Source: Actinomycetes bacterium
Lineage (GTDB): Bacteria; Actinomycetota; Acidimicrobiia; Acidimicrobiales; RAAP-2
Assembly: GCA_021793395.1 (NCBI GenBank)
Contig: JAJYSU010000019.1
Span: forward strand, 1-38,000
Length of the DNA stretch: 38,000 nucleotides
Direction of reading: 5' to 3'
Position numbers and translations under genes: made by a program. Positions 1-38,000 of the stretch are shown one piece after another; position 1 is the stretch's first letter, and every line of letters starts with the position of its first letter. Under the pieces are notes generated by a model, which did no database searches, was not told the origin of the DNA, and was given only the letters and a program-made list of their open reading frames with translations.

Positions 1-40
1 AGCGGAAATCTCCGTTGATTCATTGGGCAATCCTATTTCG

Positions 41-113
41 TGGGCCGCCCGGGTCTCGATCCCGGCACCTTGGGATTAAAAGTCCCCTGCTCTTCCCGAT
101 GAGCTAGCGGCCC
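41..113 (-). tRNA. tRNA-Lys (anticodon TTT)
   Basis: The reverse complement folds as a 73-nt cloverleaf. It has a 7-bp acceptor stem (GGGCCGC with GCGGCCC), a D-arm GCTC/GAGC with G18G19 in the loop, an anticodon loop CTTTTAA giving anticodon TTT, and a T-arm CCGGG/CCCGG. The discriminator base is A and CCA is not encoded, because the next bases are CGA. Two details are unusual: the top anticodon-stem pair is G27-A43, and the T-loop reads ATCGAGA, with A instead of T at position 54. The acceptor stem and other arms pair perfectly, so I treat it as functional. It would read AAA/AAG lysine codons. Confidence 0.9.
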
Positions 114-121
114 GGTGATTG

Positions 122-127
122 ACGATA
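122..127 (-). promoter_or_regulatory. possible -10 element of tRNA-Lys
   Basis: On the minus strand the hexamer TATCGT lies 8 nt upstream of the tRNA 5' end. It fits the TAnnnT pattern and a start site just before the mature tRNA. No convincing -35 hexamer was found at the usual distance, so this is tentative. Confidence 0.3.
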
Positions 128-400
128 CCCGCGTCGCGTCACTCGCCTTCGGCCCTTCGAGACTACTTCATCGGTTGCTCGAGAGTCCGGCCCATGATCG
201 ACGTTGGCCACCAACTTACGGTGATGCGTCGCACTGAGCGAAAGTGCGAGGGTGATTACGGGGATCGGGAACAGGGAAGTCGGGTCGAGCCGAGCCTTCG
301 GGTGGGACCGCACACGGTGGGAACCGCAGGTCGCACGAAGCCGTTGAACGCTCTCGCGGAACCACGACTCCGGACCCGTCTATCTGACCCGCTCGACGAG

Positions 401-418
401 TACGTGGATCACCACGTA
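401..418. repeat. 18-bp inverted repeat (7-bp arms, 4-nt centre)
   Basis: TACGTGG at 401-407 is followed by ATCA and then the exact reverse complement CCACGTA at 412-418. It can form a compact hairpin or serve as a dimer-binding site. No T run follows on either strand, so it is not a standard terminator. Confidence 0.5.
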
Positions 419-654
419 GGGGAGCTCGGTCAGGAACTCACGACCGCGGGCTTGACCCAGACGGACGAGGTCGACACGGCGGTGCGCTGATCGCGCGGGG
501 GGTCCGGCGAAACGGTGACCGTGACGCCCGTCGTTCGCGAGATCACCAGTCGTTCAGCAATGCGGACCTTGGGATTCTCTCTGTCGCGAGTCGTCGCCCT
601 GGTGCCCAGTCCTCTGAGGTAACCACCCCATCGCCCCTAGCCGGGCGTTCACTT

Positions 655-680
655 TGCACCGTCGAAGCGGTGCAGTTTTC
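655..680 (+). terminator. intrinsic-terminator-like hairpin with T run
   Basis: TGCACCG (655-661) and CGGTGCA (668-674) form a perfect 7-bp stem around a 6-nt loop, followed by GTTTTCTCTC. This is the plus-strand layout of a rho-independent terminator. On the minus strand the hairpin is followed by AAAG, so it does not suit minus transcription. There is no recognised plus-strand gene upstream for it to end. Confidence 0.5.
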
Positions 681-792
681 TCTCGTCGTCACCACACGCG
701 ATGCGTGGCGGAGACGCCTGGGATTCTGCGGACCCGGGAGCCGGTCGCAGGGGAGGGGAGAAATAGGAGGTGGGTGCCAGACTTCGAGCACC

Positions 793-822
793 ACACTGTT
801 GCCCTAATAGGGCTATCAGTGT
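793..822. repeat. nested double dyad, 30 bp
   Basis: The outer arms ACACTG (793-798) and CAGTGT (817-822) are exact reverse complements. Inside them, GCCCT (801-805) and AGGGC (809-813) pair around AAT. Stacked, they would form an 11-bp interrupted hairpin, or a two-shell operator. No T run follows on either strand. It lies about 115 bp beyond the stop codon of the GH15 gene. Confidence 0.5.
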
Positions 823-895
823 ACGGCCCCTTCACGTCCGAGAGCGACGTCGATCCCGTGGGAAAGACGATGAACGCTGTCGTGACGACGTGCTC

Positions 896-912
896 GTCGA
901 CGGGCCGTCGAC
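896..912 (-). terminator. possible hairpin downstream of the GH15 gene
   Basis: GTCGACGG and CCGTCGAC flank a single G, giving an almost perfect 17-nt palindrome that begins 24 bases past the GH15 stop codon. It can fold as a 6-bp stem with a 5-nt loop. There is no T run, so it may be a weak terminator, an mRNA 3'-end stabiliser or a protein-binding dyad. Confidence 0.3.
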
Positions 913-936
913 CGATGGCCGAACGAGACGCGTCGT

Positions 937-2844
937 TCAGCGCCCGTGGTGATGGCGAGATGTCGGGGCCGATTTCGCCGCGGGAGAAAAGAGGGAGTTG
1001 GCGTAGTTGACGGTGCGCCGGACCCTCGTCGCGGCCCGCGGGGCGTTCGCCGCGTCCCCCTGCCCGAGTCGGTACGCCGAACTCACGAGTGAGACGTGCG
1101 AGAAGGCTTGGGGGAAGTTACCAACGAGCCGATGGGCAACGGTGTCGTACTCCTCAGAGAGGAGGCCGAGATTGTTACGCAGTGCGAGGAGGCGGGTGAA
1201 GAGTTCGCTGGCCTCGTCGGTGCGCCCGATGAGATGGAGGCAGTCCACCAACCAGAACGAGCACGCGAGAAAAGCGCCTTCGCGGCCGGTGAGGCCATCA
1301 ACGTTCGTGCAGGAGTCCTCGCCCGCATCCGACTCGTGGATTCGGTAGCGCAGTACGAGACCCTCATCGCGCAGTGAGGTGTTGATTGCATCGATCGTGG
1401 AAATCACGCGTGGGTCGTGCGGTGGCAGGAATCCCACTAGGGGAATGCGTAGCAGGCTGGCGTCGAGTTGATCGGAGCCGTAGTACTGCGTGAATGCTCC
1501 GATGGCTTCGTTATATCCCCGGGAACAAACCTCATCGGCGATCTGCTGGCGCAGAGATCGCCATCGCTCCATGGGACCGTCCAGATCGGGCCACTCTTCG
1601 AGGGTCTTGATCGCCCGATCGACGGCGACCCAGGCCATTACCTTGGAGTAGGTGAAGTGTCGACGTGGTCCGCGCACTTCCCAGATTCCCTCATCGGGCT
1701 CAACCCATCGTGACTCCACCTCATCCATGAGCACGCGTTGCAGATTCCAGACGGCCGTGTTGATGACTCCCTCGGCGTGCGCTGAGTGGTAGAGGGCGGA
1801 CATGACCTCACCGAAAACGTCGAGCTGAAACTGTCGCGAGGCAGCGTTGCCGATGCGTACCGGCGCAGATTTCTCGTAGCCCGGCAACCAACTCGCCTCC
1901 CACTCCTCCAGCCGGCGCTCGCCGGCCGGACCGTACATGATCTGCAGATTTCCCACGTCACCGGCAACCGCTCGAAGTAGCCAGTCGCGCCAGGCCGCGG
2001 CCTCCTCGAAGTATCCGCCACGCATGAGCGACTCGAGAGTGAAGGTTGCGTCACGTAGCCAGCAGTACCGGTAGTCCCAGTTGCGCCCGCCCCCGAGTGT
2101 TTCGGGCAGTGACGTCGTGGCGGCGGCCACGATGCCGCCGGTTGGAGCGTAGGTGAGAGCCTTCAAGGTAATCAGTGAGCGCACGACGGCGTCGCGCCAC
2201 GGTCCCTCGTAGGTGCACTGAGCAGCCCAGTCTCGCCAAAAATTATCCGTATGGCGCAGGGCCCACATTGCGTCGAACGGTGGTGGTGGATCTTCGTGCG
2301 ACGGGTACCAGACCAGAGTGAAGGCGAAACGCTGTCCCTCGCTGACGGAGAAGTCGGCGACCGTGTGCATGTCCTCACCCACTGCGGTCACTTCGTGCCA
2401 CAAGGCGACCGACTCGGGTCCCGCCGTCATACGCACGAGCCCGTCAGTCGACGTGACCCACGGAATCTCGCTGCCGTAGCCGAAGCGTACGGTGAGGTTC
2501 ATTCGCATGTCGAGTGTGCCCGTGACACCTTCAACCAGGCGCACGACCTGGGGATGGGTCTCACGGATAGGCATGAAGTCGGTGACGCGCACCGTGCCGG
2601 TGGGAGTGTCGAACTCGGACTCCAAGACGAGGGAGTTCTCGCGATAGCGCCGACGCGTGGCGTTACCGCCCGACGAGGGAGCGAGTTGCCAGAATCCGTG
2701 GGACTCGTCGCCCAGAATCCGCGCGAAACACGACGGGGAGTCGACGTCGGGTAGGCAGAGCCAGTCGATTGAGCCGTTCGCCCCCACCACTGCTGTTGTT
2801 CGGAGGTCGCCGATCACCGCGTAGTCCTCGAGCGGCAGCGTCAC
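937..2844 (-). CDS. glycoside hydrolase family 15 protein (glucoamylase/trehalase-like)
   Basis: 635 residues, starting at GTG 2844. The N-terminal beta-domain has the typical opening (GDLRTTAVVGANGSIDWLCLPDVDSPSCFARIL, residues 12-44). The (alpha/alpha)6 barrel has RNWDYRYCWLRDA (254-266), LEEWE (312-316, the expected general-acid region), IGNAASRQFQLDVFGE (331-346) and, near the C-terminus, GLLSEEYD, the expected general-base region. Family members hydrolyse alpha-glucosidic bonds; actinobacterial relatives include trehalases and glucoamylases, and I cannot decide the substrate. There is no signal peptide, so it is probably cytoplasmic and acts in trehalose or glycogen turnover. It is transcribed alone. 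The start is set by the family N-terminus and by a -10-like element 7 nt upstream, suggesting a leaderless mRNA. Confidence 0.9.
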   Translation of the reverse strand: MTLPLEDYAVIGDLRTTAVVGANGSIDWLCLPDVDSPSCFARILGDESHGFWQLAPSSGGNATRRRYRENSLVLESEFDTPTGTVRVTDFMPIRETHPQVVRLVEGVTGTLDMRMNLTVRFGYGSEIPWVTSTDGLVRMTAGPESVALWHEVTAVGEDMHTVADFSVSEGQRFAFTLVWYPSHEDPPPPFDAMWALRHTDNFWRDWAAQCTYEGPWRDAVVRSLITLKALTYAPTGGIVAAATTSLPETLGGGRNWDYRYCWLRDATFTLESLMRGGYFEEAAAWRDWLLRAVAGDVGNLQIMYGPAGERRLEEWEASWLPGYEKSAPVRIGNAASRQFQLDVFGEVMSALYHSAHAEGVINTAVWNLQRVLMDEVESRWVEPDEGIWEVRGPRRHFTYSKVMAWVAVDRAIKTLEEWPDLDGPMERWRSLRQQIADEVCSRGYNEAIGAFTQYYGSDQLDASLLRIPLVGFLPPHDPRVISTIDAINTSLRDEGLVLRYRIHESDAGEDSCTNVDGLTGREGAFLACSFWLVDCLHLIGRTDEASELFTRLLALRNNLGLLSEEYDTVAHRLVGNFPQAFSHVSLVSSAYRLGQGDAANAPRAATRVRRTVNYANSLFSPAAKSAPTSRHHHGR

Positions 2845-2848
2845 GGTC

Positions 2849-2859
2849 TCTAGTCTCTC
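2849..2859. promoter_or_regulatory. -10 region of the GH15 gene, possibly bidirectional
   Basis: Plus-strand TCTAGTCTCTC. Read on the minus strand it gives GAGACT (2857-2852), ending 7 nt before the GTG at 2844. On the plus strand it gives TAGTCT (2851-2856), which would start transcription near 2862. The identical 11-mer lies at 33843-33853 between two divergent genes that both use it. Confidence 0.45.
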
Positions 2860-2906
2860 GCGTCGCGACGTGATGCGCTGGTCAGCCGGTGTCGAGACGC
2901 GCGTGT

Positions 2907-2932
2907 CGCGTCAACGAGTGGGGCGTGACGCG
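2907..2932. repeat. inverted repeat CGCGTCA ... TGACGCG
   Basis: CGCGTCA at 2907-2913 and its exact reverse complement TGACGCG at 2926-2932 are separated by 12 bp. The left copy extends to CGCGTCAAC, identical to the right end of the 22-bp palindrome at 3041-3062. This suggests two sites for the same protein in one intergenic region. Confidence 0.45.
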
Positions 2933-2985
2933 AGAACGTGGTCGTTGGCTCGCGCCGGCGATACGGGGTGTCGCTCACTGTCGTC

Positions 2986-2999
2986 ACGTGACGTCACGT
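2986..2999. repeat. 14-bp perfect palindrome
   Basis: ACGTGACGTCACGT equals its own reverse complement. It is followed by CGTCGCGACG (2997-3006), a 10-bp palindrome also present at 2861-2870 beside the GH15 start. The region is noncoding, so a regulatory role is possible; GC-rich palindromes also arise by chance. Confidence 0.4.
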
Positions 3000-3040
3000 C
3001 GCGACGCCGAAAGTGCCATACGCCGCTCGATGGTCCCGTC

Positions 3041-3062
3041 GTTGACGCGGCGCCGCGTCAAC
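3041..3062. promoter_or_regulatory. 22-bp perfect palindrome, candidate operator
   Basis: The arm GTTGACGCGGC (3041-3051) is immediately followed by its exact reverse complement (3052-3062), with no mismatch and no spacer. With the start of the next gene at 3107 also taken as the transcription start, the palindrome covers about -66 to -45, a usual place for an activator or repressor dimer. No central loop is available without unpairing the middle, so an operator is more likely than a terminator. Confidence 0.5.
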
Positions 3063-3094
3063 CCGGACACCGGCGACTGTCCGCCCGGTGGCAG

Positions 3095-3100
3095 TAGGTT
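3095..3100 (+). promoter_or_regulatory. -10 element of the DksA/TraR-like gene
   Basis: TAGGTT ends 6 nt before the GTG start at 3107, so transcription would begin at or next to the start codon (leaderless). No SD sequence is present. No clear -35. Confidence 0.5.
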
Positions 3101-3106
3101 AGACGA

Positions 3107-3295
3107 GTGGATCACGTCGATGATGAGGTTTCCCGGCGGGTCGAACAGACCCTTGACGCCGTGGATCGGGCACTGGAGCGCCTGCGACACGGCGACTACC
3201 GCACCTGTCGAGTCTGTGGCTCGCCCATCGACGACGACATCCTCGCGCGTAACCCGCTGCGCGACTCCTGTGACGCCCATCCGGAACTGGTCTAG
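3107..3295 (+). CDS. small DksA/TraR-family zinc-finger protein
   Basis: 62 residues. A short predicted helix (about 1-30) is followed by a zinc-finger of the DksA/TraR C-terminal type: Cys34, Cys37, then 17 residues to Cys55, with His58 as the likely fourth ligand in place of the usual cysteine. Full-length DksA is about 150 residues with a long coiled coil; this protein lacks most of that, as do many short actinobacterial members. Family proteins reach into the RNA polymerase secondary channel or act as small zinc proteins; the role here is unknown. The GTG start is supported by the -10 hexamer 6 nt upstream. It is convergent with sodN, only 16 bases away. The upstream region carries a 22-bp palindrome and related half-sites, so it may be tightly regulated. 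Confidence 0.8.
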   Translation: MDHVDDEVSRRVEQTLDAVDRALERLRHGDYRTCRVCGSPIDDDILARNPLRDSCDAHPELV

Positions 3296-3311
3296 CGGAC
3301 GCCCTACTTCT

Positions 3312-3728
3312 TCACTTCTTCGTCGCCCAGAAGATCTCGGCGATCGCGTCAATCTCTGCGAGCAGCCGATCGCCCACGGCGACATCGTTGGTCTTCTTTG
3401 ACTCGCCCGCCGTCTTGGTAGCGCGCCAGAACAGGTCGTGAAGGTTCGGGTACGTCTCAAGGTGCTCTGGCTTGAAGTAGTCAGTCCACAGGACCCACAG
3501 GTGGTGCTTGACCAATTCGGCTCGCTGCTCCTTGATAATCGTGGAGCGAACCTTGAAGTCCAAGTCGTTGGACGCGTTGTACTTCTCCATGATGGACCGC
3601 ACCGACTGTGCCTCGATCCGGGCCTGGGCCGGGTCGTAGACACCGCAGGGCAGGTCGCAGTGGGCTGACGCGACGAGGGGCGTGGTCGTGGCGTCGAGCA
3701 GTGCGGTGATGCGCGAATACAGCCTCAT
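3312..3728 (-). CDS. sodN: nickel superoxide dismutase precursor
   Basis: 138 residues. The nickel hook is HCDLPCGVYDP, beginning at His23. After cleavage before His23 the mature protein (116 residues) would start with the metal ligands His1, Cys2 and Cys6, as in Streptomyces NiSOD. The four-helix-bundle signatures follow (IIKEQRAELVKHHLWVLWTDYFKPEHL). It removes superoxide, giving hydrogen peroxide and oxygen. The 22-residue leader is longer than the 14 residues I recall for Streptomyces. The ATG at 3728 follows AAAGGTGG, a good ribosome-binding site. The gene is divergent from its maturation peptidase gene rather than in one operon with it. A dyad, TGCGT-TATC-ACGCA, lies in the shared promoter region and could be an operator for a nickel- or redox-responsive regulator (inference). 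Confidence 0.95.
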   Translation of the reverse strand: MRLYSRITALLDATTTPLVASAHCDLPCGVYDPAQARIEAQSVRSIMEKYNASNDLDFKVRSTIIKEQRAELVKHHLWVLWTDYFKPEHLETYPNLHDLFWRATKTAGESKKTNDVAVGDRLLAEIDAIAEIFWATKK

Positions 3729-3767
3729 TGATCCACCTTTCGAATGGTCCGAGCCGCAGCCGGACAG

Positions 3768-3786
3768 TGCGTTATCACGCAGGCTA
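3768..3786 (-). promoter_or_regulatory. sodN promoter with overlapping dyad
   Basis: The minus-strand hexamer TAGCCT (3786-3781) is a -10 candidate, giving a start near 3774 and a leader of about 45 nt carrying AAAGGTGG. TGCGT (3768-3772) and ACGCA (3777-3781) form an inverted repeat over that start site, a position typical of repressor operators. In Streptomyces sodN is repressed by the nickel regulator Nur; I do not see a convincing Nur box, so the binder is unknown. Confidence 0.4.
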
Positions 3787-3801
3787 GTCAGTCTCGTCGA
3801 T

Positions 3802-3807
3802 TAGCGT
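3802..3807 (+). promoter_or_regulatory. -10 element of sodX
   Basis: TAGCGT ends 7 nt before the GTG at 3815, predicting a leaderless mRNA. No SD is present before the start. Confidence 0.5.
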
Positions 3808-3814
3808 TCACTCC

Positions 3815-4150
3815 GTGGCCCGGCTACTGGAGTTCTTCGTTCGTCGCGTCGTCGTGGAGGGAACGTCGATGACGCCTACGTATCAGCCGGGCGAGCGGCT
3901 GACGGCAGTTCGTCGCTGGCGTCCCGTGCACCCCGGCGACGTCGTTGTCGTGCGCGATCCGCGTGACCACGACCGGTGGCTCCTGAAGCGCTGCGTGTCG
4001 TCGGTGGGCTTCCAACTAGACCTGCGCGGCGATAACCCGGCGGCGTCGACCGATTCGCGCGACTTTGGTCTCGTGGACGGACATCGGGTGACGTGGATAG
4101 TCGTGTCGCCGAGACCACATCCCTCGCACCAGGAGCCGTTGGTCGACTAG
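3815..4150 (+). CDS. sodX: S26-type signal peptidase, NiSOD maturation peptidase
   Basis: 111 residues, a short member of the signal peptidase I (S26) fold. The catalytic serine motif is EGTSMTPT (Ser18) and the general-base lysine lies in LLKRCVSS (Lys58), followed by a glycine/asparagine loop (LRGDNPAASTDSRDFG) typical of S26 enzymes. A clear N-terminal membrane anchor is absent, as in NiSOD-linked peptidases. Beside sodN, the likely job is removal of the 22-residue SodN leader to expose the nickel-binding histidine. Streptomyces keeps the pair in one direction; here they are divergent, with 86 bp between the start codons. The GTG start is chosen from the -10 element 7 nt upstream and from domain length. 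Confidence 0.85.
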   Translation: MARLLEFFVRRVVVEGTSMTPTYQPGERLTAVRRWRPVHPGDVVVVRDPRDHDRWLLKRCVSSVGFQLDLRGDNPAASTDSRDFGLVDGHRVTWIVVSPRPHPSHQEPLVD

Positions 4151-4180
4151 GGCGCGACCACGAGAGATGATGACGAGGAC

Positions 4181-4199
4181 ACGGTGGGCGACCCACCGT
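4181..4199. repeat. 8-bp inverted repeat upstream of mshA
   Basis: ACGGTGGG (4181-4188) and CCCACCGT (4192-4199) are exact reverse complements around CGA. It ends one base before the TAGGCT -10 hexamer of the next gene. It may be an operator between the -35 and -10 positions or the terminator of sodX, whose stop is 30 bases upstream; there is no T run. Confidence 0.45.
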
Positions 4200-4205
4200 T
4201 AGGCT
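4200..4205 (+). promoter_or_regulatory. -10 element of the mshA-like gene
   Basis: TAGGCT ends 6 nt before the GTG at 4212, predicting a leaderless transcript. It directly follows an 8-bp inverted repeat. Confidence 0.5.
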
Positions 4206-4211
4206 GACGCC

Positions 4212-5429
4212 GTGGCTCGCCTCGCTGTTCTCTCCTATCACACCTCGCCTCTGGCGCAGGCGGGTACCGGGGACAGCGGAGGGATGAACGTGTACGTGCG
4301 CGAGTTGTCGAGCGCGCTGGCGCGACAGGGTCACGAGGTCGACGTGTTCACGCGCCGAGACCGGCTCGACGAGCGCGACGTCGTGCTGGTGGAACCCGGG
4401 TTTCGCGTCCATCACGTCACCGCGGGGCCGGTGGCTCCCGTGGCGCGCGAGCGACTGCTCTCCTTTGTCGATGAGTTCACGGACGCGGTGCGGGCCGCCT
4501 TTCGCTGCACCGGTGTGCCCGACGCGCTTCACGCCCACTACTGGTTGAGCGGACTCGCTGGCCACCGGCTGAAGCATGAGATTGAGGTGCCCCTCATCAT
4601 GACCTTTCACACGCTCGAACGAGTGAAGGCGGACACCTTTCGTGGAGAGTCCGAGGACCGTGCTCGTCAAGAGGCGGCGCTCGTCGCGTGCGCCGACGCC
4701 GTACTGGCGAGTTGCGACGTCGAGGCCGAACAGTTCGTGCGTTTCTATCATGCCGATGCCTCGCGAGTTCGCGTGGTGGCACCCGGTGTCCAGCACGCTT
4801 TTTTCGCGCCGGGACATCGGCCTCAGGCACGCCGCGCGGTGGGGCTGACGATCGACGAGCCCCTCCTGCTGTTCGTGGGCCGGCTGCAAGCGCTGAAGGG
4901 TGTCGACCTGGCACTGGAGACGTTGATCGAGTTACGTCGGCGCGGCGAATCGGCACAGTTGGCGATCGTCGGAGGTCCGTCAGGTCCGGACGGCCGCGCG
5001 ACGGTCATGGCGCTGCACGAGCGCGTACGTCAGGCCAACGTCATCGATCACGTTCACTTTGTCGCACCCCAGAGCCACCAACTGCTGTCAACGTGGATGA
5101 GGGCCGCGGACGTGACGCTGGTTCCGTCGCGAGCCGAGAGTTTCGGTCTCGTGGCACTGGAGTCGTCGGCCTGCGGCACGCCCGTCGTGGCTAGCGAGGT
5201 CGGTGGCTTGACCACGCTGGTCGAGCCGGGCGTGAACGGGTTTCTGATGGCGCGTCGCGATCCGGGGCCGTGGGCGGACGCGGTACTTTCGATGCTCGAC
5301 CCCGAGCACGCGACGGTCCTCTCGACGGGAGCGGTCCTGAGCGCGCGTCCCTATACCTGGCGCGGGGCCGGCGAGTCGCTGGCGAACCTGGTCGACGAGT
5401 TATCCCTCGCCCAGCTGGTGCACTGCTAG
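4212..5429 (+). CDS. mshA: glycosyltransferase family 4, probable D-inositol-3-phosphate glycosyltransferase
   Basis: 405 residues, GT-B fold. The N-terminal domain has HTSPLAQAGTGDSGGMNVYVREL (about 10-32), the signature of MshA enzymes, then HAHYWLSGLAG (107-117) and FHTLERVK. The C-terminal domain has FVGRLQALKG (221-230), a phosphate-binding GGPSGPDG, and the E-x7-E motif Glu309/Glu317 in SRAESFGLVALESSACGTPVVA. MshA transfers N-acetylglucosamine from UDP-GlcNAc to 1-L-inositol-3-phosphate, the first step of mycothiol synthesis. Sucrose-synthase-like and other GT4 enzymes are related, but the GTGDSGGMNVYV block favours MshA. The remaining mycothiol genes are not in the window. The start is GTG 4212, supported by the -10 hexamer. 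Confidence 0.8.
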   Translation: MARLAVLSYHTSPLAQAGTGDSGGMNVYVRELSSALARQGHEVDVFTRRDRLDERDVVLVEPGFRVHHVTAGPVAPVARERLLSFVDEFTDAVRAAFRCTGVPDALHAHYWLSGLAGHRLKHEIEVPLIMTFHTLERVKADTFRGESEDRARQEAALVACADAVLASCDVEAEQFVRFYHADASRVRVVAPGVQHAFFAPGHRPQARRAVGLTIDEPLLLFVGRLQALKGVDLALETLIELRRRGESAQLAIVGGPSGPDGRATVMALHERVRQANVIDHVHFVAPQSHQLLSTWMRAADVTLVPSRAESFGLVALESSACGTPVVASEVGGLTTLVEPGVNGFLMARRDPGPWADAVLSMLDPEHATVLSTGAVLSARPYTWRGAGESLANLVDELSLAQLVHC

Positions 5430-5447
5430 GCGTCACTGCCTCACCAT

Positions 5448-5463
5448 CGCGGTCGCGACCACG
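5448..5463. repeat. palindrome in the mshA-proC gap
   Basis: The centre GGTCGCGACC (5451-5460) is a perfect 10-bp palindrome; one mismatched pair out, CG/CG pairs again. Relative to the proposed proC start it spans about -43 to -28. Operator, or the 3'-end hairpin of mshA; weak evidence. Confidence 0.3.
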
Positions 5464-5477
5464 TCGTTCGGACCCGG

Positions 5478-5483
5478 TAGCGT
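5478..5483 (+). promoter_or_regulatory. -10 element of proC
   Basis: TAGCGT ends 7 nt before the ATG at 5491; leaderless arrangement, no SD. Confidence 0.5.
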
Positions 5484-5490
5484 ACGGTCG

Positions 5491-6297
5491 ATGAGTTACC
5501 AGACCATCATCGTGGGCGGCGGGCGGATGGGTTCCGCGCTCGCGGAGGGGCTACTTCGGGTCGGCTGGTGCGACCCGAGGGATCTGTTGATCGTCGAGAC
5601 CTCCCGGGAGGCGCGCGACGAGCTCGCTCGACGGTTGCCCTCGGTCGAGACGACTCCGTCCCTCGAACTCGCGCACGTGGACGAGACGACGGGCGCCGTG
5701 CTGTGTGTGAAGCCTGATCAGGCGGAGAGCGCCGCGCGTCTGCTCGCGACCGTTGGCGTGGCGCGCGTTTTGTCGGTTGTCGCGGGTTTCTCCTGTGCTC
5801 GGGTGGAGGCGGTGTTTCCTGGGCCCGTGGCGGTGGTGCGGTCGATGCCGAACACGCCGGTCCTGGTCGGTAAGGGGGCGAGCGCGATCGCCGGAGGGTC
5901 GTACGTTACCAAGGCCGATCTGGACTGGGCGGAGTCGATCCTGGGGGCCGTGGGGGTGGTCGTGCGCGTCACCGAGCGTCACCTGGATGCGGTGACCGGG
6001 TTGTCGGGCTCGATGCCGGCCTACCTGTACCTGGTGGTGGAGTCCCTGGTGGAGGCCGGTGTGCATCAGGGACTGCCCCGCGAGGTCGCGCGAACGCTGG
6101 TGTTCGCCACCTTCGAGGGGTCCGCGACGCTGCTGGCGGTGAGCGGGGAGAGCCCCGAAGTCCTGCGCGCCCAGGTGACGTCTCCCGGAGGGACGACGGC
6201 CGCAGGCTTGCGCGTGCTGGAGAACAGAGCGGTGCGTGGTGCGGTGCTCGACGCCGTGGCCGCGGCCGCTGAGCGCAGCCGGAATCTGTCGCGCTGA
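5491..6297 (+). CDS. proC: pyrroline-5-carboxylate reductase
   Basis: 268 residues, the usual length. The N-terminal Rossmann motif is IIVGGGRMGSALAEGLL (6-22), followed by AVLCVKPDQ and SVVAGFSCARVEAVFPG. RSMPNTPVLVGKGASAI is typical of ProC, as is the C-terminal dimerisation region GLSGSMPAYLYLVVESLVEAGVHQGLPREVA with SPGGTTAAGLRVLE. It reduces 1-pyrroline-5-carboxylate to proline with NAD(P)H, the last step of proline synthesis, in the cytoplasm. The gene has its own leaderless-type promoter and ends 22 bases before rex. The order proC-rex-hem resembles that seen in other actinobacteria. Confidence 0.95.
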   Translation: MSYQTIIVGGGRMGSALAEGLLRVGWCDPRDLLIVETSREARDELARRLPSVETTPSLELAHVDETTGAVLCVKPDQAESAARLLATVGVARVLSVVAGFSCARVEAVFPGPVAVVRSMPNTPVLVGKGASAIAGGSYVTKADLDWAESILGAVGVVVRVTERHLDAVTGLSGSMPAYLYLVVESLVEAGVHQGLPREVARTLVFATFEGSATLLAVSGESPEVLRAQVTSPGGTTAAGLRVLENRAVRGAVLDAVAAAAERSRNLSR

Positions 6298-6307
6298 GGC
6301 GCGCCAC

Positions 6308-6313
6308 TAACCT
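6308..6313 (+). promoter_or_regulatory. -10 element of rex (rex-hem operon)
   Basis: TAACCT ends 6 nt before the ATG at 6320, predicting a leaderless mRNA. I searched nearby for a Rex operator of the TGTGAA-n-TTCACA type and found none. Confidence 0.45.
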
Positions 6314-6319
6314 GGGCCT

Positions 6320-7000
6320 ATGGTGGCGCCCCGACTTCGTTCGAGGAGACTCTCCGAGCCGACGATTAGCCGGCTCCCCATCTATCAGCGGATCGCGCAG
6401 AGTTGGCTCGAACGAGGTGAGAGTCGTATTGACTCGAGTCGCATCGGTGAACTGGCGGGGGTCACGGCGACTACCGTGCGACGCGATCTCGCCGGACTAG
6501 GCGCCCTCGGCACGAGGGGGACTGGCTACGACGCGTCTCTGCTGAACGAGCGGATCGGCGAGGCCCTCGGGCACGACCGTCGCTACAGCGTGGCCGTCGT
6601 CGGTCTGGGCAACCTGGGTCGCGCCCTCGTGAACTCGTCCCACTTTCTCATACGCGGCGCCGTTCTTAGTGCCCTCTACGACACCGACCCCGACGTCATC
6701 GGATCGACGATCGCCGGTCACGTCGTGCGCGACTTTGCGGGACCGATCGAGCAGGCGACCGTGGCCGTTCTCTGCGTACCGGCGCGCGCGGCCCAACCGG
6801 TCGCCGATCGACTCGTCGCGGCCGGGATTCACGGACTGTTGAACTTCGCCCCGGAGGTCCTGGTCGTGCCGATCGGCACCGCGGTGCACTACGTGGACTT
6901 TTCGATCGAACTACAGATCCTGATGTACCACCTCAACAACGGCACGGGTCCCCTGGGCGGTGGCGTTCTGCACTCGCTCGGCGTGTCGGCGGGGAGTTAG
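6320..7000 (+). CDS. rex: redox-sensing transcriptional repressor Rex
   Basis: 226 residues. The N-terminal winged helix (about 15-75) contains ELAGVTATTVRRDLAGLGALGTRGTGYD, the Rex DNA-reading helix and wing. The Rossmann domain starts at VAVVGLGNLGRALV (about 91-104) and runs through LYDTDPDVIG and LNFAPEVLVVP. The domain-swapped C-terminal helix (VDFSIELQILMYHL) is also present. Rex binds DNA when NADH is low and is released when NADH is high, controlling respiratory and fermentative genes. In Streptomyces it precedes hem genes and represses them and cydABCD; the same operon layout here suggests autoregulation and heme control. Its stop codon overlaps the first GTG of hemA. Confidence 0.95.
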   Translation: MVAPRLRSRRLSEPTISRLPIYQRIAQSWLERGESRIDSSRIGELAGVTATTVRRDLAGLGALGTRGTGYDASLLNERIGEALGHDRRYSVAVVGLGNLGRALVNSSHFLIRGAVLSALYDTDPDVIGSTIAGHVVRDFAGPIEQATVAVLCVPARAAQPVADRLVAAGIHGLLNFAPEVLVVPIGTAVHYVDFSIELQILMYHLNNGTGPLGGGVLHSLGVSAGS

Positions 7001-8265
7001 TGGTGGCGCTTATCTCGGTGGGCTTGGATCACGAGCACGTGTCTCGCGATCTTCTCGAACGCGCCACGGTGGCCGAGCACGACTGGGGAAAGGTGCTGCG
7101 GACCCTAGTGGCGCAGCGCAACGTGCACGAGGCCGTCTTTGTGTCGACGTGTTTGCGCACCGAGGTGGTCGCGACCATCGACTTGTACCACGGTGCGATC
7201 GAGGACATCACTCTTACTCTCTCTGAGGTCACGGGGCTGGATCGCGCCGCGTTTGACAGCCAGTTGACCGTTCACTTCGATCGGGGAGTCGTCACTCATC
7301 TCTTCCTGGTGGCGGCCGGCCTCAAGTCTCTCGTACCGGGTGAGTTCGAGATTCTCGGCCAACTGCGACGAGCTCTGGATCTGGCCCGAGACGAGCAGAC
7401 GGTGGGAGTCGAACTGACGGACCTGTTTCACCGGGCTCTGGCCGCGGGTCGACGGGCTCGCGCCGAGACCGGGATTTCTCGAGGAACCACGAGTTTTGCG
7501 CAGGCGAGCGTCTCCATGGCCCGCGCGGAGTTGGGTGAGAGTCTCGCGGGAGCCGACGTGCTGGTCGTGGGTGCCGGACAACTGGCCACGGGCGTGGCTC
7601 GTAGCCTGCTCGATCTCGAACCTGCGGTGGGAACGGTCACGATCGTCAATCGCAGCGGCGCACGGGCCGAGGCGCTGACGGGCTCGCTCGAGGATCCTCG
7701 TGCCGTGTGCGCGCCCTGGTCGGCGCTGGCCACACTCGCGGCCGGCTCGCGCCTGATCATCATGGCGATCGAAGCGGACGCCCCGATCGTGACGCGCGCC
7801 ACGCTCGAGGGCGCGACGCACGACACCATGGTGGTGGATCTTGGCGTGCCCCGATCGGTGAGCGGGGACGTCGCCAAACTCCCCGGCGTGCGGTTGGTTG
7901 GTCTCGACGAGGTCGGGTCGCGCGTACGCGAGGCGCTCGGCGCGCGCCAGGGCGCGCTCGACCAGGCGCGCGACCTGGTCCGTCGTGACGTGGAGCGCTT
8001 CGTCGACGACCAGCGTGCTCGCGGTGCGGCGAGCATCGTGCGTGAGATGCGAGCGTACTTCGATGAGGTGATCACCGCGGAACTGAGTCGACGCGAACGC
8101 GACCTTGACGCGTTCAGCGAGGCAGAGCGCGACGTGGTTCGCTCCGTGGTTCGTTCGGTGGTGGCCAAGATCGCCCACCGTCCCACCATTGCTTTGCGTG
8201 ACGCGGCCGGCACCGATCAGGGGGCGCGCCTTAGCGAGGCCACTCGTCGGCTGTTCGATCTATGA
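7000..8265 (+). CDS. hemA: glutamyl-tRNA reductase
   Basis: 421 residues from GTG 7000 (420 from GTG 7003, which has better spacing to the SD-like GGGGAG at 6991-6996). The catalytic domain has FVSTCLRTEV with the nucleophile Cys51; the usual Asn after this Cys is Leu here. GLKSLVPGEFEILGQLRRAL matches the family GxxSxxxGExQIxxQ region. The NADPH domain begins at VLVVGAGQLATGVARSL and the dimerisation domain is C-terminal. It reduces glutamyl-tRNA(Glu) to glutamate-1-semialdehyde, the committed step of the C5 heme pathway. It overlaps rex by one base and hemC by ATGA, so translation is coupled. Confidence 0.95.
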   Translation: MVALISVGLDHEHVSRDLLERATVAEHDWGKVLRTLVAQRNVHEAVFVSTCLRTEVVATIDLYHGAIEDITLTLSEVTGLDRAAFDSQLTVHFDRGVVTHLFLVAAGLKSLVPGEFEILGQLRRALDLARDEQTVGVELTDLFHRALAAGRRARAETGISRGTTSFAQASVSMARAELGESLAGADVLVVGAGQLATGVARSLLDLEPAVGTVTIVNRSGARAEALTGSLEDPRAVCAPWSALATLAAGSRLIIMAIEADAPIVTRATLEGATHDTMVVDLGVPRSVSGDVAKLPGVRLVGLDEVGSRVREALGARQGALDQARDLVRRDVERFVDDQRARGAASIVREMRAYFDEVITAELSRRERDLDAFSEAERDVVRSVVRSVVAKIAHRPTIALRDAAGTDQGARLSEATRRLFDL

Positions 8266-9161
8266 GTGTGCTGCGTCTCGCGACGCGCCGGTCTCCTCTC
8301 GCTCGTTGTCAGGCGGTCTACGTGGCTGATCGGCTGGCGGCGATTGGCGTGCCCAGCGAACTGGTGGAAGTGCACACCCACGGCGATCTGCGGCGTGATG
8401 TGCCCCTCGTCGCGCTCGGCGGACGCGGCGCGTTCGCGCTCGAGGTGCAGCGTGCCGTGACTGACGGTGACGCGGACGTGGCGGTGCACAGCGCCAAGGA
8501 CCTACCCAGCGTGACGCCGCAGGGTCTCGTACTGGCGGGGGTTCCGGAGCGGCGCGACGCCGCCGATGTCTTGGTGGGACGATCTCTGGCGGGCCTCGGC
8601 CCCGGGGCGACCGTGGCGACGGGGTCACCCCGGCGCCGGGCCCTCCTACTCGAGCGGCGTCCTGATCTGCGCGTCGTCGAACTGCGCGGCAACATGGCGC
8701 GTCGATTGGCGGCACCGGGACGCGACGGCGTGGACGCGGTGGTGGCGGCCGCGGCCGCTCTGGAACGTCTCGGCGAAACGAGCCGGGTATCCGAGCGTCT
8801 CGATCCGACGTGGTTCGTTCCACAGATCGGCCAGGGGGCACTCGCTCTCGAGGCGCGCGAGGATGACGAGACGACGAGGGCGATCGTGGCGCGGCTCACC
8901 GACGCGGCCGCGTTCGACGCCGTGCGGGCCGAGCGGGCGTTTCTGCGCGAGTTGGGAACCGGGTGTGCCATTCCGGCGGGGGCGTACGCGACGTGGCGCG
9001 ACGGCGTCCTCTCCCTGTCGGCGGTCATGGTCGGTCTCGACGGCAGCGCCAGCGTGCGCGTGACGCGAGGTGGCACGGACCCGGAGAGTTTGGGCCGCGA
9101 CGTCGCGTGCGAACTGCGCGACGAGCGCGGAGGTGCGTTGCTTCCGGGGTGGAGCGGATAG
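8262..9161 (+). CDS. hemC: hydroxymethylbilane synthase (porphobilinogen deaminase)
   Basis: 299 residues. RLATRRSPLARCQA (5-18) and HTHGD open the protein. GGRGAFALEVQRAV and HSAKDLP (76-82, catalytic Asp80) lie in the active site. GSPRRRALLL and LRGNMARRL bind substrate carboxylates. GTGCAIPAGAY carries Cys235, which attaches the dipyrromethane cofactor. It joins four porphobilinogens into hydroxymethylbilane. The ATG overlaps the hemA stop (ATGA). The family's usual 'LRGNVDTRL' reads LRGNMARRL here, a modest change. Confidence 0.95.
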   Translation: MSVLRLATRRSPLARCQAVYVADRLAAIGVPSELVEVHTHGDLRRDVPLVALGGRGAFALEVQRAVTDGDADVAVHSAKDLPSVTPQGLVLAGVPERRDAADVLVGRSLAGLGPGATVATGSPRRRALLLERRPDLRVVELRGNMARRLAAPGRDGVDAVVAAAAALERLGETSRVSERLDPTWFVPQIGQGALALEAREDDETTRAIVARLTDAAAFDAVRAERAFLRELGTGCAIPAGAYATWRDGVLSLSAVMVGLDGSASVRVTRGGTDPESLGRDVACELRDERGGALLPGWSG

Positions 9162-9163
9162 CC

Positions 9164-9862
9164 GTGCGCGTGGTGGTGACGCGCGAGGCGGGGCGCGGCG
9201 ACGCGGTGCGCTCCTGGCTTCCGGACGGCGCCGAGGTGGTCGACGTACCCCTGACGGAAACTCGCTACGAGGAGCCGGCTGCGCTGGAGCGTGCGGCCCG
9301 AGCGCTGCCTCACGCGGGCGCCTACGCGGTGCTCGCGGTGACCAGTGCGCGCGGGGCCCAGGCGGCGCTCGTGGTACGCCCGATCGCGGCGCCTGACAGT
9401 GTGGTCGCGAGTATTGGTCCGGCGACCAGTGCGGCACTGCGGGCGGGGGGATTGGAGGTGACCGTGCAGGGCAGCGGCGGGGCGGCCGACTTGGCGGACG
9501 CGATCGAGTTCGGCCCCGTTCTGGTGGTCGCGGCTCGCGGCGCGCGTGAGGAGTTGATCGAGCAGCTCTCCCAACGCCACCTCGAGGTCGCGCACCTTAC
9601 CTGCTACGAGACGCGGCCGCGTGAGCCCGACGCGAGGGGGGCGGAGGCGTTGTCGCGAGCGGACGTGATCTTCATTGGCGCTCCCTCGACGTGGACTGTC
9701 GCGCGCGGTTACGTCAGCGAGTCAGCGTGGGTGGTCGTGCCCGGTGCGACGACGGCGCGTGCTGTCGCGGCCGATCACGTACGGGTGTTGGAGGGCTGGG
9801 ACCCCTCGCTGCGTGAACGACTCGTCACCCGTACGGGAGGCACGTCGCGGCACCGGCAATAG
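9164..9862 (+). CDS. hemD: uroporphyrinogen-III synthase
   Basis: 232 residues from GTG 9164, two bases after the hemC stop, with GGAG about 9 nt upstream. An in-frame reading continues far upstream inside hemC, but the family length and the start of the first beta strand (RVVVTREAGRG) support this GTG. It has the two-lobed HemD pattern: AVLAVTSARGAQAAL in the first lobe, then LVVAARGAREELIEQLSQRHLEVAHLTCYET and ADVIFIGAPSTWTVA. It closes hydroxymethylbilane with inversion of ring D. HemD sequences are poorly conserved, so position between hemC and hemB is part of the evidence. Confidence 0.88.
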   Translation: MRVVVTREAGRGDAVRSWLPDGAEVVDVPLTETRYEEPAALERAARALPHAGAYAVLAVTSARGAQAALVVRPIAAPDSVVASIGPATSAALRAGGLEVTVQGSGGAADLADAIEFGPVLVVAARGAREELIEQLSQRHLEVAHLTCYETRPREPDARGAEALSRADVIFIGAPSTWTVARGYVSESAWVVVPGATTARAVAADHVRVLEGWDPSLRERLVTRTGGTSRHRQ

Positions 9863-9865
9863 GCT
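9860..9865 (+). promoter_or_regulatory. -10 element within the heme cluster, for hemB
   Basis: TAGGCT overlaps the hemD stop region and ends 6 nt before the GTG of hemB at 9872. It suggests an internal leaderless promoter driving hemB-hemL apart from the rex promoter. Confidence 0.45.
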
Positions 9866-9871
9866 GAGGAT

Positions 9872-10852
9872 GTGTTTCCCACCGAACGACCTCGTCGCCT
9901 CCGTCGCACCGTAGCCCTACGTCACCTCGTCGCCGAGACGTCGCTCGCACCCGATGACCTCGTCGCCCCGCTGTTCGTGGGTGAGGGACTGAACGAGCCT
10001 CGCCCCATCTCGTCGCTGCCCGGCCAGTACCAGCACACCCTCACCTCGCTGCACGACGAGGTTCGCGCACTACGCGCCGTGGGCGTGAGATCCGTCATTC
10101 TCTTCGGTGTGCCGGTTCACAAGGACGACCGTGGTACCGGCGCCTATGACCCGTCGGGCATCGTCCAGATCGCGCTGCGTTCGCTGCGCGACGAGTTCGG
10201 AGAGGACGTCGTGCTGATGGCCGACCTCTGCCTGGACGAGTACATTTCCCACGGGCACTGCGGTGTGTTGGATCATCGGGGCAGCGTGGACAACGACGCC
10301 ACCCTCGAGCTGTACGCCCGGACCGCGATTGTGCAAGCGGACGCCGGCGCCGCGGTGGTGGCGCCCAGCGGCATGATGGACGGCCAGGTGGCGGCGATTC
10401 GCTCGGCGCTCGACGCCGAGGGGTTCTCCGAGACGATCGTCCTGGCGTACGCCGCCAAGTTCGCGAGCGCCCTCTACGGCCCTTTTCGTGAGGCAGTGCG
10501 AGTGGAGATCGTTGGTGGCGGTGATCGGCGAGGGTACCAGCTCGACTGGCGTAATCGACGAGAGGCCCTGCGCGAGGCTCGCGCCGACGTGAGTGAGGGG
10601 GCGGACATCGTGATGGTCAAGCCCGCGATGGCGTATCTCGACGTGGTGAGCGACCTACGTCGTGAACTCGACGTTCCGGTGAGCGCCTACCACGTAAGCG
10701 GAGAGTACGCCATGGTCAAGGCCGCGGGTGAACGCGGGTGGATCGACGCGACTGCCGTGGCACTCGAGCAGTTGACCGCGGTACGGCGCGCCGGTGCGGA
10801 TTTTGTACTGACCTACTTCGCTCGTGAGGTGGCGGAGGTGCTCGCCCAGTGA
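9872..10852 (+). CDS. hemB: delta-aminolevulinic acid dehydratase (porphobilinogen synthase)
   Basis: 326 residues. The opening FPTERPRRLRRTVALRHLVAET is typical. The Schiff-base lysines are Lys196 in AYAAKFASALYGPFR and Lys250 in MVKPAMAYLD. The metal-site segment DLCLDEYISHGHCG has Cys120 and Cys130 but Asp122 where three-cysteine zinc enzymes have Cys. The metal dependence may therefore be mixed or magnesium-type. It condenses two 5-aminolevulinates to porphobilinogen. GTG 9872 is preferred over the ATG two bases upstream, which is out of frame. It overlaps hemL by four bases. Confidence 0.95.
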   Translation: MFPTERPRRLRRTVALRHLVAETSLAPDDLVAPLFVGEGLNEPRPISSLPGQYQHTLTSLHDEVRALRAVGVRSVILFGVPVHKDDRGTGAYDPSGIVQIALRSLRDEFGEDVVLMADLCLDEYISHGHCGVLDHRGSVDNDATLELYARTAIVQADAGAAVVAPSGMMDGQVAAIRSALDAEGFSETIVLAYAAKFASALYGPFREAVRVEIVGGGDRRGYQLDWRNRREALREARADVSEGADIVMVKPAMAYLDVVSDLRRELDVPVSAYHVSGEYAMVKAAGERGWIDATAVALEQLTAVRRAGADFVLTYFAREVAEVLAQ

Positions 10853-12120
10853 CCAATCAGAGTTGGTTCGAGCGGGCCCTCGCGGTTCTCCCCGGCGGCG
10901 TTGACTCTCCGGTGCGGTCCTTCGCGAGTGTGGGGGGCGTGCCCTACACCGTGCGTAGCGGCGACGGAGCCTACGTCACCGACGTTGAAGGCACTCGCTA
11001 CATCGACCTCGTTCAGTCCTACGGCGCCTCGCTGCTGGGCCACGCCCACCCCGAGGTGGTGGCCGCCGTGCGCGAGGCAGCCGGCCAGGGCACGACCTTC
11101 GGCGCGCCCACCCCGGGCGAGGTTCTACTTGCGGAAGTCATGACCAGACGCGTGCCCGGCCTGGAGCAGGTTCGTTTCGTTTCCTCGGGTACCGAGGCTG
11201 CCATGAGCGCGGTGCGCGTGGCTCGTGGATTCACCGGGCGCGATCGCGTCGTCAAGTTTGATGGGTGCTACCACGGCCACTCCGATGGCCTACTGGTGGC
11301 GGGAGGAAGCGGCCTTGCCCAGTTGGGTTTGCCCGGCTCGGCGGGAGTGACCGCGGGTGCGGTAGCCGATACGGTCGTGGCGCCCTACAACGTGGTGCCG
11401 ACACTCGACGAGACGGTGGCGGCCGTGCTGGTGGAGCCGGTGGCCGCCAATATGAACCTGGTCGCGCCCCAACCCGGCTTCCTCGAGGGTGTGCGCGAGG
11501 AGTGCGACCGCGTGGGGGCACTCTTAATCTTTGATGAGGTCATCACGGGTTTTCGCGTGGACTTCGCGGGGGCTTCGGCGTACCTGGGGGTCACCCCCGA
11601 CCTGTGGTGCTTCGGCAAGGTCATCGGGGGAGGGCTGCCGATCGGCGCTTTCGGGGGTCGACGCGACGTCTTGGCGTCGCTCGCGCCGAGTGGCCCGGTC
11701 TACCAAGCCGGAACGCTGTCGGGGAATCCTCTCGCCACGGCCGCCGGCCTCGCGGTGCTCACTCGCGTGACGCCCACGCTCTACGATGAACTGGCCGCGC
11801 GCGTCGCCCGATTCGCGCGGGATCTTCGCGCCGCGATCGAGGAGGGGGGACTCTACGCGCGCACGCCGGTGGTGGGCCCGCTCGCCGGCGTGTATCTGGC
11901 GCGCGAGCCGTTCGAGGACCCCGTTGATTACGAGGGATCGCGCGCCCGCGCAGAGAACGGCCTGTACCGGGAATTCTTTCACGCGATGCTTCGTCGGGGT
12001 GTGGCCCTCGCGCCGGGTGCCTACGAGATCTTGTTCGTCTCGATGGCGCACACCGACGAGGATCTTGCCCGAGTGGTGTCGGTCGCGGCGTCGGCCGCCG
12101 CCGCGATCCGGCATCCGTGA
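10849..12120 (+). CDS. hemL: glutamate-1-semialdehyde 2,1-aminomutase
   Basis: 423 residues, fold type I PLP enzyme. PGGVDSPVRSF (15-25) opens the protein, SSGTEAAMSAVRVAR binds PLP phosphate, and GCYHGHSDGLLVAGGSG is the family active-site loop. FDEVITGFR contains Asp229, and Lys257 in CFGKVIGGGLPIGAFGG forms the PLP aldimine. It converts glutamate-1-semialdehyde, the HemA product, to 5-aminolevulinate. The GTG overlaps the hemB stop (GTGA) and its own TGA overlaps the GTG of the next gene, so the cluster is translationally coupled. Confidence 0.96.
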   Translation: MTNQSWFERALAVLPGGVDSPVRSFASVGGVPYTVRSGDGAYVTDVEGTRYIDLVQSYGASLLGHAHPEVVAAVREAAGQGTTFGAPTPGEVLLAEVMTRRVPGLEQVRFVSSGTEAAMSAVRVARGFTGRDRVVKFDGCYHGHSDGLLVAGGSGLAQLGLPGSAGVTAGAVADTVVAPYNVVPTLDETVAAVLVEPVAANMNLVAPQPGFLEGVREECDRVGALLIFDEVITGFRVDFAGASAYLGVTPDLWCFGKVIGGGLPIGAFGGRRDVLASLAPSGPVYQAGTLSGNPLATAAGLAVLTRVTPTLYDELAARVARFARDLRAAIEEGGLYARTPVVGPLAGVYLAREPFEDPVDYEGSRARAENGLYREFFHAMLRRGVALAPGAYEILFVSMAHTDEDLARVVSVAASAAAAIRHP

Positions 12121-13205
12121 GCGTTCTGCGCAGCGAGGGGTGGTCGGTGCGGCCGAGTTTCGTGGCGCACGGCCCCACGTCGCCGGTGACTCTCCTCGCC
12201 GACGACGAAGGGATGACGCAGTTGGCGGGTGTCTACCCCGTGGCGTGGCAGACCCCGTGGGAGGAGATCAGCCAACTCGAACTGGTGCGTCGGGGACGAA
12301 CCATGCGCCTCTCGGCGACGATCGCGACGACGCGCTACCAGTGGCGCCGTCACGATCTCGATGACTTTGAGGAGGTGCGCACCCTGGTGCTCGCCCACGG
12401 CGGTCGTGTCGGGCGCCGTCGTCGTCGAGCGGGAGTCGCGGCCGTGGCGACGGTGGTGTTGCTGGCGTCGGTGGCAGGCGGCGTGGCGGCGTTCTTCACT
12501 CGCGGGTCGGGCGGTGTCAACGAGTTACGCGCGGCCCAACACGCCGACCTGCGTCTGGCGGATCTTCCGACGGGTTGGTCCATCGTTCCCACCTCGATCC
12601 TGGGCTTTTTGTTTCCTGCCGGCAGCCAACGCGTCGCGACGTCGACGACCGCACCACCCGCTCACTCGGTGTGGGCGACCGTCACGGAGCAGTTCCAACG
12701 CTGCCTCGGCGTCAGCGCCGCGTCGGACCGCGTCTACGGGGCGGCCGGCCAGATGCCCAACTACCAGGCGACGTCGCCCTTTTTCTCCTCGTCGGCGTAC
12801 GGCGGTGCTCAGGTGGGGATGACCGCGCAGTACTACGCCACCACGACGATGGTGCGCCGCGACGTCGCCGAGATGTCGCGGCCCCGGTTTGGTGCGTGCT
12901 TCGCCGCCTCCCAGGCGTCTCTCGTGCTGAGCGAGTTGACGGGCGTGACCACGCGGGTGAGCGGCGCGCAGAGCTGGCAGCCGACCACGCTGGTGCACGG
13001 GTGGGACCGCGGTGGGGTAGTGAGTCTCGTGCTACCGACGCTGGCGACGCGCCTGCACCTGGTGGTGGTCGTCGTCGCGGGTGGTCACTACGAACTGACC
13101 CTGGCCGCCATGGTGGGCCAGTGGCCCCAGAGCCAGTCCCTGATCGAGTCGCTCGTGAATACGTTGAAGGCGCGGATCGTCTCGTCGAGCGCCACCGCGG
13201 TCTGA
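12117..13205 (+). CDS. unknown membrane-anchored protein in the heme operon
   Basis: 362 residues; I do not recognise a named family. Residues 1-95 form a soluble cytoplasmic part with a beta-rich, PH-domain-like flavour (WEEISQLELVRRGRTMRLS ... WRRHDLDDFEEVRTLVLAHGG). An arginine cluster (98-104) is followed by one transmembrane helix (about 106-127). The rest (about 235 residues) would be outside the membrane. It contains LPTGW and two cysteines, in FQRCLGVS and RFGACFAAS, that could form a disulfide. The GTG start overlaps the hemL stop by three bases, so it is the last cistron of the heme operon. A role linked to heme or to the envelope is conceivable but unproven. Confidence 0.75.
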   Translation: MSVLRSEGWSVRPSFVAHGPTSPVTLLADDEGMTQLAGVYPVAWQTPWEEISQLELVRRGRTMRLSATIATTRYQWRRHDLDDFEEVRTLVLAHGGRVGRRRRRAGVAAVATVVLLASVAGGVAAFFTRGSGGVNELRAAQHADLRLADLPTGWSIVPTSILGFLFPAGSQRVATSTTAPPAHSVWATVTEQFQRCLGVSAASDRVYGAAGQMPNYQATSPFFSSSAYGGAQVGMTAQYYATTTMVRRDVAEMSRPRFGACFAASQASLVLSELTGVTTRVSGAQSWQPTTLVHGWDRGGVVSLVLPTLATRLHLVVVVVAGGHYELTLAAMVGQWPQSQSLIESLVNTLKARIVSSSATAV

Positions 13206-13213
13206 TGGTACTG

Positions 13214-13242
13214 CCTCGCCCGATGTGGGCTCGAGGGCGAGG
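13214..13242. terminator. bidirectional terminator-like hairpin between convergent genes
   Basis: CCTCGCCC (13214-13221) and GGGCGAGG (13235-13242) are exact reverse complements around a 13-nt loop, extendable by a G-T and a T-A pair. It lies in the 40-base gap between two convergent stop codons. There is no long T run, as is common for actinobacterial terminators. Confidence 0.55.
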
Positions 13243-13245
13243 TAT

Positions 13246-14598
13246 CTACCGGTTCAGCCGCGCGACGGGTCGCAGGCGCATCGAATCGCCCAGCAGACGG
13301 TCGACGAGGCCTTCGGGAATGACTTCGGTGAGTCGCACGAGCGCACGATACGTCGCTTCGGTGGTGCCGGGCTCTTGATGGTTCATGAGGTTCGCCATGA
13401 TCGCGAGGAGTCCGCGCATGAGCGGCTCGACCCGCAGGCCCACGCTGACGCATACGGTGAGAAGTGCGGGTTGGGAGATGAGGCGCACGAACGCCTGCGC
13501 GAGACGGTAGTACTCGCCGTAGGCGGTCTCGAGTAGCTCGTCGTAGCTGGCCAGGGCGGCCGCGTTGTGCGTCGCCAGCGCTTCGCCGAGCACGGCCGCG
13601 GCGAGGCGGCCCGTCTCGTAGCCGTAGGCGATGCCCTCGCCATTGAAGGGGTTGATGGTACCGGCCGCGTCGCCGATGGCCAGTGTGTTGGCGCCTACCC
13701 GGGGTCCCAGTGCCAGGCCCATCGGCAGGCGTCCGCCGGTGGGAGCACCGAGACGCGTCGTGTCGTTGAGCCCCCAGTCGTCGCCCACCTGGGCTACGAA
13801 GTAGTCCTGGAGTTTGGTGGTGTTGACGCCCTTCCAGGCCCCGCCGGTGGAGAGTAGGCCGACGCCGACGTTGACGCGCCCGTCACCGAGCGGGAAGATC
13901 CAGCCGTAGCCCGGCACGACGTCGCCGTGGGGATCACGGATGTCCAGGTGCGATTCGATCCAGGGCTCGTCGTGTCGATCGCTGGTGTAGTAACCGCGCA
14001 GGGCCATGCCCAGGGGCAGTGTTCGGTCTCGCGTCACGCCGAGCTCGCGGCCCAGCCGAGCGTTCTGGCCCTCGGCGGTGACCACGTAGCGGCCCCTAAT
14101 TTCGCGTGGTGTCGCGTCGTCGACGTCGCGCACGACGACCCCGGCGGCCCCGGCCAGCGCGTCCGTCGCGGGCGTGGGGTCGAGGAGCGACACGGCCTCG
14201 GCCCCGGTTACGATCGTCGCGCCCGCGTCGCTCGCTCGCTCGGCGACGCGTCCGTCAAGGTCGTAGCGAGTGATGGTGTAGCCGTAGTTGGGAAAGACGG
14301 GGTGCTCGGGCCACTGCAGCTCGAGGGTCGCGCCGAATCCCACCGAACGCAGTCCGTGGTAGCGGTGGCCGTGGGCGGCAAGTTCGTCAGCGAGTCCCAT
14401 GTCCTGAAGCTGGCGCACCGAGCGCGGTGTGAGGCCGTCGCCGCAGGTCTTCACGCGCGGAAAAGTCTTCTTCTCGATGACGCAGACGCTCCAGCCGGCG
14501 CGAGCCAGCCAGTACGCGCACGAGGAGCCGCTGGGTCCACCCCCGACGATCACGACGTCGAAGGTGGAAGGTGAGGGCAGGTCGTTGAGTCGTGGCAC
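13246..14598 (-). CDS. geranylgeranyl-reductase-family FAD oxidoreductase, possibly menaquinone reductase
   Basis: 450 residues. The N-terminal FAD motif is VVIVGGGPSGSSCAYWLARAGWSVCVIEKK (about 14-43). KTCGDGLTPRSV is the family's second signature, and IGDAAGTINPFNGEGIAYGYETG binds FAD further on. The C-terminal part is helical. Family members reduce isoprenoid double bonds: chlorophyll/tocopherol side chains, archaeal lipids, or, in mycobacteria (MenJ), one double bond of menaquinone. Facing a complex I operon, reduction of the menaquinone tail is the attractive reading, but it is inference. The GTG start at 14598 follows a TAGTCT hexamer by 6 nt, giving a leaderless mRNA. Confidence 0.85.
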   Translation of the reverse strand: MPRLNDLPSPSTFDVVIVGGGPSGSSCAYWLARAGWSVCVIEKKTFPRVKTCGDGLTPRSVRQLQDMGLADELAAHGHRYHGLRSVGFGATLELQWPEHPVFPNYGYTITRYDLDGRVAERASDAGATIVTGAEAVSLLDPTPATDALAGAAGVVVRDVDDATPREIRGRYVVTAEGQNARLGRELGVTRDRTLPLGMALRGYYTSDRHDEPWIESHLDIRDPHGDVVPGYGWIFPLGDGRVNVGVGLLSTGGAWKGVNTTKLQDYFVAQVGDDWGLNDTTRLGAPTGGRLPMGLALGPRVGANTLAIGDAAGTINPFNGEGIAYGYETGRLAAAVLGEALATHNAAALASYDELLETAYGEYYRLAQAFVRLISQPALLTVCVSVGLRVEPLMRGLLAIMANLMNHQEPGTTEATYRALVRLTEVIPEGLVDRLLGDSMRLRPVARLNR

Positions 14599-14604
14599 CC
14601 CGCC

Positions 14605-14622
14605 AGACTAGGTCCTTGGACC
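14605..14622 (-). promoter_or_regulatory. reductase promoter with adjacent dyad
   Basis: The minus-strand TAGTCT (14610-14605) ends 6 nt before the GTG at 14598. Directly upstream, GGTCC-TT-GGACC (14611-14622) is an inverted repeat with 5-bp arms. It sits between the reductase and nuoA start sites, so a bound protein could affect both directions. Confidence 0.45.
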
Positions 14623-14659
14623 CTGCCCGCTTCGTGTCGAGCGACCCCGCCGCGTCTGG

Positions 14660-14665
14660 TAGAAA
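14660..14665 (+). promoter_or_regulatory. probable -10 element of the nuo operon
   Basis: TAGAAA is preceded by TGG, an extended -10-like context. If used, transcription starts near 14672-14674, which points to GTG 14674 as the translation start rather than the ATGs at 14665 and 14668. The hexamer is imperfect (A at position 6), so confidence is low. Confidence 0.3.
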
Positions 14666-15123
14666 TGATGGACGTGGACCAGTACCTACCAATACTGGGG
14701 CTGCTCATTCTCGGAGTGCTGTTCGCTTCAGGTTCGTTCGTTGCGTCGTCACTTTTGGCGCCGCACAAGCGACCGACCGACGCGAAGCTCGCACCCTACG
14801 AGTGCGGCATTGTCCCCGACTACGAGCCCCCCCTGCGCTTCCCGGTTCGTTTCTACCTGGTGGCGATGATCTTCGTGATCTTCGACATCGAGGTGGTCTT
14901 CATGTACCCCTTCGCGGTGGTCTTTCGCCAGTTGGGCACGTTTGGTCTGATCGAAATCCTCGCCTTCTCTGTCACGGTGTTCGCGGCGTTGCTGTTTTTG
15001 GTGAGCGAGGGCGCTTTGTCGTGGGGTCCCGTCAAGCACCTGACCTCGGGTATGCCCGCGCGTACGAGTTCGTCGACCATCGTGCGCATTGGCGCCGACG
15101 GTGACGCCGGGAAGGCGGCGTAG
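14665..15123 (+). CDS. nuoA: NADH-quinone oxidoreductase subunit A
   Basis: 152 residues as annotated; starts at ATG 14668 or GTG 14674 are also possible. There are three transmembrane helices (about 8-30, 66-88, 96-118). KLAPYECGI is the conserved loop and contributes to the quinone-site region of complex I. The second helix carries the conserved Asp and Glu in [18 protein letters not shown], and the third has Glu in LIEILAF. It is a membrane subunit next to NuoH and NuoJ and the first gene of the complete nuoA-N operon. A hydrophilic tail of about 25 residues follows the last helix. Confidence 0.95.
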
Positions 15124-15125
15124 CG

Positions 15126-15689
15126 GTGGCGCTCGAGGACCTGCAGCACAACTTTCTCACGGGACGCCTCGAGGACGTGGTGCGCTGGGCGCGCCGCGCG
15201 TCGGTGTGGCCCGCGTCGTTCGGGCTGGCGTGCTGCGCCATTGAGATGATGGCCGCGGGAGCGGCCGACTACGACCTCGCGCGCTTCGGCATGGAGGTCT
15301 TTCGTAACTCGCCGCGCCAGTCCGACCTGATGATCGTGGCCGGGCGCGTCTCGCAGAAGATGGCACCGGTCCTGCGTCAGGTGTACGACCAGATGATGGA
15401 ACCCAAGTGGGTGCTGTCGATGGGGGTCTGCGCCTCGACCGGCGGACTTTTCAACAACTACGCGATCGTGCAAGGTGTCGACCAAGTCGTGCCCGTCGAC
15501 GTCTACGCGCCCGGCTGCCCGCCGAGCCCGGAGACGTTGATGCACGCCATCCTCACGCTGCACGAGGAGATTCGTACGGGCGAGATCCTCAAGCGTCGTT
15601 CGTCGCCGTCGGCGGCGACGAGCCCGCGCGAGGACAGCCCCTGGACGCCGAACGTGCCGGTGGCCGTGCGATTGGGGACGCCCCGATGA
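15126..15689 (+). CDS. nuoB: NADH-quinone oxidoreductase subunit B
   Basis: 187 residues. The ligands of 4Fe-4S cluster N2 are visible: the adjacent Cys36-Cys37 in [11 protein letters not shown], Cys102 in [10 protein letters not shown] and Cys131 in [11 protein letters not shown]2 passes electrons to the quinone. The start is GTG, two bases after the nuoA stop, with GGAAGG upstream. A C-terminal tail of about 30 residues after HEEI is rich in Ser, Pro and charged residues and is not part of the core fold. Confidence 0.97.
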
Positions 15690-16180
15690 TCGACCTGCCC
15701 CCCTCGGCGCCCGACGGTGTCGTCGTCGCGGACGTACTCGACGCGCAGATCGGCTGTTTCGTCGAACCCGCGCAGTACGTCGCGCTGGTCACGGCGTGGC
15801 GTGAGGACGGATTCGAGATGTGCGCTGACTTGTGCGCGGTGGACTACCTGTCGCATATGGATCGACCTCTGCCCGACGGGGTGACGCCCACCCGTTTCGA
15901 GGTCGTCGTGAATCTGCTGAGCCTCTCCAAGCGTCAGCGCGTGCGCGTGCGGGTACAGGCGGGCAACGAGGATCCCGAGGTTGACTCGCTGTTCGACGTG
16001 TATCCGGGGGTGGAGGCGATGGAGCGCGAGGCCTTCGATATGTTCGGCGTGATTTTTCGTGGTCACCCCGATCTCACGCGAATCTTGATGCCCGAGGACT
16101 GGGAGGGTCACCCGTTGCGCAAGGACTACGCCGTAGGGCGCGTACCCGTGCAGTTCAAGGAAGCGCCGGGACCGCGATGA
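15686..16180 (+). CDS. nuoC: NADH-quinone oxidoreductase subunit C
   Basis: 164 residues from ATG 15686, overlapping the nuoB stop by four bases (ATGA). An in-frame reading runs further upstream inside nuoB, but the family length and the overlap support this start. Signatures are the family C-terminal block [35 protein letters not shown] and the [12 protein letters not shown]-like strand earlier. It is a peripheral-arm subunit that packs on NuoD and NuoI and carries no cofactor. It is separate from NuoD, unlike the fused E. coli NuoCD. Confidence 0.95.
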
Positions 16181-17529
16181 GTGATATGACCATTCGCACG
16201 GCCGAGCGAGTCGAGTTGCTGACGGCCGAGACCGCCGAGGGCGCGCAGGAACTACAGCGGCGTACCGCGACACCGACGAGCGAACTCGGTCGCGAAGTTG
16301 GCGCCGTGCTGCGCCTCGACGGGCGCGTCCTGGACCCCAACGCGATTGACTACGAGCGCCGCGACGACGAGACCATGATCATCAACATGGGTCCCCAGCA
16401 CCCGTCGACCCACGGGGTGTTGCGCATCATGCTCGAGCTGGACGGCGAGTTCGTTCTGCGCTCCAAGCCGATCATCGGCTACCTGCACACGGGCATGGAG
16501 AAGACGGGCGAGGAGCTGAGCTACATCCAAGGCGCCACCAACGTGACGCGCATGGACTACCTCAGCCCCGTGATCAACGAGCTCAACTATTCGCTGGCGG
16601 TCGAGAAACTCCTGGGCATCGAGATTCCCGAGCGAGCGACGTGGATCCGCATGATGATGAGCGAACTCAATCGCGTGGCGTCGCACCTGGTCTGGATGGC
16701 CACCAACGGCATGGACCTGGGTTCGACGTCGATGATGATCTACGGGTTTCGCGAGCGCGAACTGATTCTCGCCTTTTTCGAGAAGACCGCCGGATTGAGG
16801 ATGAACCTCAACTACGTACGCCCCGGCGGCGTCGCCGCCGATCTGCCGGACGGTTGGCGCGACGACGTGACGGTTATTTGCGACACGATCGAGGCGCGCA
16901 CGTACGAGTACGACGAGTTGTTGACGGGTCAGCCAATTTTCCGCGACCGACTCGTGGGCGTGGCTCCACTGACCGCGGAGGAGGCCCTCGCCCTCGGGGT
17001 GACGGGGCCACTTCTACGTTCGACCGGGGTGCCGTGGGATCTGCGTCGCACCATGCCGTACTTGGCCTACGATCAGGTGGACTTCGACGTGATCGTGGGA
17101 ACCTACGGGGACAACTTCGACCGGTACGCCATCCGCCTGAACGAGATGCGCGAGTCCCTCCGCATCGTGCGACAGTGCGTGGATCGCATGCCGGACGGGG
17201 ACTACCGAAGCCAGGATCCCAAAGTCACGCCGCCCCCTCGTGCGCGCATCAACGAGTCAATGGAGGCGCTGATCCATCACTTCAAGCTCTTTACGGAGGG
17301 CTTTCACGTGCCGGTGGGCGAGGTGTATAGCGCGGTCGAGTCTCCGCGCGGCGAGTTGGGCTGCTACATCGTGGCGGATGGTACGTCCAAGCCGTATCGG
17401 ATGCACGTGCGTGCACCTAGTTTCGTCAATTTACAGGTCGTGCCGCTGCTGATGCGCGGTGGAATGATGTCGGACGCCATCACGGTCATCTCGGCGGTCG
17501 ACCCGGTGATGGGAGAAGTGGATCGATGA
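16177..17529 (+). CDS. nuoD: NADH-quinone oxidoreductase subunit D
   Basis: 450 residues. After a charged N-terminal extension of about 65 residues comes the family start TMIINMGPQHPSTHGVLRIMLELDGE. This is followed by YLHTGMEKTGEELSYIQ, DYLSPVINELNYSLAVEKLLGI and RMMMSELNRVASHLVW. The His and Tyr lining the quinone head-group pocket lie in these motifs. The C-terminus has GELGCYIVADGTSKPYRMHVRAPSFVNLQ. It is the hydrogenase-like subunit at the quinone site. ATGA overlap with nuoC. Confidence 0.97.
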   Translation: MSDMTIRTAERVELLTAETAEGAQELQRRTATPTSELGREVGAVLRLDGRVLDPNAIDYERRDDETMIINMGPQHPSTHGVLRIMLELDGEFVLRSKPIIGYLHTGMEKTGEELSYIQGATNVTRMDYLSPVINELNYSLAVEKLLGIEIPERATWIRMMMSELNRVASHLVWMATNGMDLGSTSMMIYGFRERELILAFFEKTAGLRMNLNYVRPGGVAADLPDGWRDDVTVICDTIEARTYEYDELLTGQPIFRDRLVGVAPLTAEEALALGVTGPLLRSTGVPWDLRRTMPYLAYDQVDFDVIVGTYGDNFDRYAIRLNEMRESLRIVRQCVDRMPDGDYRSQDPKVTPPPRARINESMEALIHHFKLFTEGFHVPVGEVYSAVESPRGELGCYIVADGTSKPYRMHVRAPSFVNLQVVPLLMRGGMMSDAITVISAVDPVMGEVDR

Positions 17530-18143
17530 GCCATCTGCGTACGGAGTTGCGACAGCGCGCCGAGGAGTTGGTCGGTCTTTACCCACAGCGGCGCTCGGCG
17601 ATGCTACCCCTGCTGCACCTGGTACAAGAGCAGGATGGATATTTGACGCCCGAGGGGATCACTGAAGTAGCCGAACTCACGGGGACGACGGAGGCCGACG
17701 TGCGCGGTACCGCGTCGTTCTACGACATGTTCCACCTGGAGCCGGTCGGACGCTACGTCGTGGGCGTGTGTACCAATATTGCGTGCCTCCTACGCGGCGG
17801 CGAGGAGATGCTGGCCCACGCCAGTGCCACGCTGGGATGCGCCGTGGGGGGCACGTCACCCGATGGCCTGTTCACGCTCGAGGAAACCGAGTGTCTCGCC
17901 GACTGTGATCGGGCGCCGGTGGTGCAGGTCAACCATCGCTACGTGCGCACGACCACGCCGGAGTTGTTCGACGCCCTGGTCGAGGACTTGCGAGCGGGTC
18001 GGCGCGACCACGAGATTCCCCCTCACGGGACGCTGATTCGCGTGCGCCGGGCGGGGGGCCTGCACGCCGATCATGAGGAGATCGTGGCGCAGCGCGCGAG
18101 TTCGCGCGCTGCGCGCGACGAACGGGCGAAGGAGAGCCAGTAG
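17526..18143 (+). CDS. nuoE: NADH-quinone oxidoreductase subunit E
   Basis: 205 residues, thioredoxin-like 2Fe-2S protein. Cluster N1a ligands are Cys82 and Cys87 (VCTNIACLLRGG) and Cys123 and Cys127 (ETECLADCDRAP). The helical N-terminal part has PLLHLVQEQDGYLTPEGI and GTASFYDMFHLEPVGRYVV. It is part of the NADH dehydrogenase module with NuoF and NuoG. A C-terminal extension of about 50 residues, ending in a basic Arg/Glu-rich stretch, is longer than the usual 165-170-residue form. ATGA overlap with nuoD. Confidence 0.96.
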   Translation: MSHLRTELRQRAEELVGLYPQRRSAMLPLLHLVQEQDGYLTPEGITEVAELTGTTEADVRGTASFYDMFHLEPVGRYVVGVCTNIACLLRGGEEMLAHASATLGCAVGGTSPDGLFTLEETECLADCDRAPVVQVNHRYVRTTTPELFDALVEDLRAGRRDHEIPPHGTLIRVRRAGGLHADHEEIVAQRASSRAARDERAKESQ

Positions 18144-19447
18144 TGGCGAGTCTCGATACCCCCCGCATCGTCTCGTCGCGCTGGTCGCTACCCGATTCGC
18201 ACACACTGTCTCGTTACTTGGACTCTGGTGGCTACGTCGCTCTGCGTAAGGCGCTCACCATGTTCCCCGAAGCAGTCGCGGCCGAGGTGGACGCCGCGTC
18301 ACTGCTCGGTCGCGGGGGCGCGGGCTTCCCGGCGGGACGCAAGTGGTCGATGCTACGTCGCTCGGCGATCTCGTACCTGGTCGTGAATGGCGACGAGTCG
18401 GAGCCCGCGACGTTCAAGGATCACTACCTCGTCGAGCACGATCCGCACCAACTGGTCGAAGGCGTCATCATTGCGGCCTACGCACTGCAGGTGTCGCAGG
18501 CGTTCATCTTCCTGCGCGGAGAGTTCGCCCTGGGCTTGGAGCGTGTGCAGCAGGCCGTCAACGACGCCTACGAATACGGCGCGCTCGGCTCAACGATCTT
18601 TGGCTCCTCGTTCTCGCTCGACATCGTGGTCCACCCAGGGGCGGGCGCGTACATCTGTGGTGAAGAGACCGCGCTGATTGAGGCCCTCGAGGGCAAGCGA
18701 GGCTTCCCCCGTATCAAGCCGCCCTTTTTCCCGGCGGCGGTGGGGCTCTACGGTGAGCCGACGGTCGTGAACAACGTCGAGACGATGTCGAACTTGCCCT
18801 GGATCGTCAACAACGGCGGCGCCGCTTTCGCGGCGTTGGGGGAGGGCCGTTCGACCGGTACGCGACTCTTCGCGTTGGCCGGACGCGTGCGCAATCCCGG
18901 TGTCTACGAGATCGAGATGGTCAAGAACACGTTTCGCGACCTTATCTACGATCCACGGCTGGGTGGCGGCATCATCGATGACCGTGCGATCAAGGCCATC
19001 ATCCCCGGTGGGGTGTCGGCTCCGTGGTTTACCCCCGACCTTCTTGACGTGCCACTGGGCCAGGACGAAGTTGCGGCGAAGGGCTCGATGTTGGGCTCGG
19101 GATCCATCGTGGTCCTCGACGACACCTCGTGCGTGGTTCGCGCGACGTGGCGGATCGTCAAGTTCTTCTCGCGAGAATCGTGCGGCCAGTGCACGCCGTG
19201 TCGTGAGGGTTCGGGCTGGTTGGAGCGGATCATGTACCGCTTAGAGCACGGTGGCGGACGAGCCGAGGACCTTGACTTGCTGTTGGACCTGAGCGACAAC
19301 ATTGCTCCGGGACTTACCTGGCCACCCCAGCAGACCACGATCTGCGTACTGGGGCCGTCGATTCCGTCGTCGATTCACTCGGCGATCACCCTGTTTCGCG
19401 ACGACTTCGTCGCCCACGTCGAGCACGGGAGCTGCCCGCATGTCTGA
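18143..19447 (+). CDS. nuoF: NADH-quinone oxidoreductase subunit F (NADH-binding)
   Basis: 434 residues. FMN/NADH site: GRGGAGFPAGRKW (56-68), NGDESEPATFKD (82-93) and GAYICGEETALIEALEGKRGFPRIKPPFFPA (168-198). 4Fe-4S cluster N3: Cys347, Cys350 and Cys353 in SCGQCTPCREG and Cys401 in TTICVLG. It oxidises NADH and passes electrons to FMN. The start GTG shares a base with the nuoE stop (TAGTG). The last bases overlap nuoG by 8 nt. Confidence 0.97.
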   Translation: MASLDTPRIVSSRWSLPDSHTLSRYLDSGGYVALRKALTMFPEAVAAEVDAASLLGRGGAGFPAGRKWSMLRRSAISYLVVNGDESEPATFKDHYLVEHDPHQLVEGVIIAAYALQVSQAFIFLRGEFALGLERVQQAVNDAYEYGALGSTIFGSSFSLDIVVHPGAGAYICGEETALIEALEGKRGFPRIKPPFFPAAVGLYGEPTVVNNVETMSNLPWIVNNGGAAFAALGEGRSTGTRLFALAGRVRNPGVYEIEMVKNTFRDLIYDPRLGGGIIDDRAIKAIIPGGVSAPWFTPDLLDVPLGQDEVAAKGSMLGSGSIVVLDDTSCVVRATWRIVKFFSRESCGQCTPCREGSGWLERIMYRLEHGGGRAEDLDLLLDLSDNIAPGLTWPPQQTTICVLGPSIPSSIHSAITLFRDDFVAHVEHGSCPHV

Positions 19448-22040
19448 TCAGACGCCCATCACCGTGACCGTGAACGGTCGTTCCGTGGAGGCCCAACCGG
19501 GGGAGCTGCTTATCGAGGTGGCCGAGCGAGCGGGGACCTACGTTCCGCGATTCTGCTACCACCCGCGCATGGAGCCGGTGGGGGTCTGTCGGATGTGCCT
19601 CGTGGAGGTGGACGGTCCGCGCGGGGCGACCCTACAGCCTGCGTGCTACCTACACGTGAACGATGGCATGAGCGTTACGACGGACTCGGAGAAGGTGAAG
19701 AAGGCCCAGGACGGCGTGATGGAGTTCCTCCTGGCTAACCACCCCCTCGATTGTCCCGTGTGCGACAAGGGTGGAGAGTGCCCGCTGCAGGATCAGTCGT
19801 TGGCCCACGGGTCGGGGGAGACTCGCTTCGTCGAGGAGAAGCGGCACTTCATCAAACCGATCGAAGTGGGAGCGCTCGTGTTGTTGGATCGCGAGCGCTG
19901 CATCCAGTGCTCGCGTTGCACACGATTCGCCGCGGAGGTAGCCGGAGAGGCGGACATCGCCTTTGCGGGACGCGGTGATCTTATTGAGGTCGCGCCGTCG
20001 CCGACTCGTCCCTTCGATTCGGTGTTCTCGGGCAACACCGTTCAGATCTGTCCAGTGGGCGCGTTGACGGCTAAGCCGTACCGGTTCACCGCTCGGCCGT
20101 GGGATCTCGATCAGGTGGAGAGCACCTGCACCACGTGCGCCGTAGGGTGTCGGATCGCGGTGCAGTCGTCGGGTAACCGACTGACGCGCGTGCTGGGTCT
20201 GGATAGCGATCCGGTCAATCACGGATGGCTGTGCGACAAGGGACGTTTCACGTTGGACTCGGTGGACGCCCACGAGGACGACACTGATCCTCTGTCGAGT
20301 GCGTCACGCATCACGGAGCCACTGGTACGCCGCGACGGTGTCCTCGTCCCGGTGAGTTGGAGTGAGGCCCTGGAGCGGGCGGCCACACTGTTGCGCGCGG
20401 CGAGCGACGAGTCACCCGAGGCCGTGGGTGCCATCGGCGGAGCGGCGCTGACCAACGAGGGGGCCTACGCGTGGGAGCGTGTGCTGCGCGGGGTGCTGGG
20501 CACCGAGAACCTCGACGCCCAGTTCGGTGACGGCCTGGATCCGGCGCTGCTCCAGGCACTGGCACCGGCGACGATTGACGACGCCGCGGCCGCCCCGGTG
20601 GTGGTGACGCTGACCGGCGACCTGCGTGAGGAGCTGCCGGTGCTGTTCCTGCGTCTGCGTGAGGCGGTAGTGCGCCACGGGCACGATCTCATCGAGTTCG
20701 GCTTCGGTGCGAGCGCGCTTCGCTCACTGGCTCACTGGTCGTTGCCGGTGCGCCCGGGGGAGGCGCACCTCGTCGCCGCCGCGCTCGCGGGCGAGAGCCT
20801 CGCGCCGGGTCTGATCATCACGGACTCGGATCTGCGAGCAGTGCGCGAGCGCCTGGGCGAAACCGGTGACGGCGTGGTCTTCGTGGTGGGCCGGCCTAAC
20901 CTCGCCGAGGGCGCGGAGGTTATGGAGCGAGCGATTCGTCTACTCGCCGAACGCTTTCCCGCGGCGCGCTTCCTGCCGGTCCTACGCCGGGCCAACGTTC
21001 GTGGGGCGCTCGATATGGGACTGGCACCGGGACTGCGCCCCGGTCGAAGCGTTGCCCCGTCGCCGGCCGGGCGTGACACGCTGGCCCAGATCGAGGCGAT
21101 GGTGGAGGGCCGCCAGCGGGCAGTCGTTCTGCTGGGAGGGTCTCTCCTAGGCAACGTGATCGACGTGGAGCGTGCACGCGAGGCGCTCGCGAGTGCCGAC
21201 GTCATCGCGGTGACCGGTCACGGCGATCCGACGCTGGCCTACGCCGATGTCGTGCTACCGGTAGCCGTCGCGCACGAGCGCAACGGCACGGTGACCAACG
21301 TCGAGGGTCGGGTGAGCGCGGTGAGCGCGAAGTTGGTGGCGCCGGGGTCGGCGTGGTCGGACGTCGCCGTGGCCGTAGAGCTGGCCGAGCAACTGGGCAC
21401 AACCCTTCCCCTGACCAGCCTCGACGTCGTGGCCAAGATGATCGAGGAGACCACGGGCTACCCGGCGTTGTCGGTGCTCAGTGACGACACGACCGACGGC
21501 GTGCTGGTGAACGATCCGCAGGGTGCCACGCTGCGACGCCCGCTGGACCCGATGGCGTTCCCGGGGATACGCGGTGTCGATCACGTGGGGCTGGGCGAAC
21601 TATCGGGTCGCACCGGCGCACTGGAGTTGGACCACGTGGGCGCGACGTCGCCGGCGACACTCGATCGAGTCGTCGCGGGTCGCGAGGTGGCCTCGATCGC
21701 CGCCGACGCGTACTCGTTGCGCCTCCACGCCAGTCGCCGTTTGTACGACCGGGGGGTGGCGATGATGGGATCGCCGGCGCTGGCCGAATTGATCGCGATG
21801 ACGCGTCTGCACGTACATCACGCGGACCTCGACCGTCTCGGAGTGGGCACGGGTGATCACGTGCGCGTGACCGGATCGGGCGTGAGCGTCGACGTGTCCG
21901 TCGTCGCCGACGACGATGTCCCGCGTGGAGTGGCCGAAGTGTTCGTCAACACGGTTGACGATGACGGCCAGAACGTTCTCGCGGCTCTGGTTTCTCGACC
22001 CGAGTTGGTCTCGTTGGTGCGACTGGAGACGACCCGATGA
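19440..22040 (+). CDS. nuoG: NADH-quinone oxidoreductase subunit G
   Basis: 866 residues from ATG 19440. The reading frame is open further upstream within nuoF, but the 2Fe-2S domain begins just after this ATG (ITVTVNGRSVEAQPGELL). The 2Fe-2S cluster is in CYHPRMEPVGVCRMC plus a later Cys. The His-plus-three-Cys cluster N5 is in NHPLDCPVCDKGGECPLQ and N4 in RCIQCSRCTRF. The extra cluster N7 is kept (STCTTCAVGC and WLCDKGRF). The rest is a molybdopterin-oxidoreductase-like domain with no sign of a cofactor role. It is the largest peripheral-arm subunit, wiring electrons from NuoF to NuoI. Confidence 0.96.
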   Translation: MSDQTPITVTVNGRSVEAQPGELLIEVAERAGTYVPRFCYHPRMEPVGVCRMCLVEVDGPRGATLQPACYLHVNDGMSVTTDSEKVKKAQDGVMEFLLANHPLDCPVCDKGGECPLQDQSLAHGSGETRFVEEKRHFIKPIEVGALVLLDRERCIQCSRCTRFAAEVAGEADIAFAGRGDLIEVAPSPTRPFDSVFSGNTVQICPVGALTAKPYRFTARPWDLDQVESTCTTCAVGCRIAVQSSGNRLTRVLGLDSDPVNHGWLCDKGRFTLDSVDAHEDDTDPLSSASRITEPLVRRDGVLVPVSWSEALERAATLLRAASDESPEAVGAIGGAALTNEGAYAWERVLRGVLGTENLDAQFGDGLDPALLQALAPATIDDAAAAPVVVTLTGDLREELPVLFLRLREAVVRHGHDLIEFGFGASALRSLAHWSLPVRPGEAHLVAAALAGESLAPGLIITDSDLRAVRERLGETGDGVVFVVGRPNLAEGAEVMERAIRLLAERFPAARFLPVLRRANVRGALDMGLAPGLRPGRSVAPSPAGRDTLAQIEAMVEGRQRAVVLLGGSLLGNVIDVERAREALASADVIAVTGHGDPTLAYADVVLPVAVAHERNGTVTNVEGRVSAVSAKLVAPGSAWSDVAVAVELAEQLGTTLPLTSLDVVAKMIEETTGYPALSVLSDDTTDGVLVNDPQGATLRRPLDPMAFPGIRGVDHVGLGELSGRTGALELDHVGATSPATLDRVVAGREVASIAADAYSLRLHASRRLYDRGVAMMGSPALAELIAMTRLHVHHADLDRLGVGTGDHVRVTGSGVSVDVSVVADDDVPRGVAEVFVNTVDDDGQNVLAALVSRPELVSLVRLETTR

Positions 22041-23272
22041 ACTCGCTGCTCGCGACCGTCGACCCGCTGTACAACCACGGTGTCACCTGGGCCGTGGTGC
22101 TCATCGTCGTGATCCGCGTCGTGGCGGCGTTCGCGGTGCTGATGGGATCAGTCATCATCATGATCTGGTTCGAGCGCAAGGCGATCTCGGATATGCAGAG
22201 CCGCATTGGGCCCCAGAGGTGGGGCCCCTTCGGACTCCTCCAGACACTGGCGGATGGTGCCAAGCTGTTCTTCAAGGAGGACCTGATCCCCGCCGGGGCC
22301 AACCGCCTCGTGTTCAAGCTGGCCCCCTACCTGGTGTTGATTCCGGCGCTGATTACTTTTGCGATCGTGCCGGTGGGCGGAACGCTGCACATCGCGGGTC
22401 ACCCGGTGCTCCTTCAGGTCGCCAATCCGCCCGTCGGAATCCTGCTGATGCTGGCGATGTCGGGCATTTCGGTCTACGGAGTGATGCTCGCCGGATGGGC
22501 GTCGGGCTCGAAGTACCCTCTCATGTCGTCGGTGCGCGCGAGCGCGCAGATGATCAGTTACGAAGCGGCGCTCGGTATGACGATCGTGACGATCATCCTG
22601 GTCACCGGTTCGCTCTCCACTCATGACATCGTGATCTCCCAGGGGCAGGGTATCTGGCACTGGAACCTCATCCGGCTGGGTATCGTGCCGTTCGTCGTCT
22701 TCATCATTGCGATCACCGCGGAACTCAATCGCCCGCCCTTCGACGTCGTCGAGGCGGACAGCGAGTTAGTCGGTGGGTTCCACACGGAGTACTCATCGCT
22801 GCGTTTCGCACTCTTCTACCTGGCGGAGTTCATGAACACCATCACGATGTCGGCGATGATGGTCACCCTCTTCCTGGGTGGACCGGCGGGTTGGGTACCG
22901 AACGTCGCGCACCTGCGCTGGCTCTTTCCCATTGCCTGGTTCGTTGTCAAAACGGTGGGCTTCGCCTTCGCCTACGTCTGGTTCCGCGCGGCGCTTCCGC
23001 GCTTCCGCTACGACCAGGTTATGGATCTGGGCTGGAAGCGTTTGATCCCGCTGAGCCTGGGCTGGATGATCGTGGTGGCGGGCTTCCTGGTCGCGCCGGC
23101 CTGGGGCTTCGCGATGGCGGCAGTGGTGCTGGTGGCCTGGATCTTGTTGACGCGAGCCTTCGAACTCGGCTACACGCGAGAGCGCGGCGTGGATTCGCCT
23201 CTGCCGGTCGTGGGTGAACGGCCCCTGCCCGGTGAAGTGTTGAGGGCGATAACCGATCGGGAGGCACAGTAG
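22037..23272 (+). CDS. nuoH: NADH-quinone oxidoreductase subunit H
   Basis: 411 residues with about eight or nine transmembrane helices. FERKAISDMQSRIGPQRWGPFGLLQTLADGAKLFFKED (about 49-86) is the conserved quinone-tunnel segment. ELNRPPFDVVEADSELVGGFHTEYSSLRFALFYLAEF is the acidic loop linking the quinone site to the proton path, and FVWFRAALPRFRYDQVMDLGWKRLIPLSL (with Y for F at its start) is the C-terminal signature. It anchors the peripheral arm on the membrane arm. ATGA overlap with nuoG; the final 30 residues are hydrophilic. Confidence 0.97.
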   Translation: MNSLLATVDPLYNHGVTWAVVLIVVIRVVAAFAVLMGSVIIMIWFERKAISDMQSRIGPQRWGPFGLLQTLADGAKLFFKEDLIPAGANRLVFKLAPYLVLIPALITFAIVPVGGTLHIAGHPVLLQVANPPVGILLMLAMSGISVYGVMLAGWASGSKYPLMSSVRASAQMISYEAALGMTIVTIILVTGSLSTHDIVISQGQGIWHWNLIRLGIVPFVVFIIAITAELNRPPFDVVEADSELVGGFHTEYSSLRFALFYLAEFMNTITMSAMMVTLFLGGPAGWVPNVAHLRWLFPIAWFVVKTVGFAFAYVWFRAALPRFRYDQVMDLGWKRLIPLSLGWMIVVAGFLVAPAWGFAMAAVVLVAWILLTRAFELGYTRERGVDSPLPVVGERPLPGEVLRAITDREAQ

Positions 23273-24027
23273 TGGCGAACGCACTCAGTTTCTTCGGCGG
23301 GTTTAAGTTGACGTTCCAGCACCTGGCGCGTCCGACGGTGACGAACAGTTACCCCGAGACCAAGCGCCCTAAGCAGCCACGACAGCACGGTCGTCACGTG
23401 CTGAATCGCTACGAGGACGGGATGGAGAAGTGCATTGGCTGCGAGTTGTGCGCCGGTGTATGCCCGGTGAACTGCATTCACGTGCGCGGGTTAGATAACC
23501 CACCCGATCACCCCGTGAGCCCCGGCGAGCGCTACGGCTACGTCTACGAAATTAACTACCTGCGTTGCATTCACTGTGATCTGTGCGTCGAGGCGTGCCC
23601 GACGCAGGCCATCACGGAGTCAAAGCTCTTCGAGTTCTCGTTCACCAATCGAGCCGACGCGATCTACACCAAGGCCGAACTCGTGGTGGACGACCTCGGT
23701 TATCCGCAGCGCCTTCCCTGGGAGGACTGGCGCGACGGCGAGGCCGCCATGACGGGTGGGTGGATGCGTGCGACGTCACCGGCGGGAGCCGCGGACTTCG
23801 AGGGAGTCGTGCAGTGGACGGCGGACCTGGGGGCGGGCGTGCGCGCCGCCGAGGGTGGTCAGAGCGATCGTCGTGACGACGCGGCGACCCATACCAAGTC
23901 ACTCCGCCAGGCGTTCGCGCGCCACCTGCAGCCCGAGGATGTGCCGTTGGACCAGCGGGGCCTGCGGGGAATGGCTGCCGCCGCGCGTCAGCGCCGCGCG
24001 TCGCGCCGCTCGAAAGGGGTCCAGTGA
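23272..24027 (+). CDS. nuoI: NADH-quinone oxidoreductase subunit I
   Basis: 251 residues. Two 4Fe-4S clusters (N6a, N6b) are seen as Cys54/57/60/64 in CIGCELCAGVCPVNCI and Cys99/102/105/109 in CIHCDLCVEACPTQAI. LTFQHLARPTVTNSYPE near the N-terminus is the amphipathic membrane-contact part. It carries electrons from NuoG to NuoB. The protein runs about 75 residues beyond the usual core. The tail is polar and ends in an Arg-rich stretch (AAARQRRASRRSKG), perhaps contacting RNA, lipid head groups or a neighbouring subunit. GTG start overlaps the nuoH stop by one base. Confidence 0.96.
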   Translation: MANALSFFGGFKLTFQHLARPTVTNSYPETKRPKQPRQHGRHVLNRYEDGMEKCIGCELCAGVCPVNCIHVRGLDNPPDHPVSPGERYGYVYEINYLRCIHCDLCVEACPTQAITESKLFEFSFTNRADAIYTKAELVVDDLGYPQRLPWEDWRDGEAAMTGGWMRATSPAGAADFEGVVQWTADLGAGVRAAEGGQSDRRDDAATHTKSLRQAFARHLQPEDVPLDQRGLRGMAAAARQRRASRRSKGVQ

Positions 24028-24641
24028 TCGCCATTGCCTACGGATGGCCTGACGTTCTGGTCTTCGCCACCGCCGCTCTCCTGATCGTGGTGGGTGCCCT
24101 GGGCGTTATCGCCACCCGCCACCCGGTGCACGCCGCCCTGAGCCTCATCATGACGCTGTTCGGGGTGGCCGTTGCCTTCGTGGCCCAGTCGGCCGACTTC
24201 CTCGCCGCCGTGGAGATCATCGTCTACGCGGGTGCGATTGTCGTGCTCTTCCTCTTCGTCATCATGTTCCTCGGTGTCGACCGGGATGAGGGAACCCGGA
24301 TCGAACCGTTGGTCGGTCAGCGCACGCTGGCCGCGCTCGGCGCGGTCATCACCGTGGCGGGGCTGATCACGCTGATGGCTCGCTCACACTGGGTCACCGG
24401 CGCGACCAGCGTGTCGACGGCCGGCGTGCCGCTCGCCCACGGCTCGGGCAACGTGCGCCAGCTCGGCACGGCAGTCTTCACGACGTATCTCTTCGCTTTC
24501 GAAGCCACCGCGGCCCTGCTCATCATCGCCGTGGTTGGGGCCGTCGTCCTGGCGCGTCGCGAGCAGCGCCGCGACGCCGAGGACGAGGCGACGAGTTCGC
24601 CGTCCGACGCGCCCACGGATCTCGAGGGGAGCGAGCGATGA
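24024..24641 (+). CDS. nuoJ: NADH-quinone oxidoreductase subunit J
   Basis: 205 residues with five transmembrane helices. [54 protein letters not shown] contains the family signature, including the pi-bulge helix of TM3. The final helix [19 protein letters not shown] is followed by an acidic, Ser/Asp-rich tail of about 25 residues. It is a membrane subunit between NuoH and NuoK in the proton path. GTG start overlapping the nuoI stop (GTGA). Confidence 0.95.
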
Positions 24642-24943
24642 ACGTCCCGGCCGCGTGGTACCTAGTGCTCGGCGCGGTGCTCTTCGGCATCGGCGCCTTC
24701 GGCGTGCTGACGCGACGCAGCGCCCTGATCATGTTCATGTGCATCGAGCTGATGCTGAATGCGGTGACGCTGACGTTCGTCACTTTCGCGCGTACCCTGA
24801 GCGACGTCGGCGGCCAAGCCACGGTCTTTTTCATCATGGTCGTGGCCGCCGCCGAGGTGACCGTCGGCCTGGGCATCGTGGTGGCGATCTTCCGACGTCG
24901 CGCGTCCACCTCAGTGGACGAACTCTCCGAGATGAAGGGCTGA
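24638..24943 (+). CDS. nuoK: NADH-quinone oxidoreductase subunit K
   Basis: 101 residues and three transmembrane helices, the standard length. The channel glutamates are in [16 protein letters not shown] (TM2) and the third helix carries [21 protein letters not shown]. It is an MrpC-like proton-channel subunit. The ATG overlaps the nuoJ stop (ATGA), and one base separates its own stop from the nuoL ATG. Confidence 0.97.
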
Positions 24944-24944
24944 G

Positions 24945-26816
24945 ATGGCACACCTGGCCACACTGACCTTGCTGTTGCCCCTGCTGGGCTTCTTGCTGAT
25001 CCTCGTGAACGGCTCACGCATGAGCGAGCGCGCCGTGGGCACGGTCGCCACCAGTGCGGTGGGGCTCAGCTTCGTGTTCGCCGTCGCGTCGTTCATCGCG
25101 CTCCTGCACGACTCGTCGCGCGAGGTGACCGTGCACCTCTTCACGTGGATCGACGTCGGGACGCTCCACATCCCCGCGGCCCTGCTGGTCGATCCGCTCT
25201 CAATCACGATGACGCTGTTCGTCACGGGTATTTCAGCCCTGATCCACCTGTACTCGATCGGCTACATGCACGGTGAGCGCGACGTGCGCAAGTTCTTCCT
25301 CTACCTCAACCTCTTCGTTTTCTCGATGCTCACCCTGGTCTTGGCCAACACGCTCGTGCTGACCTTCGTGGGCTGGGAGGGCGTGGGTGTCTGCTCCTAC
25401 TGGCTGATCAGTTACTACTTCGACCGCGACAGCGCCGCGTCCGCGGGGAAGAAGGCCTTCATCTACAACCGCGTGGGTGACGCCGGAATGCTGCTGGCGA
25501 TGTTCCTGTTGTTCTCGCATCTGCACACGCTGACCTACCTCACGATCTTCCACCGCGCGGGTACGCTGTCGCCGACGATCGCCACGCTCGCGGTTCTGGC
25601 ACTCCTGCTGGGCGCGACCGGCAAGAGTGCCCAGATCCCGCTGTTCAACTGGCTGCCGGACGCGATGGAGGGCCCGACCCCGGTGTCCGCGCTGATTCAC
25701 GCCGCGACGATGGTGACCGCGGGGGTCTACCTGCTGGTGCGGATGTCGCCGGTCCTGGCGCTGTCGTCGGACGGTCGACTGACGATCGCGGCGATCGGTG
25801 GTGCGACGGCCTTCGTGGCCGCGACCATCGCCACCGCCCAGAAGGATATTAAGAAGGTCCTGGCGTTCTCCACGGTCTCGCAGATTGGCTACATGGTGCT
25901 CGCGGTGGGTTCAGGCGCCTACGCGGCGGCGATCTTCCTGATGGTGGCCCACGCCTTCTACAAGGCTCTGCTCTTCCTCGGCTCCGGTTCGGTGATCCAC
26001 TCGCTGCACGGCGAGCAGGACATGCGCCGGATGGGGGGCCTGGCGAAGTATCTCCCCTGGACCTACCCGACATTCCTGGTGGCCTGGCTGGCCATCGCGG
26101 GCATCCCGCCCTTCGCGGGCTTCTGGGCCAAGGGCGACGTCCTCACGAACGTGTACGCGTACTCGAAGGGCCTGTGGGTGGTGGGCGTGCTCACCGCGAT
26201 TCTGACCGCTTACTACATGAGCCGTCTTTTCGTGCTGACCTTTCGCGGCACCGAGCGCTTTCGCGAGGTCACTCACGGCAGCGATCCGCACGAGTCCCCG
26301 TGGGTGATGACCGTGCCCCTGGCGGTGCTGGCGGTACTGGCGACGCTCGGTGGCGGGTTGGCCCTGCCGTGGATTCACGGCGATTCGCTGGCCCACTTCC
26401 TCGCTCCGACATTCGGCTACGTGCCTCCGCTGGCGGCCGCCAGTACGGCCGCGCAGTGGACGCTGGCCCTGGTCGACGTGGCCGCCGCGCTTCTCGGCCT
26501 ACTGATCGCGTTCACGATCTGGCGCTCGATCCACGAGTCGCGACGCTACGAGAGACCCTTCCTCGAACACGTGTGGCACTGGGATGACGCGTACGACGCG
26601 GTGATCGGTCGACCGCTCACGCGAGCGGCGCAGATCGCCAACGACGTGGTCGAACCGCGACTGATCGACGGGGCGGTCGCTGGCGTCGCGGTGGCGGTGC
26701 GGCGCAGCGCCGAGGGCGTGCGCAAGGTGCAGTCCGGGTTTGTCCGTCATTACGCCCTCGCGATGGTGCTGGGGCTCGCCGTCATTGTCGTCTATCTCGT
26801 GGCGAGGGTTGGTTAG
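24945..26816 (+). CDS. nuoL: NADH-quinone oxidoreductase subunit L
   Basis: 623 residues, antiporter-like with about 15-16 transmembrane helices and the long lateral helix near the C-terminus. FVGWEGVGVCSYWLISYYFDRDSA has the conserved TM5 glutamate. GATGKSAQIPLFNWLPDAMEGPTPVSALIHAATMVTAGVYLLVR has the channel Lys and His, and AFSTVSQIGYMVLAVG follows. A hydrophilic segment (SRRYERPFLEHVWHWDDAYDAVIG) precedes the last helix. It is the most distal proton pump of the membrane arm. Confidence 0.97.
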   Translation: MAHLATLTLLLPLLGFLLILVNGSRMSERAVGTVATSAVGLSFVFAVASFIALLHDSSREVTVHLFTWIDVGTLHIPAALLVDPLSITMTLFVTGISALIHLYSIGYMHGERDVRKFFLYLNLFVFSMLTLVLANTLVLTFVGWEGVGVCSYWLISYYFDRDSAASAGKKAFIYNRVGDAGMLLAMFLLFSHLHTLTYLTIFHRAGTLSPTIATLAVLALLLGATGKSAQIPLFNWLPDAMEGPTPVSALIHAATMVTAGVYLLVRMSPVLALSSDGRLTIAAIGGATAFVAATIATAQKDIKKVLAFSTVSQIGYMVLAVGSGAYAAAIFLMVAHAFYKALLFLGSGSVIHSLHGEQDMRRMGGLAKYLPWTYPTFLVAWLAIAGIPPFAGFWAKGDVLTNVYAYSKGLWVVGVLTAILTAYYMSRLFVLTFRGTERFREVTHGSDPHESPWVMTVPLAVLAVLATLGGGLALPWIHGDSLAHFLAPTFGYVPPLAAASTAAQWTLALVDVAAALLGLLIAFTIWRSIHESRRYERPFLEHVWHWDDAYDAVIGRPLTRAAQIANDVVEPRLIDGAVAGVAVAVRRSAEGVRKVQSGFVRHYALAMVLGLAVIVVYLVARVG

Positions 26817-26818
26817 GT

Positions 26819-28309
26819 ATGCACTCATCGCTGTGGTTGACATTCCTACTCGTCGTGCCCGTCGTCGGCGCGGCCCTGGCCGCGGTGTCGCGTGCGCGCG
26901 CCTACGCGGTGGCCGTGGTGACCGCGACCGTCGAGCTAGTTCTCTCGCTGATCGTCCTCGTCCTCTACAACGCGCACATCGCGGGCGCGCACACGCTCGA
27001 TTTCGCCGGGCGCTGGGTGCTCTCGGCGCCACTGGGCCTCGCGTACGACGTGGCAATCGACGGGATCTCGGTGTTCATGGTGGTACTGACCGCGCTCGTC
27101 GTGTGGTTGGCACTGCTCGGGGCCCGCGAGCGGCGACGTGAGCCGGCATTCGTTGCCTGGCTCCTCCTCCTTACGGCCTTCACGATGGGCAGCTTCGTGG
27201 CCCACGACCTGTTCGAGTTCTTCATCTTCTTCGAGTTGACTCTCGTCCCGTCGTACTTCATCATCGCCCAGTGGGGGGGACGGGAGCGCTCGCGCGCCGC
27301 GCTTAAGTTCTTCGTCTACACGTTCTCCGGTTCGGCGTTCCTCTTCGTGGGAACGCTGTACCTGGGCTTCGCGCACCAGCACCAGACCGGTGGCGCGTTG
27401 ACGTTCTCGTACTCGGCGCTAACGTCGACCGCGATGAGTCACGGCACGGCGGTGTGGCTCTTCGTGGCCTTCGCGATCGCCTTCGCGGTTAAGTCGCCTC
27501 TCTGGCCCCTGCACACCTGGTCACCCATCACGTACGCGGAGTCTCCGACCGCCGGATCGATCGAGTTTTCGGCCCTCCTGGCGAAGTTGGGGTCGTACGG
27601 GCTGCTGCGTTTCGCCGTGGGACTCTTTCCGCTGGCGCTACCGGACATGCGGCCGGTGATGCTGACGTTGGCCGTCATTGGCATCGTGTACGGATCGGCG
27701 TTGGCCTGTGTGACGCCGGACCTCAAGCGACTGGTGGCCTACTCCTCCGTGGCGCAGATGGGATTCATCACCCTGGGCGTTATGACGGGCTCGAAGATTG
27801 CCATGGTGGGCGCGGTACTGCTGATGTTCAACCACGGCGTCATCACGGCCGGTTTCTTCCTCATTATCGGATTCCTCGAGCGACGCCGAGGGACCGCGAC
27901 GATCCGCGATCTCACGGGGCTCCAGGGGCCGGCGCCGGTGTTGGCCGGGCTCTTCACGGTGGTGATGCTGGCCTCGATCGGGTTGCCGGGCTTGTCGGGG
28001 TTCGTGAGCGAATACCTGATCCTGATCGGTACCTTCGCCACGCATACGTGGTGGGCGGTGGTCGCCACGCTCGGCGTGGTGCTGGCGGCCCTGTATCTCC
28101 TGTGGGCCTACCAGCGGGTCTTTCACGGCCGTGCGGAGGAGGCTAACGCGACGATCACTGACGCGTCGGGCGCCGAGCGCTGGGTTCTCGTGCCGGTGGT
28201 GCTCCTCATCGTCGTGCTGGGTGTCTTCCCCAAGCCGATGTTGGATCGCATCACGCCATCGGTGCAACAGTTGATTGAGCACGTCGCGCCGGCGGGGGTG
28301 AGCAAGTGA
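26819..28309 (+). CDS. nuoM: NADH-quinone oxidoreductase subunit M
   Basis: 496 residues with about 14 transmembrane helices. FEFFIFFELTLVPSYFIIAQWGG carries the TM5 glutamate, KSPLWPLHTWSPITYAESPTAGSIEFSALLAKLGSYGLLRF the channel Lys and His, and AYSSVAQMGFITLGV follows. It is the central antiporter-like proton pump. The ATG is two bases after the nuoL stop; its own TGA overlaps the GTG of nuoN. Loop VATYGV-like sites do not suggest unusual features; length and motifs are standard. Confidence 0.97.
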   Translation: MHSSLWLTFLLVVPVVGAALAAVSRARAYAVAVVTATVELVLSLIVLVLYNAHIAGAHTLDFAGRWVLSAPLGLAYDVAIDGISVFMVVLTALVVWLALLGARERRREPAFVAWLLLLTAFTMGSFVAHDLFEFFIFFELTLVPSYFIIAQWGGRERSRAALKFFVYTFSGSAFLFVGTLYLGFAHQHQTGGALTFSYSALTSTAMSHGTAVWLFVAFAIAFAVKSPLWPLHTWSPITYAESPTAGSIEFSALLAKLGSYGLLRFAVGLFPLALPDMRPVMLTLAVIGIVYGSALACVTPDLKRLVAYSSVAQMGFITLGVMTGSKIAMVGAVLLMFNHGVITAGFFLIIGFLERRRGTATIRDLTGLQGPAPVLAGLFTVVMLASIGLPGLSGFVSEYLILIGTFATHTWWAVVATLGVVLAALYLLWAYQRVFHGRAEEANATITDASGAERWVLVPVVLLIVVLGVFPKPMLDRITPSVQQLIEHVAPAGVSK

Positions 28310-29784
28310 ACCTGACCATCCCTTCCATTCACTACTTGGCGATCCTGCCAGTGATCGTGCTCCTCGGAGCGTCGCTGGTGCTGCTGGGTTCCGTCGCGCT
28401 CGTGCGCTCGCGAGTGTCGAACATCGTGGCGACCACGATTACGTCGCTCGCCGGACTGGCCGCTCTGGTGATCACCTTCATCCAGTGGGCGTACGTGGCC
28501 AATCACGGGGCCACGACGACGATCGCCCACGCCGTCGTACTCGACGGCTTCTCGGTGGTGGCTACCGGTGTCATCGCGGTTGCCCTGGTCATGACGACAC
28601 TGGTCGCCCATGACTGGGCCCGACGCGAGGATGTGCGCATCGCCGAGTACCAGGTGCTGGCGCTCGCCGCGAGTGCGGGCGCGGTTCTGATGACGCAGGC
28701 TAATGACCTGGTGGTGATCTTCCTCGGGCTGGAGATCCTCTCGATCGGTCTCTACGTCCTCGCCGCCTTCGATCGGCACCGTTCGTCGTCGGCCGAGGCG
28801 GCCCTGAAGTACTTCTTGCTCGGAAGTTTCGCGTCGGCCATCTTCGTGTACGGAGCCGCGCTGATTTACGGAGCCACGGGCTCGACCAACTTGAGTGACG
28901 TGTCGTACTTCCTCGGTGCCAACGTGTTGTTGCGTCCGGGGCTGCTCTACGCCGGAGGCGCCCTACTCCTGGTGGGCTTCGCGTTTAAGGTAGCGGCCGT
29001 CCCCTTCCATCTCTGGTCACCCGACGTCTACCAGGGGGCACCGACCCCGGTGACGGGCTACATGGCTTCGATCGTCAAGGTTGGCGCGTTCGCGGCACTG
29101 CTGCGCGTGCTCATCTCGGCTCTCGGCACGCAGATGGACACGTGGCGTCCGATCCTGTGGACGCTGATCGTGCTCACGACGCTCGTGGGAGCCAGTTTGG
29201 GCATTGTGCAGCGCAACGTCAAGCGGATGCTGGCGTACTCGTCGGTCAACCACGCGGGCTTCATGCTGCTGGGCGTGTGGGCGGCAACGGCGCGCGGAAC
29301 GGCCGCGACGTTGTTCTACGTGATGACGTACGCGCCGCTGGTCGTGGCCACGTTCGCCATCGTGACGTTGGTGGGAGGGCGCGGCGACGATGATCACGAC
29401 GTCGACTACTACCGCGGACTCGCGCGGCGTCAGCCGTGGTTGGGCGGGGCGCTGGCGCTCTTTCTACTGGCCCAGTTGGGGGCGCCACTTACGACGGGGT
29501 TCTACGCGAAGTTTGTCGTACTGGCGAGCGCCGTGGACGCCGGGGGGTCGGCGCTCGCGCTGATTGCTCTGTTGGGCGCGGCGATCGCCGCGTTCTTCTA
29601 CCTACGCTGGATCGTGGCGCTCTACGCCGAGGGTGACGAACGGGCTATCGCGCACCACGTCGCCGTTCCGAAAGCCACGGCCGTCGTGATCGTGCTCGGC
29701 GTGGCCGTGACGATGGTGTTTGGCGTGTGGCCGGGCCCGATCGCGGCGCTGGCTCAGCACGCCACCCTCCTGTTCACGCCGTGA
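28306..29784 (+). CDS. nuoN: NADH-quinone oxidoreductase subunit N
   Basis: 492 residues with about 14 transmembrane helices. VIFLGLEILSIGLYVLAAF carries the TM5 glutamate. FKVAAVPFHLWSPDVYQGAPTPVTGYMASIVKVGAFAALLR and AYSSVNHAGFMLLGV are the family blocks. It is the antiporter-like subunit nearest NuoK. It starts at GTG 28306, overlapping the nuoM stop by four bases. Its TGA overlaps the GTG of the following ATP-grasp gene, so that gene is coupled to the operon. Confidence 0.97.
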   Translation: MNLTIPSIHYLAILPVIVLLGASLVLLGSVALVRSRVSNIVATTITSLAGLAALVITFIQWAYVANHGATTTIAHAVVLDGFSVVATGVIAVALVMTTLVAHDWARREDVRIAEYQVLALAASAGAVLMTQANDLVVIFLGLEILSIGLYVLAAFDRHRSSSAEAALKYFLLGSFASAIFVYGAALIYGATGSTNLSDVSYFLGANVLLRPGLLYAGGALLLVGFAFKVAAVPFHLWSPDVYQGAPTPVTGYMASIVKVGAFAALLRVLISALGTQMDTWRPILWTLIVLTTLVGASLGIVQRNVKRMLAYSSVNHAGFMLLGVWAATARGTAATLFYVMTYAPLVVATFAIVTLVGGRGDDDHDVDYYRGLARRQPWLGGALALFLLAQLGAPLTTGFYAKFVVLASAVDAGGSALALIALLGAAIAAFFYLRWIVALYAEGDERAIAHHVAVPKATAVVIVLGVAVTMVFGVWPGPIAALAQHATLLFTP

Positions 29785-30620
29785 GGCGCGTGGCGATCGC
29801 CACCTGCCAGGGCGACGTCGATCCCGATAGCGCGGTGTTGGTCGGCGCGCTCGCGAGCGAGGGGGTGGACGCGCGGCTGCTCGCCTGGGACGATCCCGAG
29901 GCCGACTGGGACGCCGACGACCTCGTGGTGGTGCGTTCCACCTGGGACTACACCAGTCGGCGCGAGGAGTTCCTCACGTGGGCGCGCGGCGTCGCGCGAC
30001 TGGAGAATCCCTACTCCGTGCTGGCCTACTCCAGCGACAAGAGCTACCTGGCGGACCTGGCGACGCGCGGGTGGCCGGTCGTGCCGTCGCGCTTCAGCGA
30101 CGTGGGGACGAGCCCGACGTTTCCCGAGGGCCCCTTCGTGGTCAAGCCCCGCGTGGGCGCGGGTTCGCTCGACGCGGAGCGCTACGCGTCGCACGAGCAG
30201 GAGCGCGCCCGGGCTCACGTGGCGGCGCTGCACGCGCGCGGGCGTGACGTCGTGATTCAGCCCTACGTCGAGTCGGTGGACACCGTGGGTGAGCGCGCCC
30301 TCGTCTTCGTCGAGGGTGTGCTGACTCACGCCCTGGTCAAGGGGGCCATGCTTATCGCCCCCGCCGACGAGCGCGACGCCCTCTTTCGCCGTGAGCAGAT
30401 GTCGGTCACGACACCCGAGCCCGAGGCCGTGGACGTGGCAACCCGTCTCCTGGCCGACGAGGGCTACGGTGAGCTGCTCTACGCTCGAGTGGACCTGGTG
30501 GCGACCGCGCAGGGGTGGGCGGTAATGGAACTCGAACTGGTCGAGCCGTCACTCTTCCTCTCCTTTAATGGTGCCGCGGCGCGCACGCTGGCGCGAGCGA
30601 TCGCGCGGCGCGTGAGCTGA
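29781..30620 (+). CDS. ATP-grasp domain protein of unknown substrate
   Basis: 279 residues from GTG 29781 (GTGA overlap with nuoN). The frame is open further upstream inside nuoN, but the first beta strand (RRVAIATCQGDVDPD) starts here. The pre-ATP-grasp domain has DLVVVRSTWDYTSRREEFLTWARGV and SDKSYLADLATRGWPVVPS. The ATP-grasp fold has GPFVVKPRVGAGSLDAERY, VIQPYVESVDTVGERALVFVEGVLTHALVKG and the metal-binding end VMELELVEPSLFLSFNG. The fold resembles glutathione synthase/RimK-like ligases, which join a carboxylate to an amine or thiol using ATP. The substrate cannot be told from sequence. Coupling to nuo may be incidental. Confidence 0.85.
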   Translation: MRRVAIATCQGDVDPDSAVLVGALASEGVDARLLAWDDPEADWDADDLVVVRSTWDYTSRREEFLTWARGVARLENPYSVLAYSSDKSYLADLATRGWPVVPSRFSDVGTSPTFPEGPFVVKPRVGAGSLDAERYASHEQERARAHVAALHARGRDVVIQPYVESVDTVGERALVFVEGVLTHALVKGAMLIAPADERDALFRREQMSVTTPEPEAVDVATRLLADEGYGELLYARVDLVATAQGWAVMELELVEPSLFLSFNGAAARTLARAIARRVS

Positions 30621-30850
30621 CCCGCCGCGGCGTTCGACACGGCCGGCGCCGGTGCGGTGATACGGGGCGGTGATCGTGTCGGGCGCGAGGGCTCGAGAAT
30701 CGTCCGCGTGGTGTGGGTAATCGAGCGCTGGCGTGGGCTCCGTTCGCGGCCCTCGTCGACGGGGCGGACTTTCTGACGAGTCGGACGAAGGCGCTCGACC
30801 TGCGGATCGCGCCGCCCCCGCGGCAAGACCGCGGCCACGTGGCGGCGGAT
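30621..30850. other. convergent gap with repeats, no gene seen
   Basis: 230 bases between two convergent stops. It holds CGACACG (30635-30641) and its reverse complement (30675-30681), which bracket a 10-bp palindrome CCGGCGCCGG (30643-30652). It also holds two copies of GCGGTGAT (30654-30661, 30667-30674). These could fold as a large terminator stem. An open frame at 30713-30940 lacks family similarity and overlaps the next gene antisense; I do not call it. Confidence 0.45.
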
Positions 30851-33838
30851 CTACTCGCGCTCGTTCCGACGCCGGGCCGCGAGGAGAACCTCGTCGGGTA
30901 CGACCGTGCCCGGACGGTTGGCGGGATCGTTCGCGAGTAGTCGACCCACGACGGGGATCTCCGTCAGGCTCTCCGCGCGCAGCGTCGCGAGCACGACCGG
31001 GACGAAGCTCTCGGCCGCGGGGTAGACGAGGTGGCGGGGCAGCCAGGTGGGGTAGTACTTGGCGTTGAACGACCACAAACTCTCGATGGGTAGGACGCCG
31101 GACAGGCGACGTAATGCCCAGCGCTCTACTCGCGTGAAGGTTCCCTCACCGCGTTCGGCGTCCAGGACCGAGCGGAACGCGGCGAAGTTGAGGCTCAGCC
31201 CGCGTCCCCCGCGTTCGCGCAGGTACTCGATGGTCGAGCACAGTGCGAAGTCGATGAGGCCGTTGGGGTGCTCTCCGGGGTCACGGCGCATCAGGTCCAG
31301 CGAGTAGCCGTGGATGGCCGGAGACGGGACGAACTGGCAGACCGCGGCCGGTCGGTCGTCGGGGCCGAAGACGACGGTGAGCAGGAGACCCTTGTCGCGG
31401 GGATCGAAGAGTCGACCAAGCATCATCGAGAATCCACGCTCACCTTCGCCGCGGCGCAGCTTGGCGATGAGTTCGAGGAGTGGCGGCACGAGTGACGGAT
31501 CGATCGTGGCGGGATCCAGAAACTCCGCGCGATATCCGTGGCGTAACAGGCGACTGCGGGCCTGGCGCAGCCCCTTCATCCGTCCGCCGTCGAGCGAGAA
31601 CGTCGCGCAGTCGACGATCGCCTCGTCGCCGAGGTAGAGGTAGTGCAGGCCGGCCGCGTGGTAGAGCGGAAGCCAGTCCTCACCCGCGCCCATGACGCCG
31701 ATGGTCCATCCGTGGTGCTCGGCGTACGCGCGAAAGGCGCTGAAGACGTCACCGCGTTCGGCGACCGGCCCGATGGGGTCGGGAGAGATGAGCGCGACGC
31801 CCCCGTAGACGGCGTAGGCGACCAGGGAGTCGCGGAAGAAAAAGAACTGCTTGTCGTCACGCAGGGCGAAGTAGTCGAGTGTGCCGCGACCGTGGCGACG
31901 TACGATCTCCCGGGCGCGTCGCTCGGCGAGGCGCCGTTCGGTGCTGGAGGCGGTGGCGGAGAGACGTCGATCGACGACTGGTCGGGTGAGCAGGTAGAGG
32001 ACCGACACGACCAACGACAGTCCGACGGTGAGGAGCACCGGGTTGAAGAAGTCGTTGACCTGGTCGGGCAGGATCACGTTGGTTTGGCCGATGAGGCGCT
32101 CGGTGCACCCGACGAGGATGACGGCGAAGGAGGGCAGGTGTTGGTTGCGTGCGGAGGCCTCGACGCCGAGCGCCGCTGCCACCACCGCCACCACCGCGAT
32201 TCCCGCCAGGCCCGGGAGCGCCGCGCGTGCGCTGACGCGGTCGGTGGCGGCACGAAAGTGGTCACGCGTCATCACGAGCCCGACGATGAGGGCCAGCGCG
32301 ACGAGGGACGACGCGACGCTGCCGCCACGCGCGAGATGGGCGACAGTAGTGATCGCCAGCGTCGCGAGCGCGAGGAACCAGGCCCGCCGCTGGCCGCGCC
32401 GCACGCCGCGCGCCAGCATGAGCAGGCCGATGCCCGCCATCGCGGTGACGGCCGCCGCCGAGCGCGCCACGTCGAGCGGCAGAACGGCCAGCACCGCGTT
32501 CAGCCGGGTGCGCAGGATGGGCCGCACCGTCACCACCACGTTGACTAAACCATCGAGAGCCAGGAGTCCGGCGGCGACGCGGCGGATCGTGCGCTCGCGG
32601 CGCTGGGCGGTGAGCGCGTCGCGATCCATCGGGAAGGGGTCGCCGGTGGGCCACGAACCGACGGTGGTGGTCTCGTCGCTGAGCGTGGTGCGCCACGGGG
32701 CCCCGGCGATGAGACGCTCGAGTACCGTGACGTGGCGTCGGTGGGGGGACTGGCCGGCCAGCAGGCGCACTTGGACCGCCGACGCCGCCTCGACCTCGAC
32801 GACTCCCAGGCGCCGCACGGCGCTGAAGACGGGGGGCAGCCCTAGGCGGCCGCGGCGCTCGATGATGACACTTCGCGAGGGGCCGGGGGCGGCGCAGATG
32901 CCGCGGTCTAGGAAGGCGAGCGCCGGGCTGGGTGAACCGCCCACGATGGCCCCGGCGCCGCCGCGCTCGGCCACGCGCCGTGCGTACTCGAGAGCGTCGA
33001 CGTCGTCGACGGTCGTGAGCGCCAGTGGCTCGAAGCGGTGAGTGCGCTCGACGCGAGCTCCGCGGTCGAAGCGGCGTCGCACGAGCAGCGCGGCGGCGCC
33101 GGCCACCAGCGCTTCGAGCACGATGATCGCGAGCATCGTGACGATGAAGTTGCCCCAGAAACTGTGCGTGTGAAGCGTGTGCACGCGAAGATGATGGTGC
33201 GTGAAGTGATTGAAGAGCCGCACCAGTGTGTGGGCGAGGTCCACCAGCGTCAGTGCGATGAGTACTGCCCAGATCCATGCACCGAGGCGGCGGTACAGGA
33301 CGCGAGACGCCACGAAGCGCTCGAGCGCCGTCGGATCTTCGAGGCGCTCGGCGTCCGCCTGGTCGGCGGGGTCGGCGCGTGACGTGTCGACGACGCACGA
33401 GCCGGCGGCGATCGCCAGGTCGCGCGTGCCCTGCGCGGTCGCTACCTGGATGATGAGTTCTCGTGCGAGGCTCACCCCCAGCGCCTCGACGGCGCGCTGG
33501 GCGCGCACGTCGTCGCGCAGTGCCAGGTCGTCACTCCCGGGTAGCACGTAGAGAGTGTGATCGGGGCGAGCGCAGAACGCGGTGATCGCGCTGGCCAGTT
33601 CGGACAGCGCGGTCCACGTCGCGTCGATGAAGGTGGCGAAATCGCCCTCCCCGGACGGGTGCAGGAGGTTGCCCGCGATGACGACGACGGCGGGGTCGTC
33701 GATGTCGCCGAGTAGCCGTATAAGTTCGCGTATCGGGCGGCTCGAGGGCGACGTGCGTGGAGTCAGCGACAGATCGCTGAGCACGTACACGTGGCGCCCG
33801 AAGGGAACCGGTACGATCGCGCGCTCACTGGCTCCCAC
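30851..33838 (-). CDS. fusion: degenerate metallophosphoesterase, membrane region, DUF2156 (lysyl-PG-synthase-type) domain
   Basis: 995 residues from GTG 33838. Residues 13-150 look like a calcineurin-type phosphoesterase, but the metal motifs are altered: DLS at 22-24 (normally DxH), GN at 56-57 (normally GD), GSDD at 101-104 (normally GNHD). Transmembrane helices lie at about 186-208 and 229-252, separated by a His-rich segment (seven His in 211-225). Another four to six helices lie at about 420-620. Residues 640-960 match the DUF2156/phosphatidylglycerol lysyltransferase C-terminal fold (DKQFFFFRDSLVAYAVYGGVALISPDPIGP, GVMGAGEDWLPLYHAAGLHYLYLGDEAIVD, GLSLNFAAFR). MprF-type enzymes use this domain to move an aminoacyl group from tRNA to lipid. 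A longer frame to 33913 would overlap the divergent gene, and the -10 7 nt upstream supports 33838. Confidence 0.8.
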   Translation of the reverse strand: MGASERAIVPVPFGRHVYVLSDLSLTPRTSPSSRPIRELIRLLGDIDDPAVVVIAGNLLHPSGEGDFATFIDATWTALSELASAITAFCARPDHTLYVLPGSDDLALRDDVRAQRAVEALGVSLARELIIQVATAQGTRDLAIAAGSCVVDTSRADPADQADAERLEDPTALERFVASRVLYRRLGAWIWAVLIALTLVDLAHTLVRLFNHFTHHHLRVHTLHTHSFWGNFIVTMLAIIVLEALVAGAAALLVRRRFDRGARVERTHRFEPLALTTVDDVDALEYARRVAERGGAGAIVGGSPSPALAFLDRGICAAPGPSRSVIIERRGRLGLPPVFSAVRRLGVVEVEAASAVQVRLLAGQSPHRRHVTVLERLIAGAPWRTTLSDETTTVGSWPTGDPFPMDRDALTAQRRERTIRRVAAGLLALDGLVNVVVTVRPILRTRLNAVLAVLPLDVARSAAAVTAMAGIGLLMLARGVRRGQRRAWFLALATLAITTVAHLARGGSVASSLVALALIVGLVMTRDHFRAATDRVSARAALPGLAGIAVVAVVAAALGVEASARNQHLPSFAVILVGCTERLIGQTNVILPDQVNDFFNPVLLTVGLSLVVSVLYLLTRPVVDRRLSATASSTERRLAERRAREIVRRHGRGTLDYFALRDDKQFFFFRDSLVAYAVYGGVALISPDPIGPVAERGDVFSAFRAYAEHHGWTIGVMGAGEDWLPLYHAAGLHYLYLGDEAIVDCATFSLDGGRMKGLRQARSRLLRHGYRAEFLDPATIDPSLVPPLLELIAKLRRGEGERGFSMMLGRLFDPRDKGLLLTVVFGPDDRPAAVCQFVPSPAIHGYSLDLMRRDPGEHPNGLIDFALCSTIEYLRERGGRGLSLNFAAFRSVLDAERGEGTFTRVERWALRRLSGVLPIESLWSFNAKYYPTWLPRHLVYPAAESFVPVVLATLRAESLTEIPVVGRLLANDPANRPGTVVPDEVLLAARRRNERE

Positions 33839-33842
33839 GGGG

Positions 33843-33853
33843 TCTAGTCTCTC
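33843..33853. promoter_or_regulatory. bidirectional promoter, overlapping -10 elements
   Basis: TAGTCT on the plus strand (33845-33850) ends 5 nt before ATG 33856. GAGACT on the minus strand (33851-33846) ends 7 nt before GTG 33838. The two hexamers share five base pairs. If both mRNAs are leaderless, the start sites are 18 bp apart. Confidence 0.5.
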
Positions 33854-33855
33854 AG

Positions 33856-34386
33856 ATGTGGTCCGGGTCGCCCGGGCCCACGACCGAGCGACGACTGATG
33901 AGCCCCGAGACACCGCGCGAGAACTGGTTGTGGCGCGGCGAGGCGCGACGTTCGGGCGCCGCGGTGATCTTCGACATCGACGGTGTTCTGGCCGACGCTG
34001 CCGGACGCCAGCACTACCTTGACTGGGGAGACTGGCGTAGTTTCTTCGACGCGTGCGGGGACGACCCGGTGATCGAGGAGATCGAGCGACTCCTCGAGTT
34101 GCTCGACGCCTCCTTGGCGGTGATCCTGGTGACCGGACGACCTCGACGCGTGCAGCCCCATACGGTGGCCTGGCTGGAGCGCTACCAACTGCGCTGGGAC
34201 GTCTTGATCATGCGTGAGTACGGGGACTACTCGGGGGTGGACGAGTACAAGCGTGGCGCGGTGCGCGACCTTGAGGCGTACGGCTTCGACGTGCGACTCG
34301 CGTTGGACGACGACCCCAAGAATCACGCCATGTACGTCGCCGAGGGCGTGCCGTGCATCTACATCCACTCCGGCTACTACCAGTAG
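33856..34386 (+). CDS. HAD phosphatase resembling the T4 polynucleotide-kinase 3'-phosphatase domain
   Basis: 176 residues from ATG 33856; a second ATG (33898) is possible but lacks the -10. HAD motif I is VIFDIDGVLAD (nucleophile Asp and acid Asp in DID). Motif II is VILVTGRPRR, motif III Lys is in DEYKRGAVRDLEAY, and motif IV is LALDDDPKNH. The layout of motif II followed by T..WLERYQLRWDVLIMREYGDYSGVDEYK, then IDD-type Asp and a C-terminal G-V-P-C-I-Y-I-H-S-G strand, matches the 3'-phosphatase half of T4 Pnkp. No kinase half is attached. Such enzymes remove 3' phosphates or 2',3'-cyclic phosphates from nucleic-acid ends. Its function here is inferred only. It is convergent with hemY (13-base gap). 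Confidence 0.75.
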   Translation: MWSGSPGPTTERRLMSPETPRENWLWRGEARRSGAAVIFDIDGVLADAAGRQHYLDWGDWRSFFDACGDDPVIEEIERLLELLDASLAVILVTGRPRRVQPHTVAWLERYQLRWDVLIMREYGDYSGVDEYKRGAVRDLEAYGFDVRLALDDDPKNHAMYVAEGVPCIYIHSGYYQ

Positions 34387-34399
34387 GTCCGTGACGCTC

Positions 34400-35842
34400 C
34401 TAGTCGCCCGGCCGTGGCGCGAGTGATGCCACGAGTTCACGTGCGGCACGGCGGCCTGATCCGATGCTGGCCGGTATGCCGACGCCGTCGTAGGCGTTGC
34501 CCGCGAGGTGAACGCCGCGCGGTGCCGCCGCGCGGGCGGCGGCGACGAGGTCGAGGTGGCCCACCCGATACTGGGGTAACCCGGCGGGGAATCGGCTGAC
34601 GTGGGCGTCCAGGACCGGCGGAAAGCCGGGCAGCACGCGCTCCATCTCGCGGGTCACGCGCGCGATCAGATCCGCGTCGTCCAGTTCGGTCCAGCGAGCG
34701 TCGTCGCTTCGCCCCACGTGGGCTCGCAGCACCACCGTGTCCTCGCGTACCAGGCGCGGCCACTTACGGTCGAGGAAGGTCAGGGCCGTCACCATCATGG
34801 ACTCCTGCGCGGTCCACGGGGTGGCGAGGGGAATCAGCACGCCGGTGCCGCGTGCCGGGAGAGTTAACGCGTCGCGTGCGACGCAGAGCGTCACCATGGC
34901 CGCGCTCGCGCTCGTAATGGTGCGCAGGGCACCAAGGTCGGAGTGGTACGCCTGGAGCAACTCACCGGCCACGGCTCCGGGCGTCGCGAGGATGAGCGCG
35001 TGCGCGGGCGTCGTGGTGTCCTCGGTATCCACGGCCCAGGGGTACTCGTCGTGCACGGTGGAGCGTAGGGCGACCACGCGCGTGGCGGTGCGAACAACCA
35101 CGCCGCGCTCGCGTAACGCTGTCGCCAGAGCCGCGGGGAGCGAACCGACGCCGTCGGTGAGCGAGGCGAACAGTGGCGCCGCCGTGGTCCCGGGTTTCGC
35201 GGGGGTCGGAGAGAGTGCGGCCAGGGCTCGCATCAGCGATCCCCCCGCCTGCGCCGCCTGCAGCAGGCTCGGAAAGAGGGCGCGCGCCGAGAGCTCGTCG
35301 ATCCGCCCGGCCTGGATTCCTCCGACCATGGGTTCGACGAAGCGGTACGCGATTTCGGCGCCCAACTTGGTGCGCACGATCTCGCCGATGCTCGCGTCGT
35401 CACCGACGATGAGGCGACGTGCGAGTAGTTCGTCGCGTCGGGCCGCCAGGTGGGCGCGCCACGAGAGTCCGCGCACCGTTCGTAGGGCGCGGTGCGACGT
35501 CGGGACCCCGAGGACGAGCCCGGGGGGAATCTCGTCGAGGGCTCCGCGCAGCCATATCGAGGCGCCGCTGGCCGCCACGGGCTCGAGGCGGTCGCTCAGC
35601 CCCAACTCGTGGATCAACTGGGTCGCTTCGGGGCGCCGCGCCAGAAAACCGTCGGGTCCCGTGTCCAGGACGCGTCCCGCGAAGTCGATCGTCCCTAGCG
35701 AACCACCCACGCGATCGGCCGACTCGATCAGTTCGATGCGTGGCGTGGTCTCGTCGGGTCCGCGATCGGCGCCGGTCAGCTCCCACGCGGCCGCCAGTCC
35801 GGCGATCCCGGCGCCCACGATGACGACCGAGGACCGTGACAT
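34400..35842 (-). CDS. hemY: protoporphyrinogen/coproporphyrinogen oxidase (HemY/HemG-type)
   Basis: 480 residues. The FAD dinucleotide motif is SVVIVGAGIAGLAAAWEL (about 5-22). ESADRVGGSLGTIDFAGRVLDTGPDGFLARRPE is the family second block, and the C-terminal FAD block is GVHLAGNAYDGVGIPASIGSGRRAA. It removes six electrons from a porphyrinogen using oxygen. In Gram-positive bacteria the substrate is usually coproporphyrinogen III (CgoX). The ATG abuts the hemH stop (TAA then ATG), so it is the third gene of hemE-hemH-hemY. Confidence 0.93.
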   Translation of the reverse strand: MSRSSVVIVGAGIAGLAAAWELTGADRGPDETTPRIELIESADRVGGSLGTIDFAGRVLDTGPDGFLARRPEATQLIHELGLSDRLEPVAASGASIWLRGALDEIPPGLVLGVPTSHRALRTVRGLSWRAHLAARRDELLARRLIVGDDASIGEIVRTKLGAEIAYRFVEPMVGGIQAGRIDELSARALFPSLLQAAQAGGSLMRALAALSPTPAKPGTTAAPLFASLTDGVGSLPAALATALRERGVVVRTATRVVALRSTVHDEYPWAVDTEDTTTPAHALILATPGAVAGELLQAYHSDLGALRTITSASAAMVTLCVARDALTLPARGTGVLIPLATPWTAQESMMVTALTFLDRKWPRLVREDTVVLRAHVGRSDDARWTELDDADLIARVTREMERVLPGFPPVLDAHVSRFPAGLPQYRVGHLDLVAAARAAAPRGVHLAGNAYDGVGIPASIGSGRRAARELVASLAPRPGD

Positions 35843-36757
35843 TTACAGGGCTCCGCGTACCACGTCGGCGAGTACGGCGATGAAAGCGGGATCGTCGTTG
35901 AGTGAGGCCGTGCGCACCAGGTTGAGTCCGATCTCGCGCGCGACGCCCTGGGCCTCGACGTCGATATCGAAGAGAACCTCGAGGTGATCGGCCACGAAGC
36001 CAATCGGACAGGACACCAGGTCGCGTACGCCGGTCGCGCGGACGGTGCGTAGCACGCTCAGGATGTCGGGACCCAGCCAGGCATCGGCCGTGCGCCCGGC
36101 GGACTGCCAGGCCACGCCCCAGTGCGCGAGGCTCGCCCGTCGAGCAACGTCCCGTGCGCTCTCGCGTAGTTGGTCGGGGTAGGTGTCACCCTCGTCGAGA
36201 ATGCGCTGGGGTAGTGAGTGAGCAGAGAAGAGGACGTAGGCGTCGGCGCGGCGCTCGACGTCGATCGTGGTCAGCGCGTCGCTCACCCGTGCGGCGATCA
36301 GATCGAGGAAACCCGGGGCGTCCCACCACGCGTCGATGGCGATCAGCGTCGCGTCGTCGCCCAGCGCGTCGCGGGCGCGCGACATGTACTGAGCGGTCGA
36401 CATCGACGAGGAGTGTGGCGCGAGGGCGAGCCCGATGACGGTCGTCACGCCGTCCTCGCGTAGCGCGCGAGCCGTGTCCTCAATCAACGGAGGCTCGTAC
36501 TTCGCTCCGAATCGTACGTCGAATCGTCCCGGCTGTGTCGCGTCGAGCACGTCGGCCAGGGCGCGCACCTGGGCGGCGGTGCGTTCGGCGAGCGGGGACG
36601 TGCCGCCGATGGCGTCGTAACGGCGTACCAGATCAGCCAGCAGTTCGGGGGTGGGCGGGTGCCCGTGGCGAATGCGCGTGTAGTAGGCGGCGACGTCGTC
36701 ACGCGTGGACGGCGTGCCGTAGGCCATGACCAGTACCCCGACGGGTCGCTCGTTCAT
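35843..36757 (-). CDS. hemH: ferrochelatase / coproporphyrin ferrochelatase
   Basis: 304 residues from ATG 36757, overlapping the hemE stop (ATGA). The frame is open upstream inside hemE, but the family starts at VGVLVMAYGTPS. Catalytic residues expected for the family are His180 in FSAHSLPQRI and Glu260 in GFVADHLEVLFDID. ALAPHSSSMSTAQY (112-125) and WLGPDI are further signatures. It inserts ferrous iron into a porphyrin. In actinobacteria the porphyrin is normally coproporphyrin III, with decarboxylation done last by ChdC (HemQ). No ChdC gene is in this window. Confidence 0.94.
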   Translation of the reverse strand: MNERPVGVLVMAYGTPSTRDDVAAYYTRIRHGHPPTPELLADLVRRYDAIGGTSPLAERTAAQVRALADVLDATQPGRFDVRFGAKYEPPLIEDTARALREDGVTTVIGLALAPHSSSMSTAQYMSRARDALGDDATLIAIDAWWDAPGFLDLIAARVSDALTTIDVERRADAYVLFSAHSLPQRILDEGDTYPDQLRESARDVARRASLAHWGVAWQSAGRTADAWLGPDILSVLRTVRATGVRDLVSCPIGFVADHLEVLFDIDVEAQGVAREIGLNLVRTASLNDDPAFIAVLADVVRGAL

Positions 36758-37788
36758 ACGCCGGCTCGTCCCTCGTCGTGGACGACGCGTACGACGGCCT
36801 CGAGGACGGCGGGATCGGTTGAGGGAAGCACGCCGTGGCCCAGGTTGAAGACGTGGCCGGGCTGGGTGCCGGCGCGCGCCAGTACCTCGCGGGCGCCGGC
36901 CACGCCGGCCTCGATCGAACCGAGACAGCGCGCGGGGTCGAGGTTGCCCTGAACGGCGTGTTCGCCCACTCGACGGCGCGCGTCGTCCACGTCGACGCGC
37001 CAGTCCACGCCGACCACCGCGGCGCCGCTCGTGGCCATAAGGTCGAGTAGTTCCCCGGTTCCCACGCCGAAGACGATGGTCGGAACATTCAGGTCGGCGA
37101 TGCCGTCGAGCACTCGTGCCGTGGGCTCGAGCGCGTAGCGGCGATACTCGTCGCGCGTCAGCGAGCCCGCCCACGAATCGAAGAGTTGCACGCAGCGCGC
37201 ACCGTGCAGAATCTGGGCGCGCAGGAAAGCGATGGTGATCTCCACGAGGCGGTCGCTGATCCGGTCGAAGAGAATCGGGTCGGCGTGCAGGAGGGTCTTG
37301 ATGACGCCGAAGTCGCGTGAGGGACCGCCTTCCACCAGGTAACTCGCCACGGTGAAGGGTGCCCCGGCGAAACCGATCAGTGGCGTATCGCTCGCGGCCA
37401 GGGCGGCGACGGCGCGGTCCACCGTCGCGGTGACGTGGGCGATGTCGGCCTCGGTGAGATCGCGTAGGCGCTCCAGGTCGCGTTCGTGGCGCACGGGCTG
37501 GGCGATGACCGGGCCGCGGCCGGCCACGATCTCGACGCCGAGGCCGATCGCGTGGTACGGCACGACAATGTCCGAGAAGAGGATGGCGGCGTCAACGCCG
37601 TAGCGTCGCACGGGTTGGAGCGTGATCTCGGACGCGACGTCCGGGTCCGCGATGGCCTCGAGGATCGACCCCGAGCCCCGTAGAGCGCGGTACTCGGGCA
37701 GCGACCGTCCCGCCTGGCGCATGAACCATACGGGGACGTGATCGACCCGCTCACCCCGGCAAGCTCTCAGTAGGACTGGTTCCACCAC
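36754..37788 (-). CDS. hemE: uroporphyrinogen decarboxylase
   Basis: 344 residues from GTG 37788; a second GTG (37785) is a possible start. An AAAGGAG lies only 1-4 nt upstream, close for either. VPVWFMRQAGRSLPEYRALRG is the N-terminal active-site signature. ILFSDIVVPYHAIGLGVEI, LIGFAGAPFTVASYLVEGGPSRDF and VQLFDSWAG follow, with FGVGTGELLDLMATSGAAVVGVDWRVDV and GNLDPARC further on. It removes four carboxylates to give coproporphyrinogen III. It is first in the minus-strand hemE-hemH-hemY operon, and divergent from the HelD-like gene. Confidence 0.95.
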   Translation of the reverse strand: MVEPVLLRACRGERVDHVPVWFMRQAGRSLPEYRALRGSGSILEAIADPDVASEITLQPVRRYGVDAAILFSDIVVPYHAIGLGVEIVAGRGPVIAQPVRHERDLERLRDLTEADIAHVTATVDRAVAALAASDTPLIGFAGAPFTVASYLVEGGPSRDFGVIKTLLHADPILFDRISDRLVEITIAFLRAQILHGARCVQLFDSWAGSLTRDEYRRYALEPTARVLDGIADLNVPTIVFGVGTGELLDLMATSGAAVVGVDWRVDVDDARRRVGEHAVQGNLDPARCLGSIEAGVAGAREVLARAGTQPGHVFNLGHGVLPSTDPAVLEAVVRVVHDEGRAGV

Positions 37789-37803
37789 TCTCCTTTCGCC
37801 CCC

Positions 37804-37809
37804 AATCTA
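37804..37809 (-). promoter_or_regulatory. -10 element of hemE
   Basis: TAGATT on the minus strand lies 15 nt before GTG 37788, with AAAGGAG between. This promoter would make a leader of about 8-9 nt, so hemE differs from the strictly leaderless genes. Confidence 0.4.
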
Positions 37810-37846
37810 GGGGAGGTCACCACCACGACCCCGCGCCACGGTCGCC

Positions 37847-37852
37847 TAGACT
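37847..37852 (+). promoter_or_regulatory. -10 element of the HelD-like gene
   Basis: TAGACT on the plus strand would start transcription near 37859 and give a 30-nt leader. The leader holds GACCCC (37858-37863) and its reverse complement GGGGTC (37879-37884), the latter overlapping the purine-rich SD region. Confidence 0.4.
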
Positions 37853-37887
37853 TGTCAGACCCCGTTTGGGGCGAGAGAGGGGTCGAC

Positions 37888-38000
37888 GTGTCGCACGAGC
37901 GCGAGATCGCGGAGGAGCAGTCGTTCCTGGACGTTGCCCTTGGGGCCCTCGATCATATGCGCGCCGAGGCCGCGTCTCTGCGCGACACAGCCGGGACGAT
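37888..38000 (+). CDS. HelD/HelR-like ATPase, N-terminal fragment
   Basis: Only the first 37 codons are in the window; the gene runs off the right edge. From GTG 37888 the translation begins SHEREIAEEQSFLDVALG and continues ALDHMRAEAASLRD, a charged helix pattern. This resembles the N-terminal coiled coil of actinobacterial HelD/HelR proteins, UvrD-like ATPases that free stalled RNA polymerase. A purine-rich SD (GAGAGGGG) is 4-11 nt upstream. Identity rests on a short piece, so it is tentative. Confidence 0.5.
   Translation, partial: MSHEREIAEEQSFLDVALGALDHMRAEAASLRDTAGT

Follow-up and report, generated by a model that had tools for sequence, protein, structure and literature searches.

The window analyzed here, a 38,000-nucleotide stretch of an actinomycete contig, encodes on its reverse strand a three-part protein, in which an N-terminal domain derived from a metallophosphoesterase (MPE) is followed by a membrane domain and then by an aminoacyl-lipid synthase of the LysX/MprF type. 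Sequence comparison establishes the fusion, the splitting of the MPE domain, the loss of its metal site in the window's lineage, and purifying selection on what remains; a present role in binding or regulating something is plausible. Our preferred reading, to which we give a probability of roughly 60%, is that a former phosphoesterase now acts as a non-catalytic positioning or regulatory module of the synthase.

Layout of the fused gene

The longest frame opens at GTG 33913 and codes for 1020 amino acids, GTG 33838 (codon 26) being an alternative start; residue numbers throughout count from GTG 33913. The features are as follows.

30851 to 33838, reverse strand: whole fused gene (likely start, GTG 33838); homologues of the same layout were found
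33389 to 33805, reverse strand: MPE domain, first half (residues 37 to 175), from alignment, window-free profiles, and fold search
33065 to 33292, reverse strand: two-helix membrane hairpin interrupting the MPE domain (about residues 208 to 283), from hydropathy, with helices near 213 to 231 and 260 to 278
33137 to 33220, reverse strand: His-rich loop joining the hairpin helices (about residues 232 to 259), predicted to lie outside
32738 to 33028, reverse strand: MPE domain, second half (residues 296 to 392), from alignment and window-free profiles
31964 to 32611, reverse strand: LysX-like membrane domain (residues 435 to 650), from LysX profile and hydropathy
31022 to 31909, reverse strand: LPG_synthase_C (double GNAT) synthase domain, PF09924, from Pfam
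33856 to 34386, forward strand: HAD_PNKP-type phosphatase-like divergent neighbor, from Pfam, often near the fused gene

The membrane domain had five helices above the hydropathy threshold, with a sixth (near residues 508 to 527) judged by eye. By hydropathy, the two hairpin helices lay at the same place in all eight proteins examined, including intact fused and stand-alone copies. An MPE-like domain fused to a membrane DUF2156 enzyme had originally been placed at 33379 to 33838; its MPE likeness stood, but that interval holds the first half only, the second half (32738 to 33028) lying beyond the membrane hairpin. The fusion itself was borne out by the membrane domain and by the PF09924 (LPG_synthase_C) match at residues 669 to 964 (E value, 4.5e-62; 210.2 bits against a cut-off of 27.5).

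NCBIfam profiles for LysX (residues 435 to 991; profile positions 10 to 576 of 1102) and MprF (residues 436 to 979; profile positions 315 to 837 of 841) had matches confined to the membrane-plus-synthase part. The window protein missed both equivalog cut-offs (269.7 bits against 742 for LysX, 225.5 against 600 for MprF) and had neither a LysRS domain nor an N-terminal flippase. Solved relatives of the synthase domain were MprF synthases (6lvf and 4v34). Among 61 fused proteins (the 81 collected rows, described below, minus 14 stand-alone and 6 cut or duplicate rows), 83 synthase positions were conserved in at least 95%, and the window keeps the conserved blocks. The gene product probably attaches amino acids from tRNA to membrane lipids. 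A second PF09924 match in the window's genome lies on contig C10 (22965 to 23786; 419-residue frame; score, 114.7).

LysX and MprF are described, in passages of PMC10580965 and PMC8131360, as one core with different attached parts, and the former source gives corynebacterial LysX, which makes Lys-DAG, six predicted membrane helices. The LysX of mycobacteria and corynebacteria is like the window protein in its membrane domain and GNAT-type synthase domain; it has a C-terminal lysyl-tRNA synthetase, whereas the window protein has none and carries an N-terminal MPE-derived domain. MprF, a bifunctional flippase/synthase, has the synthase domain in common with it, and its N-terminal part is a membrane flippase, in contrast to the MPE-derived domain with its two-helix hairpin. 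Searches of open-access papers found no description of an MPE-derived domain joined to an aminoacyl-lipid synthase.

Descent and erosion of the MPE domain

Intact members such as L063 have the motifs SDLHL, AGD, GNHD, VEHG, and GHTH; their counterparts in the window are SDLSL, AGN, GSDD, AAG, and GGSP. The three changes read from the DNA in the original prediction were confirmed in the first half: DxH is DLS (D47-L-S49), GD is GN (G81-N82), and GNHD is GSDD (G126-S127-D128-D129). The loss of metal ligands proposed with them extends to the fourth His (EHG to AAG, A170) and to the fifth motif, in the second half (GHTH to GGSP, G325-G-S-P328), leaving D47 alone of the eight motif residues. Only one of the seven metal ligands survives, and because the site keeps no His, a non-catalytic domain, as first proposed, is the best reading; that catalysis was lost is well supported.

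Pfam gave no match at an E value of 1 or better for the first 390 residues of the window protein. Two profiles built without the window matched the domain, one from 13 stand-alone copies (E value, 2e-10) and one from seven copies, one of them stand-alone, that keep 7 or 8 of the 8 motif residues (E value, 1.4e-38); among 200 shuffled domains, the best E values were 1.1 and 0.8, respectively. When a profile of the window's clade was compared with one of the stand-alone copies, the probability was 98.7 over 348 columns. Metallophos was recognized by Pfam in the orthologue L063 (6.2e-08), in 13/13 stand-alone copies at 0.01 or better, and in only 4/17 members of a mixed alignment. Descent of the N-terminal domain from a metallophosphoesterase is supported by comparisons of this kind. 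The window's genome (2.13 Mb assembly; completeness, 91.87%) had no PF00149 (Metallophos) match, and all 14 control genomes had one.

The AlphaFold model of the N-terminal domain (six sequences; mean pLDDT, 54) was fair to good over about the first 130 residues and poor beyond, with much of the second half under 40; the full-length model was too weak to use (mean pLDDT, 40). Structure prediction, suggested at the outset as a check, gave a mixed picture: the low-confidence model of the N-terminal domain superposed on LpxH across both MPE halves (VIA-align; Z, 12.8; 201 residues between 7 and 355; rmsd, 4.3), with LpxH entries at ranks 1 to 19, but Foldseek found nothing at an E value of 0.001 or better (best, 3.4e-03; first row, an MPE). 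As modeled, the domain probably has the MPE fold. Designed-protein matches (E values, 0.0023 and 0.0052), which covered one short strand region, were dismissed, and weak DNA_pol_E_B Pfam matches (3/17 members) point at most to a fold in common. Non-catalytic proteins such as DNA polymerase B-subunits and Vps29 use the MPE fold without a full metal site and are not known to play a part in lipid aminoacylation; the B-subunits appear in the window's fold list through resemblance of fold only.

LpxH, the UDP-2,3-diacylglucosamine pyrophosphohydrolase, has as its ligands in Pseudomonas aeruginosa Asp8, His10, Asp41, Asn79, His114, His195, and His197, and His114 and His195 stand on either side of a helical insertion that holds the lipid and lies between residues 118 and 174 (from sections of PMC5016852). 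As placed there, the insertion falls between the same two motifs as the window's membrane hairpin. LpxH is an enzyme in its own right, peripheral to the membrane and with its seven ligands complete, whereas in the window the ligands are lost and the insertion is a membrane hairpin; sequence similarity between them is weak (E values, 0.0072 with the stand-alone profile and 0.29 with the family profile). Because the hairpin and the LpxH insertion hold parallel positions, the analogy suggests a membrane lipid phosphate as the ancestral substrate.

In a single-protein search of 198 genomes from the window's order, 46 had a match to the domain, which in 43 lay in an open frame of at least 976 residues. 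Regions were fetched from 40 of the 45 other matching genomes; a search with the window protein recovered 39/40 fetched loci, all its matches extending into the synthase domain except two cut by contig ends (L043 and L044), and the fortieth genome (G002) has the MPE domain and lacks the synthase. Profile searches gave matches in 32/247 genomes of the class and 68/396 of the phylum, the phylum matches comprising both fused proteins some 1000 residues long and shorter frames, mostly of 340 to 560 residues. The fusion also occurs outside the order, in families f71 and f90 of the class and f97 and f124 of the phylum.

Motif loss throughout the orthologues, posed as a further check, was not what we found. 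All eight motif residues are kept in 14/14 stand-alone copies and in 6/67 fused copies; another fused copy keeps seven, and 52/67 keep two or fewer (81 rows, including five cut or duplicate ones, namely, L002, L004, L005, L043, and L125). With those five rows left out, the seven metal ligands are complete in 6/62 fused copies and reduced to two or fewer in 48/62. These fused-copy rates describe the fetched loci (40/45 of the other matching genomes of the order plus part of the class and phylum matches), most of which were gathered by searches with the MPE domain itself, best matches first. Eighteen of 20 additional stand-alone copies are intact; the others are L163, without motif 5 (its frame is perhaps broken), and L168, which sits close to a contig end and is missing most of motif 1.

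A tree was built without the eight motif residues and rooted on 12 stand-alone copies (L002, L005, and L125 dropped). It separates the rooting copies from the rest at 100/99, and the decayed group requires five changes on it, at least three on well-supported branches. We take these changes to mean that the metal site was lost repeatedly once the fusion had formed, the method counting changes and not their direction.

The stand-alone MPE proteins of other Actinomycetota (L104 to L116 and L139) are homologous to the fused copies along the whole split domain, with the hairpin in 4/4 examined (L104, L105, L113, and L139). They are 448 to 516 amino acids long (L139, 677), have the eight motif residues intact, and carry no in-frame synthase domain. 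Their substrate is probably not an aminoacyl lipid, since 11/13 of their genomes have no PF09924 match. Pfam searches of five recurrent neighbors of stand-alone copies (three oxidoreductases, one secretion ATPase, and one that Pfam did not match) gave no lipid-pathway hint. L139, from the one-contig genome G002, is an intact stand-alone copy and tree neighbor of an intact fused copy in a genome without PF09924; an intact domain can therefore persist without the synthase. The same gene, as L059, was missed by the search of fetched loci with the window protein and found by profile. It is possible that G002 lost the synthase part. L139 (8731 to 10761) shares neighbors with the fused locus L046, one of them fatty-acid desaturase-like.

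Selection on the domain and its possible present role

Against the closest complete relative (L001), dN/dS was highest in the first half (0.269; 0.167 to 0.458) and lowest in the synthase (0.035), with values of 0.069 for the linker and hairpin, 0.078 for the second half, and 0.108 for the membrane domain. Eight relatives gave ranges of 0.23 to 0.58 for the first half (the top value against L129), 0.03 to 0.51 for the linker and hairpin, and 0.04 to 0.28 for the second half, and seven gave 0.11 to 0.37 for the membrane domain and 0.035 to 0.16 for the synthase; the distant comparisons among these, whose dS is high, are less trustworthy and show no particular constraint on the hairpin. Columns conserved in at least 14 of the 15 members of the window's clade numbered 13/139 in the first half (9%), 19/117 in the linker and hairpin, 31/97 in the second half, 53/216 in the membrane domain, and 185/306 in the synthase. 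Neither MPE half has a conserved His among these 15 members. The second half carries a clade motif, GGaxrPALafLdxGxCAxPGPsR, around G325 to R347, and the first half was not matched in L124 and L126. On these measures, purifying selection still acts on the MPE domain, and more strongly on its second half than on its first; because of its lower dN/dS and greater number of conserved columns, the second half probably keeps a role, with the first half loosening.

For the reading as a positioning or regulatory module, the proposed mechanism starts from an aminoacyl-tRNA-dependent synthase of the LysX/MprF type joined to an N-terminal domain that would derive from an LpxH-like metallophosphoesterase bearing a membrane hairpin. 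After fusion, selection would have kept the synthase activity, while fold and membrane contacts stayed; because that activity was what selection kept, the phosphoesterase chemistry would have eroded several times. The domain would no longer hydrolyze phosphoesters. Anchored by the hairpin, it would lie next to the synthase domain on the cytoplasmic side of the membrane, and it may help to place the synthase at the membrane, present lipid, or regulate the synthase. A positioning role is proposed by analogy with MprF, whose membrane part, by a suggestion repeated in a passage of PMC8131360, positions the catalytic domain. The poor conservation of the first half, its dN/dS of up to 0.58, and its unmatched state in L124 and L126 count against a module and are as drift predicts.

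Those same values lend themselves to a vestigial domain that neither binds nor regulates anything, the MPE part decaying and kept only because insertion and folding need the hairpin and frame. Of all the parts, it is the first half whose dN/dS against the closest relative is highest. The synthase can, moreover, do without the MPE domain, as short-frame synthases occur in the order. PF09924 was matched in 77/198 of its genomes. Besides those in long frames, 18 matches fall in frames of 550 to 700 residues, which leave no room for the MPE domain; some belong to a second synthase gene in a genome that also has a fused copy (G055, G061, and G091). At least G063 has a synthase frame of 920 residues for which the fetched stretch gave no MPE match. 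The fused and stand-alone loci were mostly gathered through the MPE domain, by searches that would miss copies that had lost it. What speaks against mere decay is the second half, with a lower range of dN/dS than the first half over the eight comparisons, a share of conserved columns above that of the membrane domain, and a motif of its own. We consider this alternative credible yet unlikely.

Other readings and significance

As cut in the window, the loop between the hairpin helices has 8 His in 35 residues. Loops with 4 to 8 His occur in 15/18 rows of the window, its genus, and the nearest named relatives, and loops with 4 or more His in only 2/63 other rows; given the kinship among the rows and loop ends set by hydropathy, the p-value of this contrast carries little weight. 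Both flanks are Arg-rich, and the positive-inside rule therefore predicts that the loop lies outside. From the His-rich loop and this predicted topology, it could be proposed for the window's genus that the loop senses acid or metal and that the hairpin signals to a pseudo-phosphoesterase with a new motif, switching the synthase. We hold this to be rather improbable; if it were true, one protein would both detect envelope stress and alter membrane charge.

An enzyme with an altered site, using one metal or none and other residues on a lipid phosphate, has a precedent of sorts in LpxH, which according to a section of PMC5016852 has Arg80 where a catalytic His is usual. Arg is the commonest residue at that position in the fused copies (26/67), and D47 is kept. 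The window, however, has Asp there and not Arg, and with the ligand losses and the lack of a conserved His in the MPE halves of its clade, such activity seems quite improbable.

A takeover of the lost chemistry by the divergent HAD_PNKP-type neighbor draws on striking counts. Among loci with at least 1200 bases upstream, such a gene lies upstream and divergent within about 2.3 kb in 31/45 strongly decayed loci (0 to 2 of 8 residues), the window included, and in 2/8 intermediate loci, against 0/7 intact or nearly intact fused and 0/13 stand-alone loci. Nonetheless, 5/7 genomes whose fused copy is intact or nearly so carry the HAD gene elsewhere, no HAD gene match was obtained for two genomes with decayed copies from the window's genus, and independent pairs on the tree lend the association no support. 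With these genome places and the tree against it, functional replacement was rejected as very improbable.

Two observations on neighboring genes stand apart from these readings: genes resembling, by eye, NADH dehydrogenase subunits recur next to the gene in 31/80 loci, and in the window an ATP-grasp-like gene (29727 to 30620; Pfam E value, 0.28) overlaps the end of a large membrane-protein gene (28306 to 29784).

A chance resemblance with no MPE domain at all, for which Pfam's failure to recognize the window domain and the low confidence of the model might be cited, is hardly credible beside window-free profiles far above shuffles, the profile-to-profile comparison, and the LpxH superposition.

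Read as a former phosphoesterase turned module, the N-terminal domain is a new and eroding partner of an already known synthase core. Besides flippase and tRNA synthetase, a phosphoesterase-derived domain would be a third kind of partner for aminoacyl-lipid synthases, in a fusion spread over much of a bacterial order and beyond. Intact, half-lost, and lost versions occur in one family, with intact stand-alone relatives, and therefore form a usable natural series, which lets one ask how an enzyme domain turns non-catalytic and what its original activity was.
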